Below, in pieces: positions 1 through 64,000 of a DNA stretch of 64,000 nt (its first letter is position 1; every line of letters begins with the position of its first letter). Position numbers and translations under genes: made by a program. The DNA is from Gemmobacter lanyuensis (GTDB lineage Bacteria > Pseudomonadota > Alphaproteobacteria > Rhodobacterales > Rhodobacteraceae): positions 124,001 through 188,000 of the forward strand of contig NZ_BMYQ01000002.1 of NCBI RefSeq assembly GCF_014652355.1. The letters are read 5' to 3'. Below the pieces are notes generated by a model, which was not told the origin of the DNA, made no database searches, and worked only from the letters and a program-made list of their open reading frames with translations.

Positions 1-867
1 TGGCTGGCGGTTGTGATCGGGATCGTGTTCCTCGGTATTTACGCGCGGCGGGTGGCGGGTGAAATCCACACCATGCAGGATGCGCTGCTCGCCACGCAGA
101 TGGCGCTGGCGCGGGCGCAAAAGCTCACGGATCTGGGGGGCGTGGTCGCCGCCGCCGCGCATGAGCTTGGCACCCCGCTTGCGACCATCAAGCTGGTCAG
201 CACTGAGCTGATCGACGAGCTGGATGATGACCCCGACCTTCAGGCCGATGCGCGGCTGATCCGAGAACAGGCCGAACGCTGCCGCGAAATCCTGCGCTCG
301 ATGGGTCGGGCGGGCAAGGATGACCTGCATTTGCGGCAGGCCCCTTTGGAGGCACTGCTGCGCGAGGCCGCCGAGCCGCATATGGCGCGCGGCAAAACGG
401 TCGACTTCCTGCTGCTGCCCCCCGAAGAGGACGACATTGCCCCAACCGTGCTGCGCCAGCCCGAGATCATCCACGGACTGCGCAACCTGATCCAGAATGC
501 GGTGGATTTTGCAGACGGTCAGGTCTGGGTCGAAGCCGAATGGACCCCCGCCCAACTGACCCTGCGTATCATCGACGATGGCCCCGGTTATCCGCCCCAG
601 ATGATCGGCCGCATCGGTGAACCCTTCATGCGGAGCCGCCGCAGCAGTGCCGATCTGGCTGCGCGTCCCGAATATGAAGGCATGGGGCTGGGGCTTTTCA
701 TCGCCAAAACTCTGCTGGAACGCACCGGCGCGGAATTGACCTTCGACAATGCCGCCCGCACCAGCGCCGATAACCCGCGCAAGGGCGCCATCGTCGAGGT
801 CATCTGGCCGATGGACCGCATATCGGCCGGGCGCGGCGCCTTGGGGCACAACCCCGTCAACGATTGA
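1..867 (+). CDS. regB: Redox-responsive sensor histidine kinase RegB/PrrB, 3' part
   Basis: The reading frame is open at the left edge, so the true start and the membrane-spanning sensor half lie outside the window; 288 codons are visible. The H-box AAAHELGTPLATIKL carries the phosphorylated His at codon 54 (bases 160-162). A Cys at codon 94, in QAERCREILRSMG, matches the redox-active cysteine described in the RegB/PrrB family. The ATPase part follows: N-box NLIQNAVDFA, G1 box DDGPGYP and G2 box GMGLGLFIAKTLLERTG. RegB autophosphorylates under reducing conditions and passes phosphate to RegA/PrrA, which controls photosynthesis, respiration and carbon or nitrogen fixation genes. The quinone-binding GGxxNPF motif is not visible because it would be upstream. 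Identification is secure from the H-box and Cys context. Confidence 0.93.
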   Translation, partial: WLAVVIGIVFLGIYARRVAGEIHTMQDALLATQMALARAQKLTDLGGVVAAAAHELGTPLATIKLVSTELIDELDDDPDLQADARLIREQAERCREILRSMGRAGKDDLHLRQAPLEALLREAAEPHMARGKTVDFLLLPPEEDDIAPTVLRQPEIIHGLRNLIQNAVDFADGQVWVEAEWTPAQLTLRIIDDGPGYPPQMIGRIGEPFMRSRRSSADLAARPEYEGMGLGLFIAKTLLERTGAELTFDNAARTSADNPRKGAIVEVIWPMDRISAGRGALGHNPVND

Positions 868-904
868 TCCGCAATACCACAAAAATTACCTTGCAATTTT
901 TCGT

Positions 905-919
905 TTAACTTCACGTTAA
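905..919. promoter_or_regulatory. Perfect CtrA box (TTAA-N7-TTAA)
   Basis: The sequence TTAACTTCACGTTAA fits the full CtrA site, two TTAA half-sites separated by seven bases, and is followed by C as in TTAA-N7-TTAAC. It lies in the regB/PAS-gene gap, about 30 bases before the likely start of the PAS protein. An A/T inverted repeat (881-887 with 895-901), possibly a weak regB terminator, is just upstream. CtrA binding is inferred from the motif only. Confidence 0.55.
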
Positions 920-950
920 CTTTATCTCCTCAAGGTTGCTGAACCACAGC

Positions 951-2555
951 ATGAGGGAGGGGACGTTGACAGGATGGGCGTTGCTGGTTCTGGTGCCAAC
1001 TGCGGGCCTGCTGGCTCTCGCCGCGCTCTTTGTGCTGGCGGCCTTGCAGCGCCATGGTGATGCTCGGGCGGGCGGTATTTTTGCTGATCGCTGCGGAGGA
1101 ACGGTCTTCCTGTTTGATGGTGATCGTCTGGTCGACGCGACCCCACCGGCACGCGCGCTTCTGGCGCAGGGCGCGGCGCAGGGGCCCAGTTGGGCGCGAC
1201 TGCTCGCCTATCTCGGCCCGCGGTTTCCCCAGATCGAACCACGCCTCGCAGGGCTTGAGGCCGACGGGATGCTGACGCTCGCAAGCCGGGGATCTGACGG
1301 TATGCCCCTGTCGTTGCAGGCCGAACATCGTGGCGGGCTTTTGCGCATTACCCTGTCACAGGATGTCGGGCATCAGAACGGGCTTGGCCACGATCTGCTG
1401 ACGCTTCGGGCGCTGCAGGATGAACTGGCGCAGTTACGCGGGACATTGGCGCAGGCACCCCTGCTCATCTGGCGGGAAACCGCCTCGGGCGAGGTGGTCT
1501 GGGCAAATGCCCGCTATCTGACCGAAGTCGGCGACCGCCTGGATCCCGGGCAGGATCTGTCCTGGCCGTTGCCACGGCTGCTTGAGGCTCCGGCCGACAA
1601 CCCCGTGGCCCATGGGCAACGGCAGCGCCTGATGACGGAAGGGCGGAAAGACCGCTGGTTCGACCTGTCTGCCACAACCGACGATCAGGGCGAACGGCTG
1701 ATCTTTGCCACACCCGCTGACACGACCGTGCAGGCAGAAGGCGCCCTCCGCGAATTCACCCAGACGCTGACCAAAACCTTCGCCCATCTGCCGATCGGTC
1801 TGGCGATCTTTGACCGGCAGCGTCAGTTGCAGCTCTTCAACCCCGCCTTGCTTGACCTGTGCAACCTGCCCCCGGATTTCCTGTCGGCCCGCCCCACGCT
1901 GTTTGCCTTTCTCGACATGATGCGCGACCGTAACATGTTGCCCGAACCCAAGGATTACCGCAGCTGGCGGAAGCAGATGGCCGAATTGGAGGCGGCAGCA
2001 GCCTCAGGACATTATGAAGAAACGTGGAGCCTACCCTCCGGACAGACCTATCGCCTCATTGGCCGCCCGCACCCCAATGGGGCCTTGGCGCTGATGTTTG
2101 AAGACATCTCGAACGAGATCACCCGCATCCGTCGCTATCGCGCCGATCTGGAGTTGGGCCAGGCGGTGCTGGATTCGATGGATGAGGCCTTGGCCGTGTT
2201 TTCGGCTGCGGGGGTCATGGTCATGGCGAACAGCCGATATGGCGAAATCTGGGGTCATGATCCGGCCGGAAGCATTGCCGGGGGCACGCTGGCCACCGTC
2301 TGCAGCTATTGGCGCGACCGTAGCGCCCCCAGCGCCTTCTGGACCGAGGCTGAGGCTTTCTGCCGCGACGACAGCCGCGACGACAGCCGCGAGGATGCGT
2401 TGCGGGGTGATATCCGCCTGCAAGACGGACGACTGGTGCACTGCGCCTTCAGCCGCCTGCCGGGCGGTGCGGCACTGGCCCGCTTCAGCGTGGCAGGCCC
2501 TGCACTGCCCGAACCGGTTGCTCCACCCGCCGAAGACGACCGTCGTTCTGCCTGA
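951..2555 (+). CDS. Membrane-anchored PAS-domain protein without kinase domain
   Basis: A protein of about 534 residues with one N-terminal membrane segment (roughly residues 10-33, rich in Leu/Ala/Val). Two PAS-like stretches follow in the second half. One starts at FAHLPIGLAIFDRQRQLQLF and ends near LMFEDISNEI. The other starts at VLDSMDEALAVFSAAGVMVM. The chain ends shortly after the second PAS with no HisKA or HATPase domain, so it looks like a sensor lacking its output. A direct repeat DDSRDDSRED occurs near residue 475. ATG 951 is my choice; TTG 936 is an in-frame alternative, and TTG 966 follows a GGAGGGG tract at tight spacing. It follows regB on the same strand, which suggests a signalling partner, but ligand and target are unknown. 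Confidence 0.7.
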   Translation: MREGTLTGWALLVLVPTAGLLALAALFVLAALQRHGDARAGGIFADRCGGTVFLFDGDRLVDATPPARALLAQGAAQGPSWARLLAYLGPRFPQIEPRLAGLEADGMLTLASRGSDGMPLSLQAEHRGGLLRITLSQDVGHQNGLGHDLLTLRALQDELAQLRGTLAQAPLLIWRETASGEVVWANARYLTEVGDRLDPGQDLSWPLPRLLEAPADNPVAHGQRQRLMTEGRKDRWFDLSATTDDQGERLIFATPADTTVQAEGALREFTQTLTKTFAHLPIGLAIFDRQRQLQLFNPALLDLCNLPPDFLSARPTLFAFLDMMRDRNMLPEPKDYRSWRKQMAELEAAAASGHYEETWSLPSGQTYRLIGRPHPNGALALMFEDISNEITRIRRYRADLELGQAVLDSMDEALAVFSAAGVMVMANSRYGEIWGHDPAGSIAGGTLATVCSYWRDRSAPSAFWTEAEAFCRDDSRDDSREDALRGDIRLQDGRLVHCAFSRLPGGAALARFSVAGPALPEPVAPPAEDDRRSA

Positions 2556-2597
2556 TCCGGCTTGCGGCGGGGGTTCTTGCGGCGGTAAAACCGCTGC

Positions 2598-3056
2598 ATG
2601 ACACAAAGCCCGTTTTCGCTTTACCTGGCCGATGATGCGGCAACCTCGACCCTCGGCGCGGTCTTAGCGGATCGTGCCGGACCGGGCACGGTAATCTTGC
2701 TGTCCGGCCCGATCGGTGCAGGCAAGACGCATCTCGCGCGCGCCTTCATTCGGGCACGGATCGGGGCCGATATCGAGGTCCCCTCGCCCACCTTTACGCT
2801 GGTCCAGACCTATGAGGACGCGGCGGGCGACATCTGGCACGCCGATCTTTATCGGCTTGGCCACACAGATGAGGTGATCGAACTGGGGCTGGAGGCGGCC
2901 TTTGAGACGGCGCTCTGTCTGGTCGAATGGCCCGACCGACTGGGCCCGCTGGTCCCCGCCAACGCACTGCACCTGTCCCTTGCCCCCGAAGGCGAAGGCC
3001 GCCGCCTGAGCGCGACGCCCGCCGATCATCCGCTGCTGCGCGGTCTGGGCCAATGA
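2598..3056 (+). CDS. tsaE: tRNA t6A biosynthesis ATPase TsaE
   Basis: The 152-residue length is normal for TsaE (YjeE). The Walker A motif GPIGAGKT is at about residues 37-44, followed by the family stretch EVPSPTFTLVQTYE and the HADLYRL segment. TsaE is the ATPase that works with TsaB and TsaD to make threonylcarbamoyladenosine at position 37 of ANN-decoding tRNAs in the cytoplasm. Its stop overlaps the start of the next gene as ATGA (3053-3056), indicating translational coupling with amgK. The tsaE-amgK-murU-addB order is common in Rhodobacterales. Confidence 0.95.
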   Translation: MTQSPFSLYLADDAATSTLGAVLADRAGPGTVILLSGPIGAGKTHLARAFIRARIGADIEVPSPTFTLVQTYEDAAGDIWHADLYRLGHTDEVIELGLEAAFETALCLVEWPDRLGPLVPANALHLSLAPEGEGRRLSATPADHPLLRGLGQ

Positions 3057-4066
3057 AGGACCGGGACATCGCCGCGCGGGCCTTTTTGGAACACGCGGGC
3101 TGGGGCAAGGCCAAGCGGTATTTTCTGGCCGGGGATGCCTCGGACCGCAGTTATGAACGGCTGTCCAAGGGTAGCGCAACCGCCGTCCTGATGAACGCCC
3201 CCCCCGGGAAAGGCGATGACCCAGCGGATTTCATCAAGATCGCCCGGCATTTGCGGCAGATCGGCCTGTCCGCGCCCGCCATCCTTGCCGACGATCTGAA
3301 GCACGGGTTCCTGCTGCTTGAAGATCTGGGGGATGACATCTACGCCCGTGTGCTGGCAACCGACACGACGCTGGAGGTGCCGCTTTACGCCGCGGCGGCG
3401 GATGTGCTCTTGCATCTGCAGTCTGCACCCATGCCGGCGCAGCTGCCGGATCTGACCTGCACCGACTGGGCAACCGCTGCGGCATTCGCGCTTGACTGGT
3501 ATCGCTTCGCGATTGTCGGCGAAAAGTGCGACACGGCGCCGTTTATTGATGCACTGGCCGCCGTGTTGGCGCGTCACGCGGATGGGCCGCGCGTGCTGAT
3601 CCTGCGGGATTTCCATGCCGAGAACCTGCTGTGGCTGCCAGATCGGCAGGGGCTTGCACGGGTCGGGCTGCTCGACTTCCAGTTGGCGCAGGGGGGACAA
3701 CCGGCCTACGATCTTGTGTCGCTGTTGCAGGACGCGCGGCGTGATGTTGCCCCCGAAACCGAGGCTGCGATCTGCATCCGTTTCCGCACCGCCCTTGGCC
3801 AAAGCGAGGCCGACTTTGGCGCGGCCTATGCCGCACTGGGTGCCCAGCGCGCGCTGCGTATTTTGGGGATTTTTGCCCGGCTCTGCTGCGTGGCGGGCAA
3901 ACCCGGATACCTGACGCTGATCCCGCGCGTCTGGGGCCAGTTGCAACGCAATCTCGCCCATCCGGCGCTGGCAGAACTTGCCCCGATTTGCGCCGCGCTT
4001 CTGCCCGACCCCACGCCGGACCGCCTTCAACGGATCAAGGACCAATGCCCGCACCCCACGCCCTGA
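3053..4066 (+). CDS. amgK: N-acetylmuramate/N-acetylglucosamine anomeric kinase AmgK
   Basis: A 337-residue aminoglycoside-phosphotransferase-fold kinase. The catalytic loop LRDFHAENLLWL and the metal-binding LLDFQLAQ are both visible, and GDASDRSYERL near residue 27 is typical of AmgK. AmgK phosphorylates the anomeric hydroxyl of MurNAc or GlcNAc released from peptidoglycan. Together with MurU downstream it feeds UDP-MurNAc synthesis by recycling, bypassing the MurA/MurB steps. The start is the ATG within ATGA at the tsaE stop; longer in-frame starts lie inside tsaE. It overlaps murU by 22 bases. Older annotations call it a generic aminoglycoside phosphotransferase. Confidence 0.9.
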   Translation: MKDRDIAARAFLEHAGWGKAKRYFLAGDASDRSYERLSKGSATAVLMNAPPGKGDDPADFIKIARHLRQIGLSAPAILADDLKHGFLLLEDLGDDIYARVLATDTTLEVPLYAAAADVLLHLQSAPMPAQLPDLTCTDWATAAAFALDWYRFAIVGEKCDTAPFIDALAAVLARHADGPRVLILRDFHAENLLWLPDRQGLARVGLLDFQLAQGGQPAYDLVSLLQDARRDVAPETEAAICIRFRTALGQSEADFGAAYAALGAQRALRILGIFARLCCVAGKPGYLTLIPRVWGQLQRNLAHPALAELAPICAALLPDPTPDRLQRIKDQCPHPTP

Positions 4067-4740
4067 TGCTTTTCGCCGCCGGGTTCGGCACCCGTATGGG
4101 CGCACTGACCGCGACCTGCCCGAAGCCCTTGGTCCGGGTTGCCGGGCGACCGCTGATTGATCACGCACTGGACCAGACCGCGGGCGTCAATCTGCAGCGC
4201 GTCGTCGCCAATGTGCATTACCTGCCCGATATGATGCGCGATCATCTGGCAAAACGACCGGACATCGCCATTGCGGATGAAAGCGCCGAAATCCTTGAAA
4301 CCGGAGGTGGGCTGCGCGCGGCGCTGCCGCTGCTCGGCCCGGAACCGGTCTTCACGCTGAACACCGATGCGGTCTGGACCGGGGCCAACGCCTTGTCGCA
4401 GCTGGCGGCAGTCTGGCGACCCGAGGACATGGATGCTTTGCTGCTTCTGCTGCCTGCGGCGCAGGCCAGCGGCTACAGCGGCGCCGGGGATTTTCTGCTG
4501 GCGCCTGACGGGCGCATCCGGCGGGCGCAGGGGGCGGCGGGCTGGGCCTATCTGGGGGCGCAGATCGTGAAGACCGACCGTCTGGCAGAAATCCCCGAGC
4601 GGGTCTTCTCGCTCAACCGCCTGTGGGATCTGGCGATTGCCGAAGGGCGCGCATTCGGGGTGGTTCATCAGGGCGGCTGGTGCGATGTGGGCCGCCCCGA
4701 GGGGATCGCCGAAGCTGAGGCGCTGCTGGCCCATGCGTGA
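4045..4740 (+). CDS. murU: N-acetylmuramate-1-phosphate uridylyltransferase MurU
   Basis: A 231-residue nucleotidyltransferase. The signature LFAAGFGTRMGALTATCPKP is at residues 8-27, and the metal-binding FTLNTDAVW comes later. MurU converts MurNAc-1-phosphate plus UTP to UDP-MurNAc, the step after AmgK in peptidoglycan recycling. ATG 4045 puts the signature close to the N-terminus, as in the family. The stop overlaps the addB start by 8 bases, so the two are probably co-translated. A glucose-1-phosphate-type nucleotidyltransferase is the other possible label, but the AmgK neighbour argues for MurU. Confidence 0.9.
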   Translation: MPAPHALMLFAAGFGTRMGALTATCPKPLVRVAGRPLIDHALDQTAGVNLQRVVANVHYLPDMMRDHLAKRPDIAIADESAEILETGGGLRAALPLLGPEPVFTLNTDAVWTGANALSQLAAVWRPEDMDALLLLLPAAQASGYSGAGDFLLAPDGRIRRAQGAAGWAYLGAQIVKTDRLAEIPERVFSLNRLWDLAIAEGRAFGVVHQGGWCDVGRPEGIAEAEALLAHA

Positions 4741-7666
4741 AACGGCTTCCCCCCTGTTCGCGCTGCCCTGCGGGGCGGATTTCCCGGCCGAACTGGTGCG
4801 CGGGCTGCGCGCGCGCCTTGCCGGATCGCCGCCCGAGGCGATGGCGCGGGTCCAGCTGTTCCTGAACACCGAACGCATGCGCCGCCGGGTGCAAGAGATC
4901 TTTGTCGCCGAGGGGGCAAGCTTTCTGCCCAAGCTGCGGGTGCTGACCGACCTTTCGCCCGAGGCTGCACGGCTGGGCATCCCCCAGCCTGTCCGGCCCC
5001 TGCGGCGGCGGTTGGAGCTGACGCAGCTGATCACCCGGCTGCTGGATGCACAGCCCGATCTGGCGCCACGCGCGGCCCTGTTCGATCTGGCCGACAGTCT
5101 TGCGAACCTTGTGGATGAGATGCAGGGCGAAGACGTGCCGCCCGAACGCATCGCCGCGCTGGATGTGTCCAATCATTCGGCGCATTGGACGCGGACCCAG
5201 TCTTTCCTGAACATCGTAACCCAGTTCTTTGATGCCGAGGCCGCACCGGACCCGCAGGCACGGCTGCGCCGCACGGTCGAGGCGCTGGCCCTGCACTGGG
5301 ACCAGAGCCTGCCGCAAGATCCGGTGATCATCGCAGGATCGACGGGGTCACGCGGCACGACGCTGCGCTTCATGCAGCTGGTGGCGGCGCTGCCGCAGGG
5401 GGCGCTGGTGCTGCCCGGCTTTGATTTCGACATGCCGGATCATGTCTGGTCGGGCATGGGCGATGCGCTGACGGCCGAGGATCACCCCCAGTTCCGCTAT
5501 CGCCGCCTGATGGACCTACTAGGCAAAACACCGGCCGACGTGCAGCGCTGGACCGATGCGACCGGCCCCGCCCCCGACCGCAACCGCCTGATTTCCCTTG
5601 CGCTTCGCCCTGCCCCTGTCACCGATCAGTGGATCACCGAAGGCCCGCTGCTGCCCCATCTCGGCCCCGCGACCGAGGGGCTGACACTGATCGAGGCCGA
5701 CAGCCCGCGGGATGAGGCGCTGGCCGTGGCGCTGGTGCTGCGCGAGGCGGCAGAGGCTGGCACGCGCTGCGCGCTGATCACCCCCGACCGCGGTCTGACA
5801 CGCCAGGTTGAGGCCGCGTTGGACCGCTGGGGCATCCGCCCGGACGATTCCGCAGGCAAACCGCTTGCCCTTTCGGCGCCGGGGCGGTTGCTGCGCCATG
5901 TTGGCGCGCTGATGGGGCGCAAGCTGACTTCGGAGGCGCTGCTGACGCTGTTGAAACATCCGCTTGTCGCCTCGGGCGGGGAACGGGGGCCGCATCTGCT
6001 CCTGACGCGGGAGCTGGAGCTGAAACTGCGCCGCAATGGCCCACCCTTCCCCGATGCGCTCTGGCTGCGGGAATGGGCCGGGGCGCGCAAAGAGGAAGCG
6101 GCGCTGCCTTGGGCCGAATGGATGATTGCCGCGCTGGCGGGGTTGGAGCAGGCGGTGATCCTGCCGCTGGCCGACCATCTGGCCCGCCACCTGCGCGTGA
6201 CGGAAGAGCTGGCCCGCGGCCCCTGGGGAAGCGACACCGGCGAGCTGTGGCTTGAGGCCGCGGGCATAGAGGCGCAGCGCGTGGTGTGCGAGCTTGCCAC
6301 CGATGCCGAAGCCGCCGGGCGGCTGGCGCTGCACGATTACCGCAACCTCTTTGACGCGGTGCTGAACCGGGGCGAGGTGCGGCAGGATGTGCAGACCCAC
6401 CCGCTGATCATGGTCTGGGGCACGCTTGAGGCGCGGGTGCAGGGCGCGGATCTGGTCATTCTTGGCGGGCTGAACGACGGGATCTGGCCGAAACTGCCCG
6501 CGCCTGACCCCTGGCTGAACCGCCGGATGCGGAAGGACGCGGGCCTGAGCCTGCCGGAACGCCAGATCGGCCTTTCGGCGCATGACTTCCAGCAGGCGAT
6601 TGGGGCTGCGCGCGTGGTGCTGAGCCGCGCCCGCCGCGATGCCGAAGCAGAAACCGTGCCGTCGCGCTGGCTGAACCGGCTGACGAACCTGCTGGGCGGC
6701 CTGCCCGATCAGGGCGGCGATCAGGCGCTGACGCAGATGCGCGGGCGCGGGCAGGTCTGGCTGGATCTGGCACATCGGCTTGAAACGCCCGAGGTGGAAC
6801 TGCCGCTGTCGCCCCGCCCTGCCCCGCGCCCCCCCGTGGCGCATCGCCCGCGCGAACTGGCGCTGACGCGGATTTCGACGCTGATCCGCGATCCCTATGC
6901 CATCTATGCCCGCTATATCCTGCGGCTGTTCCGGCTGGAGCCGCTGCATCGCAGCCCGGACGCGCGGCTGCGCGGGTCGGTCCTGCACAAGATTCTGGAA
7001 ACATTTGTCGGGCAGCGCCGCCCCGAAGATCGGCCTTCCGCGCGGCGATTGCTGATGTCCACCGCCGAGGCCGTTCTGGCGCAGGAAGTTCCCTGGCCCG
7101 CGGCCCGCGCGCTCTGGCTTGCGCGGCTGGAGCGAGCGGCGGATTTCTTCCTCGACCATGACGGGATGGAAGGGGGCATCCCCGTCAGCCTTGAGGAGAA
7201 GGGCCGTATCCGACTGGAAACGCTTGATTTTTCGTTGTTCGGTACGCCAGATCGAATTGACGCGCTGCCCGATGGGCGGCTGCACATCCTTGATTACAAG
7301 ACTGGGACGCCGCCTTCGGAAAAGCAGCAGGAACTGTTCGACAAGCAGCTTCTGCTGGCGGCCTGCATGGCGGAACGCGGCGGCTTCCGGCAGCTTGGAC
7401 CGGCCGAGGTGGCGAAGATCACTTATATCGGCCTCGGCTCCTCGCCCAAGATCGTCTCGACCCCGATGACTGCCGAGGCGACCGGCAAGGCGTGGGAGGA
7501 TCTGCACAAGCTGATTTCGCGCTATATGGTGGCCGAAACCGGCTATACCGCCCGCCGCGCCATGTTTGAAACCCAGTTTCCGGGCGATTACGACCACCTT
7601 TCGCGCTTTGGCGAATGGGAGATGACGGATCGCGCCCAACCCCAGGATGTCGGTCATGATGCGTAA
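4733..7666 (+). CDS. addB: Double-strand break repair protein AddB
   Basis: A protein of about 977 residues, the usual size of alphaproteobacterial AddB. The N-terminal part is a degenerate helicase-like region (QLFLNTERMRRRVQEIF). The C-terminal nuclease domain shows ISTLIRDPYAIYARYIL, LRGSVLHKILETF and the catalytic ILDYKTGTPPS. AddB and AddA form the helicase-nuclease that processes double-strand ends and loads RecA. The four-cysteine iron-sulphur arrangement known from Bacillus AddB is not visible, as expected for the alphaproteobacterial type. ATG 4733 is chosen because earlier in-frame starts fall inside murU. Confidence 0.95.
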   Translation: MRETASPLFALPCGADFPAELVRGLRARLAGSPPEAMARVQLFLNTERMRRRVQEIFVAEGASFLPKLRVLTDLSPEAARLGIPQPVRPLRRRLELTQLITRLLDAQPDLAPRAALFDLADSLANLVDEMQGEDVPPERIAALDVSNHSAHWTRTQSFLNIVTQFFDAEAAPDPQARLRRTVEALALHWDQSLPQDPVIIAGSTGSRGTTLRFMQLVAALPQGALVLPGFDFDMPDHVWSGMGDALTAEDHPQFRYRRLMDLLGKTPADVQRWTDATGPAPDRNRLISLALRPAPVTDQWITEGPLLPHLGPATEGLTLIEADSPRDEALAVALVLREAAEAGTRCALITPDRGLTRQVEAALDRWGIRPDDSAGKPLALSAPGRLLRHVGALMGRKLTSEALLTLLKHPLVASGGERGPHLLLTRELELKLRRNGPPFPDALWLREWAGARKEEAALPWAEWMIAALAGLEQAVILPLADHLARHLRVTEELARGPWGSDTGELWLEAAGIEAQRVVCELATDAEAAGRLALHDYRNLFDAVLNRGEVRQDVQTHPLIMVWGTLEARVQGADLVILGGLNDGIWPKLPAPDPWLNRRMRKDAGLSLPERQIGLSAHDFQQAIGAARVVLSRARRDAEAETVPSRWLNRLTNLLGGLPDQGGDQALTQMRGRGQVWLDLAHRLETPEVELPLSPRPAPRPPVAHRPRELALTRISTLIRDPYAIYARYILRLFRLEPLHRSPDARLRGSVLHKILETFVGQRRPEDRPSARRLLMSTAEAVLAQEVPWPAARALWLARLERAADFFLDHDGMEGGIPVSLEEKGRIRLETLDFSLFGTPDRIDALPDGRLHILDYKTGTPPSEKQQELFDKQLLLAACMAERGGFRQLGPAEVAKITYIGLGSSPKIVSTPMTAEATGKAWEDLHKLISRYMVAETGYTARRAMFETQFPGDYDHLSRFGEWEMTDRAQPQDVGHDA

Positions 7667-10600
7667 CGCCGCCAGCGAACGGCAGGTCACTGCGGCCCAT
7701 CCGGCCATGTCCACCTGGCTTTCCGCCAATGCCGGATCGGGCAAGACGCGGGTGCTGACCGACCGCGTGGCGCGGCTCTTGCTGTCCGGGGTCGAGCCCT
7801 CGCGCATCCTGTGCCTGACCTATACCAAGGCGGCGGCGTCCGAGATGCAGAACCGGCTTTTTGCGCGGCTCGGGTCCTGGGCGATGAAACCCGAGGCGGA
7901 TCTGCGTGCCGCTCTGGAGGAGCTGGGCGTCGAGGGCGGTGTTTCACGTGAAACATTGGCCGAGGCCCGGCGCCTGTTTGCCCGCGCGATTGAAACGCCG
8001 GGGGGGTTGCGGATTCAGACGATCCACAGCTTCTGCGCCACGCTGCTGCGCCGTTTTCCGCTGGAGGCCGGGGTTTCCCCGCAATTCACCGAACTTGACG
8101 ACCGCGCGGCAAAGCTGCTGCGCGAGGATATTGTTGAGGAGATGGCCGAATCCCTCGCCCCTGAAGCGATTTCCACCATGGCGGCCCTGTATTCCGGCGA
8201 AGATTTCGGACAACTGGCGGGCGAAATCGCGCGCAAGGCCGAGGGGTTTCAACCGCCGCTGCGGGAAGATCAGATCGGCGCCTTGTTCGGCCTGCGCCCC
8301 GGCGAGGATGAGGACGCCATTCTGGCGGATGTCTTTCTGGGCGACGAAACCGTCTGGATGCCCGACGCGATTGCGATCATCGCCAAGGGCAAGGCCACTG
8401 ATGTGAAGACGGCCGGGCGGCTGGCCGCGCTGGATTTTACCATCCCGAACATAGGGCTTTTGGCCGCGCTGGAGGATCTGTTCCTGACCGGGGAAACCGC
8501 AAAGGAACCCTTCACCGCCAAGGTGGACAGCCTGCCCACCAAAGATATTCGCACCGCCCTGGGCGATCTGGGTGACAAGCTGGCCCAGCTGATGCGCCGC
8601 GTGGAATCCGCCCGCGGGCGGCGCGTGGCGTTGATCAGCGCACGGCGTAGCGCCGCTCTGCATCGCTTCGCTGCGGCCTTCTTGCCGCTCTATCAACAGC
8701 GCAAACAACTGCGCGGCGCGCTGGATTTCGACGATCTGATTGCCCGCGCCAAGGCCCTGCTGACCGATCCGGCCGTGGCGCAATGGGTGCTGTTCCGGCT
8801 GGATGGCGGGATTGACCATATTCTGGTGGATGAAGCGCAAGATACCTCGCCCGATCAGTGGAAGGTGATCGAGCTGCTGGCCCAGGAATTCACCTCGGGC
8901 CAGGGCGCACGAGAGGTGGAGCGGACGATCTTTGTCGTCGGCGATCAGAAGCAATCGATCTATTCCTTTCAGGGGGCGGATGTATCGGCCTTCGCGCGGA
9001 TGCGCGATACGTTCCGCGACCGGCTGACCACCATCGGCGCGCCCTTCCAGTCGTTGGAGCTGGAACATTCCTTCCGATCGTCGCCCGCCGTGCTGCAGCT
9101 GGTCGATGAAACCTTCCCGCAGGATCTGCATGGGGCGCTTGGCGGGGCATCCCGACATATCGCCTTTCGGGACGCCCTGCCCGGCCGCGTGGAGATCTGG
9201 CCCCCCATCGCCCCCTCGACCAACCCCGAGGATGAAGACTGGACCAACCCTGTCGATCTGGTTTCCGGCGAACATCACGCGGCCGAGCTGGGCCGCCGGG
9301 TTGCAGCGCGGATTCAGGACATCCTCGACGCCGGAACACAGATCCCTGAAGGCAGCGGCAGCCGCCCCGTCCATGCCGGCGATTTTCTTATTCTGGTGCG
9401 CCGCCGATCACCGCTGTTTTCCGAAATCATCCGCGCCTGCAAAGAGGCGCAGCTTCCCATCGCCGGGGCGGACCGTCTGCATCTGGGCGGGGAAATGGCG
9501 GTCAAGGATATCACCTCGCTTCTGGCCTTCCTTGCCACATCCGAAGATGATCTGGCCCTGGCCGAGACGCTGCGTTCCCCCCTGTTTGGCCTGACCGAGG
9601 ATGATCTCTACCGCCTCGCCCAGCCCCGCAAGGGCTATCTCTGGGCAGCCCTGCGGGCCGCTGAAGACCGCCACCCCACCGCTGTGGCCATTTTGCGCGA
9701 TCTGCGGAACCAGTCTGATTTCCTCCGCCCCTTCGATCTGATCGAACGCGCGCTGACGCGGCATGACGGGCGGCGCAAGTTGCTGGCCCGCCTGGGGGCC
9801 GAGGCCGAGGATGGCATTGATGAGCTGTTGTCACAGGCGCTGGCCTATGAACGCAATGACGTGCCCAGTCTGACGGGTTTTCTGACCTGGCTGCAAACCG
9901 ATGACGTGCAGGTGAAGCGCCAGATGGAAAGCGGCGGGCGCAAGATCCGCGTGATGACAGTACATGGCTCCAAAGGGCTGGAGGCGCCGATCGTCATCCT
10001 GCCCGATACCGCCGATGCGCGGCCGAATGACCGGGATGAGCTGTATATGCTCGACGATACCGCCCTGTGGCGAATGCCCCGCGACACCAGCCCCCCGGCG
10101 CTCGAGGCGATCCGCCGCGACCGGGCCGAGCGCAACAAGGCGGAATCGATGCGCCTTCTGTATGTTGCGCTGACGCGGGCGCAAAGCTGGCTGATCGTGG
10201 CCGCGGCCGGGCCGCTGGCTTCGCAAAAAGACGGCAAGAAAGAGGGTGAGCCCGCCTGGTATGATCTGATCCGCGCCGGGGCGGAACGTCTGGGTGCGAA
10301 ACCGGACGCCGAGGGGCGGCTACACATCAGCCACGGTGACTGGCCCGCCGACAAAACCGTTTCTGTCCAGGCAGACATGGCAGAGGAAACGCCGCTTCCC
10401 GCTTGGCTGCGTCAGGCCGCGCCCGATATGCCCCGGCCGCCGAAACCGATCACCCCTTCGGGCCTTGGTGGGGCCAAGGCGCTGTTTGGGGATGCCGAGG
10501 GCGACACCCAGGCCGCGATGGACCGCGGCACCGCGCTTCACAGCCTGCTGGAACATCTGCCCGGCACCCCGCCCGACAGCTGGCCCGATCTGGCCGCCGC

Positions 10601-10967
10601 GCTGATTTCGGATGATGCCCTGCGCGCCGAGCTGCTGGCTGAGGCAACGCGAGTGCTGACCACCCCCGACCTCGCGCCGATCTTCGGGCCGGATGCCCTG
10701 ACCGAAGTCTCTATAACAGCGGAATTTGAGGGTCAGCGGCTTTATGGGACCATCGACCGGCTGCTGATCTGGCCGGATCGGGTGCTGATCGTCGATTACA
10801 AATCCAACCAGATCGTGCCCGAAACGGCCGATCAGGTGCCGGAGGGCCTGCGCCGTCAGATGCAGGCCTATGCCGAGGCGATGCGGCAGATCTATCCGGA
10901 ACGGAAGATCGAAACGGCGATCCTCTGGACGAAGACCGCCACGCTGATGCCTGTTTCAGTGGGTTGA
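7656..10967 (+). CDS. addA: Double-strand break repair helicase-nuclease AddA
   Basis: A UvrD-type helicase of about 1103 residues. Walker A reads SANAGSGKTRVLTDR near the N-terminus, Walker B reads HILVDEAQDTSPDQW, and the later motifs include GDQKQSIYSFQGAD and RVMTVHGSKGLEAP. The C-terminal RecB-type nuclease motif is VLIVDYKSNQ. It partners AddB, whose stop overlaps this start region. ATG 7656 or 7659 follows an AGGA sequence at good spacing; ATG 7647 is also in frame. A perfect parS site lies inside the gene at 7940-7955 and encodes VSRET. The 3' end overlaps the convergent sugar kinase gene by 12 bases. Confidence 0.95.
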   Translation: MMRNAASERQVTAAHPAMSTWLSANAGSGKTRVLTDRVARLLLSGVEPSRILCLTYTKAAASEMQNRLFARLGSWAMKPEADLRAALEELGVEGGVSRETLAEARRLFARAIETPGGLRIQTIHSFCATLLRRFPLEAGVSPQFTELDDRAAKLLREDIVEEMAESLAPEAISTMAALYSGEDFGQLAGEIARKAEGFQPPLREDQIGALFGLRPGEDEDAILADVFLGDETVWMPDAIAIIAKGKATDVKTAGRLAALDFTIPNIGLLAALEDLFLTGETAKEPFTAKVDSLPTKDIRTALGDLGDKLAQLMRRVESARGRRVALISARRSAALHRFAAAFLPLYQQRKQLRGALDFDDLIARAKALLTDPAVAQWVLFRLDGGIDHILVDEAQDTSPDQWKVIELLAQEFTSGQGAREVERTIFVVGDQKQSIYSFQGADVSAFARMRDTFRDRLTTIGAPFQSLELEHSFRSSPAVLQLVDETFPQDLHGALGGASRHIAFRDALPGRVEIWPPIAPSTNPEDEDWTNPVDLVSGEHHAAELGRRVAARIQDILDAGTQIPEGSGSRPVHAGDFLILVRRRSPLFSEIIRACKEAQLPIAGADRLHLGGEMAVKDITSLLAFLATSEDDLALAETLRSPLFGLTEDDLYRLAQPRKGYLWAALRAAEDRHPTAVAILRDLRNQSDFLRPFDLIERALTRHDGRRKLLARLGAEAEDGIDELLSQALAYERNDVPSLTGFLTWLQTDDVQVKRQMESGGRKIRVMTVHGSKGLEAPIVILPDTADARPNDRDELYMLDDTALWRMPRDTSPPALEAIRRDRAERNKAESMRLLYVALTRAQSWLIVAAAGPLASQKDGKKEGEPAWYDLIRAGAERLGAKPDAEGRLHISHGDWPADKTVSVQADMAEETPLPAWLRQAAPDMPRPPKPITPSGLGGAKALFGDAEGDTQAAMDRGTALHSLLEHLPGTPPDSWPDLAAALISDDALRAELLAEATRVLTTPDLAPIFGPDALTEVSITAEFEGQRLYGTIDRLLIWPDRVLIVDYKSNQIVPETADQVPEGLRRQMQAYAEAMRQIYPERKIETAILWTKTATLMPVSVG
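7940..7955. promoter_or_regulatory. parS site (ParB-binding), inside addA
   Basis: Perfect 16-bp palindrome TGTTTCACGTGAAACA, identical to the chromosomal parS consensus. It lies about 14 kb left of parAB and encodes part of GVSRETLAEA in AddA. Confidence 0.9.
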
Positions 10968-11819
10968 GAGGAAGGCCTCAACCTCAGCCGCAGTGGGGAT
11001 GGCCTGCGCCGCCCCCAGCCGCGTGACCTGCAAGGCCGAGGTGGCACTGGCGCGGCGCATTGCAGCCTCGCGCGGCAGGCCAAGGTCCAGCGCCGCGGCC
11101 AGCGTGCCGATGAACGTATCCCCGGCGCCCGTGGTATCGACGGGCATCACCTTGAAGGCGGGCATGAAAAGCGGCTCTGACACGGCAGAAATCCATTCTG
11201 CGCCCTGCGCGCCTTTGGTGATGATGCAGTCGATCTGCGGCAGCGCCCCCTGCGCCGCGCGCAGTTGTTCGGCCTCAACCTCGTTCATCACCAGCAGGCT
11301 GACATGGGGCAGAACGGCGCGCACGGCGCCGATGTCAAAGGGCGCGGCGGAATAGACTACGCGCATCCCGCGCGCAGCGGCAATCGCGGCGGCCTCGGCT
11401 TGCGCCGAGGTTTCGTTCTGCAGCAGGAGACTATCCGCCGGACCCGCCCCCGCCAGCGCAGCGGTGGCCATATCAGCGGTCAGGGCGCGGTTGGCGCCCG
11501 GAAAGATGACGATATTGTTTTCGGCCTGCGGATCGACATTGATGATGGCATGGCCCGTGGCGACGGGAAGCACGCTCACATACCGCAGATCGATGCCATA
11601 GGCCTGCATTTCGGCCAGAACCCAGTCACTGTTCGGCCCGATCGCGCCGATATGGTGGCACATCGCCCCAGCGCGCGCGGCGGCGACCGACTGGTTTGCC
11701 CCCTTGCCGCCCAGCCCCTGCGCGTAATCCAGCGCCGAAAGGGTTTCCCCCGGCGCCGGAAGGTGAGGCACGCGATAGACATGGTCGATGTTGATCGAAC
11801 CCAGATTGTAAACCGCCAT
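10956..11819 (-). CDS. PfkB-family sugar kinase, ribokinase-like
   Basis: A 287-residue PfkB-fold kinase. The N-terminal signature GGKGANQSVAAARAGA and the C-terminal DTTGAGDTFIGTLAAAL, with the catalytic Asp of the GAGD motif, are intact. NLGSINIDHVYRVPHLPAPG at the N-terminus resembles ribokinase. It would phosphorylate a sugar such as ribose with ATP in the cytoplasm, but the substrate cannot be fixed from sequence and no transporter is adjacent. It starts 14 bases after the malic enzyme stop on the same strand, so the two are probably co-transcribed. Its 3' end overlaps addA by 12 bases on the opposite strand. Confidence 0.85.
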   Translation of the reverse strand: MAVYNLGSINIDHVYRVPHLPAPGETLSALDYAQGLGGKGANQSVAAARAGAMCHHIGAIGPNSDWVLAEMQAYGIDLRYVSVLPVATGHAIINVDPQAENNIVIFPGANRALTADMATAALAGAGPADSLLLQNETSAQAEAAAIAAARGMRVVYSAAPFDIGAVRAVLPHVSLLVMNEVEAEQLRAAQGALPQIDCIITKGAQGAEWISAVSEPLFMPAFKVMPVDTTGAGDTFIGTLAAALDLGLPREAAMRRASATSALQVTRLGAAQAIPTAAEVEAFLSTH

Positions 11820-11833
11820 CGCGTGCCCTTTCG

Positions 11834-14089
11834 TCAGCCGATCTTGCAGGCGGCCAGCGCCGCCATGTTGAGGATGTCATTCACGGTCGAGTTGGTCGAA
11901 CAGATCTGGATGGGCTTTTTCACCCCGGTCAGGATCGGCCCGATCACGGTGGCCCCAGCCATTTCCTGCATCAGCTTGACCGAGATCGAAGCCGAATGCC
12001 GCGCCGGAACCACCAGGATATTCGCCGGGCCCGACAGACGGCAGAACGGGTAATTCGCCATCGCGCTGGGGTTCAGCGCCACGTCCACGGCCATTTCGCC
12101 GTCATATTCGAAGTCGACCTTCATCTCGTCCAGAATGGCCGGCGCCTCATGCATCTTCGCGGCGCGTTCCGATATCGGATAGCCGAAGGTCGAGAAGCTG
12201 ACGAAGGCCACGCGCGGCTCAAGGCCCAGACCGCGTGCGACATTGGCCGAGCGCACGGCGATATTGGCCAGATCCTGCGCCTCAGGCCATTCATGCACCA
12301 GCGTATCGCTGATCAGCACAATCCGCCCCTTGTGCAGCAGCGCCGTCACCCCGACCGCCCCGTCCGAGGATTTGGCATCGAAAACATGGTTGATCAGGTT
12401 CAGCACATGGGCCGATTTCCGCGTGGCGCCGGTGATCAGACCATCACCATGCCCATGCGCCAGCATGAGCGAGGAGAACACATGCCGGTCACGTGTGGCC
12501 AGACGGCGAATGTCATGGTCATCAAAGCCCTGACGCTGCAGGCGGCGATAGAGATAGTCCTTGTAGAGGTCGAGATGCCGGGAATTGGCGGCATTGACCA
12601 CCTCAAGCTCTCGCACGGCGTCGTGCAGACCTGCGGTCTCCAGCTTTTCGCGCACATCCGCCTCACGCCCCACGACCAGCGCCTTGCCCAGACCGGCGCG
12701 CTGATAAGCAACGGCGGCGCGCAGCACCCGTGGGTCATCGCCCTCGGCAAAGATCATGCGGGCCTGTGCGGCCCGGGCGCGGGCATGGACGCCCTGCAGG
12801 ATCGAGGCAGTCGGGTCCATCCGCGACTTGAGGCTGAGTTCATAGCCATGCAGATCGATGATCGGACGACGCGCCACGCCAGTGTCCATCCCGGCCTTCG
12901 CGACGGCGGGCGGAATGGTATAGATCAGACGCGGGTCAAAGGGTGTAGGAATGATGTAATCGCGCCCGAACGAAAGCTTGCGGCCATAGGCCATTGCAAC
13001 TTCATCCGGCACATCCTCGCGCGCCAGCGCGGCCAGCGCCTTGGCACAGGCGATCTTCATTTCGTCATTGATGGCGCGGGCGTGAATATCCAGCGCGCCG
13101 CGGAACAGATAGGGGAAGCCCAGGACGTTGTTGACCTGGTTGGGGTAATCGCTGCGCCCGGTCGCCACGATGGCATCGGCGCGGACGGCGTGCGCCTCTT
13201 CGGGGGTGATTTCCGGATCAGGGTTCGCCATGGCGAAAATCACGGGGTTTTCGGCCATCGAGGCCACCATCTCGGCCGTCACCGCGCCCTTGGCCGAAAC
13301 GCCAAGGAAGACATCCGCCCCCACCATCGCCTCTTCCAGCGTGCGCGCCGGGGTATTGGCGGCATGGGCCGATTTCCACTGGTTCATGCCCTCGGTACGG
13401 CCCTGGTAGATCACGCCCTTGGTGTCGCACATGATGCAATTGTCATGGCGCGCGCCCATGGCCTTGAGCAGTTCAAGACAGGCAATCCCGGCCGCACCGG
13501 CGCCATTGAGGACGATCTTCACATCCTCGATCTTCTTGCCGCTGATTTCGAGCGCATTCAGCAGACCGGCCGCACAGATCACGGCGGTGCCGTGCTGGTC
13601 ATCATGGAACACCGGGATGTCCATGATCTCTTTCAGGCGCTGTTCAATGATGAAGCATTCGGGCGCCTTGATGTCTTCCAGGTTGATCCCCCCGAAGGTC
13701 GGGCCCATCAGACTGACAGCCTTGATGATTTCGTCGGCGTCTTCGGTATCAAGCTCGATATCGATCGCGTTCACATCGGCGAAACGCTTGAAGAGGACGG
13801 CCTTGCCCTCCATCACCGGTTTTGACGCCAGCGCCCCCAGATTTCCCAGACCAAGGATCGCGGTTCCGTTCGAGATCACCGCCACCATATTGCCCTTGAC
13901 CGTATAGTCATAGGCGGTTTCCGGACGTTCAGCGATGGCCTGCACCGGCACAGCGACGCCGGGGCTATAGGCCAGCGACAAGTCGCGCTGGGTGGCCATC
14001 GGGGTCGAGGCGACGATGTCATATTTGCCGGGGCGCGGTTCCAGATGGTAGGCAAGCGCCTCTTCCGCGGTGATCTTGGTCTTGGTCAT
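11834..14089 (-). CDS. maeB: NADP-dependent malic enzyme with phosphotransacetylase-like C-terminal domain
   Basis: A 751-residue two-domain protein. The malic enzyme half (residues 1 to about 430) contains SLAYSPGVAVPV, HDDQHGTAVICAAGLLNAL and the nucleotide-binding VLNGAGAAGIACLELL. The C-terminal half (about 440-751) resembles phosphate acetyltransferase (ARMIFAEGDDPRVLRAAVAY, LMLAHGHGDGLITGA), as in the long MaeB enzymes of alphaproteobacteria, where it is regulatory rather than catalytic. It oxidatively decarboxylates malate to pyruvate, making NADPH. It diverges from mutS across a 133-bp gap and leads the downstream sugar kinase gene. Confidence 0.95.
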   Translation of the reverse strand: MTKTKITAEEALAYHLEPRPGKYDIVASTPMATQRDLSLAYSPGVAVPVQAIAERPETAYDYTVKGNMVAVISNGTAILGLGNLGALASKPVMEGKAVLFKRFADVNAIDIELDTEDADEIIKAVSLMGPTFGGINLEDIKAPECFIIEQRLKEIMDIPVFHDDQHGTAVICAAGLLNALEISGKKIEDVKIVLNGAGAAGIACLELLKAMGARHDNCIMCDTKGVIYQGRTEGMNQWKSAHAANTPARTLEEAMVGADVFLGVSAKGAVTAEMVASMAENPVIFAMANPDPEITPEEAHAVRADAIVATGRSDYPNQVNNVLGFPYLFRGALDIHARAINDEMKIACAKALAALAREDVPDEVAMAYGRKLSFGRDYIIPTPFDPRLIYTIPPAVAKAGMDTGVARRPIIDLHGYELSLKSRMDPTASILQGVHARARAAQARMIFAEGDDPRVLRAAVAYQRAGLGKALVVGREADVREKLETAGLHDAVRELEVVNAANSRHLDLYKDYLYRRLQRQGFDDHDIRRLATRDRHVFSSLMLAHGHGDGLITGATRKSAHVLNLINHVFDAKSSDGAVGVTALLHKGRIVLISDTLVHEWPEAQDLANIAVRSANVARGLGLEPRVAFVSFSTFGYPISERAAKMHEAPAILDEMKVDFEYDGEMAVDVALNPSAMANYPFCRLSGPANILVVPARHSASISVKLMQEMAGATVIGPILTGVKKPIQICSTNSTVNDILNMAALAACKIG

Positions 14090-14154
14090 GTCAGGGGGCC
14101 ATCCTGTATTGCTCTCTGTTTCGTCTTAGCGCCCCGGCACACGCCTGCCAACGA

Positions 14155-14186
14155 CGCTTTGCCGCTTTTCGCGGCCAAAGCGGTTT
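14155..14186 (+). terminator. Terminator-like hairpin in the mutS leader
   Basis: In the divergent maeB/mutS gap, CGCTTTG-CCGC pairs with GCGG-C-CAAAGCG around a TTTTC loop, with one bulged base, and is followed by GGTTTTGTA on the plus strand. This looks like an intrinsic terminator or attenuator about 40 bases before the mutS start. Its role is unknown because no plus-strand gene ends there. Confidence 0.35.
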
Positions 14187-14222
14187 TGTAGGGTCTGGCC
14201 AAGTCCGACGGGGGAATGACGG

Positions 14223-16865
14223 GTGAGCGACGACAACGTGACGCCGATGATGGCGCAATATCTCGAGATCAAGGCGCAATATGCCGATGCAATCCTGTTC
14301 TACCGGATGGGCGATTTCTACGAGATGTTCTTTGATGATGCCGTCGCCGCGGCCGAGGCGCTGGACATTGCGCTGACCAAGCGCGGCTTCCATCTGGGCG
14401 AAGCCATCCCGATGTGCGGGGTGCCCGTGGTCGCGGCCGAGGGGCATCTGCTGTCGCTCATCCGCAAAGGTTTTCGCGTGGCGATTGCCGAGCAGATGGA
14501 AGACCCCGCCGAGGCAAAGAAGCGTGGATCAAAATCGGTGGTACGGCGTGATGTGGTGCGCCTTGTCACCCCCGGCACGCTGACCGAGGACAGCCTGCTG
14601 GAGGCACGGCGGCACAATTTCCTTTGTGCCTATGCCGAGGTGCGCGAGGACAGCGCGCTGGCCTGGACCGATATTTCCACGGGCGAGCTGCGCGTGATGC
14701 CCTGCCCCCGCGCTCGGCTATCACCGGAACTGGCGCGGCTGGCCCCACGCGAGGTCCTGGTGAGCGAGAACGCCGCGGGCGACCTGCGCGCGCTGATCGA
14801 GGATCTGGGCGCCGCAGTCACCACAATGGCCCGCGCGGCCTATGACAGCACGGGCGCCGAAAAGCGGCTCTGCGCGCTGTGGCAGGTGGGCACTTTGGAT
14901 GCCTTTGGCAGCTTTGAACGGGCCGAGCTGGCGGCGATGGGGGCGCTGGTCGAATACCTTGACCTGACGCAACGCGGCAAACTTCCCCTGCTGCGCGCAC
15001 CACAGCGCGAGGCGCTTGGCGGCGCCATGCAGATCGACGCGGCCACCCGGCGCAATCTGGAAATCACCGCGGCACTTTCCGGCGGGCGGGCCGGATCGCT
15101 GCTGGAGGCAGTGGACCGCACGGTCACGGCCGGGGGCGCGCGACTGCTGGAACGGCGGCTGTCGTCCCCTTCCCGAGATCTGGGCCAGATCCGCGCCCGG
15201 CATGACGCGGTGGAACTGTTGCTGGATCAGGCCACCCTGCGGGAAGACCTGCGTGAGGCGCTGCGCCGCGTGCCGGACATGGACCGCGCGCTGTCGCGCC
15301 TTGCGCTGGACCGCGGCGGCCCGCGCGACCTTGCCGCCATCCGCAATGGGCTGTCACAGGCGGCATTGATTGCCGATCAGATCGCAGGGGTCGGGTCAGA
15401 TCTTCTGGCCTCTGCCGCGCAGGGACTGCGCGGCAATGACGATCTGATTTCCCTTTTGGAACAGTCACTTGTCGATGAGCCGCCCCTTCTTGCGCGCGAT
15501 GGTGGCTTTATCGCCGGCGGTTTTGACCCCGAGTTGGACGACACCCGGCGCCTGCGCGATGAAGGCCGTGGCGTGATCGCTGGCATGCAGGCCGATTACA
15601 TCGAACGAACGGGCATACAGAGCCTGAAGATCAAACATAATAATGTGCTTGGGTATTTCATCGAAACGACTGCAACCCATGCCGACAAGATGCTGGCACC
15701 GCCCCTGAATGAGATGTTCATTCACCGGCAGACCACGGCCAATCAGGTGCGCTTTACCACGGTCGAACTGAGCGCGCTGGAGACTCGTATCCTGAACGCC
15801 GGAAATCACGCGCTGGAAATCGAGAAGCGCCATTTCGCCACACTGCGGGCGGCAGTGCTGGCAGCCGCGGGGCCTGTGGGTCTTGCCGCGGCAGGTTTGG
15901 CCGAGATCGACGTTTCCGCCTCATTCGCCGATCTGGCAGCGGCGGAGGATTGGGTGCGCCCGCAGGTCGATGCCAGCCACGCCTTCACCGTGATCTCGGG
16001 GCGGCACGCGGTGGTCGAACGCGCGCTGCGGCGGCAAGGGGGCGCGGCCTTCGTCGCCAATGATTGCGCCCTGACCGAAGACCGAACCCCCGCCATCTGG
16101 TTGCTGACCGGGCCGAACATGGCCGGGAAATCGACCTTTCTGCGACAGAACGCGCTGATTGCCCTGCTTGCACAGGCGGGTGCCTTCGTTCCGGCGCGGG
16201 CCGCGCATATCGGGTTGGTGAGCCAGCTGTTCAGCCGCGTCGGCGCTGCGGACGATCTGGCCCGCGGACGATCGACTTTCATGGTCGAGATGGTGGAAAC
16301 CGCCGCCATTCTGAACCAGGCGGACGATCGGGCGCTGGTGATCCTGGATGAAATCGGCCGCGGCACGGCGACCTATGATGGCCTGTCGATCGCCTGGGCC
16401 ACGCTGGAACACCTGCATGACGTGAACCGCTGCCGCGCGCTGTTCGCCACGCATTACCATGAGATGACAGCATTGGCCGGCGAGCTGACCGGGGTCGAGA
16501 ATGCCACCGTGGCGGTGAAGGAATGGGAGGGTGAGGTCATCTTCCTGCATGAGGTGCGGCGTGGCGCGGCCGATCGGTCTTATGGGGTGCAGGTTGCGCG
16601 TCTGGCGGGCTTGCCCCCAGCGGTGATCGACCGGGCCAAGGTGGTGCTGGAGGCATTGGAAGCTGGCGAACGCGCGGGCGGCGGCAAGCAGAAGGCGCTG
16701 ATCGATGATTTGCCGCTGTTCCGTGCGGCCCCCCCTCCGGCGCCGGCCGTCGTGAAAAAGGAATCGCCGATCGAGGCGCGGCTGCGCGAGGTGCAGCCCG
16801 ATGATCTGACGCCGATGGAGGCGCTGAAGCTTATCTACGAAATGAAACAGGCGCTGGCAGGATAG
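14223..16865 (+). CDS. mutS: DNA mismatch repair protein MutS
   Basis: An 880-residue protein of normal MutS length, started by GTG 14223. The mismatch-binding segment YRMGDFYEMFFDDA, with its Phe-x-Glu, is near residues 28-41. The ATPase core has Walker A TGPNMAGKSTFLRQ, Walker B ALVILDEIGRGTATYDG and FATHYHEM. MutS recognises mismatches and small loops and recruits MutL. It is a lone plus-strand gene between divergent maeB and convergent grpE. Its last codons form the left arm of a strong terminator. Confidence 0.97.
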   Translation: MSDDNVTPMMAQYLEIKAQYADAILFYRMGDFYEMFFDDAVAAAEALDIALTKRGFHLGEAIPMCGVPVVAAEGHLLSLIRKGFRVAIAEQMEDPAEAKKRGSKSVVRRDVVRLVTPGTLTEDSLLEARRHNFLCAYAEVREDSALAWTDISTGELRVMPCPRARLSPELARLAPREVLVSENAAGDLRALIEDLGAAVTTMARAAYDSTGAEKRLCALWQVGTLDAFGSFERAELAAMGALVEYLDLTQRGKLPLLRAPQREALGGAMQIDAATRRNLEITAALSGGRAGSLLEAVDRTVTAGGARLLERRLSSPSRDLGQIRARHDAVELLLDQATLREDLREALRRVPDMDRALSRLALDRGGPRDLAAIRNGLSQAALIADQIAGVGSDLLASAAQGLRGNDDLISLLEQSLVDEPPLLARDGGFIAGGFDPELDDTRRLRDEGRGVIAGMQADYIERTGIQSLKIKHNNVLGYFIETTATHADKMLAPPLNEMFIHRQTTANQVRFTTVELSALETRILNAGNHALEIEKRHFATLRAAVLAAAGPVGLAAAGLAEIDVSASFADLAAAEDWVRPQVDASHAFTVISGRHAVVERALRRQGGAAFVANDCALTEDRTPAIWLLTGPNMAGKSTFLRQNALIALLAQAGAFVPARAAHIGLVSQLFSRVGAADDLARGRSTFMVEMVETAAILNQADDRALVILDEIGRGTATYDGLSIAWATLEHLHDVNRCRALFATHYHEMTALAGELTGVENATVAVKEWEGEVIFLHEVRRGAADRSYGVQVARLAGLPPAVIDRAKVVLEALEAGERAGGGKQKALIDDLPLFRAAPPPAPAVVKKESPIEARLREVQPDDLTPMEALKLIYEMKQALAG

Positions 16866-16881
16866 CCAGCGCCTGTTGTTT
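16846..16881 (+). terminator. Intrinsic terminator of mutS
   Basis: A perfect 13-bp inverted repeat, AACAGGCGCTGGC (16846-16858) and GCCAGCGCCTGTT (16865-16877), encloses a 6-base loop and is followed by GTTT. The left arm is coding and the mutS stop TAG is in the loop and right arm. The last base of the stem is the first base of the adjacent parS site. Confidence 0.8.
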
Positions 16882-16892
16882 CACGTGAAACA
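16877..16892. promoter_or_regulatory. parS site in the mutS/grpE convergent gap
   Basis: Perfect TGTTTCACGTGAAACA between the mutS terminator and the grpE stop. One of two non-coding parS copies in the window. Confidence 0.92.
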
Positions 16893-16900
16893 CTCTGACC

Positions 16901-17434
16901 TTAGCCAGCGGTGTTCGAGCTGACGCCCACCTGCGCCGGGCGCAGAAGGCGGTCGTGAATCATGAAACCTTCGGTCATCACCTGGATGATCTGGCCAGCC
17001 TTGGTGCCGGGCAGCGGGGCTTCGAACATGGCCTGATGCTGCTGCGGGTCAAACGTGTCGCCCACTTCCGGCACGATGAGCGAAACGCCGTGCTTGTTCA
17101 GCACGGACAGCAGTTCCCGCAGGGTGAGTTCCACGCCTTCGATCAAGGCCGCAGACTGGGCGCGCGTCTCATCGGTGACAGCATTCAGCGCGCGGCGCAG
17201 GTTGTCATAAACGGGCAGCATGTCGCGGGCCAGTTTGGAACCACCATATTGCTCGGCCTCGCGCCGATCACGTTCACCGCGCTTGCGCGCATTTTCGGCA
17301 TCGGCCAAGGCGCGCATGAATTTGTCGCGCATCTCATCGCGCTCGGCCCGCAGGGCCTCAAGCTCATCCGCGCCGATGAACTCTTCCAGATCTTCCAGGT
17401 TCAGATCGTTGGGGTCAGCCTGATCCTGCGCCAT
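16901..17434 (-). CDS. grpE: Nucleotide exchange factor GrpE
   Basis: A 177-residue GrpE. The N-terminal acidic and coiled-coil part (LEALRAERDEMRDKFMRALA) is followed by the family core ENARKRGERDR, MLPVYDNLRRAL and DPQQHQAMFE. The C-terminal beta domain ends in MIHDRLLRPAQVGVS. It releases ADP from DnaK during chaperone cycling. It lies 21 bases downstream of hrcA on the same strand, the usual hrcA-grpE arrangement, and converges with mutS. Confidence 0.96.
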   Translation of the reverse strand: MAQDQADPNDLNLEDLEEFIGADELEALRAERDEMRDKFMRALADAENARKRGERDRREAEQYGGSKLARDMLPVYDNLRRALNAVTDETRAQSAALIEGVELTLRELLSVLNKHGVSLIVPEVGDTFDPQQHQAMFEAPLPGTKAGQIIQVMTEGFMIHDRLLRPAQVGVSSNTAG

Positions 17435-17455
17435 CTCTCAATCCTCTCTTTACGT

Positions 17456-18529
17456 TCATCCCCTGCCCCGGTCAGACACCAGCCGACCGACAAGCTGCGC
17501 CGTGTAATCGACGATCGGCACAACCCGCCCGTAATTGAGACGAGTCGGACCGATGACACCGACGGCGCCGATGATCTTCCGATCCGCGTTCATATAGGGA
17601 GAGACCACCAAAGAGGAACCCGAAAGTGAAAAGAGTTTGTTCTCGGACCCGATAAAAATGCGGACGCCATCCCCGGTTTCGGTCAGATCGAGGATATCGG
17701 CAATGTCGCGGGTCCGCTCCAGATCATCAAAGAGGTGGCGGATGCGGGCCAGGTCTTCGACCTCGGAGGTGCCCTCCAGAAGATTGGCACGGCCGCGGAT
17801 GATCAGACGCTCGCTCTGCTCGCCCGCATTTTCCCAAACGGCAAGGCCGCTTTGCACAAGCGCGGCGGCAAGCGAATCAATCTCACGCCGGCGCAGATCA
17901 ATATCGTGCTGGATGGTGCCGCGCAGGTCCGACAGCGTCTTGCCCCCTGCCAGCGCGTTGAGGAAATTCGCCGCCTCGCGCATGGCCGAAGGGGTCAGAC
18001 CCGGCGGCGGCGTGAAGAGGCGATTTTCCACATGGCCATCTGCAAAAACCAGCACCACCAGCGCGCGCTGATCGCCCAGATGCACAAACTCAATATGCCG
18101 GATCGGCTCTTCCTCATGCTTCGGGGCCAGCACGACCGAAGCGCCGCGCGTGATCCCCGAGAGCGCCGCCCCGACCTTGTCGAGCAAGCTTGCCACATCT
18201 GGCGAGTCATCGCCGAGCGTGGAGTCGATCATCTCACGATCCGCGGTGGCGACGGATCCAACCTCAAGCAACCCATCGACAAACAGGCGCAGGCCCAGCT
18301 GCGTCGGGATGCGCCCGGCGGAGATATGGGGACTATCGAGCAGACCGAGGTATTCCAGATCCTGCATCACATTGCGGATCGTCGCCGCGCTGATCCGTTC
18401 AGAAAAGTCGCGCGTCAGGGTGCGGGACCCGACCGGATCACCAGAGGCAAGATAGCTCTCCACCACGCGGCGGAACACTTCGCGCGAGCGATCATTCAGT
18501 TCGGCAAGCAGACGGGGTGTATCGGACAT
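17456..18529 (-). CDS. hrcA: Heat-inducible transcription repressor HrcA
   Basis: A 357-residue HrcA. The N-terminal winged helix shows VESYLASGDPVGSRTLTRDF and ISAATIRNVMQDLEYLGLL, the DNA-recognition region that binds CIRCE. The C-terminal stretch GAVGVIGPTRLNYGRVVPIV is typical of the family. HrcA represses groESL-type heat-shock genes and needs GroEL for activity. ATG 18529, preceded by GAAGG six bases away, is preferred to an upstream in-frame start at 18553. No CIRCE inverted repeat (GCACTC-N9-GAGTGC) is visible in its own upstream gap. Confidence 0.95.
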   Translation of the reverse strand: MSDTPRLLAELNDRSREVFRRVVESYLASGDPVGSRTLTRDFSERISAATIRNVMQDLEYLGLLDSPHISAGRIPTQLGLRLFVDGLLEVGSVATADREMIDSTLGDDSPDVASLLDKVGAALSGITRGASVVLAPKHEEEPIRHIEFVHLGDQRALVVLVFADGHVENRLFTPPPGLTPSAMREAANFLNALAGGKTLSDLRGTIQHDIDLRRREIDSLAAALVQSGLAVWENAGEQSERLIIRGRANLLEGTSEVEDLARIRHLFDDLERTRDIADILDLTETGDGVRIFIGSENKLFSLSGSSLVVSPYMNADRKIIGAVGVIGPTRLNYGRVVPIVDYTAQLVGRLVSDRGRG

Positions 18530-18649
18530 GGCAGCCTTCGGGAACTTCGGCAAAACAGATTATGGGATGCGGCGAAGCAGCGTCAATAACGGTTGCATCC
18601 CTGCGGGCGCGATGGGTATTTGGCAACAGTTATTCACAAGGATACCCAC
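18530..18649. promoter_or_regulatory. Divergent hrcA/rph promoter region with DnaA box and inverted repeats
   Basis: This 120-bp gap serves two diverging genes. It holds TTATTCACA (18630-18638), which fits the DnaA box TTATNCACA exactly, 12 bases before the rph start. It also holds two inverted repeats: GGGATGC (18564-18570) with GCATCCC (18595-18601), and TGGGTAT (18613-18619) with ATACCCA (18642-18648). The second repeat encloses the DnaA box. No regulator can be assigned from sequence alone. Confidence 0.45.
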
Positions 18650-19363
18650 ATGCGCCCCTCTGGCCGGAAGCTCGACGAGCTGCGTTCTGTTTTCATCGAA
18701 ACTGGCGTGACAAAGCACGCCGAAGGATCGTGCCTGATCCGCATGGGCGACACGCATGTCCTCTGCACCGCGACGATCGAGGACAAGGCTCCGCCCTTCC
18801 TCAAGAACACGGGTCTGGGATGGGTGACGGCCGAATACGGGATGCTGCCGCGCGCAACCAACAGCCGCACCCGGCGCGAGGCGGCTGCGGGTAAGCAAAC
18901 TGGCCGTACGCAGGAGATTCAGCGCCTGATCGGCCGCGCCCTGCGCGCCGGGGTGGACCGTTCGGCCCTGGGTGAGCGTCAAATCGTCATCGACTGTGAC
19001 GTGATCCAGGCCGATGGTGGCACGCGCTGCGCCTCGATCACCGGGGGCTGGGTGGCACTGCGTCTGGCGGTGAACAAGCTGCTGAAGGCCGGGGTCATCG
19101 TGTCGGACCCGATCATTGACCATGTGGCGGCTGTTTCCTGCGGGATCTATGCGGGGCAGCCGGTTCTGGATCTGGACTATGTCGAGGATTCGAGCGCCGG
19201 AACCGACGGCAACTTCATCCTGACCGGATCCAAACGGCTGATCGAGGTGCAGATGTCCGCCGAAGGCGCAACCTTCTCGCGCGCTGAAATGGGTGAGCTG
19301 CTGGACCTGGCCGATAAAGGAGTTGAGGCGCTGGTCGCGGCGCAGAAAGCAGCGGTGGCCTGA
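18650..19363 (+). CDS. rph: Ribonuclease PH
   Basis: A 237-residue RNase PH of standard length. It contains [12 protein letters not shown] at the start, [14 protein letters not shown] in the phosphate-binding region, and [19 protein letters not shown]. The enzyme trims tRNA 3' tails phosphorolytically. ATG 18650 is chosen over upstream in-frame codons because the conserved N-terminus begins there. The next gene, rdgB, starts one base after its stop, an rph-rdgB-hemW operon common in alphaproteobacteria. Confidence 0.97.
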
Positions 19364-19364
19364 G

Positions 19365-19973
19365 ATGCGGAAGTTCACCGAGCAGAAGCTGGTCGTTGCA
19401 ACGCATAACCAAGGTAAGCTGGAAGAAATCGCCAAGCTGCTGGAGCCGTTCGGCATCGAAGTGGTTTCTGCCGGTGCGCTTGGCCTGCCGGAGCCGGAAG
19501 AAACCGAGACGACCTTTATCGGCAATGCGCGGATCAAGGCCCATGCTGCCGCCAAGGCGACCGGGCTTCCTGCCCTGGCAGACGATTCCGGCATCGCCAT
19601 CGACGCACTTGGCGGTGCCCCCGGCGTTTACACCGCCGACTGGGCAACCACGCCGCAGGGTCGCGACTTCGGCATGGCCATGCAGCGGACCTGGAACGAG
19701 CTGGAGGCGATCAACGCCCCCTTCCCGCGTCGCGCCAAATTCTGCTGCACGCTTGTGATGGCCTGGCCAGATGGCCATGATGAGGTCTTCCCCGGTGAAA
19801 TGCCAGGCGCCGTTGTCTGGCCACCGCGCGGTGATCAAGGGCATGGTTATGACCCGATCTTCCAACCCGAAGGGTTCGACATCACCTTCGGTGAAATGGA
19901 CCGCTGGAAGAAGAACGAAATCAGCCATCGCGCCGATGCCTTCCGCAAGCTGGTTGCAGGGTGTTTCACGTGA
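19365..19973 (+). CDS. rdgB: Non-canonical purine NTP pyrophosphatase RdgB (HAM1 family)
   Basis: A 202-residue protein with the signature [16 protein letters not shown] near the N-terminus, then LALADDSGI-like [15 protein letters not shown], and [10 protein letters not shown] and [10 protein letters not shown] near the C-terminus. It hydrolyses dITP and XTP to monophosphates and so keeps deaminated purines out of DNA. The stop codon TGA (19971-19973) is supplied by a parS site, and the hemW start GTG overlaps it as GTGA. Confidence 0.96.
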
Positions 19974-19977
19974 AACA
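19962..19977. promoter_or_regulatory. parS site at the rdgB/hemW junction
   Basis: Perfect TGTTTCACGTGAAACA, about 1.2 kb from parB. It encodes the last codons of rdgB (Cys-Phe-Thr-stop) and contains the probable GTG start of hemW. Confidence 0.92.
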
Positions 19978-21142
19978 TTCGGGTGGCGACGATTGGCAGG
20001 CAGGCGGCTTCGGGCTTTATGTCCATTGGCCCTACTGCCTGTCAAAATGCCCCTATTGCGATTTCAACAGCCATGTCGCGGCGAGTATTGACCAGGCGGC
20101 TTGGGCGGATGCCTATGAAGCCGAACTGCAGCGCGTCGCAGCCCTTGCACCTGACCGCGTGTTGCAGACGATCTACTTCGGCGGTGGCACCCCATCCCTG
20201 ATGGACCCGGCGGTGGTTGACCGGGTCATTTCCACCGCCCGAAAGGTTTGGCGCGGCGCGAATGACATCGAAATCACGCTGGAGGCCAATCCGACCTCGA
20301 TCGAAGCGGGCAAGCTGTCCGCGTTCAAGGAGGCCGGGGTCAACCGCATCTCGATGGGCATGCAGGCAATGAACGACGAAGACCTGCGTCGCCTGGGCCG
20401 GACCCATTCCGCACAAGAAGCACGCAAGGCCTATGAAACCGCCTGCAGCATCTTTGAACGGGTGACCTTTGACCTGATCTATGCGCGGCAGTTCCAGACG
20501 ACCGAGCAATGGCGGGCCGAACTGAGTGAGGCGTTGGCGATGCAGACCGGGCATCTTTCGCTCTATCAACTGACCATTGAAGACGGCACTGTCTTTGGCG
20601 CGCGCTTTGCCCAAGGCAAGCTGAAGGGACTGCCGAGCGACGATCTGGGCGCCGAATTCTACGAGATCACGCAAGAGATGTGCGAAGCCGCGGGTCTGCC
20701 CGCCTATGAGGTGTCGAACCACGCGCGCCCGGGGCAGGAATCACGGCATAATCTGATTTACTGGCGGTCGGGCGATTATGCGGGCATCGGGCCAGGGGCG
20801 CATGGGCGGCTGACCCTCGGCGGCCAGCGCATCGCCACAGCAGCCCCCCGTGCGCCGCAAGATTGGCTGACCGCAGTGCAAAGCGGCCAGATGAATGACG
20901 TTGATGAGGTCCTGGCGACAGAGGATCTGGCGACTGAGTTCCTGTTGATGGGCCTGCGTCTGCGCGATGGTGTGGATCTGGCGCGGTTTGAGCGCCTGGC
21001 CGGGCAATCCCTACCCCAAGGGGTTCTGGCAGAGCTGCAAGAGCTGCAGCTGATCGAGGTCGAAGACCGCACCCTTCGCACCACTGCCAAGGGGCGGCCC
21101 TTGCTGAATGCGATCCTCTTGAAGCTGATCGAGGCGCTGTAA
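19970..21142 (+). CDS. hemW: Heme chaperone HemW (radical SAM, HemN-like)
   Basis: A protein of about 390 residues. The radical-SAM cysteines are in [11 protein letters not shown], preceded by [15 protein letters not shown] and [12 protein letters not shown] follow, as in the HemN/HemW family. The HemW form, usually around 380-400 residues, is thought to carry and insert heme rather than oxidise coproporphyrinogen. GTG 19970 overlaps the rdgB stop as GTGA and has CAGGG eight bases upstream; GTG 19961 is the alternative. Both start codons lie in or beside the parS site. Confidence 0.92.
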
Positions 21143-21143
21143 G

Positions 21144-21174
21144 AAAAAGGGCTGCGGAAACCGCAGCCCTTTTT
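21144..21174. terminator. Bidirectional intrinsic terminator, hemW/parB
   Basis: AAAAAGGGCTGCGG (21144-21157), loop AAA, CCGCAGCCCTTTTT (21161-21174). The stem is flanked by A and T runs, so it can terminate hemW rightward and parB leftward. It fills the whole convergent gap. Confidence 0.9.
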
Positions 21175-22094
21175 CAGATCATATCCCGCTTGGCCATTGA
21201 AAGCGCCTGGCAGAGGAAATCCAGATCATCCAGCGTGTTGTAGCGGATGGTCAGCAAACCCCGCTCTCCGCCCGGTTCATGGTTGATGGACACGCCCATA
21301 TGCAGATTGGCGGAAAGATCAGCCTCAAGCGCGCGGGTATCGGGATCTTTCTCTTCGACCCGACCCGGGGAAGCCGCGCGCTTCCCACCCGACTTTGCGT
21401 CAGGCTTCTTCACCAACTCTTCGGTTTCACGCACCGACAGGCCACGATCCACAACCTGACGCGCCAACTCCACCGGGTTGGGCGAGGTGATCAACGCCCG
21501 CGCATGGCCGGCGGTCAGCTTGCCATCAACAACCAGCGTCTGAACCTCATCCGGCAGGGTCAGCAGACGCAACAGGTTGGCGATATAGCTGCGGCTCTTC
21601 GAAAGTGCTTCACCCAGCTTTTCCTGCGTATGGCCGAAACGGTCCATCAGCTGCCGGAAAGCCTGCGCTTCTTCGATCGGGTTCAGATCGGCGCGCTGGA
21701 TGTTCTCGATGATCGCAACTTCCAGCACCTCAGTATCGTCGAAATCCCGGATCAGGACGGGAACTTCGTGCACCTTTGCCATCTGCGCCGCACGCCAACG
21801 GCGCTCGCCTGCGACAATCTCATAATCGCGGCTCCCAGCGATGGGACGCACGATCAGCGGCTGCAGCACGCCTTTGGCCCGGATCGAGGTCGCCAAATCC
21901 GACAAATCCGCCTCGGCAAAGGTGCGGCGCGGCTGGTTCGGGTTGGGGGTCAGACGCTCCACCGGCAAAATCTCGGGCCGGCGCGGGGCGCCTTGGGGCG
22001 CCGCGGGTTCTGCCACGGCAGGACCCAGATTGATGTCCGCCATCAAAGCCGAGAGGCCGCGGCCCAGTCCCCTGCGATCAGGTTTCTTTTCCAT
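21174..22094 (-). CDS. parB: Chromosome partitioning protein ParB
   Basis: A 306-residue ParB/Spo0J. The N-terminus RRGLGRGLSALM is the usual ParA-interacting segment. The CTP-binding core follows (VLQPLIVRP, IVAGERRWRAAQMA, ENIQRADLNPIEEAQAF), then the helix-turn-helix region TQEKLGEALSKSRSYIANLL that reads parS. The C-terminal dimerisation part is present. ParB loads at parS, slides as a CTP clamp and builds the segregation complex near the origin. ATG 22094 lies one base after the parA stop; a longer reading to 22193 would overlap parA and lacks conservation. Confidence 0.97.
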   Translation of the reverse strand: MEKKPDRRGLGRGLSALMADINLGPAVAEPAAPQGAPRRPEILPVERLTPNPNQPRRTFAEADLSDLATSIRAKGVLQPLIVRPIAGSRDYEIVAGERRWRAAQMAKVHEVPVLIRDFDDTEVLEVAIIENIQRADLNPIEEAQAFRQLMDRFGHTQEKLGEALSKSRSYIANLLRLLTLPDEVQTLVVDGKLTAGHARALITSPNPVELARQVVDRGLSVRETEELVKKPDAKSGGKRAASPGRVEEKDPDTRALEADLSANLHMGVSINHEPGGERGLLTIRYNTLDDLDFLCQALSMAKRDMI

Positions 22095-22095
22095 C

Positions 22096-22920
22096 TCAAG
22101 CCCTCTCCCTGCCGCGTGAACGGAAACCATTGCGCGTGACGATCTCCAGTGCCAGTGCTTTATAGGCCTCGCTCCCCTTTGACGAGGGGTCATAGGTCAG
22201 AACCGGCATGGCAAAGGACGGCGCTTCGCTAACCCGCACATTGCGCGGTACAACAGTCTCAAAGACCAGCTCGCCCAGCGTCGTCCGCACGTCTGTTTCC
22301 ACCTGCTGGGACAAGTTGTTGCGACCATCATACATGGTCAACACAACCCCTTCGATCCGCAGATTGGGATTGGCGGTTTCCCGCACGGTGCGGATTGTCA
22401 GCATCAGCTGTGAGAGCCCTTCCAGCGCAAAGAACTCCGCCTGAAGCGGGATCAGCACCGAATGGGCCGCGCACAGTGCGTTGACCGTCAGCAGGCTGAG
22501 CGAGGGCGGACAATCGAGCAAGATGTAATCCAGCGCGAAACGGTCGATATCCTGGCTCCGCAGCGCATCATGCAGCAGGAAACTGCGCTTTTCGTTCGCT
22601 ACCAGCTCAATATCAGCCGAAGCAAGGTCAGCATTCGCAGGACAAATCCAGAGATTGGGCACCGAGGTGTCCTGGATGGCCTGACTGATCGGCGCGTCCT
22701 CAAGCAGCACATCATAGCTCGTCATCTGCCGCTGACCGGGATCGATGCCAAGACCCGTCGAGGCGTTCCCCTGCGGGTCCAGATCGACCAGCAGCACCCT
22801 CCCGCCCAGCTCGGCAAAGCCGGCGGCGAGGTTGATGGCCGTGGTCGTCTTGCCGACACCGCCCTTCTGGTTGGTGATGGCAATGATCTTGGGAAGCGGG
22901 GGACGCGTGGGGTCAGACAT
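22096..22920 (-). CDS. parA: Chromosome partitioning ATPase ParA
   Basis: A 274-residue ParA/Soj ATPase. The deviant Walker [17 protein letters not shown] is near residues 19-34, with [14 protein letters not shown] and [11 protein letters not shown] further on. The ATP-bound form coats the nucleoid and pulls ParB-parS complexes to the cell poles. It is flanked by rsmG (8-base overlap) and parB (one base). The mnmE-mnmG-rsmG-parA-parB order is the conserved origin-proximal block of alphaproteobacteria. Confidence 0.97.
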
Positions 22921-23530
22921 GATGGATCGACTTCACTCTCAGCAGCCTTGCATCGCTATGCGTCAGGCTGACGCGCTCGTCCAGATCGAAGTTCCATTCC
23001 TGACGCGCGTCCTCCACCTCATCGACGAAATTCGCGCCCTTGGGGAAAATCGCAAAGCCCGTCGGCGCAAGGTGGCGCGCAGCAAAGCCGCACAGCATCC
23101 GCAGGGATGCCAGAGCCCGGGCCGAAACGACATCCGCGCCCAAGGGCGCCAAAACTTCTACCCGCTGGGTATGGACCTGCACCTTCAAGCCCAGCGTCTG
23201 GGCCGCCTGACGCAGGAAAGTTGCCTTGCGTTGATCAGATTCCACCAGATGAAACGCCGTATCGGGGCTGCGCTCGAGCGCCAAGATCGCCAGAACGATG
23301 CCGGGCAGCCCCCCACCGGATCCAAAATCCGCCCAAATGCGAATTTCCGGCGCCAGATAGGCCCCAATCTGTGCCGAATCTTCAATATGGCGCGACCAAA
23401 GCTCGGCCAGTGTGGATTTGGCCACCAGATTGATCGCCGGATTCCATTTTCGGATCAGCGCTTCATAGGTTTGCAGACGCTCAAATGTTTCACGTGAAAC
23501 ATCGAGACCGCCAATCTCGTTAGCCGTCAT
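22913..23530 (-). CDS. rsmG: 16S rRNA (guanine-527-N7)-methyltransferase RsmG
   Basis: A 205-residue methyltransferase (GidB). [18 protein letters not shown] is the SAM-binding motif [15 protein letters not shown] follows, and [10 protein letters not shown] is typical of RsmG. It makes m7G527 in 16S rRNA. A parS copy at 23486-23501 encodes VSRET near residue 12. The start overlaps the mnmG stop by 4 bases. Confidence 0.96.
23486..23501. promoter_or_regulatory. parS site inside rsmG
   Basis: Perfect TGTTTCACGTGAAACA in the 5' end of rsmG, about 0.6 kb upstream of parA. It encodes VSRET of the RsmG N-terminus. Confidence 0.92.
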
Positions 23531-25401
23531 GATACCGCCTTTTGCGGACGACGCAGGCGCGACAAGATCAGCACCAGCGCCGCGGGTGTCATCCCCTCAA
23601 TCCGCCCCGCCTGGGCCAGCGTCGACGGCTGCTGTCGTTCCAGCTTTTGTTTCAGTTCGCCAGACAGCCCGGACAGCGCAGCATAATCGAAATCCGCTGG
23701 AATTGCGGTACCTTCATCCCGCTTCAGCGCGGCAACATCGGCCGACTGGCGTTCTGCGAATTGGGCGTAAAGCGCGTCGGTGCGGATTTGTGTCTGAATC
23801 TCGGCATCCAGCGCGGCGAATTCGGGCGAAACCTGCGCCATCACGGCCGGCTCCACATCCGGAAAGGCCAACAGCTCCCGTGCGGAGCGGCGGCCACCAT
23901 CTTTGCTGACCTCAATCCCCAACGCCAGCGCTTCTTTCGGCGTCAGGCGCACAGCATCCAGCGCAGCAGCCCCCCGCTCAATGGCTTCCATCTTGCGCGC
24001 AAAGGCCACGCGGCGGTCTTCACGCACACAGCCCAAGGCATCGCCCAGCGGCGTGAGCCTCTGGTCCGCATTGTCGGCCCGAATGCTCAGCCGATATTCT
24101 GCGCGCGACGTAAACATACGGTAAGGCTCACTGACCCCAAAACTGATGAGGTCATCGATCATCACGCCGATATAGCTTGAGGTGCGACTGAACTGCACCG
24201 CATCTTCGCCACGTACCGCCCGCACCGCGTTCAGCGCCGCGACAAGCCCCTGCGCCGCTGCCTCTTCATAACCCGTGGTGCCGTTCACCTGCCCCGCAAG
24301 GTAAAGCCCCGTGAAGGTCTTGCTTTCCAGAGAGAATTTCAGGCCACGCGGATCGAAGTAATCATATTCAATCGCATAGGCCGGCTGCAGGATCTTGACC
24401 TCTTCCAGACCCCGGATCGATCGGACATAGGCATCCTGCACCTCAACGGGCAGCGAACTGGAAATGCCGTTCGGGTAAACGGTATCGTCGTCCAACCCCT
24501 CAGGCTCCAGGAAAACCTGATGGCTGTCCTTTTCGGCAAAGCGCACAACCTTATCCTCAATCGAGGGGCAGTAACGCGGGCCGACGCCTTCGATATGACC
24601 ACCATACATGGCTGAACGCGACAGGTTGGCGCGGATGATGTCATGCGTCTGCGGATTGGTATGGGTGATCCCGCAGGAAATCTGGCGCACCAGCGGCGCC
24701 TTGTTACGGAACGAGAACATCACCGGGTCTTCGTCGCCATCCTGACGGTCCAGAATGTCCCAGTTGATGGTACGACCATGCAGCCGCGGTGGGGTGCCGG
24801 TTTTCAACCGCCCGCGCGGCAGGCCCATATCCGCCAGACGCTGTGCAAGCGAGACCGACGGTTTATCGCCCATCCGGCCCGCTGATTGGCGCACGTCGCC
24901 GATATGAATGATGCCGTTCAGGAAGGTCCCCGCTGTCAGGATTACCGCCCCGGCGCGAATTTCTGCCCCATCAGCCAGCCACAGACCGACAACCCGGTCG
25001 CCTTCGAAAATCAGATCGGCCGCCTCGCCTTCGATCAGGGCCAAATCCGGCTCCGCCTCCAACGCCGCGCGCATCGCGGCACGATAGAGCTTGCGGTCGG
25101 CCTGCGCACGCGGGCCCTGCACCGCGGGCCCTTTGCGACGGTTCAGAAGGCGATACTGAATACCAGCTTGGTCCGCCACACCGCTCATCACCCCGTCCAG
25201 CGCATCAATTTCGCGCACCAGATGGCCCTTGCCAAGGCCGCCGATGGCCGGGTTGCAGGACATCGTCCCGATATCCTGCATCCGCAGGGTGACAAGGGCA
25301 GTCTTCGCCCCCATCCGCGCCGAAGTGGCCGCAGCTTCACAGCCCGCATGCCCTGCCCCGATCACCACGACATCAAAATGTTTCACGTGAAACATCCTCA
25401 T
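23527..25401 (-). CDS. mnmG: tRNA uridine-5-carboxymethylaminomethyl modification enzyme MnmG
   Basis: A 624-residue FAD protein (GidA). The dinucleotide-binding [19 protein letters not shown] starts at about residue 13, and [21 protein letters not shown] follows. With MnmE it forms the cmnm5U34 wobble modification in tRNAs. ATG 25401 overlaps the mnmE stop as ATGA; ATG 25395 (MFHVKH) is the next choice. A parS copy encodes FHVK of this N-terminus. Confidence 0.97.
25379..25394. promoter_or_regulatory. parS site at the mnmG 5' end
   Basis: Perfect TGTTTCACGTGAAACA covering the first codons of mnmG (FHVK), about 3.2 kb left of the predicted origin. Confidence 0.92.
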
Positions 25402-26690
25402 TTCCCGATGCAGAAGGACGAAAAGATTTCGCCCAACACATCCTCAACCCCAATCCGGCCAATCAGCATATCCAGGGCGCGAATGGCGCGGCGCACCTCT
25501 TCTGCGGCCAGCTCGATTCTGTCTGCCCCGAAATCTAGCTCATGCAGCGCCGATTCCAAAGCTGCCACAGCCTTCTCTACCACCAACCGGTGCCGTTCGC
25601 GGATGAGACTCCCCGACCCCGCGCTGCGACGGGCCAGAATGCCGCCAATATCGGCGACCAATTCCTCAACACCAAGGCCCGTGCGCGCAGAAATCATGCG
25701 CCAACCCGGAAACTGGCGCAGATCCGCTTTACCGATCACCACCAGATCATCAGGTTCCAGATCGATCGGGACCGCCTCATCCGGCTGTTCCAAGATGACG
25801 ATCCGCAGATCGGCCGCCCGACCCCGTGCCACGGCGCGTGAAATGCCGATGGCCTCAACCCGATCCTCGGTTTCCCGCACCCCGGCGGTGTCCAGAAGCG
25901 TGACCGGCAGCCCAGCGAGATCGAGCCGAACCTCGATCACATCCCGCGTCGTGCCGGCAACTTCTGACGTGATCGCCGCCTCGCGACCTGCCAAAGCATT
26001 GAGAAGTGTGGATTTTCCGACATTCGGCGCCCCAATGATGGCGACCTCGAACCCGTCGCGGATCCGCTCGGCCACCACCGCGCCGGCCACTTCGGCCTGC
26101 AGTTCCACCCGCAAACCGTTCAGCAAATCACGCACTTCAGGAGTGACGTCAGTCGGAACGTCCTCGTCCACGAAATCGATCACCGCCTCCAGCAGCGCTG
26201 CCGCGCGCAACAGCCGCGGCCGCCAGCCGTCGATCCGTCGGCCAATATCCCCCGAAAGCACACGCAACGCCTGTTTGCGCTGCGCCTCGGTCTCAGCATC
26301 GATGAGATCCGCCAGACCTTCGACCTGGGCCAGATCAAGGCATCCGTTTTCCAGCGCCCGTCGCGTGAATTCCCCTGCCTCGGCCAGCCGCAACCCGGGC
26401 TGCGCGGCCAAGGCGCGCAACACCGCACTGATTACGGCACCAGAGCCATGCAGCTGAAGCTCAGCCACCAATTCGCCGGTAAAGCTCTGCCCCGCGGGAA
26501 ACAGAAGGACCAAACCTTCATCCAGCACCTCGTTCTGCCAGATGATCCGCCGCAACCCGGCCTGGCGCGGCGGCGGAAGATCGCCCCGCGTCAGCGCCTT
26601 TACCGCCAGATGTGCAGACGGACCCGAGAGCCGGATGACGGAAACGCCCGCCCGGCCCCGCGCTGTTGCCAGGGCATAAATCGTGTCCAT
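25398..26690 (-). CDS. mnmE: tRNA modification GTPase MnmE
   Basis: A 430-residue protein (TrmE). The N-terminal folate-binding part starts [20 protein letters not shown] and includes [10 protein letters not shown]. The inserted G domain has [24 protein letters not shown] and a guanine-recognition variant IGKAD. The C-terminal FCIGK motif, with the catalytic Cys, ends the protein. It works with MnmG on wobble uridines. It leads the mnmE-mnmG-rsmG-parAB run, 19 bases after rho. Confidence 0.97.
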
Positions 26691-26709
26691 CGCGCGCTCC
26701 CTGCCGGGA

Positions 26710-27993
26710 TCAGGTGTTCATGGAATCGAAGAATTCCGAATTGCTCTTCGTCTGTTTCAGCTTGGAAATCAGGAACTCGATTGCATCCGTAGTGCCCATC
26801 GGGTTCAGAATCCGCCGCAGAACATAAGTTTTCTGCAGATCGGTCTTTTCAACCAGCAGATCCTCTTTCCGGGTGCCGGATTTCAGGATGTCCATTGCCG
26901 GGAAGACGCGCTTGTCAGCGACCTTGCGGTCCAGCACGATTTCCGAGTTACCGGTGCCCTTGAATTCTTCGAAGATCACCTCGTCCATCCGGCTGCCGGT
27001 GTCGATCAGGGCGGTGGCGATGATGGTCAGCGACCCCCCCTCTTCGATGTTGCGCGCCGCACCGAAGAAGCGTTTCGGGCGCTGCAGGGCGTTGGCATCC
27101 ACACCACCGGTCAGAACCTTGCCCGACGACGGCACCACCGTGTTGAAGGCGCGGCCCAGACGCGTGATCGAATCGAGCAGGATCACCACATCGCGCTTGT
27201 GTTCAACCAGGCGCTTGGCCTTTTCGATCACCATCTCGGCGACGGCGACGTGACGGGTTGCCGGTTCGTCGAAGGTCGAGGACACAACCTCACCCTTCAC
27301 CGAGCGCTGCATGTCGGTCACTTCCTCGGGGCGTTCGTCGATCAGCAGGACGATCAGATAGCACTCGGGGTGGTTGGTCTCGATGCTATGGGCGATGTTC
27401 TGCAGCAGAACCGTCTTGCCGGTGCGCGGCGGCGCCACGATCAGCGCGCGCTGGCCCTTCCCGATGGGCGCGACCAGATCGATGATCCGCGCCGAACGAT
27501 CCTTGATCGTCGGATCTTCGATTTCCATCTTCAGCCGTTCATCGGGATAAAGCGGCGTCAGGTTGTCGAAATGAACCTTGTGCTTGGCCTTTTCCGGATC
27601 GTCAAAGTTGATCCGCTCGGCCTTCACCAGGCTGAAATACCGCTCATTGTCACGCGGGCCCTGAATTACGCCCGAAATCGTATCCCCGGTCCGCAGGCTG
27701 AAGACGCGGATCATCTCGGGGCTGACATAGATGTCATCGGGGCCGGGCAGATAGTTCGCCTCAGGGCTGCGGAGGAAGCCGAACCCGTCCTGCAGAACCT
27801 CCAGCACGCCATCGCCGCCGATTTCCCAGCCCTCTTCGGCGTGTTCCTTCAGGATCGAGAACATCATCTCGCCCTTCCGCATGGAAGGCGCGTTCTCGAT
27901 TTCCCACTCTTCGGCCATGGCCAGCAGCTCTGCCGGGGTCTTGGCCTTGAGATCGGAAAGGTTGAGCCGCTCGATGGTCTGGGCAATCGTCAT
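26710..27993 (-). CDS. rho: Transcription termination factor Rho
   Basis: A 427-residue Rho. The N-terminal domain reads [20 protein letters not shown]. The cold-shock-like RNA-binding part contains [15 protein letters not shown]. The ATPase motor has Walker [24 protein letters not shown] and [13 protein letters not shown]. The ring hexamer unwinds nascent RNA and ends transcription. ATG 27993 gives the conserved [12 protein letters not shown] start; upstream in-frame codons at 28008 and 28014 are possible. Confidence 0.97.
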
Positions 27994-28122
27994 GAAGGGT
28001 CCGTTCATCCGCAAAAACCCGCAGCGCGGGCCTGGATCAGCTTGTCATCGGGAAACGCATCAGGCCGGACGGCCCTGCTTGGGTTCGCCACTTAGCCCCG
28101 AAGCCGCCACGAGTCAACAAAT

Positions 28123-28572
28123 TCAGAATTTCACGATGACCGAAGCAACGATCACGATCATCAAAAGCGTCGGAACTTCGTTCATCATCCGGTAGCGGCG
28201 TCCGGTTACGCTGTTGCGCCCTTCCGCGAAATCCCGGCGCCGTGCGGCCAGCCACATGTGAAACGCCGTCATCCCCAGCACAGACCCGGCCTTGAGCCAG
28301 GGCCAAAGCATGGTCCAATCGACAATTCCCGGCGTCAGGACCAGCGCAAGGCCGAAAACCCAGCTTGCGATCATCGCGGGATTCATTATGGCCCGCAGCA
28401 GGCGACGCTCCATGACCTGGAACAGGTCATCCGTCGGATTGCCCTGCCCCACGCGCTCCGCATGGTAGACGAAAAGCCGCGGCAGGTAGAACAGGCCCGC
28501 CATCCAGCTGATGACCGAGATGACATGCAGGAACTTTACCCAAGGGTAGAGGCCCGCCAGAAAATCTTCCAT
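28123..28572 (-). CDS. hemJ: Protoporphyrinogen IX oxidase HemJ
   Basis: A 149-residue membrane protein with about four hydrophobic segments. The HemJ features WVKFLHVISVISWMAGLFYL, with the conserved His, and PRLFVYHAE are at the N-terminus; MKAGSVLGM-like LKAGSVLGMTAFHMWLA lies in the middle. HemJ is the oxygen-independent type of protoporphyrinogen oxidase found in many alphaproteobacteria. ATG 28572 is preferred; an upstream in-frame start at 28593 exists. It is the left flank of the predicted replication origin. Confidence 0.9.
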   Translation of the reverse strand: MEDFLAGLYPWVKFLHVISVISWMAGLFYLPRLFVYHAERVGQGNPTDDLFQVMERRLLRAIMNPAMIASWVFGLALVLTPGIVDWTMLWPWLKAGSVLGMTAFHMWLAARRRDFAEGRNSVTGRRYRMMNEVPTLLMIVIVASVIVKF

Positions 28573-28985
28573 CCCGATCCATCCTTCGTGCAACCTTACC
28601 TCTTCTTAAAGAAAGAAAGAAAAAAAGGAATGTTGATTTAGGGGCTGGGGAAAACCGGATTTCCGGAATCCTCCCTCGGGTTTCCCACAGGCGCGGGGCC
28701 GTGGATAAGTTTGGGACGAATCTTTTTGGGCCTCTTCCGCAAAACCGGCCGCAGCGCTTGTTTTTATGGGCATAGACGCGGTTTTTGACCATCCACAGGG
28801 AGTTATGCAATGGCTGTGGGCCTCTGGCTTGTCCCACAGATCCCGGAAATCCAGCCCACAGGTGGACAAACCCTGCGCTCAGCTTGACAAAACCTGCCTT
28901 CCGACCGCACCAAGGCGAAGACATGACTTTGGCCCCCAAATTCGCGTCAGGAACAAACAGAGATTTTCCACAGCCTCGCCCCCAG
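28573..28985. other. Predicted chromosomal replication origin (oriC)
   Basis: This 413-bp gap has no convincing gene. Seen in order: an A-rich tract at about 28604-28640 that could be the unwinding element. Then DnaA-box-like sites: TTTCCCACA (28681-28689), CGTGGATAA (28700-28708, one mismatch to TTATCCACA on the minus strand), CCATCCACA (28789-28797), GGTGGACAA (28861-28869, minus strand) and TTTTCCACA (28964-28972, one mismatch). Further CCCACAG repeats occur between. Flanking genes point away on both sides. In Caulobacter the origin lies just before maf-aroE-coaE-dnaQ, the same position. None of the boxes is a perfect TTATCCACA, and function is inferred. Confidence 0.8.
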
Positions 28986-29585
28986 ATGACTCGCCCGCTT
29001 CTCCTCGCCTCTTCCTCGGAAACCCGGCTCGCGCTGCTGCGTGCGGCGGGGGTTGAGGTCACGGCCCATCCCGCCCGCATTGATGAGGAAACGATCCGCC
29101 GCGCGCTGGAGGCCGAGGGCGCCCATCCGCGCGACATCGCCGATGCCCTGGCCGAGATGAAGGCCCGCAAACTGGCCGAACGGAACCCGACGGCGCTGGT
29201 TCTGGGCTGCGATCAGGTGCTGGAATTTGACCATCGCGCCTGGGGAAAACCCGAAAGTCTTGATGCCGCGCGCGCGCAGCTTTTGTCTATGCGGGGCAAG
29301 ACGCATCGTCTGCTCTCGGCGCTTGTGCTTTATGATGCGGGGGAACCGACTTGGCGCCATATTGGCCGCGTTGACCTGAAAATGCGCGATTTTTCAGATT
29401 CTTGGCTGGAAGGATATCTGGCGCGCAACTGGGAAAGCCTGCGCCATTCCGCCGGGGGCTACAAGCTTGAGGAAGAGGGCGTGCGCCTGTTCTCTTCGAT
29501 CGAGGGCGACTATTTCACCGTTCTGGGCCTGCCGCTGCTGCCGTTGCTGGCCTATCTCGAACTTCGGGGGTTCATCGAGACATGA
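28986..29585 (+). CDS. maf: Maf-family nucleotide pyrophosphatase
   Basis: A 199-residue Maf protein beginning [20 protein letters not shown], the family signature. [12 protein letters not shown] and [11 protein letters not shown] follow. Maf proteins hydrolyse modified or canonical nucleoside triphosphates to monophosphates and pyrophosphate. ATG 28986 matches the conserved start; the upstream open frame belongs to the origin region. Its stop overlaps the aroE start as ATGA. It opens the maf-aroE-coaE-dnaQ operon. Confidence 0.93.
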
Positions 29586-30421
29586 CCGATCATCCGCGCA
29601 TCCCTTTGGCCGGGGTCATCGGCTCGCCCATTGCGCATAGCCGCTCGCCTGCGCTGCATGGCTTTTGGCTGCGGCGCTACGGCATCAAGGGGCATTATGT
29701 GCCGCTCGATATTGCGCAGGCGGATCTGGCCGAGGCGTTGCGGATGATGCCGCGTATGGGCTTTGTCGGGGCCAATGTCACCATTCCGCACAAGGAAACC
29801 GTGCTGGGTCTTGCGGATATCGTCACGGATCGCGCGGCGCTGATTGGGGCTGCGAATACGCTGATCTTCCGCAAGGATGGCAAGATCCATGCGGACAACA
29901 CCGATGGTCTGGGGTTTATCGCCAACTTGCACCAGAATGCTCCCGGCTGGAACGCCGCTGCTGGCCCCGCCGCAGTCTTTGGTGCAGGTGGCGCGGCGCG
30001 GGCAGTGGTTGCGGCCTTGCTTGAGGTTGGCGTACCCGAAGTGCGGATCGCCAACCGCACCCGCCTGCGGGCCGAGGCTTTCCGCGCCGATTTCGGCGCC
30101 CGCGTCACTGCGTTCGACTGGGTCCACGCTGCCGAGATGATCGAAGGCTGCGCCACAGTGGTGAACACCACGGCGCTGGGGATGACCGGAAAGGCTGAAT
30201 TCGGCATTTCCTTGGCGGCCATGGCGCGTGGCGCGCTGGCCACCGATATCGTCTACACCCCCCCCAAGACCCAGTTCCTGATTGAGGCCGAGGAGCGCGG
30301 CGCCCAGATCGTCGATGGGTTGGGCATGTTGTTGCATCAGGCCGTGCCGGGCTTTGAACGCTGGTTTGGCCACCGCCCCGAGGTGGATGAAGACACCCGC
30401 CGCGCGGTCTTGTCGGCATGA
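29582..30421 (+). CDS. aroE: Shikimate dehydrogenase
   Basis: A 279-residue NADP-dependent AroE. Shikimate-binding [17 protein letters not shown] is near residue 14, [10 protein letters not shown] carries the catalytic Lys, NTDGLGF follows, and [15 protein letters not shown] is the dinucleotide-binding loop. It reduces 3-dehydroshikimate in aromatic amino acid synthesis. It overlaps both neighbours by 4 bases. Confidence 0.96.
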
Positions 30422-31011
30422 CGCCCTTCCGCCTTGGCCTGACCGGCTCTATCGGCATGGGAAAATCCACCACTGCGGCCATGTTTACCGCCGCCACTGT
30501 GCCCGTTTGGGATGCGGATGCTGCGGTGCATCGGCTCTATGCACCGGGTGGGGCTGCCGTGGCGCCGGTGGGGCAACTGGTTCCCAAGGCGATTGGCCCC
30601 GAGGGTGTTTCACGTGAAACATTGAAACAAGCCATCGCTGCCGACCCCACGCTGCTGGCGCAGCTCGAGGCCATCGTTCACCCGCTGGTCGCCGCCGATC
30701 GCGCTGCCTTTCTGGCGGCCGCGCAGACCGATATCGTGGTTTTTGACATCCCGCTGCTATTCGAAAAAGGCACCGAGGCCGAGATGGACGCGACCCTTCT
30801 GGTCACCGCCCCGCCCGAACTGCAGCGCGCGCGGGTGCTGGCCCGCCCCGGTATGACCCCGGCGCAGCTTGACCTGATGCTGTCGCGACAGATGCCGGAC
30901 CGTGACAAACGCGCCCGGGCGACCCATATCATAGAAACCCTCAGCCGCCCTGCGGTCGAAGCCGCCGTGGCTGCGCTGATCGCCTATATCCGGGAAACCC
31001 GCCATGCGTGA
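30418..31011 (+). CDS. coaE: Dephospho-CoA kinase
   Basis: A 197-residue P-loop kinase. Walker [18 protein letters not shown] is at the N-terminus, then [11 protein letters not shown] and [10 protein letters not shown], all typical of CoaE. It carries out the last step of coenzyme A synthesis. A perfect parS site (30606-30621) encodes GVSRETLKQ in the middle of the gene. The stop overlaps the dnaQ start by 8 bases. Confidence 0.96.
30606..30621. promoter_or_regulatory. parS site inside coaE
   Basis: Perfect TGTTTCACGTGAAACA, about 1.6 kb right of the predicted origin. It encodes VSRET. Confidence 0.92.
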
Positions 31012-31705
31012 GATCGTTCTGGATACCGAAACCACGGGTTTTGAGCCGTCGGAGGGCCATCGCATCGTCGAAATCGGCGCGGTGGAGCTGTTCAACCACC
31101 TGCCCACGGGCCGCACCTATCACCAGTATCTGAACCCCGAACGGTCGATGCCGAAAGAGGCCTTCGAGGTGCATGGATTGGGCGATGATTTCCTGCGCGA
31201 CAAGCCCCTTTTCCGCGATTGCGCGCGGGCCTTTCTCGATTTCGTGGGCGATGCGAAGCTGGTGATCCATAACGCCGCTTTCGACATGAAATTCCTGAAC
31301 TGGGAGCTTCGCACCCACGGTTTCCCGACCCTGCCGAATGATCAGGCGATTGATACCGTCTTGATGGCGCGCAAGAAATTCCCGGGTTCGCCCGCTTCGC
31401 TCGATGCGCTCTGCCGCCGCTTCGGCATCGACAATTCGATGCGCGAAAAGCACGGCGCGCTGCTCGACAGTGAAATCCTGGCGGAGGTATATCTGGAGCT
31501 GATTGGCGGTCGGCAGCCCGATCTGGTGCTGGCGGCAAGCCCCGCAGCGGCGCAGAAAGGGCCGGTAACGCAGGTGGATACCGATTGGCGGCCCCGGCCG
31601 CGTCCTGCGCCCTTGCCCCCCCGCATCACCCCGGAGGAAACCGCCGCCCATGAGGCCTTTGTGGCCAAGATGGGCGACGGTGCAATTTGGCTCAAGCGCG
31701 GCTAG
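31004..31705 (+). CDS. dnaQ: DNA polymerase III epsilon subunit (3'-5' exonuclease)
   Basis: A 233-residue proofreading exonuclease. Exo I is [10 protein letters not shown] at residues 6-15. Exo II includes [16 protein letters not shown]. Exo III is [19 protein letters not shown], with the catalytic His and Asp. The C-terminal tail, Pro/Arg-rich, would contact the polymerase alpha subunit. It is the last gene of the maf operon and ends three bases from the convergent secB. Confidence 0.96.
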
Positions 31706-31708
31706 CGG

Positions 31709-32197
31709 TCACTGGACCGGCTGTTGCGCTTGGGCGCGGCGTGCGAGTTCCTGACGGTAGAGCGCCAGATAATCCACAGTGTCGATGTTCAGCGCCGGGA
31801 AGCCGCCGTCACGCGTCACGTCCGAAATGATCCGGCGGATGAAGGGGAACAGCAGCCGCGGGCATTCGATCAGCAGGAAGGGGTGCATCTGGTCATCCGG
31901 CACGCCTTCCACATGGAAGATCCCGCCGTATTCCAGTTCCATCAGGAACAGCGTGTCGCCCGTCGCCTTGTTCTTCGAGGTGACGCGGAACTTGTTGATC
32001 ACTTCATACTGGTGTTCGGCGCCGCGCTTGCGGGCATCGAGGCTCACCTGCACCTGAACGTCGGGCTGCATTTCGCTGCCGTTCAGGCCTTTTTGCGCCA
32101 GCACGTTCTCGAACGACATGTCGCGCACGAACTGGGCCAGAACGCTCATCTTCACCTGCGGGGCAGCGGCCTGCCCGGCATCGTTGGTCTCACTCAT
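31709..32197 (-). CDS. secB: Protein-export chaperone SecB
   Basis: A 162-residue SecB. The core VLAQFVRDMSFENVLAQ and ECPRLLFPFIRRIISDVTRDGGFPAL are characteristic, including the PRLLFPF motif. The tetramer keeps preproteins unfolded and delivers them to SecA. ATG 32197 is preceded by GGAG; a longer in-frame start at 32233 lacks conservation. Confidence 0.97.
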   Translation of the reverse strand: MSETNDAGQAAAPQVKMSVLAQFVRDMSFENVLAQKGLNGSEMQPDVQVQVSLDARKRGAEHQYEVINKFRVTSKNKATGDTLFLMELEYGGIFHVEGVPDDQMHPFLLIECPRLLFPFIRRIISDVTRDGGFPALNIDTVDYLALYRQELARRAQAQQPVQ

Positions 32198-32260
32198 CCC
32201 TATCTCCTGCTGCCAGGGCGCGGCCGCGCCCATGGGGTCGCGCCCTGTCTAGCAGGTGGC

Positions 32261-32728
32261 TCAATGGCGCGTCCAGCCCGAGGGGCCACGCGGCGGTTGT
32301 TGCGGCTCATTGGGGTCAAGCTCGATGAACTCGGCGTCGATCACCACATTCGGCCCCGGTTGCACGCCAAAGCCGCGATGCACCTGCACCCGGCGTAGCA
32401 CAGCGCGGCGGATCAGCGCCCGCACCGGCGGCAGCAGCAGCAAAAGCCCCAGAAGGTCGCCCAGAAACCCCGGCAGGATCAGCAGCAGGCCCGCGAACAT
32501 CCGCAGCGCGTGATCGCCTGCCGCGACCTCCGGTTGTCCGATCCCGGCCATGGCGGCGCGCAGGTCGCCTGCGGCTCTTTGTCCCGTCGCCCGCAGGATG
32601 CCCACACCCAGCAGCGCGGTGCCAAAAATCACCAAAAGCGACAGGGCCAGCCCCATCCAGCCGCCCAATGTGATGAACAGCGCGATTTCCACCAGCATCA
32701 GCAGGATAATCGGTGTAAAAAGCCGCAT
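32261..32728 (-). CDS. fxsA: FxsA-family membrane protein
   Basis: A 155-residue protein with two membrane portions: residues 5-45 (LLMLVEIALFITLGGWMGLA) and about 78-103 (FAGLLLILPGFLGDLLGLLL). The phrase LLILPGFLGDLLGLLLLLPP is the FxsA hallmark. In E. coli FxsA overproduction blocks F exclusion of phage T7; the normal role is unclear. It lies upstream of secB and diverges from the Tim44-like gene. Confidence 0.9.
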   Translation of the reverse strand: MRLFTPIILLMLVEIALFITLGGWMGLALSLLVIFGTALLGVGILRATGQRAAGDLRAAMAGIGQPEVAAGDHALRMFAGLLLILPGFLGDLLGLLLLLPPVRALIRRAVLRRVQVHRGFGVQPGPNVVIDAEFIELDPNEPQQPPRGPSGWTRH

Positions 32729-32761
32729 CGCGCCGTCTCTCCTCTCAACTGTCTGTCAGGA

Positions 32762-32777
32762 TGTGGACTTGTCCACA
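32762..32777. promoter_or_regulatory. 16-bp palindrome with DnaA-box-like core, fxsA/Tim44 gap
   Basis: TGTGGAC-TT-GTCCACA is a 7-bp perfect inverted repeat in the 111-bp divergent gap. The right half reads TTGTCCACA, one mismatch from the DnaA box TTATCCACA. It could be an operator or DnaA site; the binder is unknown. Confidence 0.4.
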
Positions 32778-32839
32778 CCCCTTCCCTACATAGGTCTTCA
32801 AGGTCCCTGTTACCAACCCCATCCTTTCTCGAGGTCTGC

Positions 32840-33502
32840 ATGAACAACGCCCTGATCCAAATTCTTGTGCTTGCCGGGATCGCGGTGTTCCTGATCATCA
32901 AGCTGCGCTCGGTGCTGGGCACCCGCGAAGGGTTCGAAAAACCCCCGCTGCCGTCGCAAGAGGGCCCCGCCCGCCCTGTGCAGCGCAATTTTGAGGTGAT
33001 CGAGGGCGGCCCCGACCGCGACATCACCGATCACGTCGCCGAGGGCTCTGCCGCTGCGCTCGCGCTCGCCGGGATGAAATCGGCCGAGCCGTCCTTCTCG
33101 GTCAATACCTTCCTCCAAGGCGCGCGCGGCGCCTATGAGATGATCCTCATGGCCTTTGAGCGTGGCGATCTGGCCGCCGTGAAGCCCTTCCTTGCCCCCG
33201 ATGTCTATGAAAGCTTTGCCGCCGCCGTTGCCGCGCGCGAGGCGCAGGGTTTGACCGTCGAGGCGAATTTCGTGGGTCTGCGCGAACTTGCCCTGCAAGG
33301 CGCCACTTGGAATGCCGCCACGCGCGAGGGCGAGATTTCGGTCCGCTTCACGGGTGAGTTGACGACCGTGGTCCGCAATGCCGCCGGTGAGGTTGTCGAA
33401 GGTTCGGCCACCGAAATCAAACGCCAGCGCGATGTCTGGACCTTTGCCCGCACCATGGGCAGTGCCGACCCCAACTGGCAGCTTGTCGCGACCGGAGAGT
33501 GA
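32840..33502 (+). CDS. Tim44/TimA-family inner-membrane protein
   Basis: A 220-residue protein with one N-terminal membrane segment (residues 5-20, IQILVLAGIAVFLIIKL) and a Tim44-like C-terminal domain (FLQGARGAYEMILMAFERGD, VKPFLAPDVYESF, GATWNAATREGEISVRF). Alphaproteobacterial relatives such as TimA are membrane proteins related to the mitochondrial import motor subunit Tim44, but their bacterial function is poorly known. ATG 32840 matches the conserved start MNNALIQ; it overlaps mltA as TGATG. Co-transcription with mltA is likely. Confidence 0.9.
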   Translation: MNNALIQILVLAGIAVFLIIKLRSVLGTREGFEKPPLPSQEGPARPVQRNFEVIEGGPDRDITDHVAEGSAAALALAGMKSAEPSFSVNTFLQGARGAYEMILMAFERGDLAAVKPFLAPDVYESFAAAVAAREAQGLTVEANFVGLRELALQGATWNAATREGEISVRFTGELTTVVRNAAGEVVEGSATEIKRQRDVWTFARTMGSADPNWQLVATGE

Positions 33503-34539
33503 TGTTTGCCCTGCGACCCCTGTTCGCCGCGGCCTGTGTCGCGGTTGCAGCCATGACTGCGCCGGACCCCGTTCCGGCGCAGGTTCTCGTTTTTGAGGAA
33601 CTCGACGGCTGGCGCGATGATGATCAGCGCGAGGCCCTTCGCGCCTTTCTGGAAACCTGCGATCTGCTGAAGGACCCGCTCTGGGCGCCGCTTTGCCGTC
33701 TTGCCGCCGATGCGGGCGAAAGCGCGGATAGTGCGCGCGCTTTCTTTGAGCTGTTCTTCCGCCCCGTGGTCATCGGCACCCCTCCGGCGCTGTTTACGGG
33801 CTATTACGAACCCATGCTGGATGGATCGCCCGTCCGCACGGCGCGGTTCCGCTATCCGATCTATGCCCGCCCGCCGGAATTGCGCGACGGCATGGTCTAT
33901 TATTCACGGTCGGACATTGAAGCCGGCGCGATTGCGGGCCGCGGCCTCGAACTCGCCTGGCTGGATGACCCGGTGGAAGTGTTTTTCCTCCATATTCAGG
34001 GATCTGGCCGCATTCGCATGCCCGATGGCCGTGTGATGCGCGTGGGCTATGGTGGCAAGAATGGCCACCCCTACCGTTCTGTCGGGCAAGAGATGGTCCG
34101 CCTTGGCACCCATACGCCAGATCAGGTATCGGCCCAGACCATCCGGTCCTGGGTGCGCGCCAATCCGGGGCCGGGCCATGCGATGCTGGATCACAACCCC
34201 TCCTATGTCTTTTTCCGCCGCCTGCCCGATCTGGCGGCCGACAAAGGGCCGATTGGCGCCATGGGCCGTTCGCTGACTGATCTGCGGTCGGTTGCCATTG
34301 ACCCGCGCTATAACCCCTTGGGCGCGCCGATCTGGATCGAGAAAGAAGGGCGCGACCCCATGCGCCGCCTGATGGTTGCGCAAGATACCGGGGGTGCCAT
34401 CAAGGGCGCGCAACGCGCCGACATCTATTTCGGCACGGGCGATGCCGCGGGCGATGCGGCAGGCACGGTCAAGGATGGCGGGCGTATGGTGGTGCTTTTG
34501 CCCATCGACCTTGCCTATGCCATGCTGCCGGATGGCTGA
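33502..34539 (+). CDS. mltA: Membrane-bound lytic murein transglycosylase A
   Basis: A 345-residue MltA. An N-terminal signal (residues 1 to about 27, LRPLFAAACVAVAAMTA) has no clear lipobox. FTGYYEPMLDGS and VEVFFLHIQGSGRIRMPDG are typical. The 3D-domain motif VAQDTGGAIKGAQRADIYFG carries the catalytic Asp. It cleaves the MurNAc-GlcNAc bond in the periplasm, giving 1,6-anhydro-muropeptides. Those products are related to the sugars handled by the AmgK/MurU recycling pair elsewhere in the window. Confidence 0.94.
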   Translation: MFALRPLFAAACVAVAAMTAPDPVPAQVLVFEELDGWRDDDQREALRAFLETCDLLKDPLWAPLCRLAADAGESADSARAFFELFFRPVVIGTPPALFTGYYEPMLDGSPVRTARFRYPIYARPPELRDGMVYYSRSDIEAGAIAGRGLELAWLDDPVEVFFLHIQGSGRIRMPDGRVMRVGYGGKNGHPYRSVGQEMVRLGTHTPDQVSAQTIRSWVRANPGPGHAMLDHNPSYVFFRRLPDLAADKGPIGAMGRSLTDLRSVAIDPRYNPLGAPIWIEKEGRDPMRRLMVAQDTGGAIKGAQRADIYFGTGDAAGDAAGTVKDGGRMVVLLPIDLAYAMLPDG

Positions 34540-34544
34540 TCATC

Positions 34545-35150
34545 ATGGCCCGCCGTCGTACCCTGCGCCCCGAAGAGGCTGAGCTTTGGCAGGCCGTCGC
34601 CCGCACGGCCAAGCCGATGCACGCGCCGACGCTGCATCGCAAGCTGCCCGATGCCGACCCCATGCCGCCGCTTCATAAGCCCGAGGTCCTGCCCGCGCCG
34701 CCTGAACCCAAGCTGAACCGCTTCCGCATCGGCGAACGCAAGCGCGAGGCGCCGGTGCTGGACACCCTGCCCCCGTTGGCCGAACGTCTGGCCACCGCCC
34801 CGGTGCTGATGGACCGCAAGAACCATGACCGCATGGTCCGCGGCAAGCTTTCGCCCGAGGCGCGGCTTGACCTGCATGGCATGACCGTGGCCGAGGCGCA
34901 TCCCGAATTGATCCGCTTCATCCTCAACGCCTGGAATGATGGGCTGCGGCTGGTGCTGGTCATTACCGGCAAGGGCAAGCAAGGCCCAGATCACGGGCCG
35001 ATCCCGATCCGCTACGGGGTGCTGAAGCATCAGGTGCCGCATTGGCTGCACCTGCCGCCGCTCGGCCCCTGCGTGCTGCAGGTGACGGAGGCGCATCTGA
35101 AACACGGCGGCTCGGGCGCCTATTACGTCTATCTGCGCCGCCCGCGTTAG
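34545..35150 (+). CDS. Smr/MutS2-type domain protein
   Basis: A 201-residue protein. The N-terminal half is Pro/Arg-rich and probably disordered. The C-terminal Smr domain (about residues 105-200) shows LDLHGMTVAEAHPELIRFI and VLVITGKGKQG, with the C-terminal HGGSGAYYVYLRR. Smr domains are nicking endonucleases or RNA-cleaving modules; the exact role here is not known. It lies 5 bases after mltA and overlaps the convergent hydrolase gene by 4 bases. Confidence 0.88.
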   Translation: MARRRTLRPEEAELWQAVARTAKPMHAPTLHRKLPDADPMPPLHKPEVLPAPPEPKLNRFRIGERKREAPVLDTLPPLAERLATAPVLMDRKNHDRMVRGKLSPEARLDLHGMTVAEAHPELIRFILNAWNDGLRLVLVITGKGKQGPDHGPIPIRYGVLKHQVPHWLHLPPLGPCVLQVTEAHLKHGGSGAYYVYLRRPR

Positions 35151-36265
35151 TTCGACAGGCCTTCAGCCACCACGCCCACCGGTGCCAGCACGATTTGGGT
35201 GGCGTTCTGCACGGTCAGCACCACGCCCGGCAGCAGCCCCACCTTGCCCCGTTGATCCGATCCGAAGGCGGCATCCACATCCGCCACCCGGCTCATCAGT
35301 TGCAGCAGCGCGGCGCTGTCGCCCAGATTGAAATGCCCCGACCCTTCGGAATAGGCTTTGGTATCCAGGAATGTCACATCCAGATCCGCCACGCGGCTGA
35401 TGTCTGAAAGGTTCCCCAGCCGTTCAGGCTGGCCGGTCAGCTGTGCTGAAAGGCTCAGTAGTGAATCCCGGTTTGATCCGAAGATGATGAAGGGCTGCGG
35501 CAGGGCGCCATAGGTGCGGGCCTGCATCCGGAACAGATCGACGTCCAGATCCGGCGAAATCAGGATCACCCCGGCCATGCGCTGCCGGATGCGATTATCG
35601 CCGCGGATCGCCACCTGGCGCAGGGTTTCCATTGTCAGCGCCGACCCCATCGAATGCGCCACCAGCACAATCCGTTCGGCCCCGGCATCGGCGGTTTCGT
35701 GGATCAGCCGTTCCAGCCCGTCGCGCGCGAACATCGCGGAATCCCGATCCGCGACATAGCCCAGCGGATTGCCGATCGACGGCCAGCTGTAGTGGAGCGT
35801 TACCCCCGGCATCTCAAGATCATGTGAGAGCTGCGCGATCCGATACAGCCCTTCGGCAAAGGTGTTATTGAAGCCGTGGACATAGATCACCGCCTCGCGC
35901 TGGCTGCGCGGCAATGCCAAGAAGGCCTGATGCAGATCGGCCGAGAATTCGCGCCGGCTCAGGTGCATTTCCTGTTCCGTCGTAAGGAAATGCCGCTGCG
36001 GATCGGGTTTGGCATGGCGGCCGGGGAACTTGATCTCGCCCAGTTTGCGGTTCGGGGGCACCGAAATGGCATAGCGGGCAAAATGTTCCTCTTCCGACCG
36101 GCCGCGCCCGAAGGTGCCGGTGTCGGCGTCGATCGCGCGCGTTGAGCCGACAAAGATCTCCTCGACCTGTCCCACCTTCGCGGCGGCCGGATCTACGACG
36201 ATGGTGCCCCGCGGCGCGCAGGCGGCAAGGCTGACAAGGCAAAGACAGATCAAACTGCGGCGCAC
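35147..36265 (-). CDS. Alpha/beta hydrolase lipoprotein (DUF900 family)
   Basis: A 372-residue protein. GTG 36265, preceded by AAGGGG, gives a clean lipoprotein signal: RRSLICLCLVSLAAC, with the lipobox SLAAC. EVIYVHGFN-like AVIYVHGFNNTFAEGLYRIA is the oxyanion region, and VLVAHSMGSALT contains the nucleophile Ser in GxSxG. The DUF900 family members are esterase- or lipase-like; substrate unknown. It lies 58 bases downstream of hslU on the same strand. A longer frame upstream to 36373 exists but would bury the signal peptide. Confidence 0.85.
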   Translation of the reverse strand: MRRSLICLCLVSLAACAPRGTIVVDPAAAKVGQVEEIFVGSTRAIDADTGTFGRGRSEEEHFARYAISVPPNRKLGEIKFPGRHAKPDPQRHFLTTEQEMHLSRREFSADLHQAFLALPRSQREAVIYVHGFNNTFAEGLYRIAQLSHDLEMPGVTLHYSWPSIGNPLGYVADRDSAMFARDGLERLIHETADAGAERIVLVAHSMGSALTMETLRQVAIRGDNRIRQRMAGVILISPDLDVDLFRMQARTYGALPQPFIIFGSNRDSLLSLSAQLTGQPERLGNLSDISRVADLDVTFLDTKAYSEGSGHFNLGDSAALLQLMSRVADVDAAFGSDQRGKVGLLPGVVLTVQNATQIVLAPVGVVAEGLSN

Positions 36266-36323
36266 GGAAATCCCCTTAAAGAACAGGGTAAGCCTTGCCG
36301 ATTTCTGCGCCGCCGCCAAGCCG

Positions 36324-37622
36324 TCAAAGAACGTAACGGCTAAGGTCTGCCGATCGCGCCAAAGCGCCCACATTCGTCTCTACAAAGGCGGAATCGACGA
36401 CAACCTCTTCTCCGCGCCGGTCCGGGGCGCTGAAGGAGAGATCCTCGAACACCCGCTCCAGAATGGTATAGAGCCGCCGCGCCCCGATGTTTTCCACACT
36501 GCGGTTCACCTCGGCCGCGATGCGGGCCAGTGCCGCGATGCCATCTTCGGTAAAGCGGACCTGCACCTGTTCCGTCGCCATCAGCGCCGCATATTGCCGC
36601 GTCAGCGCATTGTCGGTCTCCGTCAGGATGCGCGTGAAGTCGCCCTCGGTCAGGGCCTGCAGCTCCACCCGGATCGGCAGGCGCCCCTGCAATTCGGGCA
36701 GCAGGTCTGATGGTTTGGCCACATGGAACGCGCCCGAGGCGATGAACAGGATATGGTCCGTCTTGACCGGCCCGTATTTGGTGGAAACCGTGGTGCCTTC
36801 GATCAGCGGCAGCAGGTCGCGCTGCACCCCCTCGCGGCTGACATCGGCGCCCCGCGCCTCGGCCCGGGCGCAGATCTTGTCGATCTCGTCCAGAAAGACG
36901 ATGCCGTTTTCCTGCACCGCCTCCAGCGCGGCGGCCTTGACCGCCTCATCATCCAGCAGCTTGTCGGCCTCTTGTCCCAGAAGCAATTCATAGCTGTCGG
37001 CCACGGTCATCTTCTTGCGTGTGCTGCGCCCACCGAAGGCCTTGAAGATGTCCTGGAGGCCCTGCATCTGCATTTCCATGCCGTTGCCGCCGCCCATCAT
37101 CATCGGGAAGGGCGTGCTGTCCTGCACCTCCAGCTCGATCATGGTCTGGTCCAGTTCGCCGCGTTTCAGTTTTTGGCGGAACAACTCGCGCGTCTGGTCT
37201 CGGGCATCCTTGCCGGCAATGGCCTCGATCACCCGGTCTTCGGCGGCGCGCAGGGCGCGGGCCTTCACCTCGTCCCGCATCCGGGTGCGGGTTTCGATCA
37301 TCGCGGCATCCACCAGATCGCGGATGATGCTGTCCACATCGCGGCCGACATAGCCAACTTCGGTGAATTTCGTCGCCTCGACCTTCAGGAACGGCGCGCG
37401 GGCGAGTTTCGCAAGCCTGCGGCTGATCTCGGTCTTGCCGACGCCGGTCGGCCCGATCATCAGGATGTTCTTGGGGTAAACCTCGTCGCGCAGATCATCG
37501 CCCAGCTGCTTGCGGCGCCAGCGGTTCCGCAGGGCGACCGCCACGGCACGTTTGGCATCCGCCTGCCCGATGATGAAACGATCCAGTTCCGAGACGATCT
37601 CGCGGGGGGTGAGATTGGTCAT
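36324..37622 (-). CDS. hslU: HslU, ATPase subunit of HslVU protease
   Basis: A 432-residue AAA+ unfoldase. It starts [17 protein letters not shown]. Walker A is [15 protein letters not shown], the I domain is present, and [11 protein letters not shown] is Walker B. The conserved C-terminal Arg-Tyr-Val-Leu (RYVL) that inserts into HslV is close to the consensus tail. It overlaps hslV by 4 bases as ATGA. Confidence 0.97.
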
Positions 37623-38176
37623 TTCGCAATCCGCTCCACGGTCAGGTTGCCATTGGTGTAGACGCAAATATCGGCGGCAATCGCCATGGCTTTGCGCGCG
37701 ATCTCTTCCGCCGGAAGGTCGGTGTGCATCAGCCCCCGCGCCGCGGCGAGCGCGAAGTTCCCACCCGATCCGATAGCCGCGATGTCATGTTCCGGTTCCA
37801 GCACATCGCCCGCCCCTGTGATCACGAAAAGGTCGGCGCCGTCGGTCACGATCAGCATGGCTTCAAGGTTGCGCAGGTATTTGTCCATGCGCCAGTCCTT
37901 GGCCAGATCGACACAGGCCCGGGCCAGCTGCCCCGGTGCGGCCTCCAGCTTTTTCTCCAGCCGTTCCAGCAGGGTAAAGGCATCGGCGGTCGATCCGGCA
38001 AAGCCGCAGACCACGTCGCGCCCGCCGGGAGACAGGCGCCGCACCTTGCGCGCGGTGCCCTTGATCACGGTCTGACCCAGGCTGACCTGCCCGTCGCCTG
38101 CGACCACGACCTCACCCCCCCGGCGCACGCCGATGATGGTGGTGCCATGCCAACCGGGAAATTTGTCCTCTGCCAT
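37619..38176 (-). CDS. hslV: HslV, peptidase subunit of HslVU protease
   Basis: A 185-residue proteasome-like peptidase. A short propeptide precedes the catalytic Thr in [10 protein letters not shown], so processing would expose Thr. [12 protein letters not shown] and [14 protein letters not shown] follow. With HslU it degrades misfolded and regulatory proteins in the cytoplasm. ATG 38176 follows a GGAGG at good spacing; the ATG at 38188 contains that ribosome site and is less likely. Confidence 0.96.
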
Positions 38177-38221
38177 CGGGGCCTCCATTGTTTGAAGTTA
38201 TATGGCGCAGCCCCCGGCCCT

Positions 38222-39373
38222 TCACAACCCGCGCGGCGGTTTGATCCATTGGCCAGCCTGGCAGACGCCTGCCAGTGCCCAGTCCGGCCCCAGCGCCACC
38301 AGATCGGCCTGCCTGCCCGGCGCGATCAGGCCAAAGCGGTCTTCCAGACCTAGCAACCGGGCGGGTTCGGCGCTGGCCATCCGCAGCGCGCGTGCGGGGT
38401 CAAGGCCCACTTTTTCAACCAGTACCCCCACCGCACGCGGCAGCGTCAGGTCCGCTCCGGCCAGCGTGCCATCCGCCAGCGTCAGCCGCCCGTCTCGGCG
38501 CAGGATCTGGCGTCCGCCAAGCTCCATCTCTTGCAGGTCGCTGCCCGCAAAAGCCATGCAGTCACTGACCAGGAACACCCCCTCGGTCCGCGCAGCCAGC
38601 GCTGCCCGCAGGGTTTGCGGATGCACATGCACCCCGTCGGCAATCACCCCGGCCCCGGCCGTGCCGCCCAGCACCGCCCCGACCAGACCCGGCTCTCGGT
38701 TGCCGAGCTGGCTCATCGCATTGAACAGATGTGTGGCGCAGCGCGCACCCGCCGCAAAGGCGCGGTCCGCGCTTTCGGCCGTGCAGTCACTATGGCCGAG
38801 GCTCACGATCACCCCGGTTTGGGCCAGCTGGCGGATCTGATCCGGGGTCGCGGCCTCGGGCGCAAGTGTCACCATCAGGCGCGGCAAGCGTTCCGCAGCC
38901 GTACATAGCAGATGCAGATCGTCAGCGGTCATGGGGCGGATCAAACCGGCATCATGGGCGCCCTTGCGCCGCGGGTCGAGGTGCGGCCCCTCCAAATGCA
39001 GGCCCAGAAAACCCGGCACACCTTGGCGCGCGGCGTCGATTCCGGCTGCAATGACCTGTGCGGTCACCTTCGGCGTATCTGTGATCAAGGTCGGCAGAAT
39101 TCCTGCCGATCCCAAGGCCAGATGCGTGGCGCAGATCTGGCGCAGCTGGTCCGCCATGGTCGTGGCGCCGACCATCTGCCCGCCCCCGCCATTTACCTGC
39201 ACATCCAGAAATGCGGGTGCCAGCGTTATCCCCGGCAATCGCCTGTGATCTGCGGCCCCGGCCTGACTGGCGGGCAACACGGCCGCGATCTTTGACCCCT
39301 CCAGAACCAGCGCAATCTGATCAAGGATCTGTGTCCCGTCAAAGAGACGGTCGGGAAGCAGAACCTGGCGCAT
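38222..39373 (-). CDS. nagA: N-acetylglucosamine-6-phosphate deacetylase
   Basis: A 383-residue amidohydrolase. HLEGPHLDPRRKGAHD, VTLAPEAA, IVSLGHSDCTAESA, THLFNAMSQLGNREPG and LVSDCMAFAG are the metal- and substrate-binding blocks of NagA. It removes acetate from GlcNAc-6-phosphate in amino-sugar catabolism and cell-wall recycling. It overlaps the upstream kinase gene as ATGA. The deaminase NagB is not in the window. The hslVU genes follow 45 bases downstream on the same strand. Confidence 0.93.
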   Translation of the reverse strand: MRQVLLPDRLFDGTQILDQIALVLEGSKIAAVLPASQAGAADHRRLPGITLAPAFLDVQVNGGGGQMVGATTMADQLRQICATHLALGSAGILPTLITDTPKVTAQVIAAGIDAARQGVPGFLGLHLEGPHLDPRRKGAHDAGLIRPMTADDLHLLCTAAERLPRLMVTLAPEAATPDQIRQLAQTGVIVSLGHSDCTAESADRAFAAGARCATHLFNAMSQLGNREPGLVGAVLGGTAGAGVIADGVHVHPQTLRAALAARTEGVFLVSDCMAFAGSDLQEMELGGRQILRRDGRLTLADGTLAGADLTLPRAVGVLVEKVGLDPARALRMASAEPARLLGLEDRFGLIAPGRQADLVALGPDWALAGVCQAGQWIKPPRGL

Positions 39374-40206
39374 CAATCCGCCCCCGTGCGGGCCATCCAG
39401 AGCGCGCCATCCACGGCAGAGCCCCGTGCGGCGCGTTGCGGCCAATCCGATTGCAGCGCAGCCGCGTAAAACGGCCCCAGTCCACCGAGAAAGACAACCG
39501 GCAGCGCAGGCTGGGGCTGAATCGCCTGAATCAGGCCACGCACTTCCGCAAGGGCTGTGGCGCGAACTTCGATCGCCGCAGAATCATCCGAGCCAAGGAT
39601 TTGCGGCGCGAAGGCCCCGAAATCCACGGGCCGCGACTGTCCGCCAAAGGCGATGATTCCCTCCGGCCCGCCCATTTCACGCAAGATCGTGGTCAGAAGC
39701 GGTGTCAGCGGGGCATAGCCATCATGGGCGCGCAGGGCTGCAGACAACAGCCGCCGCCCCAGCACGGCGCCACTGCCCTCATCCCCCAGCAGAAACCCAT
39801 GGCCGCCGAACTGCGCAAATGCCCCGCGCTGTTGCCGCGTGAAAACCGACCCGGTCCCGAGGATGGCGACGATTCCATCTTCACCCTGCAGCGCGCCCGT
39901 GGTTGCGGTCACCGCATCATTGACGATCCGGCAGGATCGGAATGGCAGGTTCCGGGCAAGCTCGGCCACGGGCCCCGGCATCCCTGCGCCGGCAAGACCC
40001 AGAACGGCCGTCAGGTCGGGCGCAGAAATCCCGGTGCCATCCAGTGCTTGGTCCACGGCGGCCATGATATTCGACCGTGTTCCAGCCACGTCGGTATTCA
40101 CATTCGCAGGTCCGGCATGACCCCGGCCCAGAATGCGCCCCGTTTCATCCGCCACGGCGACGCGGCATCCGGTCCCGCCGCCATCAACCCCCAGATAATG
40201 TGGCAT
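39373..40206 (-). CDS. BadF/BadG-type ATPase, probable N-acetylglucosamine kinase
   Basis: A 277-residue ASKHA-fold kinase. The phosphate-binding YLGVDGGGTGCRVAVAD is at the N-terminus, then AVLGLAGAG, IVAILGTGSVFTRQ and FLLGDEGSGAVLGRRLL. This is the BadF/BadG/BcrA/BcrD family that includes eukaryotic-type N-acetylglucosamine kinase. Coupling to nagA by ATGA overlap supports GlcNAc phosphorylation, then NagA deacetylation. ATG 40206 is preceded by GGGGAAGG. Confidence 0.85.
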   Translation of the reverse strand: MPHYLGVDGGGTGCRVAVADETGRILGRGHAGPANVNTDVAGTRSNIMAAVDQALDGTGISAPDLTAVLGLAGAGMPGPVAELARNLPFRSCRIVNDAVTATTGALQGEDGIVAILGTGSVFTRQQRGAFAQFGGHGFLLGDEGSGAVLGRRLLSAALRAHDGYAPLTPLLTTILREMGGPEGIIAFGGQSRPVDFGAFAPQILGSDDSAAIEVRATALAEVRGLIQAIQPQPALPVVFLGGLGPFYAAALQSDWPQRAARGSAVDGALWMARTGAD

Positions 40207-40669
40207 CACCTTCCCCAATCACCGCTGCGCCACCATCCATAGCGGAAACGGCCCTGCCCGCGCAAATCGGAACGCGCCGCTGCCGTCAAACCCGCCCTGT
40301 GGCGGCGCAGACACAGCCGTCCTGCGCTACGGGGGATCTGCGGGGCTGGAATACCCCGCCCCAGAGCGCATTCTTCGGGCAGCACCGCCGATCAAGAAGG
40401 TCAGGCCGGTTTCCAGATCCTCTGTCCAATTGTGCTTTGATCATAAGTTTACACAATATGTAGTGTTAGGTTTGCGTGAGTAATCTACGGCGCTGCACGC
40501 AAAGATTGTGGCTAAACTATGGGGAAAAAGAGGAAAATCGAGACGCCACCTGAACAGAGGGCTGGAAATGGCATCCAAACGAATGTATTTCTGAACCTAA
40601 TTGGACCCTGAAAACAGGGCCGACAACAAAGTTGCGGGTGAGCAGCCCGATTTGAGGCGGAGTAGTAAG
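40207..40669. promoter_or_regulatory. Divergent regulatory region between amino-sugar kinase and adhesin
   Basis: This 463-bp gap is the longest in the window. The kinase-proximal part is GC-rich with two inverted repeats: GCGCCGC (40274-40280) with GCGGCGC (40312-40318), and GCGGGG (40341-40346) with CCCCGC (40355-40360). The adhesin-proximal 200 bp is A/T-richer. It contains the dyad TTTGCGTG (40471-40478) with CACGCAAA (40496-40503). A ribosome site GGAG sits 8 bases before the adhesin ATG. No RNA gene was recognised. The promoters are not clear by eye. Confidence 0.5.
40471..40503. promoter_or_regulatory. 8-bp inverted repeat (candidate operator) upstream of the adhesin
   Basis: TTTGCGTG and CACGCAAA are perfect reverse complements, separated by 17 bases, in the A/T-rich stretch about 170 bases before the adhesin start. 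Spacing fits a dimeric regulator or an RNA hairpin. No known regulator motif recognised. Confidence 0.4.
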
Positions 40670-43507
40670 ATGGTTCAGGCGATTGATTTCGCCGTCCGCA
40701 ATTCTGCGGGCGCAGTGACGCATGGCATCGCTGGCGGCGAGGGCAGCAATTTCATTCAAATTGGATCGGGTGAGCAGATTTCGCTCAATGTGGCCCAGTC
40801 CAGCGTCCTTGGGTATGAACGCAAGGGCGCAAACCTCATCGTGCATCTGGTGGATGGCAGCGATGTTGTTCTTAACGGTTACTACGATGTTGCCCCGGGC
40901 CAGCTGAACCGCCTTTACCTGTCGTCGAACGGCGAGGTGACAGAGGTTCTTCTGAGCGATGCCGGCACCGCTGGACCGGTGGCCGCAAGCTATGGCCCGG
41001 TCGACGCCTGGAACAAGTTCTCGACGCTCGACGATCTGCGTTTTGAAGGTGCGGATGCTTTCGCCGATGCGCAGATCTATTCTGACGAACCCGCGGGCAT
41101 GGGCGCGCTGGCACCCGGCCTTCTGGGCGCTGGTGGTTTGGGCGCTGCCGCACTTGCGGCCGGCCTTCTGGGTGGTGTCGCCCTGCTTGGCGGCGGCAGC
41201 AGCGGCGAAGGGGGCGACAGCACCGACAATTCGGGCGGTGACGGCACCGATGATGGTGACGATGACGGCACCGACGATGGCACCGATGATGGCGATGACG
41301 ACGGCACCGACGATGGCGACGACGATGGCGACGACGACGGCACCGACGATGGCGATGACGACGGCAACGACGATGGCGATGACGACGGCACTGACGATGG
41401 CGATGACGACGGCACTGACGATGGCGACGATGACGGCACCGACGATGGCGACGATGACGGCACCGATCGCGCCGAACCCACAGTCGACGACCCTGACCAT
41501 TCTGAAACCCTGACCACCAATACCGAGGATCCCAAGCTGGTGATCACCGGCACGGGTGAGCCGGGCGATCATGTGACCGTGGTGGTTGGCGACCGGACGC
41601 AAACCACCACGATCACCAGCAACGGCACCTGGGGTGTAGAATTCTCGGGCGAGAATTTCCCCTCGGATGGCAATTTCAGCAGTGAAGTGACCGTCACCGG
41701 CGGTGGCTTCACCTATGAACTGGATGGCCCCGACTTCATCATCGACATGACCCCGCCGCCGGTTTCGGCGACCCGCGGTGTCGAAAGTGTCGGTGATGTG
41801 GAAAATGCTGCGGAATATGCTGATGGCGTGACCATTGCCGGTCGCGGCGAAGCAGGCGCAACGGTTGAAGTGGTGATCGGCGGCGTCAGCCACACAACCA
41901 CCGTCGGCCCGCGTGGCAATTGGTCTGTGACCTTCACCACCTCGGAAATCCCCTCGGGGGAGGCGGTCCATGAGGCGACCATCACTGCGACCGATCCGCT
42001 GGGCAACCAGACGGTCATCACCGAAAATGTCGTGATCGACACGGAGATTCCGCTGGCGATTACCTCGCCGGTGATGGGCGATGACTATATCTCGGCCTCC
42101 GAACGTTCGGCGAGCGCGGGGATCACCCTGTCCGGCACGGGCGAGGCGGGTGCCTCGATCGAAGTGTCGGTCGAAGGCGTTACCCGTAGCGCGACGGTGG
42201 CGGATGATGGCAGCTGGTCGGTGAATTTCGCCGGTACCGAGCTGCGCGCCGGGACCTATGATTCCACCGTTTCGGTTACTTCCACCGATGCCGCAGGCAA
42301 TAGCACCACCGAGACTCATGTCGTTCATATCGACACCGAAGTCCGCAATTTCGCAGGGGCAACCGACAGCGTGGTGAACGCCGCCGATGCGGCGGGGGAC
42401 CTGGAGGTGACAGGGACCGTCGAAGTGGGCGCGCGCGTTCAGGTGGAATGGAAGGGAACCTGGTACAACGCTTCGGTCGATGCCAGCGGCAACTGGAGCG
42501 CCTCGATCCCGGCCTCGGCCATCCCGGCGGGGGAAAGCAATGTCGTTCTGACGATGCGTGCCACCGATCATATCGGCAATGTCAGCACACAGACCCAGAC
42601 CGTGCGCGTTGATACGCTGGTCAATACGCTGGGTCTGTCGGGTGACATCGGCGGCGATGGCGTCATCAATGCGGCAGAACATGCCCAGGGTGTGACGATT
42701 TCGGGCTTTGTCGAGCCGAATTCCACGGTCGAAATCTCACTTCCCAATGGCGCGACCCGCACCGTGACCGCCGGGGCCAATGGCCGCTGGAGCGCGGATT
42801 TCGCATCGGCCGATCTGCCGTCGGGCGACGGGGTGGAAACCACGTTCACCGTCACCGCAACGGACAGCGTGGGCAATACCGATTTCTTCGAAGAGGTGGT
42901 GACGATCGACACCGTCGCGCCGCCCAGCCCTGAAATCACTGCCGTGACCCCCACCAAGGACGGCAGCGGCAATGCGGTCGGGGTGCGCGCACTCTATACC
43001 GAGATGACAGATGACACTTACACCTTCGACCGTGTCGATGCCTCGGGGTCGGTGACGCATATCTCGGCAACCGAGACGGACAACCAGACCTTCGGCGAAA
43101 CCGAATTCCGGTTCGGGTCGAATGTGCCGGATGGCAGCTATCTGGTGATCAACAACGCCGATGCGGCTGGCAACAGCTCGTCCACGCTGCTGATTGTCAA
43201 TACGACCAGCTCGGTCGAGGTGGATCTGGACCGCGCGGGCTTGTCCCACTTTGACTTTGCCGCCGTGGACCTGACCTGGGCCCCCGATGCGCAGCTTACG
43301 ATCAACGACACGCAGCTGCACCATCTGACCGGATCGGACCATACCTTGATCATCAAGGGGGACAGCCGCGATGATGTGACGCTGGACGGCGACTTCCACG
43401 CCACAGGAACCCGGACGATGGATGGCCAGAGCTATACCATCTACACGCTGGATGGCGGCGCCGGGTCGGTGCTTGTGGATGACGACATCACGACCCGTAC
43501 GATCTGA
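40670..43507 (+). CDS. BapA-like large repetitive surface protein, type I secretion substrate
   Basis: A 945-residue acidic protein. The N-terminal domain (residues 1 to about 140, IDFAVRNSAGAVTHG, with an outer-membrane-retention-type beta fold) resembles the BapA prefix domain. A Gly/Ala hydrophobic stretch follows (about 143-178), then an Asp-rich linker of GTDDGDDD repeats (about 192-263). Five Ig-like repeats follow (about 285-760), each with GTGEAG-like starts, GNWSV or GSWSV in the middle, and ending VVIDTE or similar. The C-terminal part ends LDGGAGSVLVDDDI, like other type I secretion targeting domains. No N-terminal Sec signal is seen, as expected. The next three genes supply its transporter. 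Function as a biofilm or attachment protein is inferred. Confidence 0.85.
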   Translation: MVQAIDFAVRNSAGAVTHGIAGGEGSNFIQIGSGEQISLNVAQSSVLGYERKGANLIVHLVDGSDVVLNGYYDVAPGQLNRLYLSSNGEVTEVLLSDAGTAGPVAASYGPVDAWNKFSTLDDLRFEGADAFADAQIYSDEPAGMGALAPGLLGAGGLGAAALAAGLLGGVALLGGGSSGEGGDSTDNSGGDGTDDGDDDGTDDGTDDGDDDGTDDGDDDGDDDGTDDGDDDGNDDGDDDGTDDGDDDGTDDGDDDGTDDGDDDGTDRAEPTVDDPDHSETLTTNTEDPKLVITGTGEPGDHVTVVVGDRTQTTTITSNGTWGVEFSGENFPSDGNFSSEVTVTGGGFTYELDGPDFIIDMTPPPVSATRGVESVGDVENAAEYADGVTIAGRGEAGATVEVVIGGVSHTTTVGPRGNWSVTFTTSEIPSGEAVHEATITATDPLGNQTVITENVVIDTEIPLAITSPVMGDDYISASERSASAGITLSGTGEAGASIEVSVEGVTRSATVADDGSWSVNFAGTELRAGTYDSTVSVTSTDAAGNSTTETHVVHIDTEVRNFAGATDSVVNAADAAGDLEVTGTVEVGARVQVEWKGTWYNASVDASGNWSASIPASAIPAGESNVVLTMRATDHIGNVSTQTQTVRVDTLVNTLGLSGDIGGDGVINAAEHAQGVTISGFVEPNSTVEISLPNGATRTVTAGANGRWSADFASADLPSGDGVETTFTVTATDSVGNTDFFEEVVTIDTVAPPSPEITAVTPTKDGSGNAVGVRALYTEMTDDTYTFDRVDASGSVTHISATETDNQTFGETEFRFGSNVPDGSYLVINNADAAGNSSSTLLIVNTTSSVEVDLDRAGLSHFDFAAVDLTWAPDAQLTINDTQLHHLTGSDHTLIIKGDSRDDVTLDGDFHATGTRTMDGQSYTIYTLDGGAGSVLVDDDITTRTI
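41243..41458 (+). repeat. Tandem 24-bp repeat coding for GTDDGDDD
   Basis: A 216-bp array inside the adhesin gene. It encodes eight 8-residue units (seven GTDDGDDD and one GNDDGDDD) and two half-units, GTDD and GDDD. Codons alternate between GAC and GAT, so the DNA repeats are imperfect but still recombinogenic. Length may vary between strains. Confidence 0.85.
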
Positions 43508-43518
43508 CGGGGCCCGCC

Positions 43519-44880
43519 ATGCCCGCCCCCCATGTTCTCGCTGTGTCTGCCGGGGTGAAGCGCCCCGGCACCGCCCTGACGCTTGTGCTGGCCCTGTCGG
43601 GGTGCATGGGCGGCTACGGGCCGGATGTTACCAAGTTCGGGTTTGGGGCGGGGACGCGCCCGGATCAGGCCAGCCTGGCACCGGGGGGCGAATTGGCCCG
43701 TTCGGGTCAGGCCTCGGCGCAAGGATCGGCAATCATCGGTGATCTGGCTGCGCGTCAGTCCGTTCTTCCCACGGTTGGCCCCTATGCCGACGTGGCGCAA
43801 GCGGTGATCGAGGCCAATGCAGGCCCTGCCCGTGCAGAATTGCGCGTGGCCCGTCTGCGGGCCGAGGCCCGGTCGCAGAACTGGCTTCCCACGCTGTCGC
43901 CCACGCTGAGCCTGACAGATCTGGGTGAGGCTGCGGCCTCGCTCCTGCTTGAACAGGTGCTGTTTGATGGGGGGGGCCGCAAGGCCGAACGGGCCTTTGC
44001 CGCCGCCGATGTCGAGGTTGCGGCGACGACGCTTTCGCTCGATTTCAACCAGCGCGTCTTTGAAGGCCTGGGTCACTACCTCCGCGCGCAACGTGCGCTG
44101 GAACAGGCGCGGCTGGCCGAAGCGGCCGTGGGCCGCATGGCCGAATTTGAACGCATCGTTGGAATCCGTCTGGAAGGCGGTATGTCAGATCGGTCGGAAC
44201 AGCAGGTCATCGCGCAGAAGGCCGCTGAAATGCGCGCCAAGATGAACGATGACCGCTTTCAGGCGCAGCAGGCCATGGCAGAGCTGAACGCCATGTCCGC
44301 GCGTCCGCTGGACGGTCTGTCGGGGCTGCAACCCCTGCCCGCCGATCCCGGCGCGCCCGAACCCCTTTCGGTCGTGAAGGCCCGGGCCGAGGCGGCGCGC
44401 ATGATGGCCGAGGCCGATATGGCCCGTTCGGGCTATGCGCCCAAACTGACTGCCGCCGCCGCGATGGATCACAAGGGCAATGCGGAATCCGGCCTTTCGG
44501 TGGAATTCGACAATGCCCTCGGTCTGGGCACGGGGGCCGCGCTGGATGCGATTGCCGCATCGCGCGATGTGGCCGACCGTCGTGTTGCCCAGACATCCGA
44601 AGCGGCCAACCGTGATCTGGTCGCCCTTCAGCAAGAGATTGCGACTCTGACCGCCCGCGAGGCCGAGGGCCGCGCCGTGCTGGGGCAAACTGAAGCCACG
44701 CTCCATATGTTCACCGAGCAATACAAGGTTGGTCGGCGCACGCTGATGGAATTGGTAAACATGTTCGAAAGCTATTCCGCGATGGAGCGCGAAATGGCGG
44801 GCCTGAAGTATGAAATTGCCCTGAAGCGGCTTCAGATCGCGCGCGACAGGGGTGTTCTGGTGAATGGGGCTCTGTTGTGA
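43519..44880 (+). CDS. TolC-family outer-membrane protein of a type I secretion system
   Basis: A 453-residue TolC-like protein. The N-terminus has a lipoprotein-like signal, LTLVLALSGCMGGYG, with Cys after Gly. The helical hairpin repeats typical of TolC are visible: SQNWLPTLSPTLSLTD, EQVLFDGGGRKAERAF and YKVGRRTLMELVNMFESYSA. It would form the outer-membrane channel for the adjacent ABC and HlyD proteins. It starts 11 bases after the adhesin stop and overlaps the ABC gene as GTGA. Confidence 0.9.
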   Translation: MPAPHVLAVSAGVKRPGTALTLVLALSGCMGGYGPDVTKFGFGAGTRPDQASLAPGGELARSGQASAQGSAIIGDLAARQSVLPTVGPYADVAQAVIEANAGPARAELRVARLRAEARSQNWLPTLSPTLSLTDLGEAAASLLLEQVLFDGGGRKAERAFAAADVEVAATTLSLDFNQRVFEGLGHYLRAQRALEQARLAEAAVGRMAEFERIVGIRLEGGMSDRSEQQVIAQKAAEMRAKMNDDRFQAQQAMAELNAMSARPLDGLSGLQPLPADPGAPEPLSVVKARAEAARMMAEADMARSGYAPKLTAAAAMDHKGNAESGLSVEFDNALGLGTGAALDAIAASRDVADRRVAQTSEAANRDLVALQQEIATLTAREAEGRAVLGQTEATLHMFTEQYKVGRRTLMELVNMFESYSAMEREMAGLKYEIALKRLQIARDRGVLVNGALL

Positions 44881-47084
44881 CCGAAACCCGCGTTGTCGCC
44901 TTTGACATGAATGCAAGCCGTGCGGGTGCCCCTGTGGCGGCGCGCGTATCGGCCCAGCCTGCCCCGCCGCGCCAGTCGGAGAAGATCCTCGCCCGTGCCG
45001 GGTTGGCCCGTGTCTATCTTGGCCTTGTCGGCGCCGAGGTAACGGCGACCGACCTTTCGGAACAGATGGAGCTTGCCGCAACCGACGGCGCCCTGCCCGC
45101 CCTGCCCGAAATCGCCCGCGCCATGATTGCGCTGGGTCTGAAGGCCAAGGTCGAAGATGTGGCCGAACTGACCCCTGCCCTCTGGCCCGCGCTGGTGCAG
45201 ATGAGCGGCGGGCAAATCGTGCTTGTGCTGGGGCAGACCGCCGAAACCCTCTCGGTCTATGACGCAAGCCTGCCCGACAAGCGGTCCGATGTGGATCTCA
45301 AGGATTTTGCATCGCTGCATGATGGGCGCATCCTGCGGGCCCGCCCCTCGCTGCGCGCGCTTGAGGCCCGGCATATCGAAAACAGCCGTGCGCCCCATTG
45401 GTTCTGGGGGGAATTCCGCAACTACCGCCGCCAGCTGTTTGAGGTTTCGGCCGGGTCGCTGGTGGCGAACCTGCTGGCGGTCGCCGTGGCGATGTTTTCC
45501 TTGCAGGTCTATGACCGTGTGATCCCGCATCAGTCGCAGCCCACGCTTTGGGTGCTGGCGCTTGGGGCCATGCTGGCGGTGCTGCTGGAAGGCTGTCTCA
45601 AAGTCGCGCGGTCCACGCTGATGGACATGACCGGCCGGCGCATCGAACTCGCCGTGCAGGAACGGCTGATGGAGCGCCTTCTGGGCATGAAGGGCGGCCC
45701 GCGCCGCACCACTCCGTCGCAGACCTTTGCCGCCATGCGCGAATTTTCGGCCGTGCGCGAATTCTTTACCGCCACGACCATCGGCACCCTGGCCGACCTG
45801 CCCTTCCTCTTCATCTTCTTTGCCATCGTCGCCAGCATCGGCGGCAGTCTGGTCTGGGTGCTGATTGCCGGGTCGGCGCTGATGGTGCTGCCGGGGATCT
45901 TCTTCCAGAAAAAGATGATGTCGCTGACGCGTGATACGCAGGGCGCATCTACCCGGGCGGCGCGGCTGCTCTATGAAGCCGTTTACGAACACGAAACCGT
46001 CACCACCCAGCGCGCGCAGGACCGTATCCGCCGCATCTGGACCGAACTGACTACGCTTTCGGCGGTCAAATCCTCGGATCAGCGGCACTTGGCCTCGATG
46101 CTCACCTATTGGGCGCAGGCGATGCAGCAGCTGACCTATATCGCCACTGTGGTGATCGGCGCCTATCTGGTTTTCGCGGGCAACTTCACCGTCGGGACCA
46201 TCATCGCCATCGGCATCCTGACCTCGCGCACGCTGGGCCCGCTGTCGCAGGTTTCGGCCACCATGGCCCGCTGGGCGAATGTGAAAGAGGCTCTGAACGG
46301 CCTGAATGCCATCGCCGAGGCCCCGCAGCAGGAAGAAGTTGGCCGCAGCTATCTGCGCCGCGAACGCATCAGTGGCAATTATGAACTGCGGAACCTCGAA
46401 TTCTCATATGATCCGAAATCGGCCCCGGTGATCGACATTGCCGCGCTGGCCATTCCGCAGGGCCAGCATGTGGCGGTGCTGGGCACCAACGGGTCGGGCA
46501 AATCGACATTGCTGCGCCTTCTGGCCGGGCTTTACGACCCGACCAAGGGCCGCGTGCTGATTGACGGGGTGGATCTGGGCCAACTGCATCCGCGCGACCT
46601 GCGCCGGGGCGTGGGTTATCTGGGGCAGGATGTGCGGCTCTTTGCCGGGTCGATCCGGGACAACCTGAACATGACCCAGCTGGAACGCGACGACGACCGG
46701 ATGTATGCCGCGCTCGACTTCGCGGGCCTTGGCCCCTTCGTCCGGAACCATCCCCGCGGGCTGGATCTGGAAATCCGCGAACTGGGCGAAGGCCTGTCGG
46801 TCGGCCAGAAACAGAGCATCGGCTGGGCGCGGCTCTGGTTGCAAGACCCGTCGGTGGTGCTGCTGGATGAACCCACAGCCGCGCTGGACCAGACGCTTGA
46901 GGCAACGCTGGTCAGCCGCCTGCAACACTGGCTTCAGGGCCGTACCGCCGTGATCGCCACCCACCGGGTGCCCATCCTGCAACTGACGGAACGAACGCTG
47001 ATCCTGCAAAACGGCAAGATGGCGGTCGATGGTCCGCGCGATGCGGTTCTGGCGCATCTGCGTCAGGCGGGGGGCCGGGGATGA
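44877..47084 (+). CDS. Type I secretion ABC transporter/permease (HlyB/LapB-like)
   Basis: A 735-residue fused permease-ATPase. The N-terminal domain (residues about 35-145) looks like a degenerate C39 peptidase domain with no catalytic Cys, as in HlyB-type exporters. The membrane domain spans about residues 185-460 (LFEVSAGSLVANLLAVAVAM; LADLPFLFIFFAIVASI). The ATPase has Walker A GTNGSGKSTLLRLLAG, signature LSVGQKQ (variant of LSGGQ), Walker B VVLLDEPTAALDQ and ATHR. It would drive export of the neighbouring Ig-repeat protein. Confidence 0.93.
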   Translation: MTETRVVAFDMNASRAGAPVAARVSAQPAPPRQSEKILARAGLARVYLGLVGAEVTATDLSEQMELAATDGALPALPEIARAMIALGLKAKVEDVAELTPALWPALVQMSGGQIVLVLGQTAETLSVYDASLPDKRSDVDLKDFASLHDGRILRARPSLRALEARHIENSRAPHWFWGEFRNYRRQLFEVSAGSLVANLLAVAVAMFSLQVYDRVIPHQSQPTLWVLALGAMLAVLLEGCLKVARSTLMDMTGRRIELAVQERLMERLLGMKGGPRRTTPSQTFAAMREFSAVREFFTATTIGTLADLPFLFIFFAIVASIGGSLVWVLIAGSALMVLPGIFFQKKMMSLTRDTQGASTRAARLLYEAVYEHETVTTQRAQDRIRRIWTELTTLSAVKSSDQRHLASMLTYWAQAMQQLTYIATVVIGAYLVFAGNFTVGTIIAIGILTSRTLGPLSQVSATMARWANVKEALNGLNAIAEAPQQEEVGRSYLRRERISGNYELRNLEFSYDPKSAPVIDIAALAIPQGQHVAVLGTNGSGKSTLLRLLAGLYDPTKGRVLIDGVDLGQLHPRDLRRGVGYLGQDVRLFAGSIRDNLNMTQLERDDDRMYAALDFAGLGPFVRNHPRGLDLEIRELGEGLSVGQKQSIGWARLWLQDPSVVLLDEPTAALDQTLEATLVSRLQHWLQGRTAVIATHRVPILQLTERTLILQNGKMAVDGPRDAVLAHLRQAGGRG

Positions 47085-48262
47085 GCATCATGTCCTTTGA
47101 CGACGATCTGGCCGCCCAGAACCGCCGCCCCTCGGCGATCATCTGGACGATAGCCGCCGCCGTGGTGATCTTCCTCGGCTGGGCGGCCATCGCCTGGGTC
47201 GCGGAAATCGTGAATGCGCCAGGGACGATCGTCTCCTCCTCGCGTCCGCAGATCATCTCGAACCTCGAGGGCGGGATTCTGGCCGAACTCAACGTGGCCG
47301 AGGGCGATATCGTGCAGCCCGGCGCGGTGCTGGCCCGTCTGCAGGGCACCCAATACCAGACCATGGTGGATGATCTGCAGGACCAGATCGCCACGCTGGA
47401 AATCCGCCGCCTGCGGCTTGAGGCCGAAGCCCTGGGCGTGGTCGATTTCGATGCTCCGCCCGAACTTGCGGCGCGGGTGCCCGATATTATCGCCTCGGAA
47501 ACCGCGCTGCTGAATGCGCGGCTCTTCGACTACAAGATGAAGAAGGAAGGCGCGCAGGCTGTGTTGGACCAGTCCCAGAAAGAGCTTGATATCCTCGAGA
47601 AGATGCTCGCGATGGAAGTGGCTCCCCTGATCGAGGTCACGCAGGCCCGCAAGGCGAAATCCGAGGCCGAGGGCCGTCTGAATGATGTAATCACGCAGAT
47701 GGAACTGGACCGCGCCAATACCTATTCCGAAACGCTGGGTAAGCTGGCTTCGCTGCGCCAGCAGGCCAAAAGCGTGCAGGATCAGCTGGACCGTACCGTC
47801 CTGACTGCGCCGATGAAGGGGGTGGTCAACAAGCTGTCCATCACCACCATCGGCGGGGTCGTGCGTCCGGGCGAAGAGATCCTGCAACTGATCCCGCTGG
47901 AGGATGAGCTGTTCATCGAAGCGCGGGTCAAGCCCGAGGACATCGCCTCGGTCCGCAAGGACCAGGAGGCGACGATCAAGCTGACCGCCTATGATTACAC
48001 GATCTATGGCACGCTGCAGGGGAAGGTGGATTTCATCTCGGCCGATACGTTCAAGGACGAACGGTCGCGCAATCCTGATGGCGATCCGCATTACAAGGTG
48101 ACGGTGCGGGTGGATCTGTCGAAGTTGACCGAACGACAGCGCAATCTGGAGATCCGGCCCGGCATGCAGGCCCATGTGGAATTGCAGACCGGTGGCAAGA
48201 CGATCCTGACCTATCTGACCAAGCCGCTCTACAAATCGCAGGAAGCGCTGCGCGAACGCTGA
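47081..48262 (+). CDS. HlyD-family type I secretion adaptor protein
   Basis: A 393-residue membrane fusion protein. One N-terminal membrane segment (about residues 23-42, WTIAAAVVIFLGWAAIAWV), then the lipoyl half-motif ISNLEGGILAELNVAEGDIV. A long coiled coil follows (about 105-220), then the matching DRTVLTAPMKGVVNKLSI. The C-terminal beta-barrel motif IRPGMQAHVEL is typical of HlyD. It joins the ABC pump to the TolC-like channel. It overlaps the ABC gene by 4 bases. Confidence 0.93.
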   Translation: MSIMSFDDDLAAQNRRPSAIIWTIAAAVVIFLGWAAIAWVAEIVNAPGTIVSSSRPQIISNLEGGILAELNVAEGDIVQPGAVLARLQGTQYQTMVDDLQDQIATLEIRRLRLEAEALGVVDFDAPPELAARVPDIIASETALLNARLFDYKMKKEGAQAVLDQSQKELDILEKMLAMEVAPLIEVTQARKAKSEAEGRLNDVITQMELDRANTYSETLGKLASLRQQAKSVQDQLDRTVLTAPMKGVVNKLSITTIGGVVRPGEEILQLIPLEDELFIEARVKPEDIASVRKDQEATIKLTAYDYTIYGTLQGKVDFISADTFKDERSRNPDGDPHYKVTVRVDLSKLTERQRNLEIRPGMQAHVELQTGGKTILTYLTKPLYKSQEALRER

Positions 48263-48333
48263 TCACCTTCCCGTCAGAAAGCGTGACGCGGGGGCAGTCG
48301 CGGGCTACACCTGCGACAGCGAGAGGAGCTTTC

Positions 48334-49521
48334 ATGCGTTTCATTTTATCCGCTGCCGCGACGCTGATGCTGGCCGCCCCTGCCCTTGCACAGGATTGGC
48401 AGGCCAAGCTTGAGGCCGCACGCGGTCAGACTGTCTATTTCAATGCCTGGGGCGGCGATCCCCGCACCAATGATTTTCTGACCTGGGTCGGGGCCGAGAC
48501 AGAGCGGCTTTATGGCGTGAAGGTCGAACAGGTGAAACTGGCCGACACCGCCGAGGCCGTCAGCCGCGTTCTGGCCGAGAAGGCCGCCGGGCAGACCGAG
48601 GGGGGCAGTGTCGATCTGATCTGGATCAACGGGCCGAACTTTCTGGCGATGAAGGAGCAGGGCCTGCTGCATGGCCCCTTCGTGGCCGATCTGCCCAATG
48701 CGAAATATCTTGATCTTGCGCCCGGCGCCCCCGCGACGCTCGATTTCACCGTGCCGGTGGAGGGGATGGAAAGCCCCTGGCGGCTGGCCAAATTCGTCTT
48801 TGTCGCGGATACCGCACGCGCGGGCGCCCTGCCCCCGGACATGGCCGGTTTCGTGGATTGGGCCAAGGCGCATCCGGGCCGCATGACCCATCCGAACCCC
48901 GCCAATTTCATGGGCGCGACCTTTCTGAAACAGGCGTTGGTGGAACTGGCGACCGACCCCGCCGCCCTGCAGCAACCCGTCACGGATGAGGCATTTTTGG
49001 CTGTAACAGAGCCGCTTTGGGCTTGGTATGACGCGCTGCGCCCGAACCTCTGGCGTGAAGGGACCGCCTTCCCCGAAAACGAAAGCATCCAGAACCAGAT
49101 GCTGAATGATGGCGAAATCGATCTCTCCATGAGCTTCGATCCCGCTTCGACTGCGGCCTTCATCGAACAGGGGCTGATGCCCGAAACGGCGCGGGTTTTC
49201 GTGCCGAAGGGGGGATCGATCGGGAATATGTCTTTCGTCGCGATCCCCTTCAACGCGGCCCATCGCGCCGGGGCCGAGGTGGTTGCGAACTTCCTGCTTG
49301 ATCCGGCGACGCAGGCCCATGCGCAGGACATCCGGGTTCTGGGCAGTTTCTCGGTTCTGGACCCCACGCGGCTGGACGCGGCGCAAAAGGCGGCCTTCGA
49401 TGCCCTCCCCGCCGCCCCGGCGCTGCCGCGGCTTGAAGATCTGGGGCCGACGCTTCTGGAACCCCATCCCAGCTGGATGACGCGCCTGACCGAAGAATGG
49501 GCGCGCCGGTATACAAGGTGA
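48334..49521 (+). CDS. ABC transporter substrate-binding protein, YnjB-like
   Basis: A 395-residue periplasmic binding protein. The signal peptide is MRFILSAAATLMLAAPALAQ. VYFNAWGGDPRTNDFLTWVG starts the mature fold, DLIWINGPNFLAMKEQGLL follows, and HPSWMTRLTEEWARRY ends it. The arrangement with a double-length permease and an ATPase matches the YnjBCD system, an importer whose substrate is uncertain. ATG 48334 follows GAGAGGAG. A hairpin CCCGTCA/TGACGCGGG lies in the 71-bp gap before it. Confidence 0.85.
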   Translation: MRFILSAAATLMLAAPALAQDWQAKLEAARGQTVYFNAWGGDPRTNDFLTWVGAETERLYGVKVEQVKLADTAEAVSRVLAEKAAGQTEGGSVDLIWINGPNFLAMKEQGLLHGPFVADLPNAKYLDLAPGAPATLDFTVPVEGMESPWRLAKFVFVADTARAGALPPDMAGFVDWAKAHPGRMTHPNPANFMGATFLKQALVELATDPAALQQPVTDEAFLAVTEPLWAWYDALRPNLWREGTAFPENESIQNQMLNDGEIDLSMSFDPASTAAFIEQGLMPETARVFVPKGGSIGNMSFVAIPFNAAHRAGAEVVANFLLDPATQAHAQDIRVLGSFSVLDPTRLDAAQKAAFDALPAAPALPRLEDLGPTLLEPHPSWMTRLTEEWARRYTR

Positions 49522-51182
49522 GACAGTCTGCCGCCCGGATCGGCATTGTCGGAATGCTGACCCTTCCGATCTGGGCGGGCCTGGTTCAAACCCTTGCCGC
49601 GGCTTTCGGCTGGATCCCCGAAATGGGGATGAAAACAGTCACTATTCAGGCAATTTGGCTCTTGCTGGAAGCGCCGGGGTTCTGGCCTGCGTTGCGTTTG
49701 ACGGTGGTGACAGCCGTCGTCGCAACGCTGGTGTCGCTGCTGTTGGCATTCGCACTTTTTGCCCGTCTCGGGGGGCATCGGCCCTGGTTCGTGACCCCCC
49801 TTCTTGCGACGCCGCATGCCGCGCTCGGACTGGGTCTGGCCTTCCTGATCGCACCCGCTGGTTGGTTGATGCGGGCATTCGGGCAGCTGCTCGGCTGGAC
49901 CAGCCCGCCTGCGATTGTCACGGTGGGCGATCCTTTTGGCCTCGCGCTGATGCTGGGGCTGGTGGTGAAAGAGGTGCCGTTCCTGCTGTTGATGATGCTG
50001 GCCGTGCGATTGCCGCTGCCTGTGGGACAACAGATGGCGGCGGGGCGGTCGCTGGGTCATTCAGCGGCATCTGTCTGGATCAAGGTGATTTTCCCGCAGA
50101 TCTATCTGCTGATCCGGCTGCCTCTGTTCATCGTGCTGGCTTTTTCGCTTTCCGTGGTGGATCTGGCGCTGATCCTGGGGCCAGGGGTGCCGCCGCCGCT
50201 GGCTGTCTTGCTGATGCGATGGTTTCTGGGGCCGGACCCTGCCATGATCGCCCCGGCAAGCATGGGTGCGGTTCTGCTGATGGTGCTTGCGGCAGGGTTG
50301 GTCATGCTCTGGATCATGGGTGAACGGTTGCTGGCGCATCTTGGGCGGGGGTGGCTGCGGCGCGGGGGCCGGGGGCGCAGCCTTCATGCCCTGATTGCAG
50401 GTTTTGCGGCCGTGGCGCGATTGGCGCTGGTGCTGGGGATCGCGGCTCTGGGGGTTCTGGCCTTGTGGTCAGTGTCTCTCCGTTGGCCTTTTCCGCATCT
50501 CCTGCCGGATTTCAGCGTGATGGCGTGGCAGGCCGCAGACTGGGCCGATCCTTTCGTGACGACCCTTGCATTGGGCCTTGCCAGCACCGCTGCGGCCCTT
50601 GTTCTGGCGATACTGGTCCTTGAGGCCGAAGATGCTGGCCTCTTGCCGCGGGGACGGTGGTTGACGGCGGTGATCCTGATCCCTGTGCTGGTGCCGCAAA
50701 TCGCGCTTTTGCCGGGCATCTACCGCTTGGCGCTGCCTTTTGGCATGACCGGCGGCTTTGGCGCCACGGTCTGGGCCCATGTGATCTTTGTCTTTCCCTA
50801 TGTCTTTCTGGCCTTGGCCGATCCATGGCGGCGGCTTGACCCACGCATGATCCATGTTGCGGCGGCGCTGGGGGCAGGGCGCGCGCGCAGGTTATGGCGC
50901 CTGAAGTTACCATTGCTTTTGGGGCCGTTGGCCGCGGGCGCTGCCCTTGGCCTTGCGGTTTCCGCAGGCCAGTATCTTTCAACACTTTTTCTGGGGGCTG
51001 GCCGTGTTCAAACCCTTGCGACCGAGGCGGTGGCGCTTGCCTCCGGGGCCGACCGCCGTGCAGCTGCGGCGCATGGGGTGGTCTTGGCCCTGCTGCCGCT
51101 GGCTGCCTATACAGTGGCGATCTGGTTGCCGAGGCACGTTTTCCGCCATCGTAGAGACATGTTAACCGATGCTGCACCTTGA
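49518..51182 (+). CDS. ABC transporter permease, YnjC-like (fused double permease)
   Basis: A protein of about 554 residues with some 12 hydrophobic segments, made of two permease halves in one chain. The EAA-type loops are GRSLGHSAASVWIKVIFPQI in the first half and AAALGAGRARRLWRLKLPLL in the second. It forms the membrane channel for the YnjB/YnjD partners. GTG 49518 overlaps the binding-protein stop as GTGA; ATG 49497 is an alternative that adds 7 residues. It overlaps the ATPase gene by 14 bases. Confidence 0.87.
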   Translation: MRQSAARIGIVGMLTLPIWAGLVQTLAAAFGWIPEMGMKTVTIQAIWLLLEAPGFWPALRLTVVTAVVATLVSLLLAFALFARLGGHRPWFVTPLLATPHAALGLGLAFLIAPAGWLMRAFGQLLGWTSPPAIVTVGDPFGLALMLGLVVKEVPFLLLMMLAVRLPLPVGQQMAAGRSLGHSAASVWIKVIFPQIYLLIRLPLFIVLAFSLSVVDLALILGPGVPPPLAVLLMRWFLGPDPAMIAPASMGAVLLMVLAAGLVMLWIMGERLLAHLGRGWLRRGGRGRSLHALIAGFAAVARLALVLGIAALGVLALWSVSLRWPFPHLLPDFSVMAWQAADWADPFVTTLALGLASTAAALVLAILVLEAEDAGLLPRGRWLTAVILIPVLVPQIALLPGIYRLALPFGMTGGFGATVWAHVIFVFPYVFLALADPWRRLDPRMIHVAAALGAGRARRLWRLKLPLLLGPLAAGAALGLAVSAGQYLSTLFLGAGRVQTLATEAVALASGADRRAAAAHGVVLALLPLAAYTVAIWLPRHVFRHRRDMLTDAAP

Positions 51183-51834
51183 CCGTCTGAGCGTGAGCCT
51201 GCCCGACACCGGCCCGATCTTTGCGCCGGTCAGCCTGGTGGTGCAGCCGGGGCAGGTGGCAACCGTCATGGGGCCGTCGGGGGTAGGGAAGTCGACGCTG
51301 CTGGATGCGATTGGCGGGCATCTGGCACCCGGCTGCCGCGTTCATGGCGATGTTCGGCTGGGGGAACGCTCGCTCTTGTCGCTGCCGGCTGAGCGGCGGC
51401 GGATCGGGCTGCTGTTTCAGGATGCACTCCTGTTTCCGCATCTGAGCGTGGGGGACAATCTGGCCTTCGGCCTGCCAGCCCGGGTGAAGGGGCGTGCCGC
51501 ACGGCGCACGGCGGTCGAAGTGGCGCTGGCGCAGGCCGGCCTTGCGGGATTTCACGACCGTGATCCGGCCACGCTCTCGGGCGGGCAGAAAGTGCGCGCG
51601 GCGCTGATGCGGACGCTGCTGGCCGAACCGCGGGCGGTGCTGCTGGACGAACCTTTCGCGCGGCTTGATGCCGGTTTGCGCGCCGATATTCGGGCCTTTA
51701 CCTTTGACCACGCGCGGCAGATGGGCATCCCGGTTCTTCTCGTCACCCATGACGCCGAGGACGCGCAGGCCGCCGCTGGCCCGGTGGTCGAGCTTTTGGC
51801 GGCGGAGCAATTTCCCTCGGGTTTTAGGCGTTAA
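51169..51834 (+). CDS. ABC transporter ATPase, YnjD-like
   Basis: A 221-residue ATPase. Walker A GPSGVGKSTLLDAIGG is near residue 36, Q-loop LLFQDALLFPHLSV, signature LSGGQKVRAAL, Walker B AVLLDEPFARLD, and LLVTHDAEDAQ. It drives the YnjBC importer. A possible hairpin (AAGGCCCG 51834-51841 with CGGGCCTT 51863-51870) follows its stop. Confidence 0.92.
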   Translation: MLHLDRLSVSLPDTGPIFAPVSLVVQPGQVATVMGPSGVGKSTLLDAIGGHLAPGCRVHGDVRLGERSLLSLPAERRRIGLLFQDALLFPHLSVGDNLAFGLPARVKGRAARRTAVEVALAQAGLAGFHDRDPATLSGGQKVRAALMRTLLAEPRAVLLDEPFARLDAGLRADIRAFTFDHARQMGIPVLLVTHDAEDAQAAAGPVVELLAAEQFPSGFRR

Positions 51835-51870
51835 AGGCCCGTTCACCGGTCAGCTGCTACACCGGGCCTT
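51834..51870 (+). terminator. Possible weak terminator or attenuator between ynjD-like gene and motB
   Basis: AAGGCCCG and CGGGCCTT form a perfect 8-bp stem with a 21-base loop, but there is no T-run after it. It separates the importer genes from motB. Confidence 0.35.
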
Positions 51871-51891
51871 GGGTGAATGAAGGGGTGTGTG

Positions 51892-52704
51892 ATGGCCGGC
51901 AACAAGAATGCCGCGCCAGTCATCATCAAACGGAAAAAGATCATTGCAGGCGGTGGGCACCACGGTGGGGCGTGGAAGGTGGCCTATGCCGATTTTGTGA
52001 CTGCAATGATGGCCTTTTTCCTGTTGATGTGGTTGCTGGGCGCGACGAATGAAAAGCAGCGCAAGGGCGTTGCGAATTACTTCAACCCCTCGGTGGCGAT
52101 GTCGCCCTCGGGTGCGGGGGATGGCGTGATGGGGGGCAATACTCCCATGGCCGAACGCACGGCCAATGAATCCGGCACGGGCTTCGAAGGGGGCCGTATC
52201 CATGCGGAGGGGCCAGAATCCGACACGGCCGGCGCACAGGCGCAGAAAGAGGCTGTGGACAAGGCTTTGGCCGCCTATGCGGGCGAAAGCCTGACGATGA
52301 AGCAGCTTTTACCCCATGTCGTGACCCGCGTTTCGGATGAGGGGTTGGTGATCGAGGTTTTTGACCTTGATGACCGGCCCCTGTTCTACCCCGATACCGC
52401 TGATCCTAAGCTGGTCCTGCCGCAAATCGCGCGGATGTTTGCTGTGGTCCTGGACAAGACGCCGAACGGCATTGCCATCAATGGCCATGTCCGCTCCTAT
52501 CCCATGACGATGATCGACAACCCGGTCTGGCGGCTGTCCGCAGCCCGGGCAGAGGCCTTGCGCGATCTGATGCAACGGGCCGGGTTGCCCGGGTCACGGT
52601 TGCAGCGGGTGACGGGCCATGCCGACAGAAAGCCTGTTGCTCCGGATCCCATGTCGATCCGCAACAACCGGCTCGAGATCATTCTCTTGCGGAAGAATCG
52701 TTAG
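51892..52704 (+). CDS. motB: Flagellar motor stator protein MotB
   Basis: A 270-residue protein. The single membrane segment with the proton-binding Asp reads AYADFVTAMMAFFLLMWLLG (about residues 31-50). The plug region follows, then the OmpA-like peptidoglycan-binding domain (NGIAINGHVRSYP, LSAARAEALRDLMQRAG, GHADRKPVAPDP, NNRLEIILLRKN). MotB forms the stator with MotA, which is not in the window. ATG 51892 follows AAGGGG; ATG 51877 is an alternative. Confidence 0.93.
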   Translation: MAGNKNAAPVIIKRKKIIAGGGHHGGAWKVAYADFVTAMMAFFLLMWLLGATNEKQRKGVANYFNPSVAMSPSGAGDGVMGGNTPMAERTANESGTGFEGGRIHAEGPESDTAGAQAQKEAVDKALAAYAGESLTMKQLLPHVVTRVSDEGLVIEVFDLDDRPLFYPDTADPKLVLPQIARMFAVVLDKTPNGIAINGHVRSYPMTMIDNPVWRLSAARAEALRDLMQRAGLPGSRLQRVTGHADRKPVAPDPMSIRNNRLEIILLRKNR

Positions 52705-52714
52705 CCCGCTCCTG

Positions 52715-52729
52715 TTAGGCAGAAATTAA
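52715..52729. promoter_or_regulatory. Near-consensus CtrA box before flgE
   Basis: TTAGGCAGAAATTAA reads TTAG-N7-TTAA, one mismatch from the CtrA site TTAA-N7-TTAA. It lies 59 bases before flgE in the 83-bp motB/flgE gap, a plausible promoter position for a flagellar operon. Confidence 0.4.
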
Positions 52730-52787
52730 GCTGGCGTGCGCAATCTGGGTTTCGAACGGGAATCGATGCTCAGAAAGGCGCTGCTTC

Positions 52788-54092
52788 ATGACGATTTCTT
52801 CTGCCCTCAACGCGGGGGTTGCCGGGCTGAATGCCAATGCCAACAGGCTTGCCGCGATTTCGGACAATATTGCCAATTCCAGCACCTACGGCTACCGCCG
52901 TGCCGGCATAGATTTCGAGGCGATGGTGCTGACGCAGGGCGCCGGGTCGGGCACCTACACCGCCGGCGGGGTTCGGTCCCAGGCGACACGGCTGATCGAC
53001 CAAAGGGGGTCGCTGATTTCAACCTCCAATGCGCTTGATCTGGCCGTGGCCGGACGCGGGATGTTGCCCGTCATGCAGGGGACGGATCTTGCCGCAACAG
53101 GGGGCCGCAACCTGTTGATGACCACGACAGGGGCCTTCCGGGCAGACTCGAACGGGGTGCTGACCACCTCCTCCGGCCTCGTGTTGATGGGCTGGCCCGC
53201 CAATGCCGATGGCACGATCCCGACCTTGCCTCGGGATAGTGCGGCGGGGCTTCAACCGATCGTCATCAACAGCAACCAGCAGGCAGGCGATCCGACGACG
53301 GAAATCACGCTGGGTGTCAATCTTCCTGCCAGCGCTACGGCGCCCGGCGCCTCGGGCAGCGATCTGCCCCTGTCGGTTGAATATTTCGGGAACCTCGGCA
53401 CCTCGGAAACGCTGGATTTCACCTTCACGCCGACAGTCGGGGCGGCCGCAAATTCCAACAGCTGGACCATGGAGATCCGCGATTCCGCCCAAGGGGGCGC
53501 CGTGATCGGGGAGTATCAGCTGACGTTTGACGATTCCCGCACCAATGGCGGCACGTTGACCAATGTGACGGCGGTATCGGGCGGCGCTTACAATCCTGCA
53601 ACCGGTGCGCTATCGCTCAACGTTGAAGGTGGCCCCATGTCGATCGAGATCGGGAAACTGGGCGATACCAGTGGCCTGACCCAGCTTTCGGACAGTTTCA
53701 GCCCCACCTCGATCAGCAAGAACGGCTCACCCGTCGGCAACCTGACTGCTGTCGAGGTCGATGAGGCCGGAATGCTCCGTGCGACCTATGACACGGGCTT
53801 CACCCGCACGCTGTATCAAATCCCGCTGGTAGATGTGCCCAACCTGAACGGGCTGCACAGTCTCGCCAACCAGAGCTATGAGATTTCGCCGGATTCCGGC
53901 AATTTCTACCTCTGGAACGCCGGGGATGGCCCCACGGGCGCTGTCGCAGGTTATGCGCGTGAGGAATCGACGACCGATGTTGCCGCAGAGCTGACCAGCC
54001 TGATCCAGACCCAACGCGCCTATTCCTCGAATGCAAAGATCATCCAGACGGTGGATGAGATGCTTCAGGAAACCACCAATATCAAACGGTAA
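52788..54092 (+). CDS. flgE: Flagellar hook protein FlgE
   Basis: A 434-residue hook protein. The N-terminal rod-type motif ALNAGVAGLNANANRLAAIS and NIANSSTYGYRRAGIDFEAM are characteristic. The C-terminal motif ELTSLIQTQRAYSSNAKIIQ, with QTVDEMLQET, is also conserved. It polymerises into the hook after export by the flagellar apparatus. It opens the flgE-flgK-flgL-flgI run with a CtrA-like site upstream. Confidence 0.94.
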   Translation: MTISSALNAGVAGLNANANRLAAISDNIANSSTYGYRRAGIDFEAMVLTQGAGSGTYTAGGVRSQATRLIDQRGSLISTSNALDLAVAGRGMLPVMQGTDLAATGGRNLLMTTTGAFRADSNGVLTTSSGLVLMGWPANADGTIPTLPRDSAAGLQPIVINSNQQAGDPTTEITLGVNLPASATAPGASGSDLPLSVEYFGNLGTSETLDFTFTPTVGAAANSNSWTMEIRDSAQGGAVIGEYQLTFDDSRTNGGTLTNVTAVSGGAYNPATGALSLNVEGGPMSIEIGKLGDTSGLTQLSDSFSPTSISKNGSPVGNLTAVEVDEAGMLRATYDTGFTRTLYQIPLVDVPNLNGLHSLANQSYEISPDSGNFYLWNAGDGPTGAVAGYAREESTTDVAAELTSLIQTQRAYSSNAKIIQTVDEMLQETTNIKR

Positions 54093-54101
54093 GGATCAGC
54101 C

Positions 54102-55532
54102 ATGACCTTGGGTTCGGCGATGAACATGGCCATGACCGGTCTGTCGGTTTCAGCCCGATTGGCTGAACTTGTCTCGACCAATGTGGCCAATGCGACCACA
54201 GCCGGCTTCGTTCGGCGCGAGGCCGAGGTTTCGGCCCTTGTGCTTGGCGGGCAGGGGGCGGGCGTGCGCATCAGCGCAGTGCGGCGGGACCTTGATCCCC
54301 ATCTTCTCGCGGAACGTCGCGGGGCGGATGCCGCCCTTGCGGCGGCCCAGACCTTGACCCGCTTTCAGCGGGCCGCGGAGTCCGCCCTTGGCGGGGCTGA
54401 GGATGGCACGTCCCTGTCCGGTCGCATTGCAGACCTGGAAAGCGCCCTGCTGTCCGCAAGCGGTCAGCCTGATTCCGACAACCTTCTTGCCCGTGTCCTG
54501 TCTGCAGCCCAGTCCCTGACCAGCCAGATCAACGCGGCATCGCAAGGTATTCAGGCGCTGCGGGGGCAGGCGGATCGGGCGATTGCCTCGGACGTGTCGC
54601 TGCTGAACGGGGCGCTGCAAAAGGTTCAGGATATGAATTCCCAAATTCGCAGCACTGCGGCCTCGGGTCGTGATACCGCAGCGCTTCAGGATTTGCGCCA
54701 AAGCACCATTGATAGCATCGCCACCATCGTACCGTTGCGTCAGGTTCCGCGCGAAAATGGGGATATTGCACTTTACACCACGTCAGGTGCCGCGCTGGTT
54801 GAGGGGCGTGCCTCAGTCTTCGGCTTTGCTCCCACCACAACCGTTACGGCGGACCAAGCCCTCGGTACTGGCGGGCTTGGCGGTCTTACGCTAAACGGTC
54901 GTCCCCTTGCGACGGATGCGACAGGCCTTGTGTCCGGTGGCAGCTTGTCTGCGCATTTTGCCATACGTGACCAGATTGCGCCGGGCGTTCAACAGGGCCT
55001 TGATAACCTAGCCAAGGACCTGATTCTTCGCTTTCAGGACACGGCCGTCGATGCGACGCGCACTGCCGGTGAGGCGGCATTGTTCACTGAAGCAGGTGCG
55101 CCCTTGAACCCGAATGGTCTCCCTGGCTTGGCCGGTCGCCTTGATGTCAATGCCGCCGTCGATCCGGCCGCCGGGGGTGCAATCTGGCGTTTGCGGGCTG
55201 GCCTCGGTGCGGGCAATGCGGGGGCTATCGGGGATCCCAGCCTGCTCAGGGCGCTGGCTGGCACGCTGACGCAAGCGGGATCTTTCGGGAAGACAGCAGA
55301 ACGCCAGGCGGCCGACCTGATGTCTGCGACCGCCACATCCCGACTGCGTGCGGAAGATGAACTTGCGTATGCCTCGACCCGCGCGACCAGCCTGCAAGAG
55401 CAGGAGGCCGCCAAGGGCGTCGATACGGATCAGGAACTTCAGCACCTGATGCAAATCGAACGCGCCTATTCTGCCAATGCGCGCATGCTTCAGATCGTCG
55501 ATCAGATGCTCGCGACCCTGATGGAGATTTGA
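54102..55532 (+). CDS. flgK: Flagellar hook-associated protein 1 (FlgK)
   Basis: A 476-residue protein. The N-terminal rod-type helix AMNMAMTGLSVSARLAELVS and NVANATTAGFVRREAEVS, and the C-terminal ELQHLMQIERAYSANARMLQ, are FlgK/FlgE-family ends. LDNLAKDLILRFQ in the middle fits FlgK. It caps the hook and joins it to the filament through FlgL. It starts 9 bases after flgE. Confidence 0.9.
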   Translation: MTLGSAMNMAMTGLSVSARLAELVSTNVANATTAGFVRREAEVSALVLGGQGAGVRISAVRRDLDPHLLAERRGADAALAAAQTLTRFQRAAESALGGAEDGTSLSGRIADLESALLSASGQPDSDNLLARVLSAAQSLTSQINAASQGIQALRGQADRAIASDVSLLNGALQKVQDMNSQIRSTAASGRDTAALQDLRQSTIDSIATIVPLRQVPRENGDIALYTTSGAALVEGRASVFGFAPTTTVTADQALGTGGLGGLTLNGRPLATDATGLVSGGSLSAHFAIRDQIAPGVQQGLDNLAKDLILRFQDTAVDATRTAGEAALFTEAGAPLNPNGLPGLAGRLDVNAAVDPAAGGAIWRLRAGLGAGNAGAIGDPSLLRALAGTLTQAGSFGKTAERQAADLMSATATSRLRAEDELAYASTRATSLQEQEAAKGVDTDQELQHLMQIERAYSANARMLQIVDQMLATLMEI

Positions 55533-55533
55533 C

Positions 55534-56529
55534 ATGGCATTGACCTCGATCGGGGATCTGGCGCAGTCGCTCATGCTGCGGCGAAGCATGGCCTCCACCA
55601 AGACTGAAATTCACCGTCTGACGCAGGATAGCACCACGGGTGTTGTCAGCGATCCGGCCCGGCATCTGTCGGGCGATCTCGGCGCGCTCAGCGCCCTGCG
55701 CGCCGATCTGCGTCGGACAGAAGGGTTTCAGACCGCACGTGCCAGCGTACAACTTCATGTCGATGGGCAGCAAACCGTGCTGCAACGCCTGAACACCCGC
55801 GCGACAGAGCTTTCCGCTTCCCTTGTATCCGCAGGCGACACGGGGCAGTCGATGACGCTGATGACCATGGCACTGAACGCCCGCGCCGCGCTGTCCGAAG
55901 CGGTGTCTGCCCTGAATACACAGGTCGCGGGGCGGTCACTCTTTTCGGGCAAGACCACCAACCGACCGGCGCTTCCGTCGGCCGAAGCTTTGCTCGCATC
56001 GCTCGGCGCCATAACTGGCGGACTTTCCTCTGCTGCGGATATCGAGGCCGCTGTCGACGGATGGTTTTCGTCCACCGCTGGTTTTGCATCGGCCTATGGC
56101 GGCGATGACCCCATCGGCCGCGTTGCCATCGCCCGTGGGCAAGAGGCTGATCTGAATCTGACGGCAGAGGCCCCGGCCATTCGTGACACGCTGCGTGGTT
56201 TCGCCCTGGCCGCGCTTGCGCAGGATGCCGGATTGCCAGGTGCAGAGCGGTCCGCCTTGGTGTCGGCCGCAGGCCAGACGCTGCTCAACAGTTCGGCCGC
56301 ACGTGCCGATCTGGCGGCGGAGCTTGCTGTCACGCAGAACCAGATTGCCGAGGCCGAAGCCCAGAACAGCAGTGCCACGACCGCCCTGGAAATTGCACAG
56401 GTCGATCTGATCGGCGTTGACGACTATGACGCGGCAACGCGGCTTTCGGCGGCGCAGACGCGGCTTGAAACCATCTATGCCATCACCGCGCGTATGTCGG
56501 CGCTCACCTTGGTGAATTACCTGAAATGA
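55534..56529 (+). CDS. flgL: Flagellar hook-associated protein 3 (FlgL)
   Basis: A 331-residue flagellin-like junction protein. It starts IGDLAQSLMLRRSMASTKTE and has flagellin-type helical ends, with a C-terminal MDVNYL-like VNYLK. RVAIARGQEADLNLTAEAPA and the Ala-rich repeats are typical of FlgL. It links FlgK to the filament. Identification rests on gene order with flgK as much as on sequence. Confidence 0.85.
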   Translation: MALTSIGDLAQSLMLRRSMASTKTEIHRLTQDSTTGVVSDPARHLSGDLGALSALRADLRRTEGFQTARASVQLHVDGQQTVLQRLNTRATELSASLVSAGDTGQSMTLMTMALNARAALSEAVSALNTQVAGRSLFSGKTTNRPALPSAEALLASLGAITGGLSSAADIEAAVDGWFSSTAGFASAYGGDDPIGRVAIARGQEADLNLTAEAPAIRDTLRGFALAALAQDAGLPGAERSALVSAAGQTLLNSSAARADLAAELAVTQNQIAEAEAQNSSATTALEIAQVDLIGVDDYDAATRLSAAQTRLETIYAITARMSALTLVNYLK

Positions 56530-57620
56530 TACGGATTTTCCTGTGCCTCTTTCTGCTTGCCGGACAGGCCATGGCTGCGCCGATCCGGATCAAGGATCTG
56601 GTCGAATTCGACGGCGTGCGCGGCAATGACCTGGTCGGATATGGTCTGGTCGTCGGCCTGAACGGCACGGGCGATGGTATCCGGAACGCGCCCTATACCG
56701 AGGAAATCATGGCCAATCTTCTTGAGAGGTTGGGCGTCAATGTGACGGGTGAGGCCTTTCGTCCGAAGAATGTCGCCGCTGTTTTCGTGACTGCGACGCT
56801 GCCACCTTTTGCACGGTCGGGCTCGCAGATCGATGTTACCGTTTCTGCCATCGGTGATGCCAAAAGCCTGCTTGGCGGCACCTTGGTCATGACGCCGTTG
56901 AACGGCGCGGATGGGCAAATCTATGCGGTGGCACAGGGTACGATCATCGCTGGCGGGATCGCCGCCGAGGGTGAGGCCACGCGTGTCGTGCAGGGTGTGC
57001 CCACGGCGGGCGTGATCCCGTCAGGCGCGCGGGTAGAGCGTGAGGTCGAGTTTGATTTCAGAACTGTGACCTCGCTGCGCCTTGCGCTGCGCGAGCCTGA
57101 TTTCACGACTGCGGCGCGGATCGAATCGGTCATCAATTCAGAATTTGGTCGCAATATTGCGCTGATGTCGGATGCGGGGACAGTGACGCTGGATCTCGGG
57201 CGCACGCGTATGGCCTCGCCTGCCCATGTCATCGGCCGGCTTGAAAACCTTCTGGTTGAACCGGAATCGCGCGCGCGTGTCATTGTGGATCAAAGATCGG
57301 GGACCATCGTCATGGGGGCCGATGTCCGCATCAGCCGCGTGGCGGTCGCGCAGGGTAACCTGACGCTGCGGGTGGAAGAGGCGCCCATCGTGGTGCAGCC
57401 CAATCCGTTTGCGGATGGCGAAACTGTCGTGGTGCCACGCAGTGCGGCAGAGATCGACAAGACCAAAGGTACGGGGCTTGCCGAGGTTCCCGAAAGCGCG
57501 ACGCTGTCGGACGTTGTCGCCGGATTGAACGCCCTCGGGGTCGCGCCGCATGACATGATTGATATCCTCAAGAGCATCAATGCCGCGGGTGCGCTGCACG
57601 CAGAGTTTGTCGTGCAGTAG
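56526..57620 (+). CDS. flgI: Flagellar P-ring protein FlgI
   Basis: A 364-residue protein. The signal peptide is MIRIFLCLFLLAGQAMA. The mature part begins IRIKDLVEFDGVRGNDLVGYGLVVGLNGTGD, the FlgI hallmark. NVAAVFVTATLPPFARSG and the C-terminal LNALGVAPHDMIDILKSINAAGALHAE follow. It forms the P-ring in the peptidoglycan layer. It overlaps flgL by 4 bases. FlgA and FlgH, its usual partners, are not in the window. Confidence 0.96.
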   Translation: MIRIFLCLFLLAGQAMAAPIRIKDLVEFDGVRGNDLVGYGLVVGLNGTGDGIRNAPYTEEIMANLLERLGVNVTGEAFRPKNVAAVFVTATLPPFARSGSQIDVTVSAIGDAKSLLGGTLVMTPLNGADGQIYAVAQGTIIAGGIAAEGEATRVVQGVPTAGVIPSGARVEREVEFDFRTVTSLRLALREPDFTTAARIESVINSEFGRNIALMSDAGTVTLDLGRTRMASPAHVIGRLENLLVEPESRARVIVDQRSGTIVMGADVRISRVAVAQGNLTLRVEEAPIVVQPNPFADGETVVVPRSAAEIDKTKGTGLAEVPESATLSDVVAGLNALGVAPHDMIDILKSINAAGALHAEFVVQ

Positions 57621-57757
57621 CGGCCCAAAAATGCGGCATGAAGCCCGCACATTGGGCAAATGCCCGCGTCGGGTGCATCGGTGTCTCTCTCTGGTTCGGG
57701 GTGACGATTGTTCTGGCGGTGCCCGGGTGCAGTCTGATCCCGAAAGGGGACAAGGCG

Positions 57758-58591
57758 ATGCGCGATGCCCAGATCGACCAGCAGCATGAACGCAGCCATG
57801 GCGAGGCACGGGTTGCTGTCGCCATGGGGGCTGCCGGGCCGCGACTGTCAGAGTTGTGGCAAAGCGGCTCTGCAAAGGCGTTTTTGCCGAAAGGTGCGCC
57901 GCAAGAGGTGATTTTTCTCAACACCTCGGGCGGTCTGACCGGGGGGGACCGGCTTGCCTTATCGCTTGAGGTCGGCGCTGGACTTCACTTCACCGGGACC
58001 ACGCAGACGGCCGAGCGGGCCTATGCCGCGGTCTCCGGCTGCGCTGAAGTGCAGGTCAACCTTACGGTCGGGGCGCATGCGCATCTGGATTGGCTGCCGC
58101 AGGAAACCCTTATTTATCAGGCTTCGGCGCTGAAGCGCGAGACGACCGTGGCGCTAGCCCCGTCAGCGACCTGCCTTTTGTGCGAAACGCTCATCCTGGG
58201 GCGCCATGCGATGCGGGAAACGGTAACGCGCGCGCAGCTGCAAGATCGTCGGCTGGTTCTGCGGGCAGGGCGCCCTGTCTGGGCCGAGGCACTGGCGCTG
58301 ACCGAAACATCGCTTGCTGCGCGGCAAAACCCGGCACTTCTGGCTGGCGCGCAATGCTGCGCGACGGTCGCGCTGATTGCACCGGGCGCGGAAGATGCGG
58401 CCCAGGCGCTGCGCCCGCTGCTAGCGGCTGAAGGCTGCGAAACCTCTCTTTCCGCATGGGACGGGCGCGCCATCCTGCGGCTGCGCGCCGCCGAGGGCTG
58501 GCCCCTGCGCCGCCAGCTTGCCCGTATTCTTGGCCAATTGCGTGGCCGGCCCTTGCCCCGGGTCTGGCAGATGAATGGAGATCTTGCATGA
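57758..58591 (+). CDS. ureD: Urease accessory protein UreD
   Basis: A 277-residue protein. [18 protein letters not shown] and [18 protein letters not shown] are typical of UreD, and the C-terminal [19 protein letters not shown] fits. It scaffolds UreF and UreG on apo-urease for nickel insertion. ATG 57758 follows AAGGGG. A 40-codon upstream extension in frame lies in the flgI/ureD gap and lacks the family start. It opens the urease operon and overlaps ureA as ATGA. Confidence 0.93.
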
Positions 58592-58890
58592 ACCTCACCC
58601 CTCGCGAGCGGGAAAAGCTGCTGGTGAGCCTTGCCGCCATGGTGGCGCGCAACCGGCTGGCCCGTGGAGTCAAGCTGAACCACCCCGAGGCGATCGCGCT
58701 GATCACCGATTTCGTGGTTGAGGGCGCGCGCGATGGCCGCACGGTCGCGGATCTGATGTCGGCCGGGGCAGGGGTGATCACGGCGGCCGACTGCATGCCG
58801 GGCGTCCCCGAAATGATCCATGCCGTGCAGGTTGAGGCGACCTTCCCCGACGGGACCAAGCTGGTCACCGTCCACCACCCCATCCGCTGA
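58588..58890 (+). CDS. ureA: Urease gamma subunit
   Basis: The 100-residue length is exact for UreA. It begins [20 protein letters not shown], contains [21 protein letters not shown], and ends LVTVHHPI. It is one of three structural subunits of urease (gamma, beta, alpha). Confidence 0.97.
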
Positions 58891-58899
58891 GAGGTTCCG

Positions 58900-59082
58900 A
58901 TGCGCTATCTTTTGCCGCTGCTTTTTGTCCCGACGCTGGCCCATGCCCATGCGGGCACCCATGATCAGGGGTTGCTTGCCACGCTGCGCCATGCGCTGGC
59001 CGAGCTGGATCATGCGCTGGCCCTGATGGCGCTGTTGGTGGTTCCGGTCGCGGCATGGGCCTTTGCGCGGGGACGGCGATGA
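58900..59082 (+). CDS. Small membrane protein within the urease operon
   Basis: A 60-residue protein between ureA and ureB. It has a cleavable-looking signal ([19 protein letters not shown]), then a short loop with two His, and a second hydrophobic segment ([17 protein letters not shown]) ending in GRR. It begins after GAGAGG and its stop overlaps the ureB start as ATGA, so it is a translated, coupled member of the operon. The HAHAG start recalls the mature N-terminus of HupE/UreJ nickel permeases, but the protein is far too short to be a complete permease. The function is unknown. Confidence 0.75.
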
Positions 59083-59384
59083 TCCCGGGAGAAATTCTGC
59101 CCGCGCCGGGCGACATTGTGCTGAACGCAGGGGCTGAGACGCGGGTTCTGATGGTGGCCAATACCGGCGACCGGCCGGTCCAGGTGGGCAGCCACTATCA
59201 TTTCGCGGAAACCAATGCCGGGCTGCAGTTCGACCGTGCTGCGGCGCGGGGCATGCGGCTGGATATTCCGGCGGGGACGGCGGTGCGCTTTGAACCGGGC
59301 CAAAGCCGCGAGGTGCGGCTTGTGGCGCTGGCGGGGCTGCGGCGCGTCTTCGGCTTCAACCAACAGGTCATGGGGGATCTTTGA
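59079..59384 (+). CDS. ureB: Urease beta subunit
   Basis: The 101-residue length is standard for Ure[18 protein letters not shown] at the start, [19 protein letters not shown] in the middle and [14 protein letters not shown] at the end are all hallmarks. ATG 59079 overlaps the small upstream gene as ATGA. The stop is immediately followed by ureC. Confidence 0.97.
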
Positions 59385-61091
59385 ATGGCGGTTCGCATTT
59401 CGCGCCCGGCCTATGCGGCGATGTATGGCCCCACTACGGGTGACCGCCTGCGACTGGGCGATACCGAGCTGATCATCGAGGTTGAGCGCGACCTGACCAC
59501 CTATGGCGAGGAGGTGAAGTTCGGCGGCGGCAAAGTGATCCGTGACGGCATGGGCCAAAGCCAGATCAGCCGGGCCGGGGGCGCGGTGGATACAGTGATC
59601 ACCAATGCGCTGATCGTTGATGCCTCGGGCATCTACAAGGCCGATATCGGGCTGCGCGACGGGCGTATCGCAGCTATCGGCAAGGCCGGAAACCCCGATA
59701 CCCAGCCGGGGGTGACCATCATCATCGGCCCCTCGACCGATGTGATCGCGGGCGAGGGGCGGATCGTCACCGCCGGGGGCATGGACGCGCATATCCATTT
59801 CATCTGCCCGCAACAGGCGGAAGATGCGCTGCATTCTGGCGTCACCACCATGCTGGGCGGCGGCACCGGTCCGTCGCATGGCACGCTGGCCACCACCTGT
59901 ACGCCGGGGCCTTGGCACATCGGGCGGATGTTGCAGGCGCTGGATGCCATTCCGATGAATTTCGGCCTTGCGGGCAAGGGCAATGCCTCGCGCCCCGAGG
60001 CGCTGGTCGAGATGGTGAAGGCCGGGGCCTGCGCCATGAAACTGCATGAGGACTGGGGCACCACCCCCGCCGCCATCGATTGCTGCCTGACCGTGGCCGA
60101 TGAGATGGACGTCCAGGTGATGATCCACACCGACACGCTGAACGAATCCGGTTTTGTCGAGAATACGCTGGCCGCGATTGGCGGGCGGACCATCCATGCC
60201 TTTCACACCGAAGGGGCAGGGGGCGGCCATGCGCCTGATATCATGAAGGTGGTGAGCAGCCAGAATGTGCTGCCCTCCTCGACCAATCCGACGATGCCCT
60301 ATACCGTCAACACGGTGGAGGAGCATCTCGACATGCTGATGGTCTGCCACCATCTGGACCGCTCGATCCCCGAGGATGTGGCCTTTGCCGAAAGCCGTAT
60401 CCGGCGCGAAACCATCGCGGCCGAGGATATCCTGCATGACATGGGGGCCTTCTCGATCATCTCGTCCGACAGTCAGGCGATGGGGCGGGTGGGTGAGGTC
60501 ATCACCCGCACCTGGCAGACCGCGCACAAGATGAAGGTTCAGCGGGGGCGGCTTGCGGAAGAAACCGGCGCGAATGATAACGCCCGCGTCCGTCGCTATA
60601 TCGCGAAATACACCATCAACCCGGCCATCGCCCATGGCCTGTCGCAGCATATCGGCAGCGTGACGGTGGGCAAACGCGCGGATCTGGTGATCTGGAGCCC
60701 GGCCTTCTTTGGCGCCAAGCCCGATATGGTGCTGATGGGGGGCATGATCGTGGTGGCGCAGATGGGCGATCCCAATGGCTCGATCCCGGTGCAGCCCATG
60801 TATTCGCGCCCGATGTTCGGTGCGCTGGGGCGGGCGCGGCATGAAAGCTGTGCCACCTTCCTGTCGGCGGTGGCTTTGGCCGAGGGGGTGGGGGCGACGC
60901 TGGGGTTGCAAAAGCAACTGCTGGCCGCGACGGGCACGCGGACCGTGACGAAATCCGACATGGTCCATAATGCCGCCACCCCGCTGATCGAGGTTCACCC
61001 GGAAACCTATGAGGTGCGCGCGGATGGTGAGCTTTTGACCTGCCAACCCGCCACCGAACTGCCGCTGGCGCAGCGGTATTTCCTGTTTTGA
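59385..61091 (+). CDS. ureC: Urease alpha subunit (catalytic)
   Basis: A 568-residue amidohydrolase. The nickel ligands are in [14 protein letters not shown] and in [10 protein letters not shown] and [15 protein letters not shown]. The carbamylated Lys is in AMKLHEDWG, and the active-site flap Cys is in MVCHHLD. It hydrolyses urea to ammonia and carbamate in the cytoplasm. All key residues are present. Confidence 0.98.
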
Positions 61092-61103
61092 AAGAGGGCC
61101 GAG

Positions 61104-61589
61104 ATGCAACCGATCACCGCGCATGAGGTTTTGCGCTCTGGCCTCTGGCTGCGCGCCGACAGCCGTGTGGTGCTGGGCTATGACGCCCGCCTGCTGCGCC
61201 GCCGCCGCCTCACGGCTGAGGATGGGACCGAATTTCTGGTCGATCTGCAGGAAACCACAAGTCTGGAGCAGGGCGATGCCTTCCGGCTCTCGGATGGGCG
61301 GTTGATCGTGGTCATTGCTGCGCCGGAACCTGTGGTGCAGGTGCGGGGGAACCTCGCGCGTCTCGCCTGGCATATCGGAAATCGGCACACGCCCTGCGAA
61401 ATCGCCGACGATCATCTCGTCATCCGGCGCGATCATGTGCTGGAACGGATGCTCACCGGCCTTGGGGCGGTGCTGACGCCCAAGGAAGGCCCGTTTCGGC
61501 CCGAAGGCGGCGCCTATGGCCACGGGCGCACAATGGGCCATGACCATGGGCACGACCATGGCCAGTTTCATCTGCATCCCCATGCTTGA
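61104..61589 (+). CDS. ureE: Urease accessory protein UreE
   Basis: A 161-residue nickel-binding chaperone. LARLAWHIGNRHTPCEI contains the dimer-interface metal site. The tail is His-rich ([16 protein letters not shown]), which stores or delivers nickel. It follows ureC by 12 bases and overlaps ureF. Confidence 0.95.
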   Translation: MQPITAHEVLRSGLWLRADSRVVLGYDARLLRRRRLTAEDGTEFLVDLQETTSLEQGDAFRLSDGRLIVVIAAPEPVVQVRGNLARLAWHIGNRHTPCEIADDHLVIRRDHVLERMLTGLGAVLTPKEGPFRPEGGAYGHGRTMGHDHGHDHGQFHLHPHA

Positions 61590-62214
61590 AGACCGGCTGA
61601 AACTGGCACAATGGCTTTCGCCCGCGTTTCCGATCGGGGGGTTCGGCTATAGTCAGGGGCTTGAAACGCCAATGTCCACCGGGGTGGTGGCCACGGCGGC
61701 CGAGGTTGAACGCTGGGTGCGTGATGTGCTGCGCCATGGGGCGGGGGGCATGGATGCCGTTTTTGTGGCGCGGGCGCATGCGGGCGATGACCCCGCGCTG
61801 CTTTCTGACTGGGCGATGGCCTATGCCAGCTGCGCCGAACGCGCGACCGAGCTGACCGATCAGGGCCGCGCCTTTGGCCAGCTGATGACCGCAATGACGG
61901 GCGCGCCGTTTGACAGCTGGCCCTATCCGGTCGCGGTGGGCCTTGCCGCGCGCAGCCTGAACCTGCCGCGCGTCGAGGTGTTGGCCCTGTTCCTGCACGG
62001 TGTCGCGGCGCAGATGGTTTCGGCCGCCACGCGGTTCTTGCCGCTGGGGCAGTCCGAGGCGCAGGCCCTGCTGATGCGGCTGGCACCCCTGATCGCAGAG
62101 CTGGCGGAACAGGCGGAGCGCCGGTCGCTGGACGACATTTTCACCTTCACCCCCGGCGCCGATCTGGCCGGCATGCAGCACGAAACGCTGGAGATCAGGA
62201 TATTCCGCACATGA
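61582..62214 (+). CDS. ureF: Urease accessory protein UreF
   Basis: A 210-residue all-helical protein. [20 protein letters not shown] near the N-terminus is the UreF signature. [20 protein letters not shown] and the C-terminal [14 protein letters not shown] also fit. It works with UreD and UreG in nickel insertion. ATG 61582 gives an 8-base overlap with ureE; ATG 61558 is in frame and would add 8 residues. Confidence 0.94.
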
Positions 62215-62831
62215 ACAGCCCCAACGGCCCCCTGCGCGTCGGGATCGGCGGCCCCGTCGGCGCCGGCAAGACCACACTGACCGAGCAACTCTGCCGCGCC
62301 CTGGCCCATCGCTGCTCGATGGCGGTGATCACGAATGACATCTACACGCGCGAGGATGCCGATTACCTGACACGGGCGCAGGTCCTGCCTTCGGAGCGTA
62401 TCCGGGGGGTGGAGACCGGCGGCTGCCCCCATACCGCGATCCGCGAGGATGCGAGCATCAACCTCGCCGCGGTGGCCGACCTGCGCGGCCACTTCCCCGA
62501 TCTGGACCTGATCCTGATCGAAAGCGGCGGCGACAATCTGGCGGCGACCTTCAGCCCCGAATTGGCCGATCTGTCGATCTATGTCATCGACACCGCCGCG
62601 GGGCAGGATATCCCGCGCAAGAAGGGGCCCGGGTTGGCGCGGTCAGACCTTCTGGTGGTCAACAAGACCGACCTTGCCCCCCATGTGGGTGTCGATCTTG
62701 ATCTGCTGCAGGCCGATACGCTGGCGGCCCGCGGCAAGCGGCCCTTTGTCATGGCCCGGTTGCGTCAGGCACAAGGCATTGATCGGATTGCGGAGTTTCT
62801 GATGGAGGAGGGTGGCCTCCGGCTGCGATAG
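62211..62831 (+). CDS. ureG: Urease accessory GTPase UreG
   Basis: A 206-residue GTPase. The P-loop is [18 protein letters not shown], the nickel-binding CPH is in [11 protein letters not shown], and [11 protein letters not shown] is the guanine-recognition motif. It couples GTP hydrolysis to nickel loading of urease. It overlaps ureF by 4 bases and ends the operon. Confidence 0.97.
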
Positions 62832-62931
62832 GCGGCGCAGCACCTATACTTTAGGGTCATTGACCTAAAGTAACCCTTGCGAACCGAAAGGGGGGTGTCA
62901 TGGTTCAGTCGTAAATATACGAGGCTGAAAC
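62832..62931. promoter_or_regulatory. ureG/phasin-like gap with two dyads
   Basis: TACTTTAGG (62847-62855) pairs with CCTAAAGTA (62864-62872) around an 8-base spacer. With one bulged base the symmetry extends inward as GGTCA-T-TGACC. A second, shorter dyad TCGTA-AATA-TACGA lies at 62909-62922, just before the next start. There is no T-run after the first, so an operator is at least as likely as a terminator. Confidence 0.45.
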
Positions 62932-63246
62932 ATGTTTCTCACCCCCTTTCGGGCTGCCGAACTGACGCTGGAAACCGGCGTCATGATTGCTGAAGCGCAG
63001 GCCGTCATCGCTATGCGGCTTTGGGGGATGGCCGGGTTATGGAACACCGCGCCGGAAGAAAGCCTGCGGATGGTGCAGGAAAAGGCCGAGGCGGCGCTGC
63101 AATCGACCCTTGCAGCCGGACGTGCGGTGATGAACGGCAAGGACAGCACCGCCGTGGCGCTGGCCGCGCTGAAACCGGTGCGCCATCATACCCGCGCCAA
63201 TATGAAGCGGCTCAGCGCGCGCGGGCCTGCGGTCTACAAGGGCTGA
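62932..63246 (+). CDS. Small phasin-like protein of unknown function
   Basis: A 104-residue, mostly helical protein. The sequence LRMVQEKAEAALQSTLAAGRAVMNGK, read across residues 43-68, resembles phasin-type amphipathic helices. LAALKPVRHHTRANMKRLS, rich in basic residues, ends the protein. It has its own ribosome site (GAGG) and its stop abuts the convergent SCP2 gene. Phasins coat polyhydroxyalkanoate granules, but this assignment is tentative. Confidence 0.6.
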   Translation: MFLTPFRAAELTLETGVMIAEAQAVIAMRLWGMAGLWNTAPEESLRMVQEKAEAALQSTLAAGRAVMNGKDSTAVALAALKPVRHHTRANMKRLSARGPAVYKG

Positions 63247-63528
63247 TCAGCCCAGCAGCTTTGCCAGGCCCATCGCCACGGCTGGATTTCCCGACAGCTT
63301 CAGCTTGCCGGTTGCAAGCGCCATCATCGGGTTCAGCTTGCCCTTCAGCAAGCTTACCAAGTTTTCCGGGCTGAGACGCAGGGTGCAATCGGTTTCGCGA
63401 TCGACGGTGCTTGCAGTGCCTTCGGCCAGCACGATCACGCCTGCCTCACCACAGTCGAACTTCAGGCTTCCGCTGAAGCTGCGGGTTTGCAGGGCTTTGC
63501 GGATATCGGCGGCGATCTCGTCCAGCAT
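63247..63528 (-). CDS. SCP2 sterol-binding domain protein
   Basis: A 93-residue protein forming a single SCP2-type domain. GTASTVDRETDCTLRLSPEN and LLKGKLNPMMALATGKLKLS are typical. In bacteria such proteins bind lipids or acyl groups; the role here is not known. ATG 63528 follows GAGGAG. The stop abuts the phasin-like gene. Confidence 0.88.
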   Translation of the reverse strand: MLDEIAADIRKALQTRSFSGSLKFDCGEAGVIVLAEGTASTVDRETDCTLRLSPENLVSLLKGKLNPMMALATGKLKLSGNPAVAMGLAKLLG

Positions 63529-63595
63529 GGGGTTCTCCTCTGTTCGGGGCAGACTGACCAAGCAAAAGCAGCCGCGCAACAAGGCCGTTGCGTCA

Positions 63596-63630
63596 CGAAA
63601 AAGGGCCGCATCCCGGATGCGACCCTTTCG
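63596..63630 (-). terminator. Intrinsic terminator of argG
   Basis: Read on the minus strand, AAGGGTCGCATCC pairs with GGATGCGGCCCTT (one mismatch) and is followed by TTTCG after the run CCCTTTTT. It lies just after the parS site and ends argG transcription. Confidence 0.7.
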
Positions 63631-63632
63631 AA

Positions 63633-63648
63633 TGTTTCACGTGAAACA
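63633..63648. promoter_or_regulatory. parS site between SCP2 and argG genes
   Basis: Perfect TGTTTCACGTGAAACA, 2 bases from the argG terminator, about 35 kb right of the predicted origin. It is the outermost copy on this side of the window. Confidence 0.9.
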
Positions 63649-63653
63649 AAGGC

Positions 63654-64000
63654 TTACTTCTTGGCGACCCGCGCATTCCGCGTCGCGATCAGTTTGAGAC
63701 GCAGGGCATTCAGGCGGATGAATCCTGCCGCGTCCTTCTGATCATAGGCGCCGGCGTCTTCCTCAAACGTGACGTGCTTTTCGGAATAGAGCGAATGCTC
63801 CGACCAGCGACCCACGCAATGCACCGAACCCTTGTAGAGCTTCAGGCGCACCGTCCCGGTGACGTTTTCCTGGCTCTTGTCGATCAGCGCCTGCAGCATC
63901 TCGCGCTCGGGCGAGAACCAGAAGCCGTTGTAGATCAGTTCGGCATAGCGCGGCATCAGGCTGTCTTTCAGGTGGCCTGCGCCAGCGTCCAGCGTGATCT
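63654..64000 (-). CDS. argG: Argininosuccinate synthase, C-terminal part
   Basis: The reading frame runs off the right edge, so only about 115 C-terminal codons are visible. The segment [49 protein letters not shown] and [20 protein letters not shown] match ArgG. It joins citrulline and aspartate in arginine synthesis. Its 3' end is followed by a parS site and an intrinsic terminator. Confidence 0.95.

Follow-up and report, generated by a model that had tools for sequence, protein, structure and literature searches.

The window analyzed here, a stretch of 64,000 nucleotides, covers bases 124,001 to 188,000 of contig C2 (402,479 bp) in the draft genome of Gemmobacter lanyuensis (51 contigs, 4.03 Mb). 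By Rho similarity, the nearest named relatives found are Rhodobacteraceae/Paracoccaceae and other alphaproteobacteria. Between hemJ and maf lies an intergenic region at positions 28573 to 28985, with a length of 392 to 413 bp set by the hemJ start chosen. As the initial annotation had read directly from the sequence, this gap contains no recognized gene. Both neighbors diverge from it: hemJ on the minus strand (28123 to 28593; NCBIfam TIGR00701, 138.8 bits with a cut-off of 138.05) and maf on the plus strand (28986 to 29585), for which the top NCBIfam match is the Maf-like model NF002690 (E = 8.6e-61, under its curated cut-off). Curated cut-offs are passed by hemJ, rho, mnmE, mnmG, rsmG, aroE, coaE, dnaQ, secB and the parB domain; the parA candidate matches ParA-like models below their cut-offs only. 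The dnaA gene is located on the same contig, approximately 100 kb to the right of the gap (G000:C2:252831-253037).

Several other features were recorded in the window. Adjacent to one another at 40.6 to 47.1 kb are genes for an ABC transporter, for an efflux protein of the outer membrane and for an adhesin-like product with bacterial Ig domains (BapA_N slightly below its cut-off), an arrangement resembling that of a type I secreted adhesin. A strong local AT skew of −0.32 is present at 49 to 52 kb, and no Pfam family matches the 561-amino-acid ORF at 49497 to 51182 with E ≤ 1e-8. An Rfam match to 5_ureB_sRNA (82.9 bits; 59538 to 59825, minus strand) lies antisense within ureC (59385 to 61091, plus strand) and was set aside for that reason, as it probably reflects conserved coding sequence.

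The gap carries six sites with up to two mismatches to the DnaA box, and six CCACA cores. Two of these sites have a single mismatch, TTATCCACG (28700 to 28708, minus strand) and TTTTCCACA (28964 to 28972, plus strand; the maf-proximal slot of relatives), at exactly the positions given initially. The other four differ at two bases, namely the degenerate box TTTTCCCCA (28646 to 28654, minus strand), which occupies the slot of the relatives' leftmost minus-strand box, and the box-like sequences TTTCCCACA (28681 to 28689, plus strand), CCATCCACA (28789 to 28797, plus strand) and TTGTCCACC (28861 to 28869, minus strand). None of the boxes in this gap is perfect and they are weak. Six sites per 392 bp is the maximum in the window (mean 0.69 per 392 bp; the runner-up place holds five). 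DnaA boxes are also scattered outside the gap, since the whole window holds 15 with at most one mismatch, against 3.8 expected. Over the 400,000 contig bases examined, two such boxes occur within 500 bp in the gap and nowhere else. No CtrA site of the form TTAA-N7-TTAA and no IHF site was found in the gap with simple consensus sequences, which may miss degenerate sites.

The box cluster is shared by orthologous loci. Gaps were cut between maf and hemJ, or rho where hemJ was not found, from 50 loci (L023–L042 and L103–L132). Of these, L026 lacks maf and gave no gap, and L128 is a duplicate of L027. The 49 cut gaps comprise 48 distinct ones including that of this genome, with hemJ as left neighbor in 39 and rho in nine. 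Boxes with at most one mismatch number 117 across this set (14 of them perfect), compared to 4.4 expected from shuffles; three of the 48 gaps contain no such box. In the 34 hemJ-type gaps of 340 to 400 bp, the boxes fall mostly into recurring slots, each dominated by a single orientation. With numbering that starts at hemJ, these slots are positions 40–69 (19 minus, 1 plus), 80–99 (12 plus), 100–109 (8 minus), 190–209 (10 minus, 1 plus), 220–249 (9 plus, 2 minus) and 350–379 (11 plus). Across 21 genomes, the 500-bp bin directly left of maf contains 66 of the approximately 284 boxes within ±50 kb (next highest bin, 13; mean, 1.4). In 19 of these genomes no other cluster equals that of the gap, and in G163 it is tied; in G101, the top cluster starts at −1.08 kb, in the hemE–ppsR gap. 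A second, smaller pile-up of one-mismatch boxes occurs near dnaQ, at +2.0 to +3.0 kb from maf (20 of the approximately 284), and may be coding or regulatory.

The left end of the gap contains a conserved module. R1, a sequence-only model of the left 120 nt, was built from the aligned gaps of 44 relatives with this genome excluded. It matches positions 28605 to 28712 on the plus strand with a genome-wide E value of 1.9e-15 (57.7 bits), which is the only match at E ≤ 10 in the 4.03-Mb genome (145 of 168 first-look candidates scored). In a 25-genome search, the best match was below 1e-4 in 20 genomes besides this one, with weak matches only in G045, G059 and G090, and no match in G101. At E ≤ 0.01, R1 is found in 168 of 198 family genomes (153 of the 174 of good quality) and is lacking in 30, of which 21 are of good quality; this wider scan is no uniqueness test, because its filters were stricter and 18 candidates were scored per genome. 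Among the best 150 of the 168 R1 places, a maf position was available for 136 from a list that likewise ended at 150 lines, and in all 136 listed cases R1 lies upstream of maf, on the maf strand and within 2 kb. The median distance in these cases is 281 bp, with G001 and G074 at approximately 1.1 kb. Of the 136 genomes, 109 are outside the 27 genomes used for training; G117 and G138 coincide by coordinates with the training sequences L025 and L027, leaving 107. Outside the family, 13 of 42 alphaproteobacterial loci match at E < 0.06, each on the expected strand, and 29 do not. Twelve of these matches lie within the maf–hemJ interval; the remaining one, in L065, lies between aroE and hemJ at a locus where maf was not found.

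The surroundings of the gap are marked by parS. As initially annotated, seven sites surround it, all of them perfect 16-mers (7940, 16877, 19962, 23486, 25379, 30606 and 63633), whereas only 0.13 would be expected in the window even with up to three mismatches. No further perfect site was found in the rest of the genome. This number is high in contrast to the one to three sites of 13 relatives. The sites at 23486 to 23501 and 25379 to 25394, approximately −5.5 and −3.6 kb from maf, form the only pair shared with most relatives (perfect in 8 of 12), while the one at 30606 to 30621 lies inside coaE, where the relatives examined have no perfect parS. The gap is thereby close to a parABS system, of which parA is represented by below-cut-off matches only.

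Taken together, the hemJ–maf gap is very probably the DnaA-dependent oriC of the main chromosome, as the initial annotation had proposed, and we place the probability of this assignment at roughly 0.93. Boxes, conserved module, parS sites, synteny, corrected skew and dif-like sites (see below) all fit it. Three features by which an oriC is recognized, a box cluster beyond chance, an AT-rich element beside a box and nearness to parABS, are present. The assignment is based on sequence, conservation, uniqueness and synteny, while DnaA binding, the opening site and the role of the triplets described below are its predicted parts.

GC skew was the check originally suggested for this origin, with the minimum anticipated on the gap. 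This did not turn out as anticipated: the raw cumulative skew of the contig is V-shaped, and its minimum falls approximately +11.4 kb from maf (window position ~40.5 kb), directly before the adhesin-like gene with Ig domains. The KOPS minimum of this genome lies at +20 kb. These positions could be taken to place the origin to the right of maf, at a distance of 10 to 20 kb, with the gap acting only as a DnaA-bound regulatory region. Raw minima in single genomes scatter across ±50 kb, and pooled over 13 genomes the minimum is at +14.6 kb. However, minus-strand genes predominate between +5 and +25 kb in 21 genomes, and because gene direction changes there, the raw skew and KOPS minima were not taken as the origin. 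We fitted fourfold-degenerate sites, using simple ORF picking, in a model that included the direction of genes and a switch point. Over the 21 genomes, the corrected switch fits best at 0, with a log-likelihood gain of 100.7; the gain falls to 94.6 for a switch at +5 kb and to 74.3 for one at +12 kb. A bootstrap over genomes gave a 5–95% range of 0 to +17 kb, with 69% of replicates within ±5 kb and 22% at +8 to +25 kb. The sign of the corrected skew is as expected in 18 of the 21 genomes and wrong at the gap in G052, G101 and G175. For this genome alone, the switch ranges from −49 to +15 kb around maf and is best at +14 kb, with a preference for approximately +14 to +20 kb; as a locator, the gene-direction model on this single contig was discarded as too broad to decide. 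Since no box cluster occurs at +10 to +20 kb in this contig either, an origin to the right of maf is very improbable. The corrected skew agrees loosely with the gap as origin, without proving it.

Over 21 genomes, KOPS show left-type polarity until approximately +7.5 kb and no clear bias onward to about +30 kb. In G175, sampled at steps of approximately 200 kb, KOPS reverse their polarity somewhere from 2.4 to 2.6 Mb; opposite this flip is a point at about 0.42 Mb, close to the maf position of 0.413 Mb. On the origin side of G175, KOPS are mixed, and the GC skew is both noisy and locally of the wrong sign. The terminus was also approached through dif, for which a strict consensus gave hits in 3 of 13 genomes and a looser one gave eight sites in 7 of 14 genomes and none in this genome. 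The distance from maf was expressed as a fraction of the contig for the seven sites on contigs of known extent (G045 has no exact figure). Five of the seven placeable cases lie roughly opposite maf, at 0.49 to 0.55; the exceptions are a second site in G123 (0.11) and the site in G184 (0.25).

As hemJ and maf diverge from the gap, it might also be read as their ordinary divergent promoter, with DnaA acting as a transcription factor. This is very unlikely, because the module does not follow a single left-hand promoter: it persists in the nine of 48 gaps with rho as neighbor, beside hemE in G093, and in the maf–hemJ interval of other alphaproteobacteria, where different genes adjoin it. An origin beside dnaA, where many other bacteria have it and the case that would have spoken against the gap, is hardly credible: although dnaA is on the same contig and starts the numbering in six of 13 relatives searched (G003, G055, G141, G045, G188 and G034), no pair of boxes within 500 bp was found near dnaA in the 400 kb of contig covered, and the dnaA–maf distance varies widely in relatives, in which parS and the box-rich gap keep their place by maf. 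Position 1 of those six records is thus very probably not the origin.

The position of the gap relates it to the Caulobacter origin, which lies beside the same gene block but is flanked by hemE. One of the genes involved is ppsR, identified by PF03618 and presumably the same as COG1806. The initial annotation had noted that hemJ takes the place of hemE as flank, which is apparently explained by the loss of ppsR and relocation of hemE. By Pfam, hemE lies between maf and hemJ in the Brucella, Sphingobium, Nitrospirillum and Rhodobiaceae MAG loci, with ferrochelatase also in this interval in the latter two, and ppsR stands beside maf in the Brucella, Sphingobium and Rhodopseudomonas loci. Within the family, PF03618 has no match in 13 of 14 genomes, including this one. 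All 14 carry hemE, which adjoins the gap in only two of them and in this genome is found on another contig (G000:C4). These two relatives probably retain earlier stages, with the order hemE, gap, ppsR, maf in G101 and hemE, gap, maf in G093, which would suggest an order of events. Since R1 matches the gap of G093 (E = 7.7e-6), as it does maf–hemJ intervals outside the family, the module appears to have stayed while its neighbors changed; the gap of G101 is not matched.

Caulobacter crescentus Cori and its relatives share the block rho, hemJ, [hemH], hemE, gap, ppsR, maf, aroE, and strong and weak DnaA boxes are mixed there as in the gaps described here. The correspondence with Cori-type loci extends to homologous position and module, with R1 in the maf–hemJ interval of 12 of 42 non-family loci. 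In contrast to Cori, the flanks here are hemJ and maf, with hemE elsewhere and ppsR not found in the genome, and no CtrA or simple IHF consensus site was found in this gap. The mapped Caulobacter origin lies between hemE and COG1806 (PMC1914354), and thereby in the maf–hemJ interval that R1 matches in other alphaproteobacteria.

As an origin, the gap would belong to a kind already known, and such sites have been predicted close to parAB in this family. In PMC6699656, the origins of 101 closed Rhodobacteraceae genomes were predicted with Ori-Finder from skew, DnaA boxes and parAB nearness, and eight further genomes could not be placed. Ori-Finder has also been applied to 179 alphaproteobacterial genomes (PMC8116508), and in R. 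sphaeroides the position of the origin region was derived from skew together with the par loci (PMC6315104). The portions of these three sources that were available do not name the flanking genes or the internal anatomy. Marker-frequency data are reported for Paracoccus and Cereibacter (PMC13342612). In the open-access texts searched, in the portions available, neither hemJ–maf as origin nor the triplet element below was found, and we do not claim its absence from print.

The new point raised by this gap is a conserved candidate triplet element between the A-rich tract and the first box, mostly with T in the middle position. From the left, the order is a purine A-rich tract (28608 to 28626, plus strand), present as initially annotated, the triplets ATG TTG ATT TAG (28630 to 28641, plus strand), GGGC, the minus-strand box and the remaining boxes. 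The tract is a probable unwinding element, and the AT content is 0.65 to 0.75 in the first 40 bp, against 0.46 across the gap. The triplets sit in a DnaA-trio-like position, and their function is predicted from it.

Tandem [A/T]TG units recur in the left part of the gaps. Three or more are found in 21 of 48 gaps (0.46 expected from shuffles), and two or more in 36 (9.9 expected). From base 200 onward, none has three or more and seven gaps have two; on the opposite strand of the left part, three units occur in 0 of 49 rows and two in 1 of 49. This genome is not among the 21, as it has two [A/T]TG units followed by ATT and TAG. A pair of units with a terminal TAG-, TAA- or TTG-like unit is in phase in 28 of 34 scorable gaps and out of phase in six; this pattern was written after inspection of the data, 14 of the 48 gaps are unscorable, doubt attaches to a few of the matches (L025, L027), and the counts are not independent, because the gaps share common descent. 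In W-W-G runs, the middle base is T in 67 cases and A in 25. Canonical trios as such were rejected for this genome, whose sequence contains no run of three W-W-G units. A looser run of three [ATG][AT]G units occurs in 25 of 48 family gaps (8.9 expected; 5 on the other strand) and in 5 of the 13 non-family R1 matches (1.2 expected), so that a class-wide triplet claim is weak given that only five of these 13 carry a three-unit run.

The arrangement is reminiscent of the basal unwinding system of Bacillus subtilis and others. In PMC8287927, this system is described with 3'-GAT-5' trios and searched with the pattern 3'-NAN-5', requiring at least three such trios within 16 bp of a DnaA box, and its authors suspect deviant trios without middle adenine. 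The same order of box, short spacer, triplet repeat and A-rich tract applies here, and the final unit, TAG (3'-GAT-5'), is that of the trios of this system (PMC8287927). In contrast to those trios, the earlier units are mostly 5'-ATG/TTG with a middle T rather than A, in phase with TAG, and by the 3'-NAN-5' criterion only TAG has a middle A here when read in phase. Both reading registers are possible, because GATGATGAT in relatives is A-centered and satisfies NAN when shifted by one base. As a tentative proposal, which we consider possible yet doubtful, the family origin might open on a variant DnaA-trio array, in which tandem 5'-[A/T]TG-3' units are mostly in phase with a terminal 5'-TAG-3' by the box.

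In the proposed mechanism, DnaA would bind the dispersed, mostly weak boxes of the gap, and from the leftmost minus-strand box a DnaA filament would extend leftwards across the triplet element. This filament would open the A-rich tract, which may then serve as helicase loading site. ParAB would subsequently move the new origin copies via the nearby parS sites.

If the variant array is real, it would be the suspected deviant trio without middle adenine (PMC8287927) in a form conserved across the family, and it might be traceable in looser form across the class. The triplet element would bear directly on how strict the DnaA-trio code is. For the family, a sequence model built from the gaps finds the predicted origin in draft genomes. 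The origin of this large bacterial family is probably fixed to one gap of approximately 390 bp, not to dnaA, and appears to have stayed put while its classic neighbors ppsR and hemE left.
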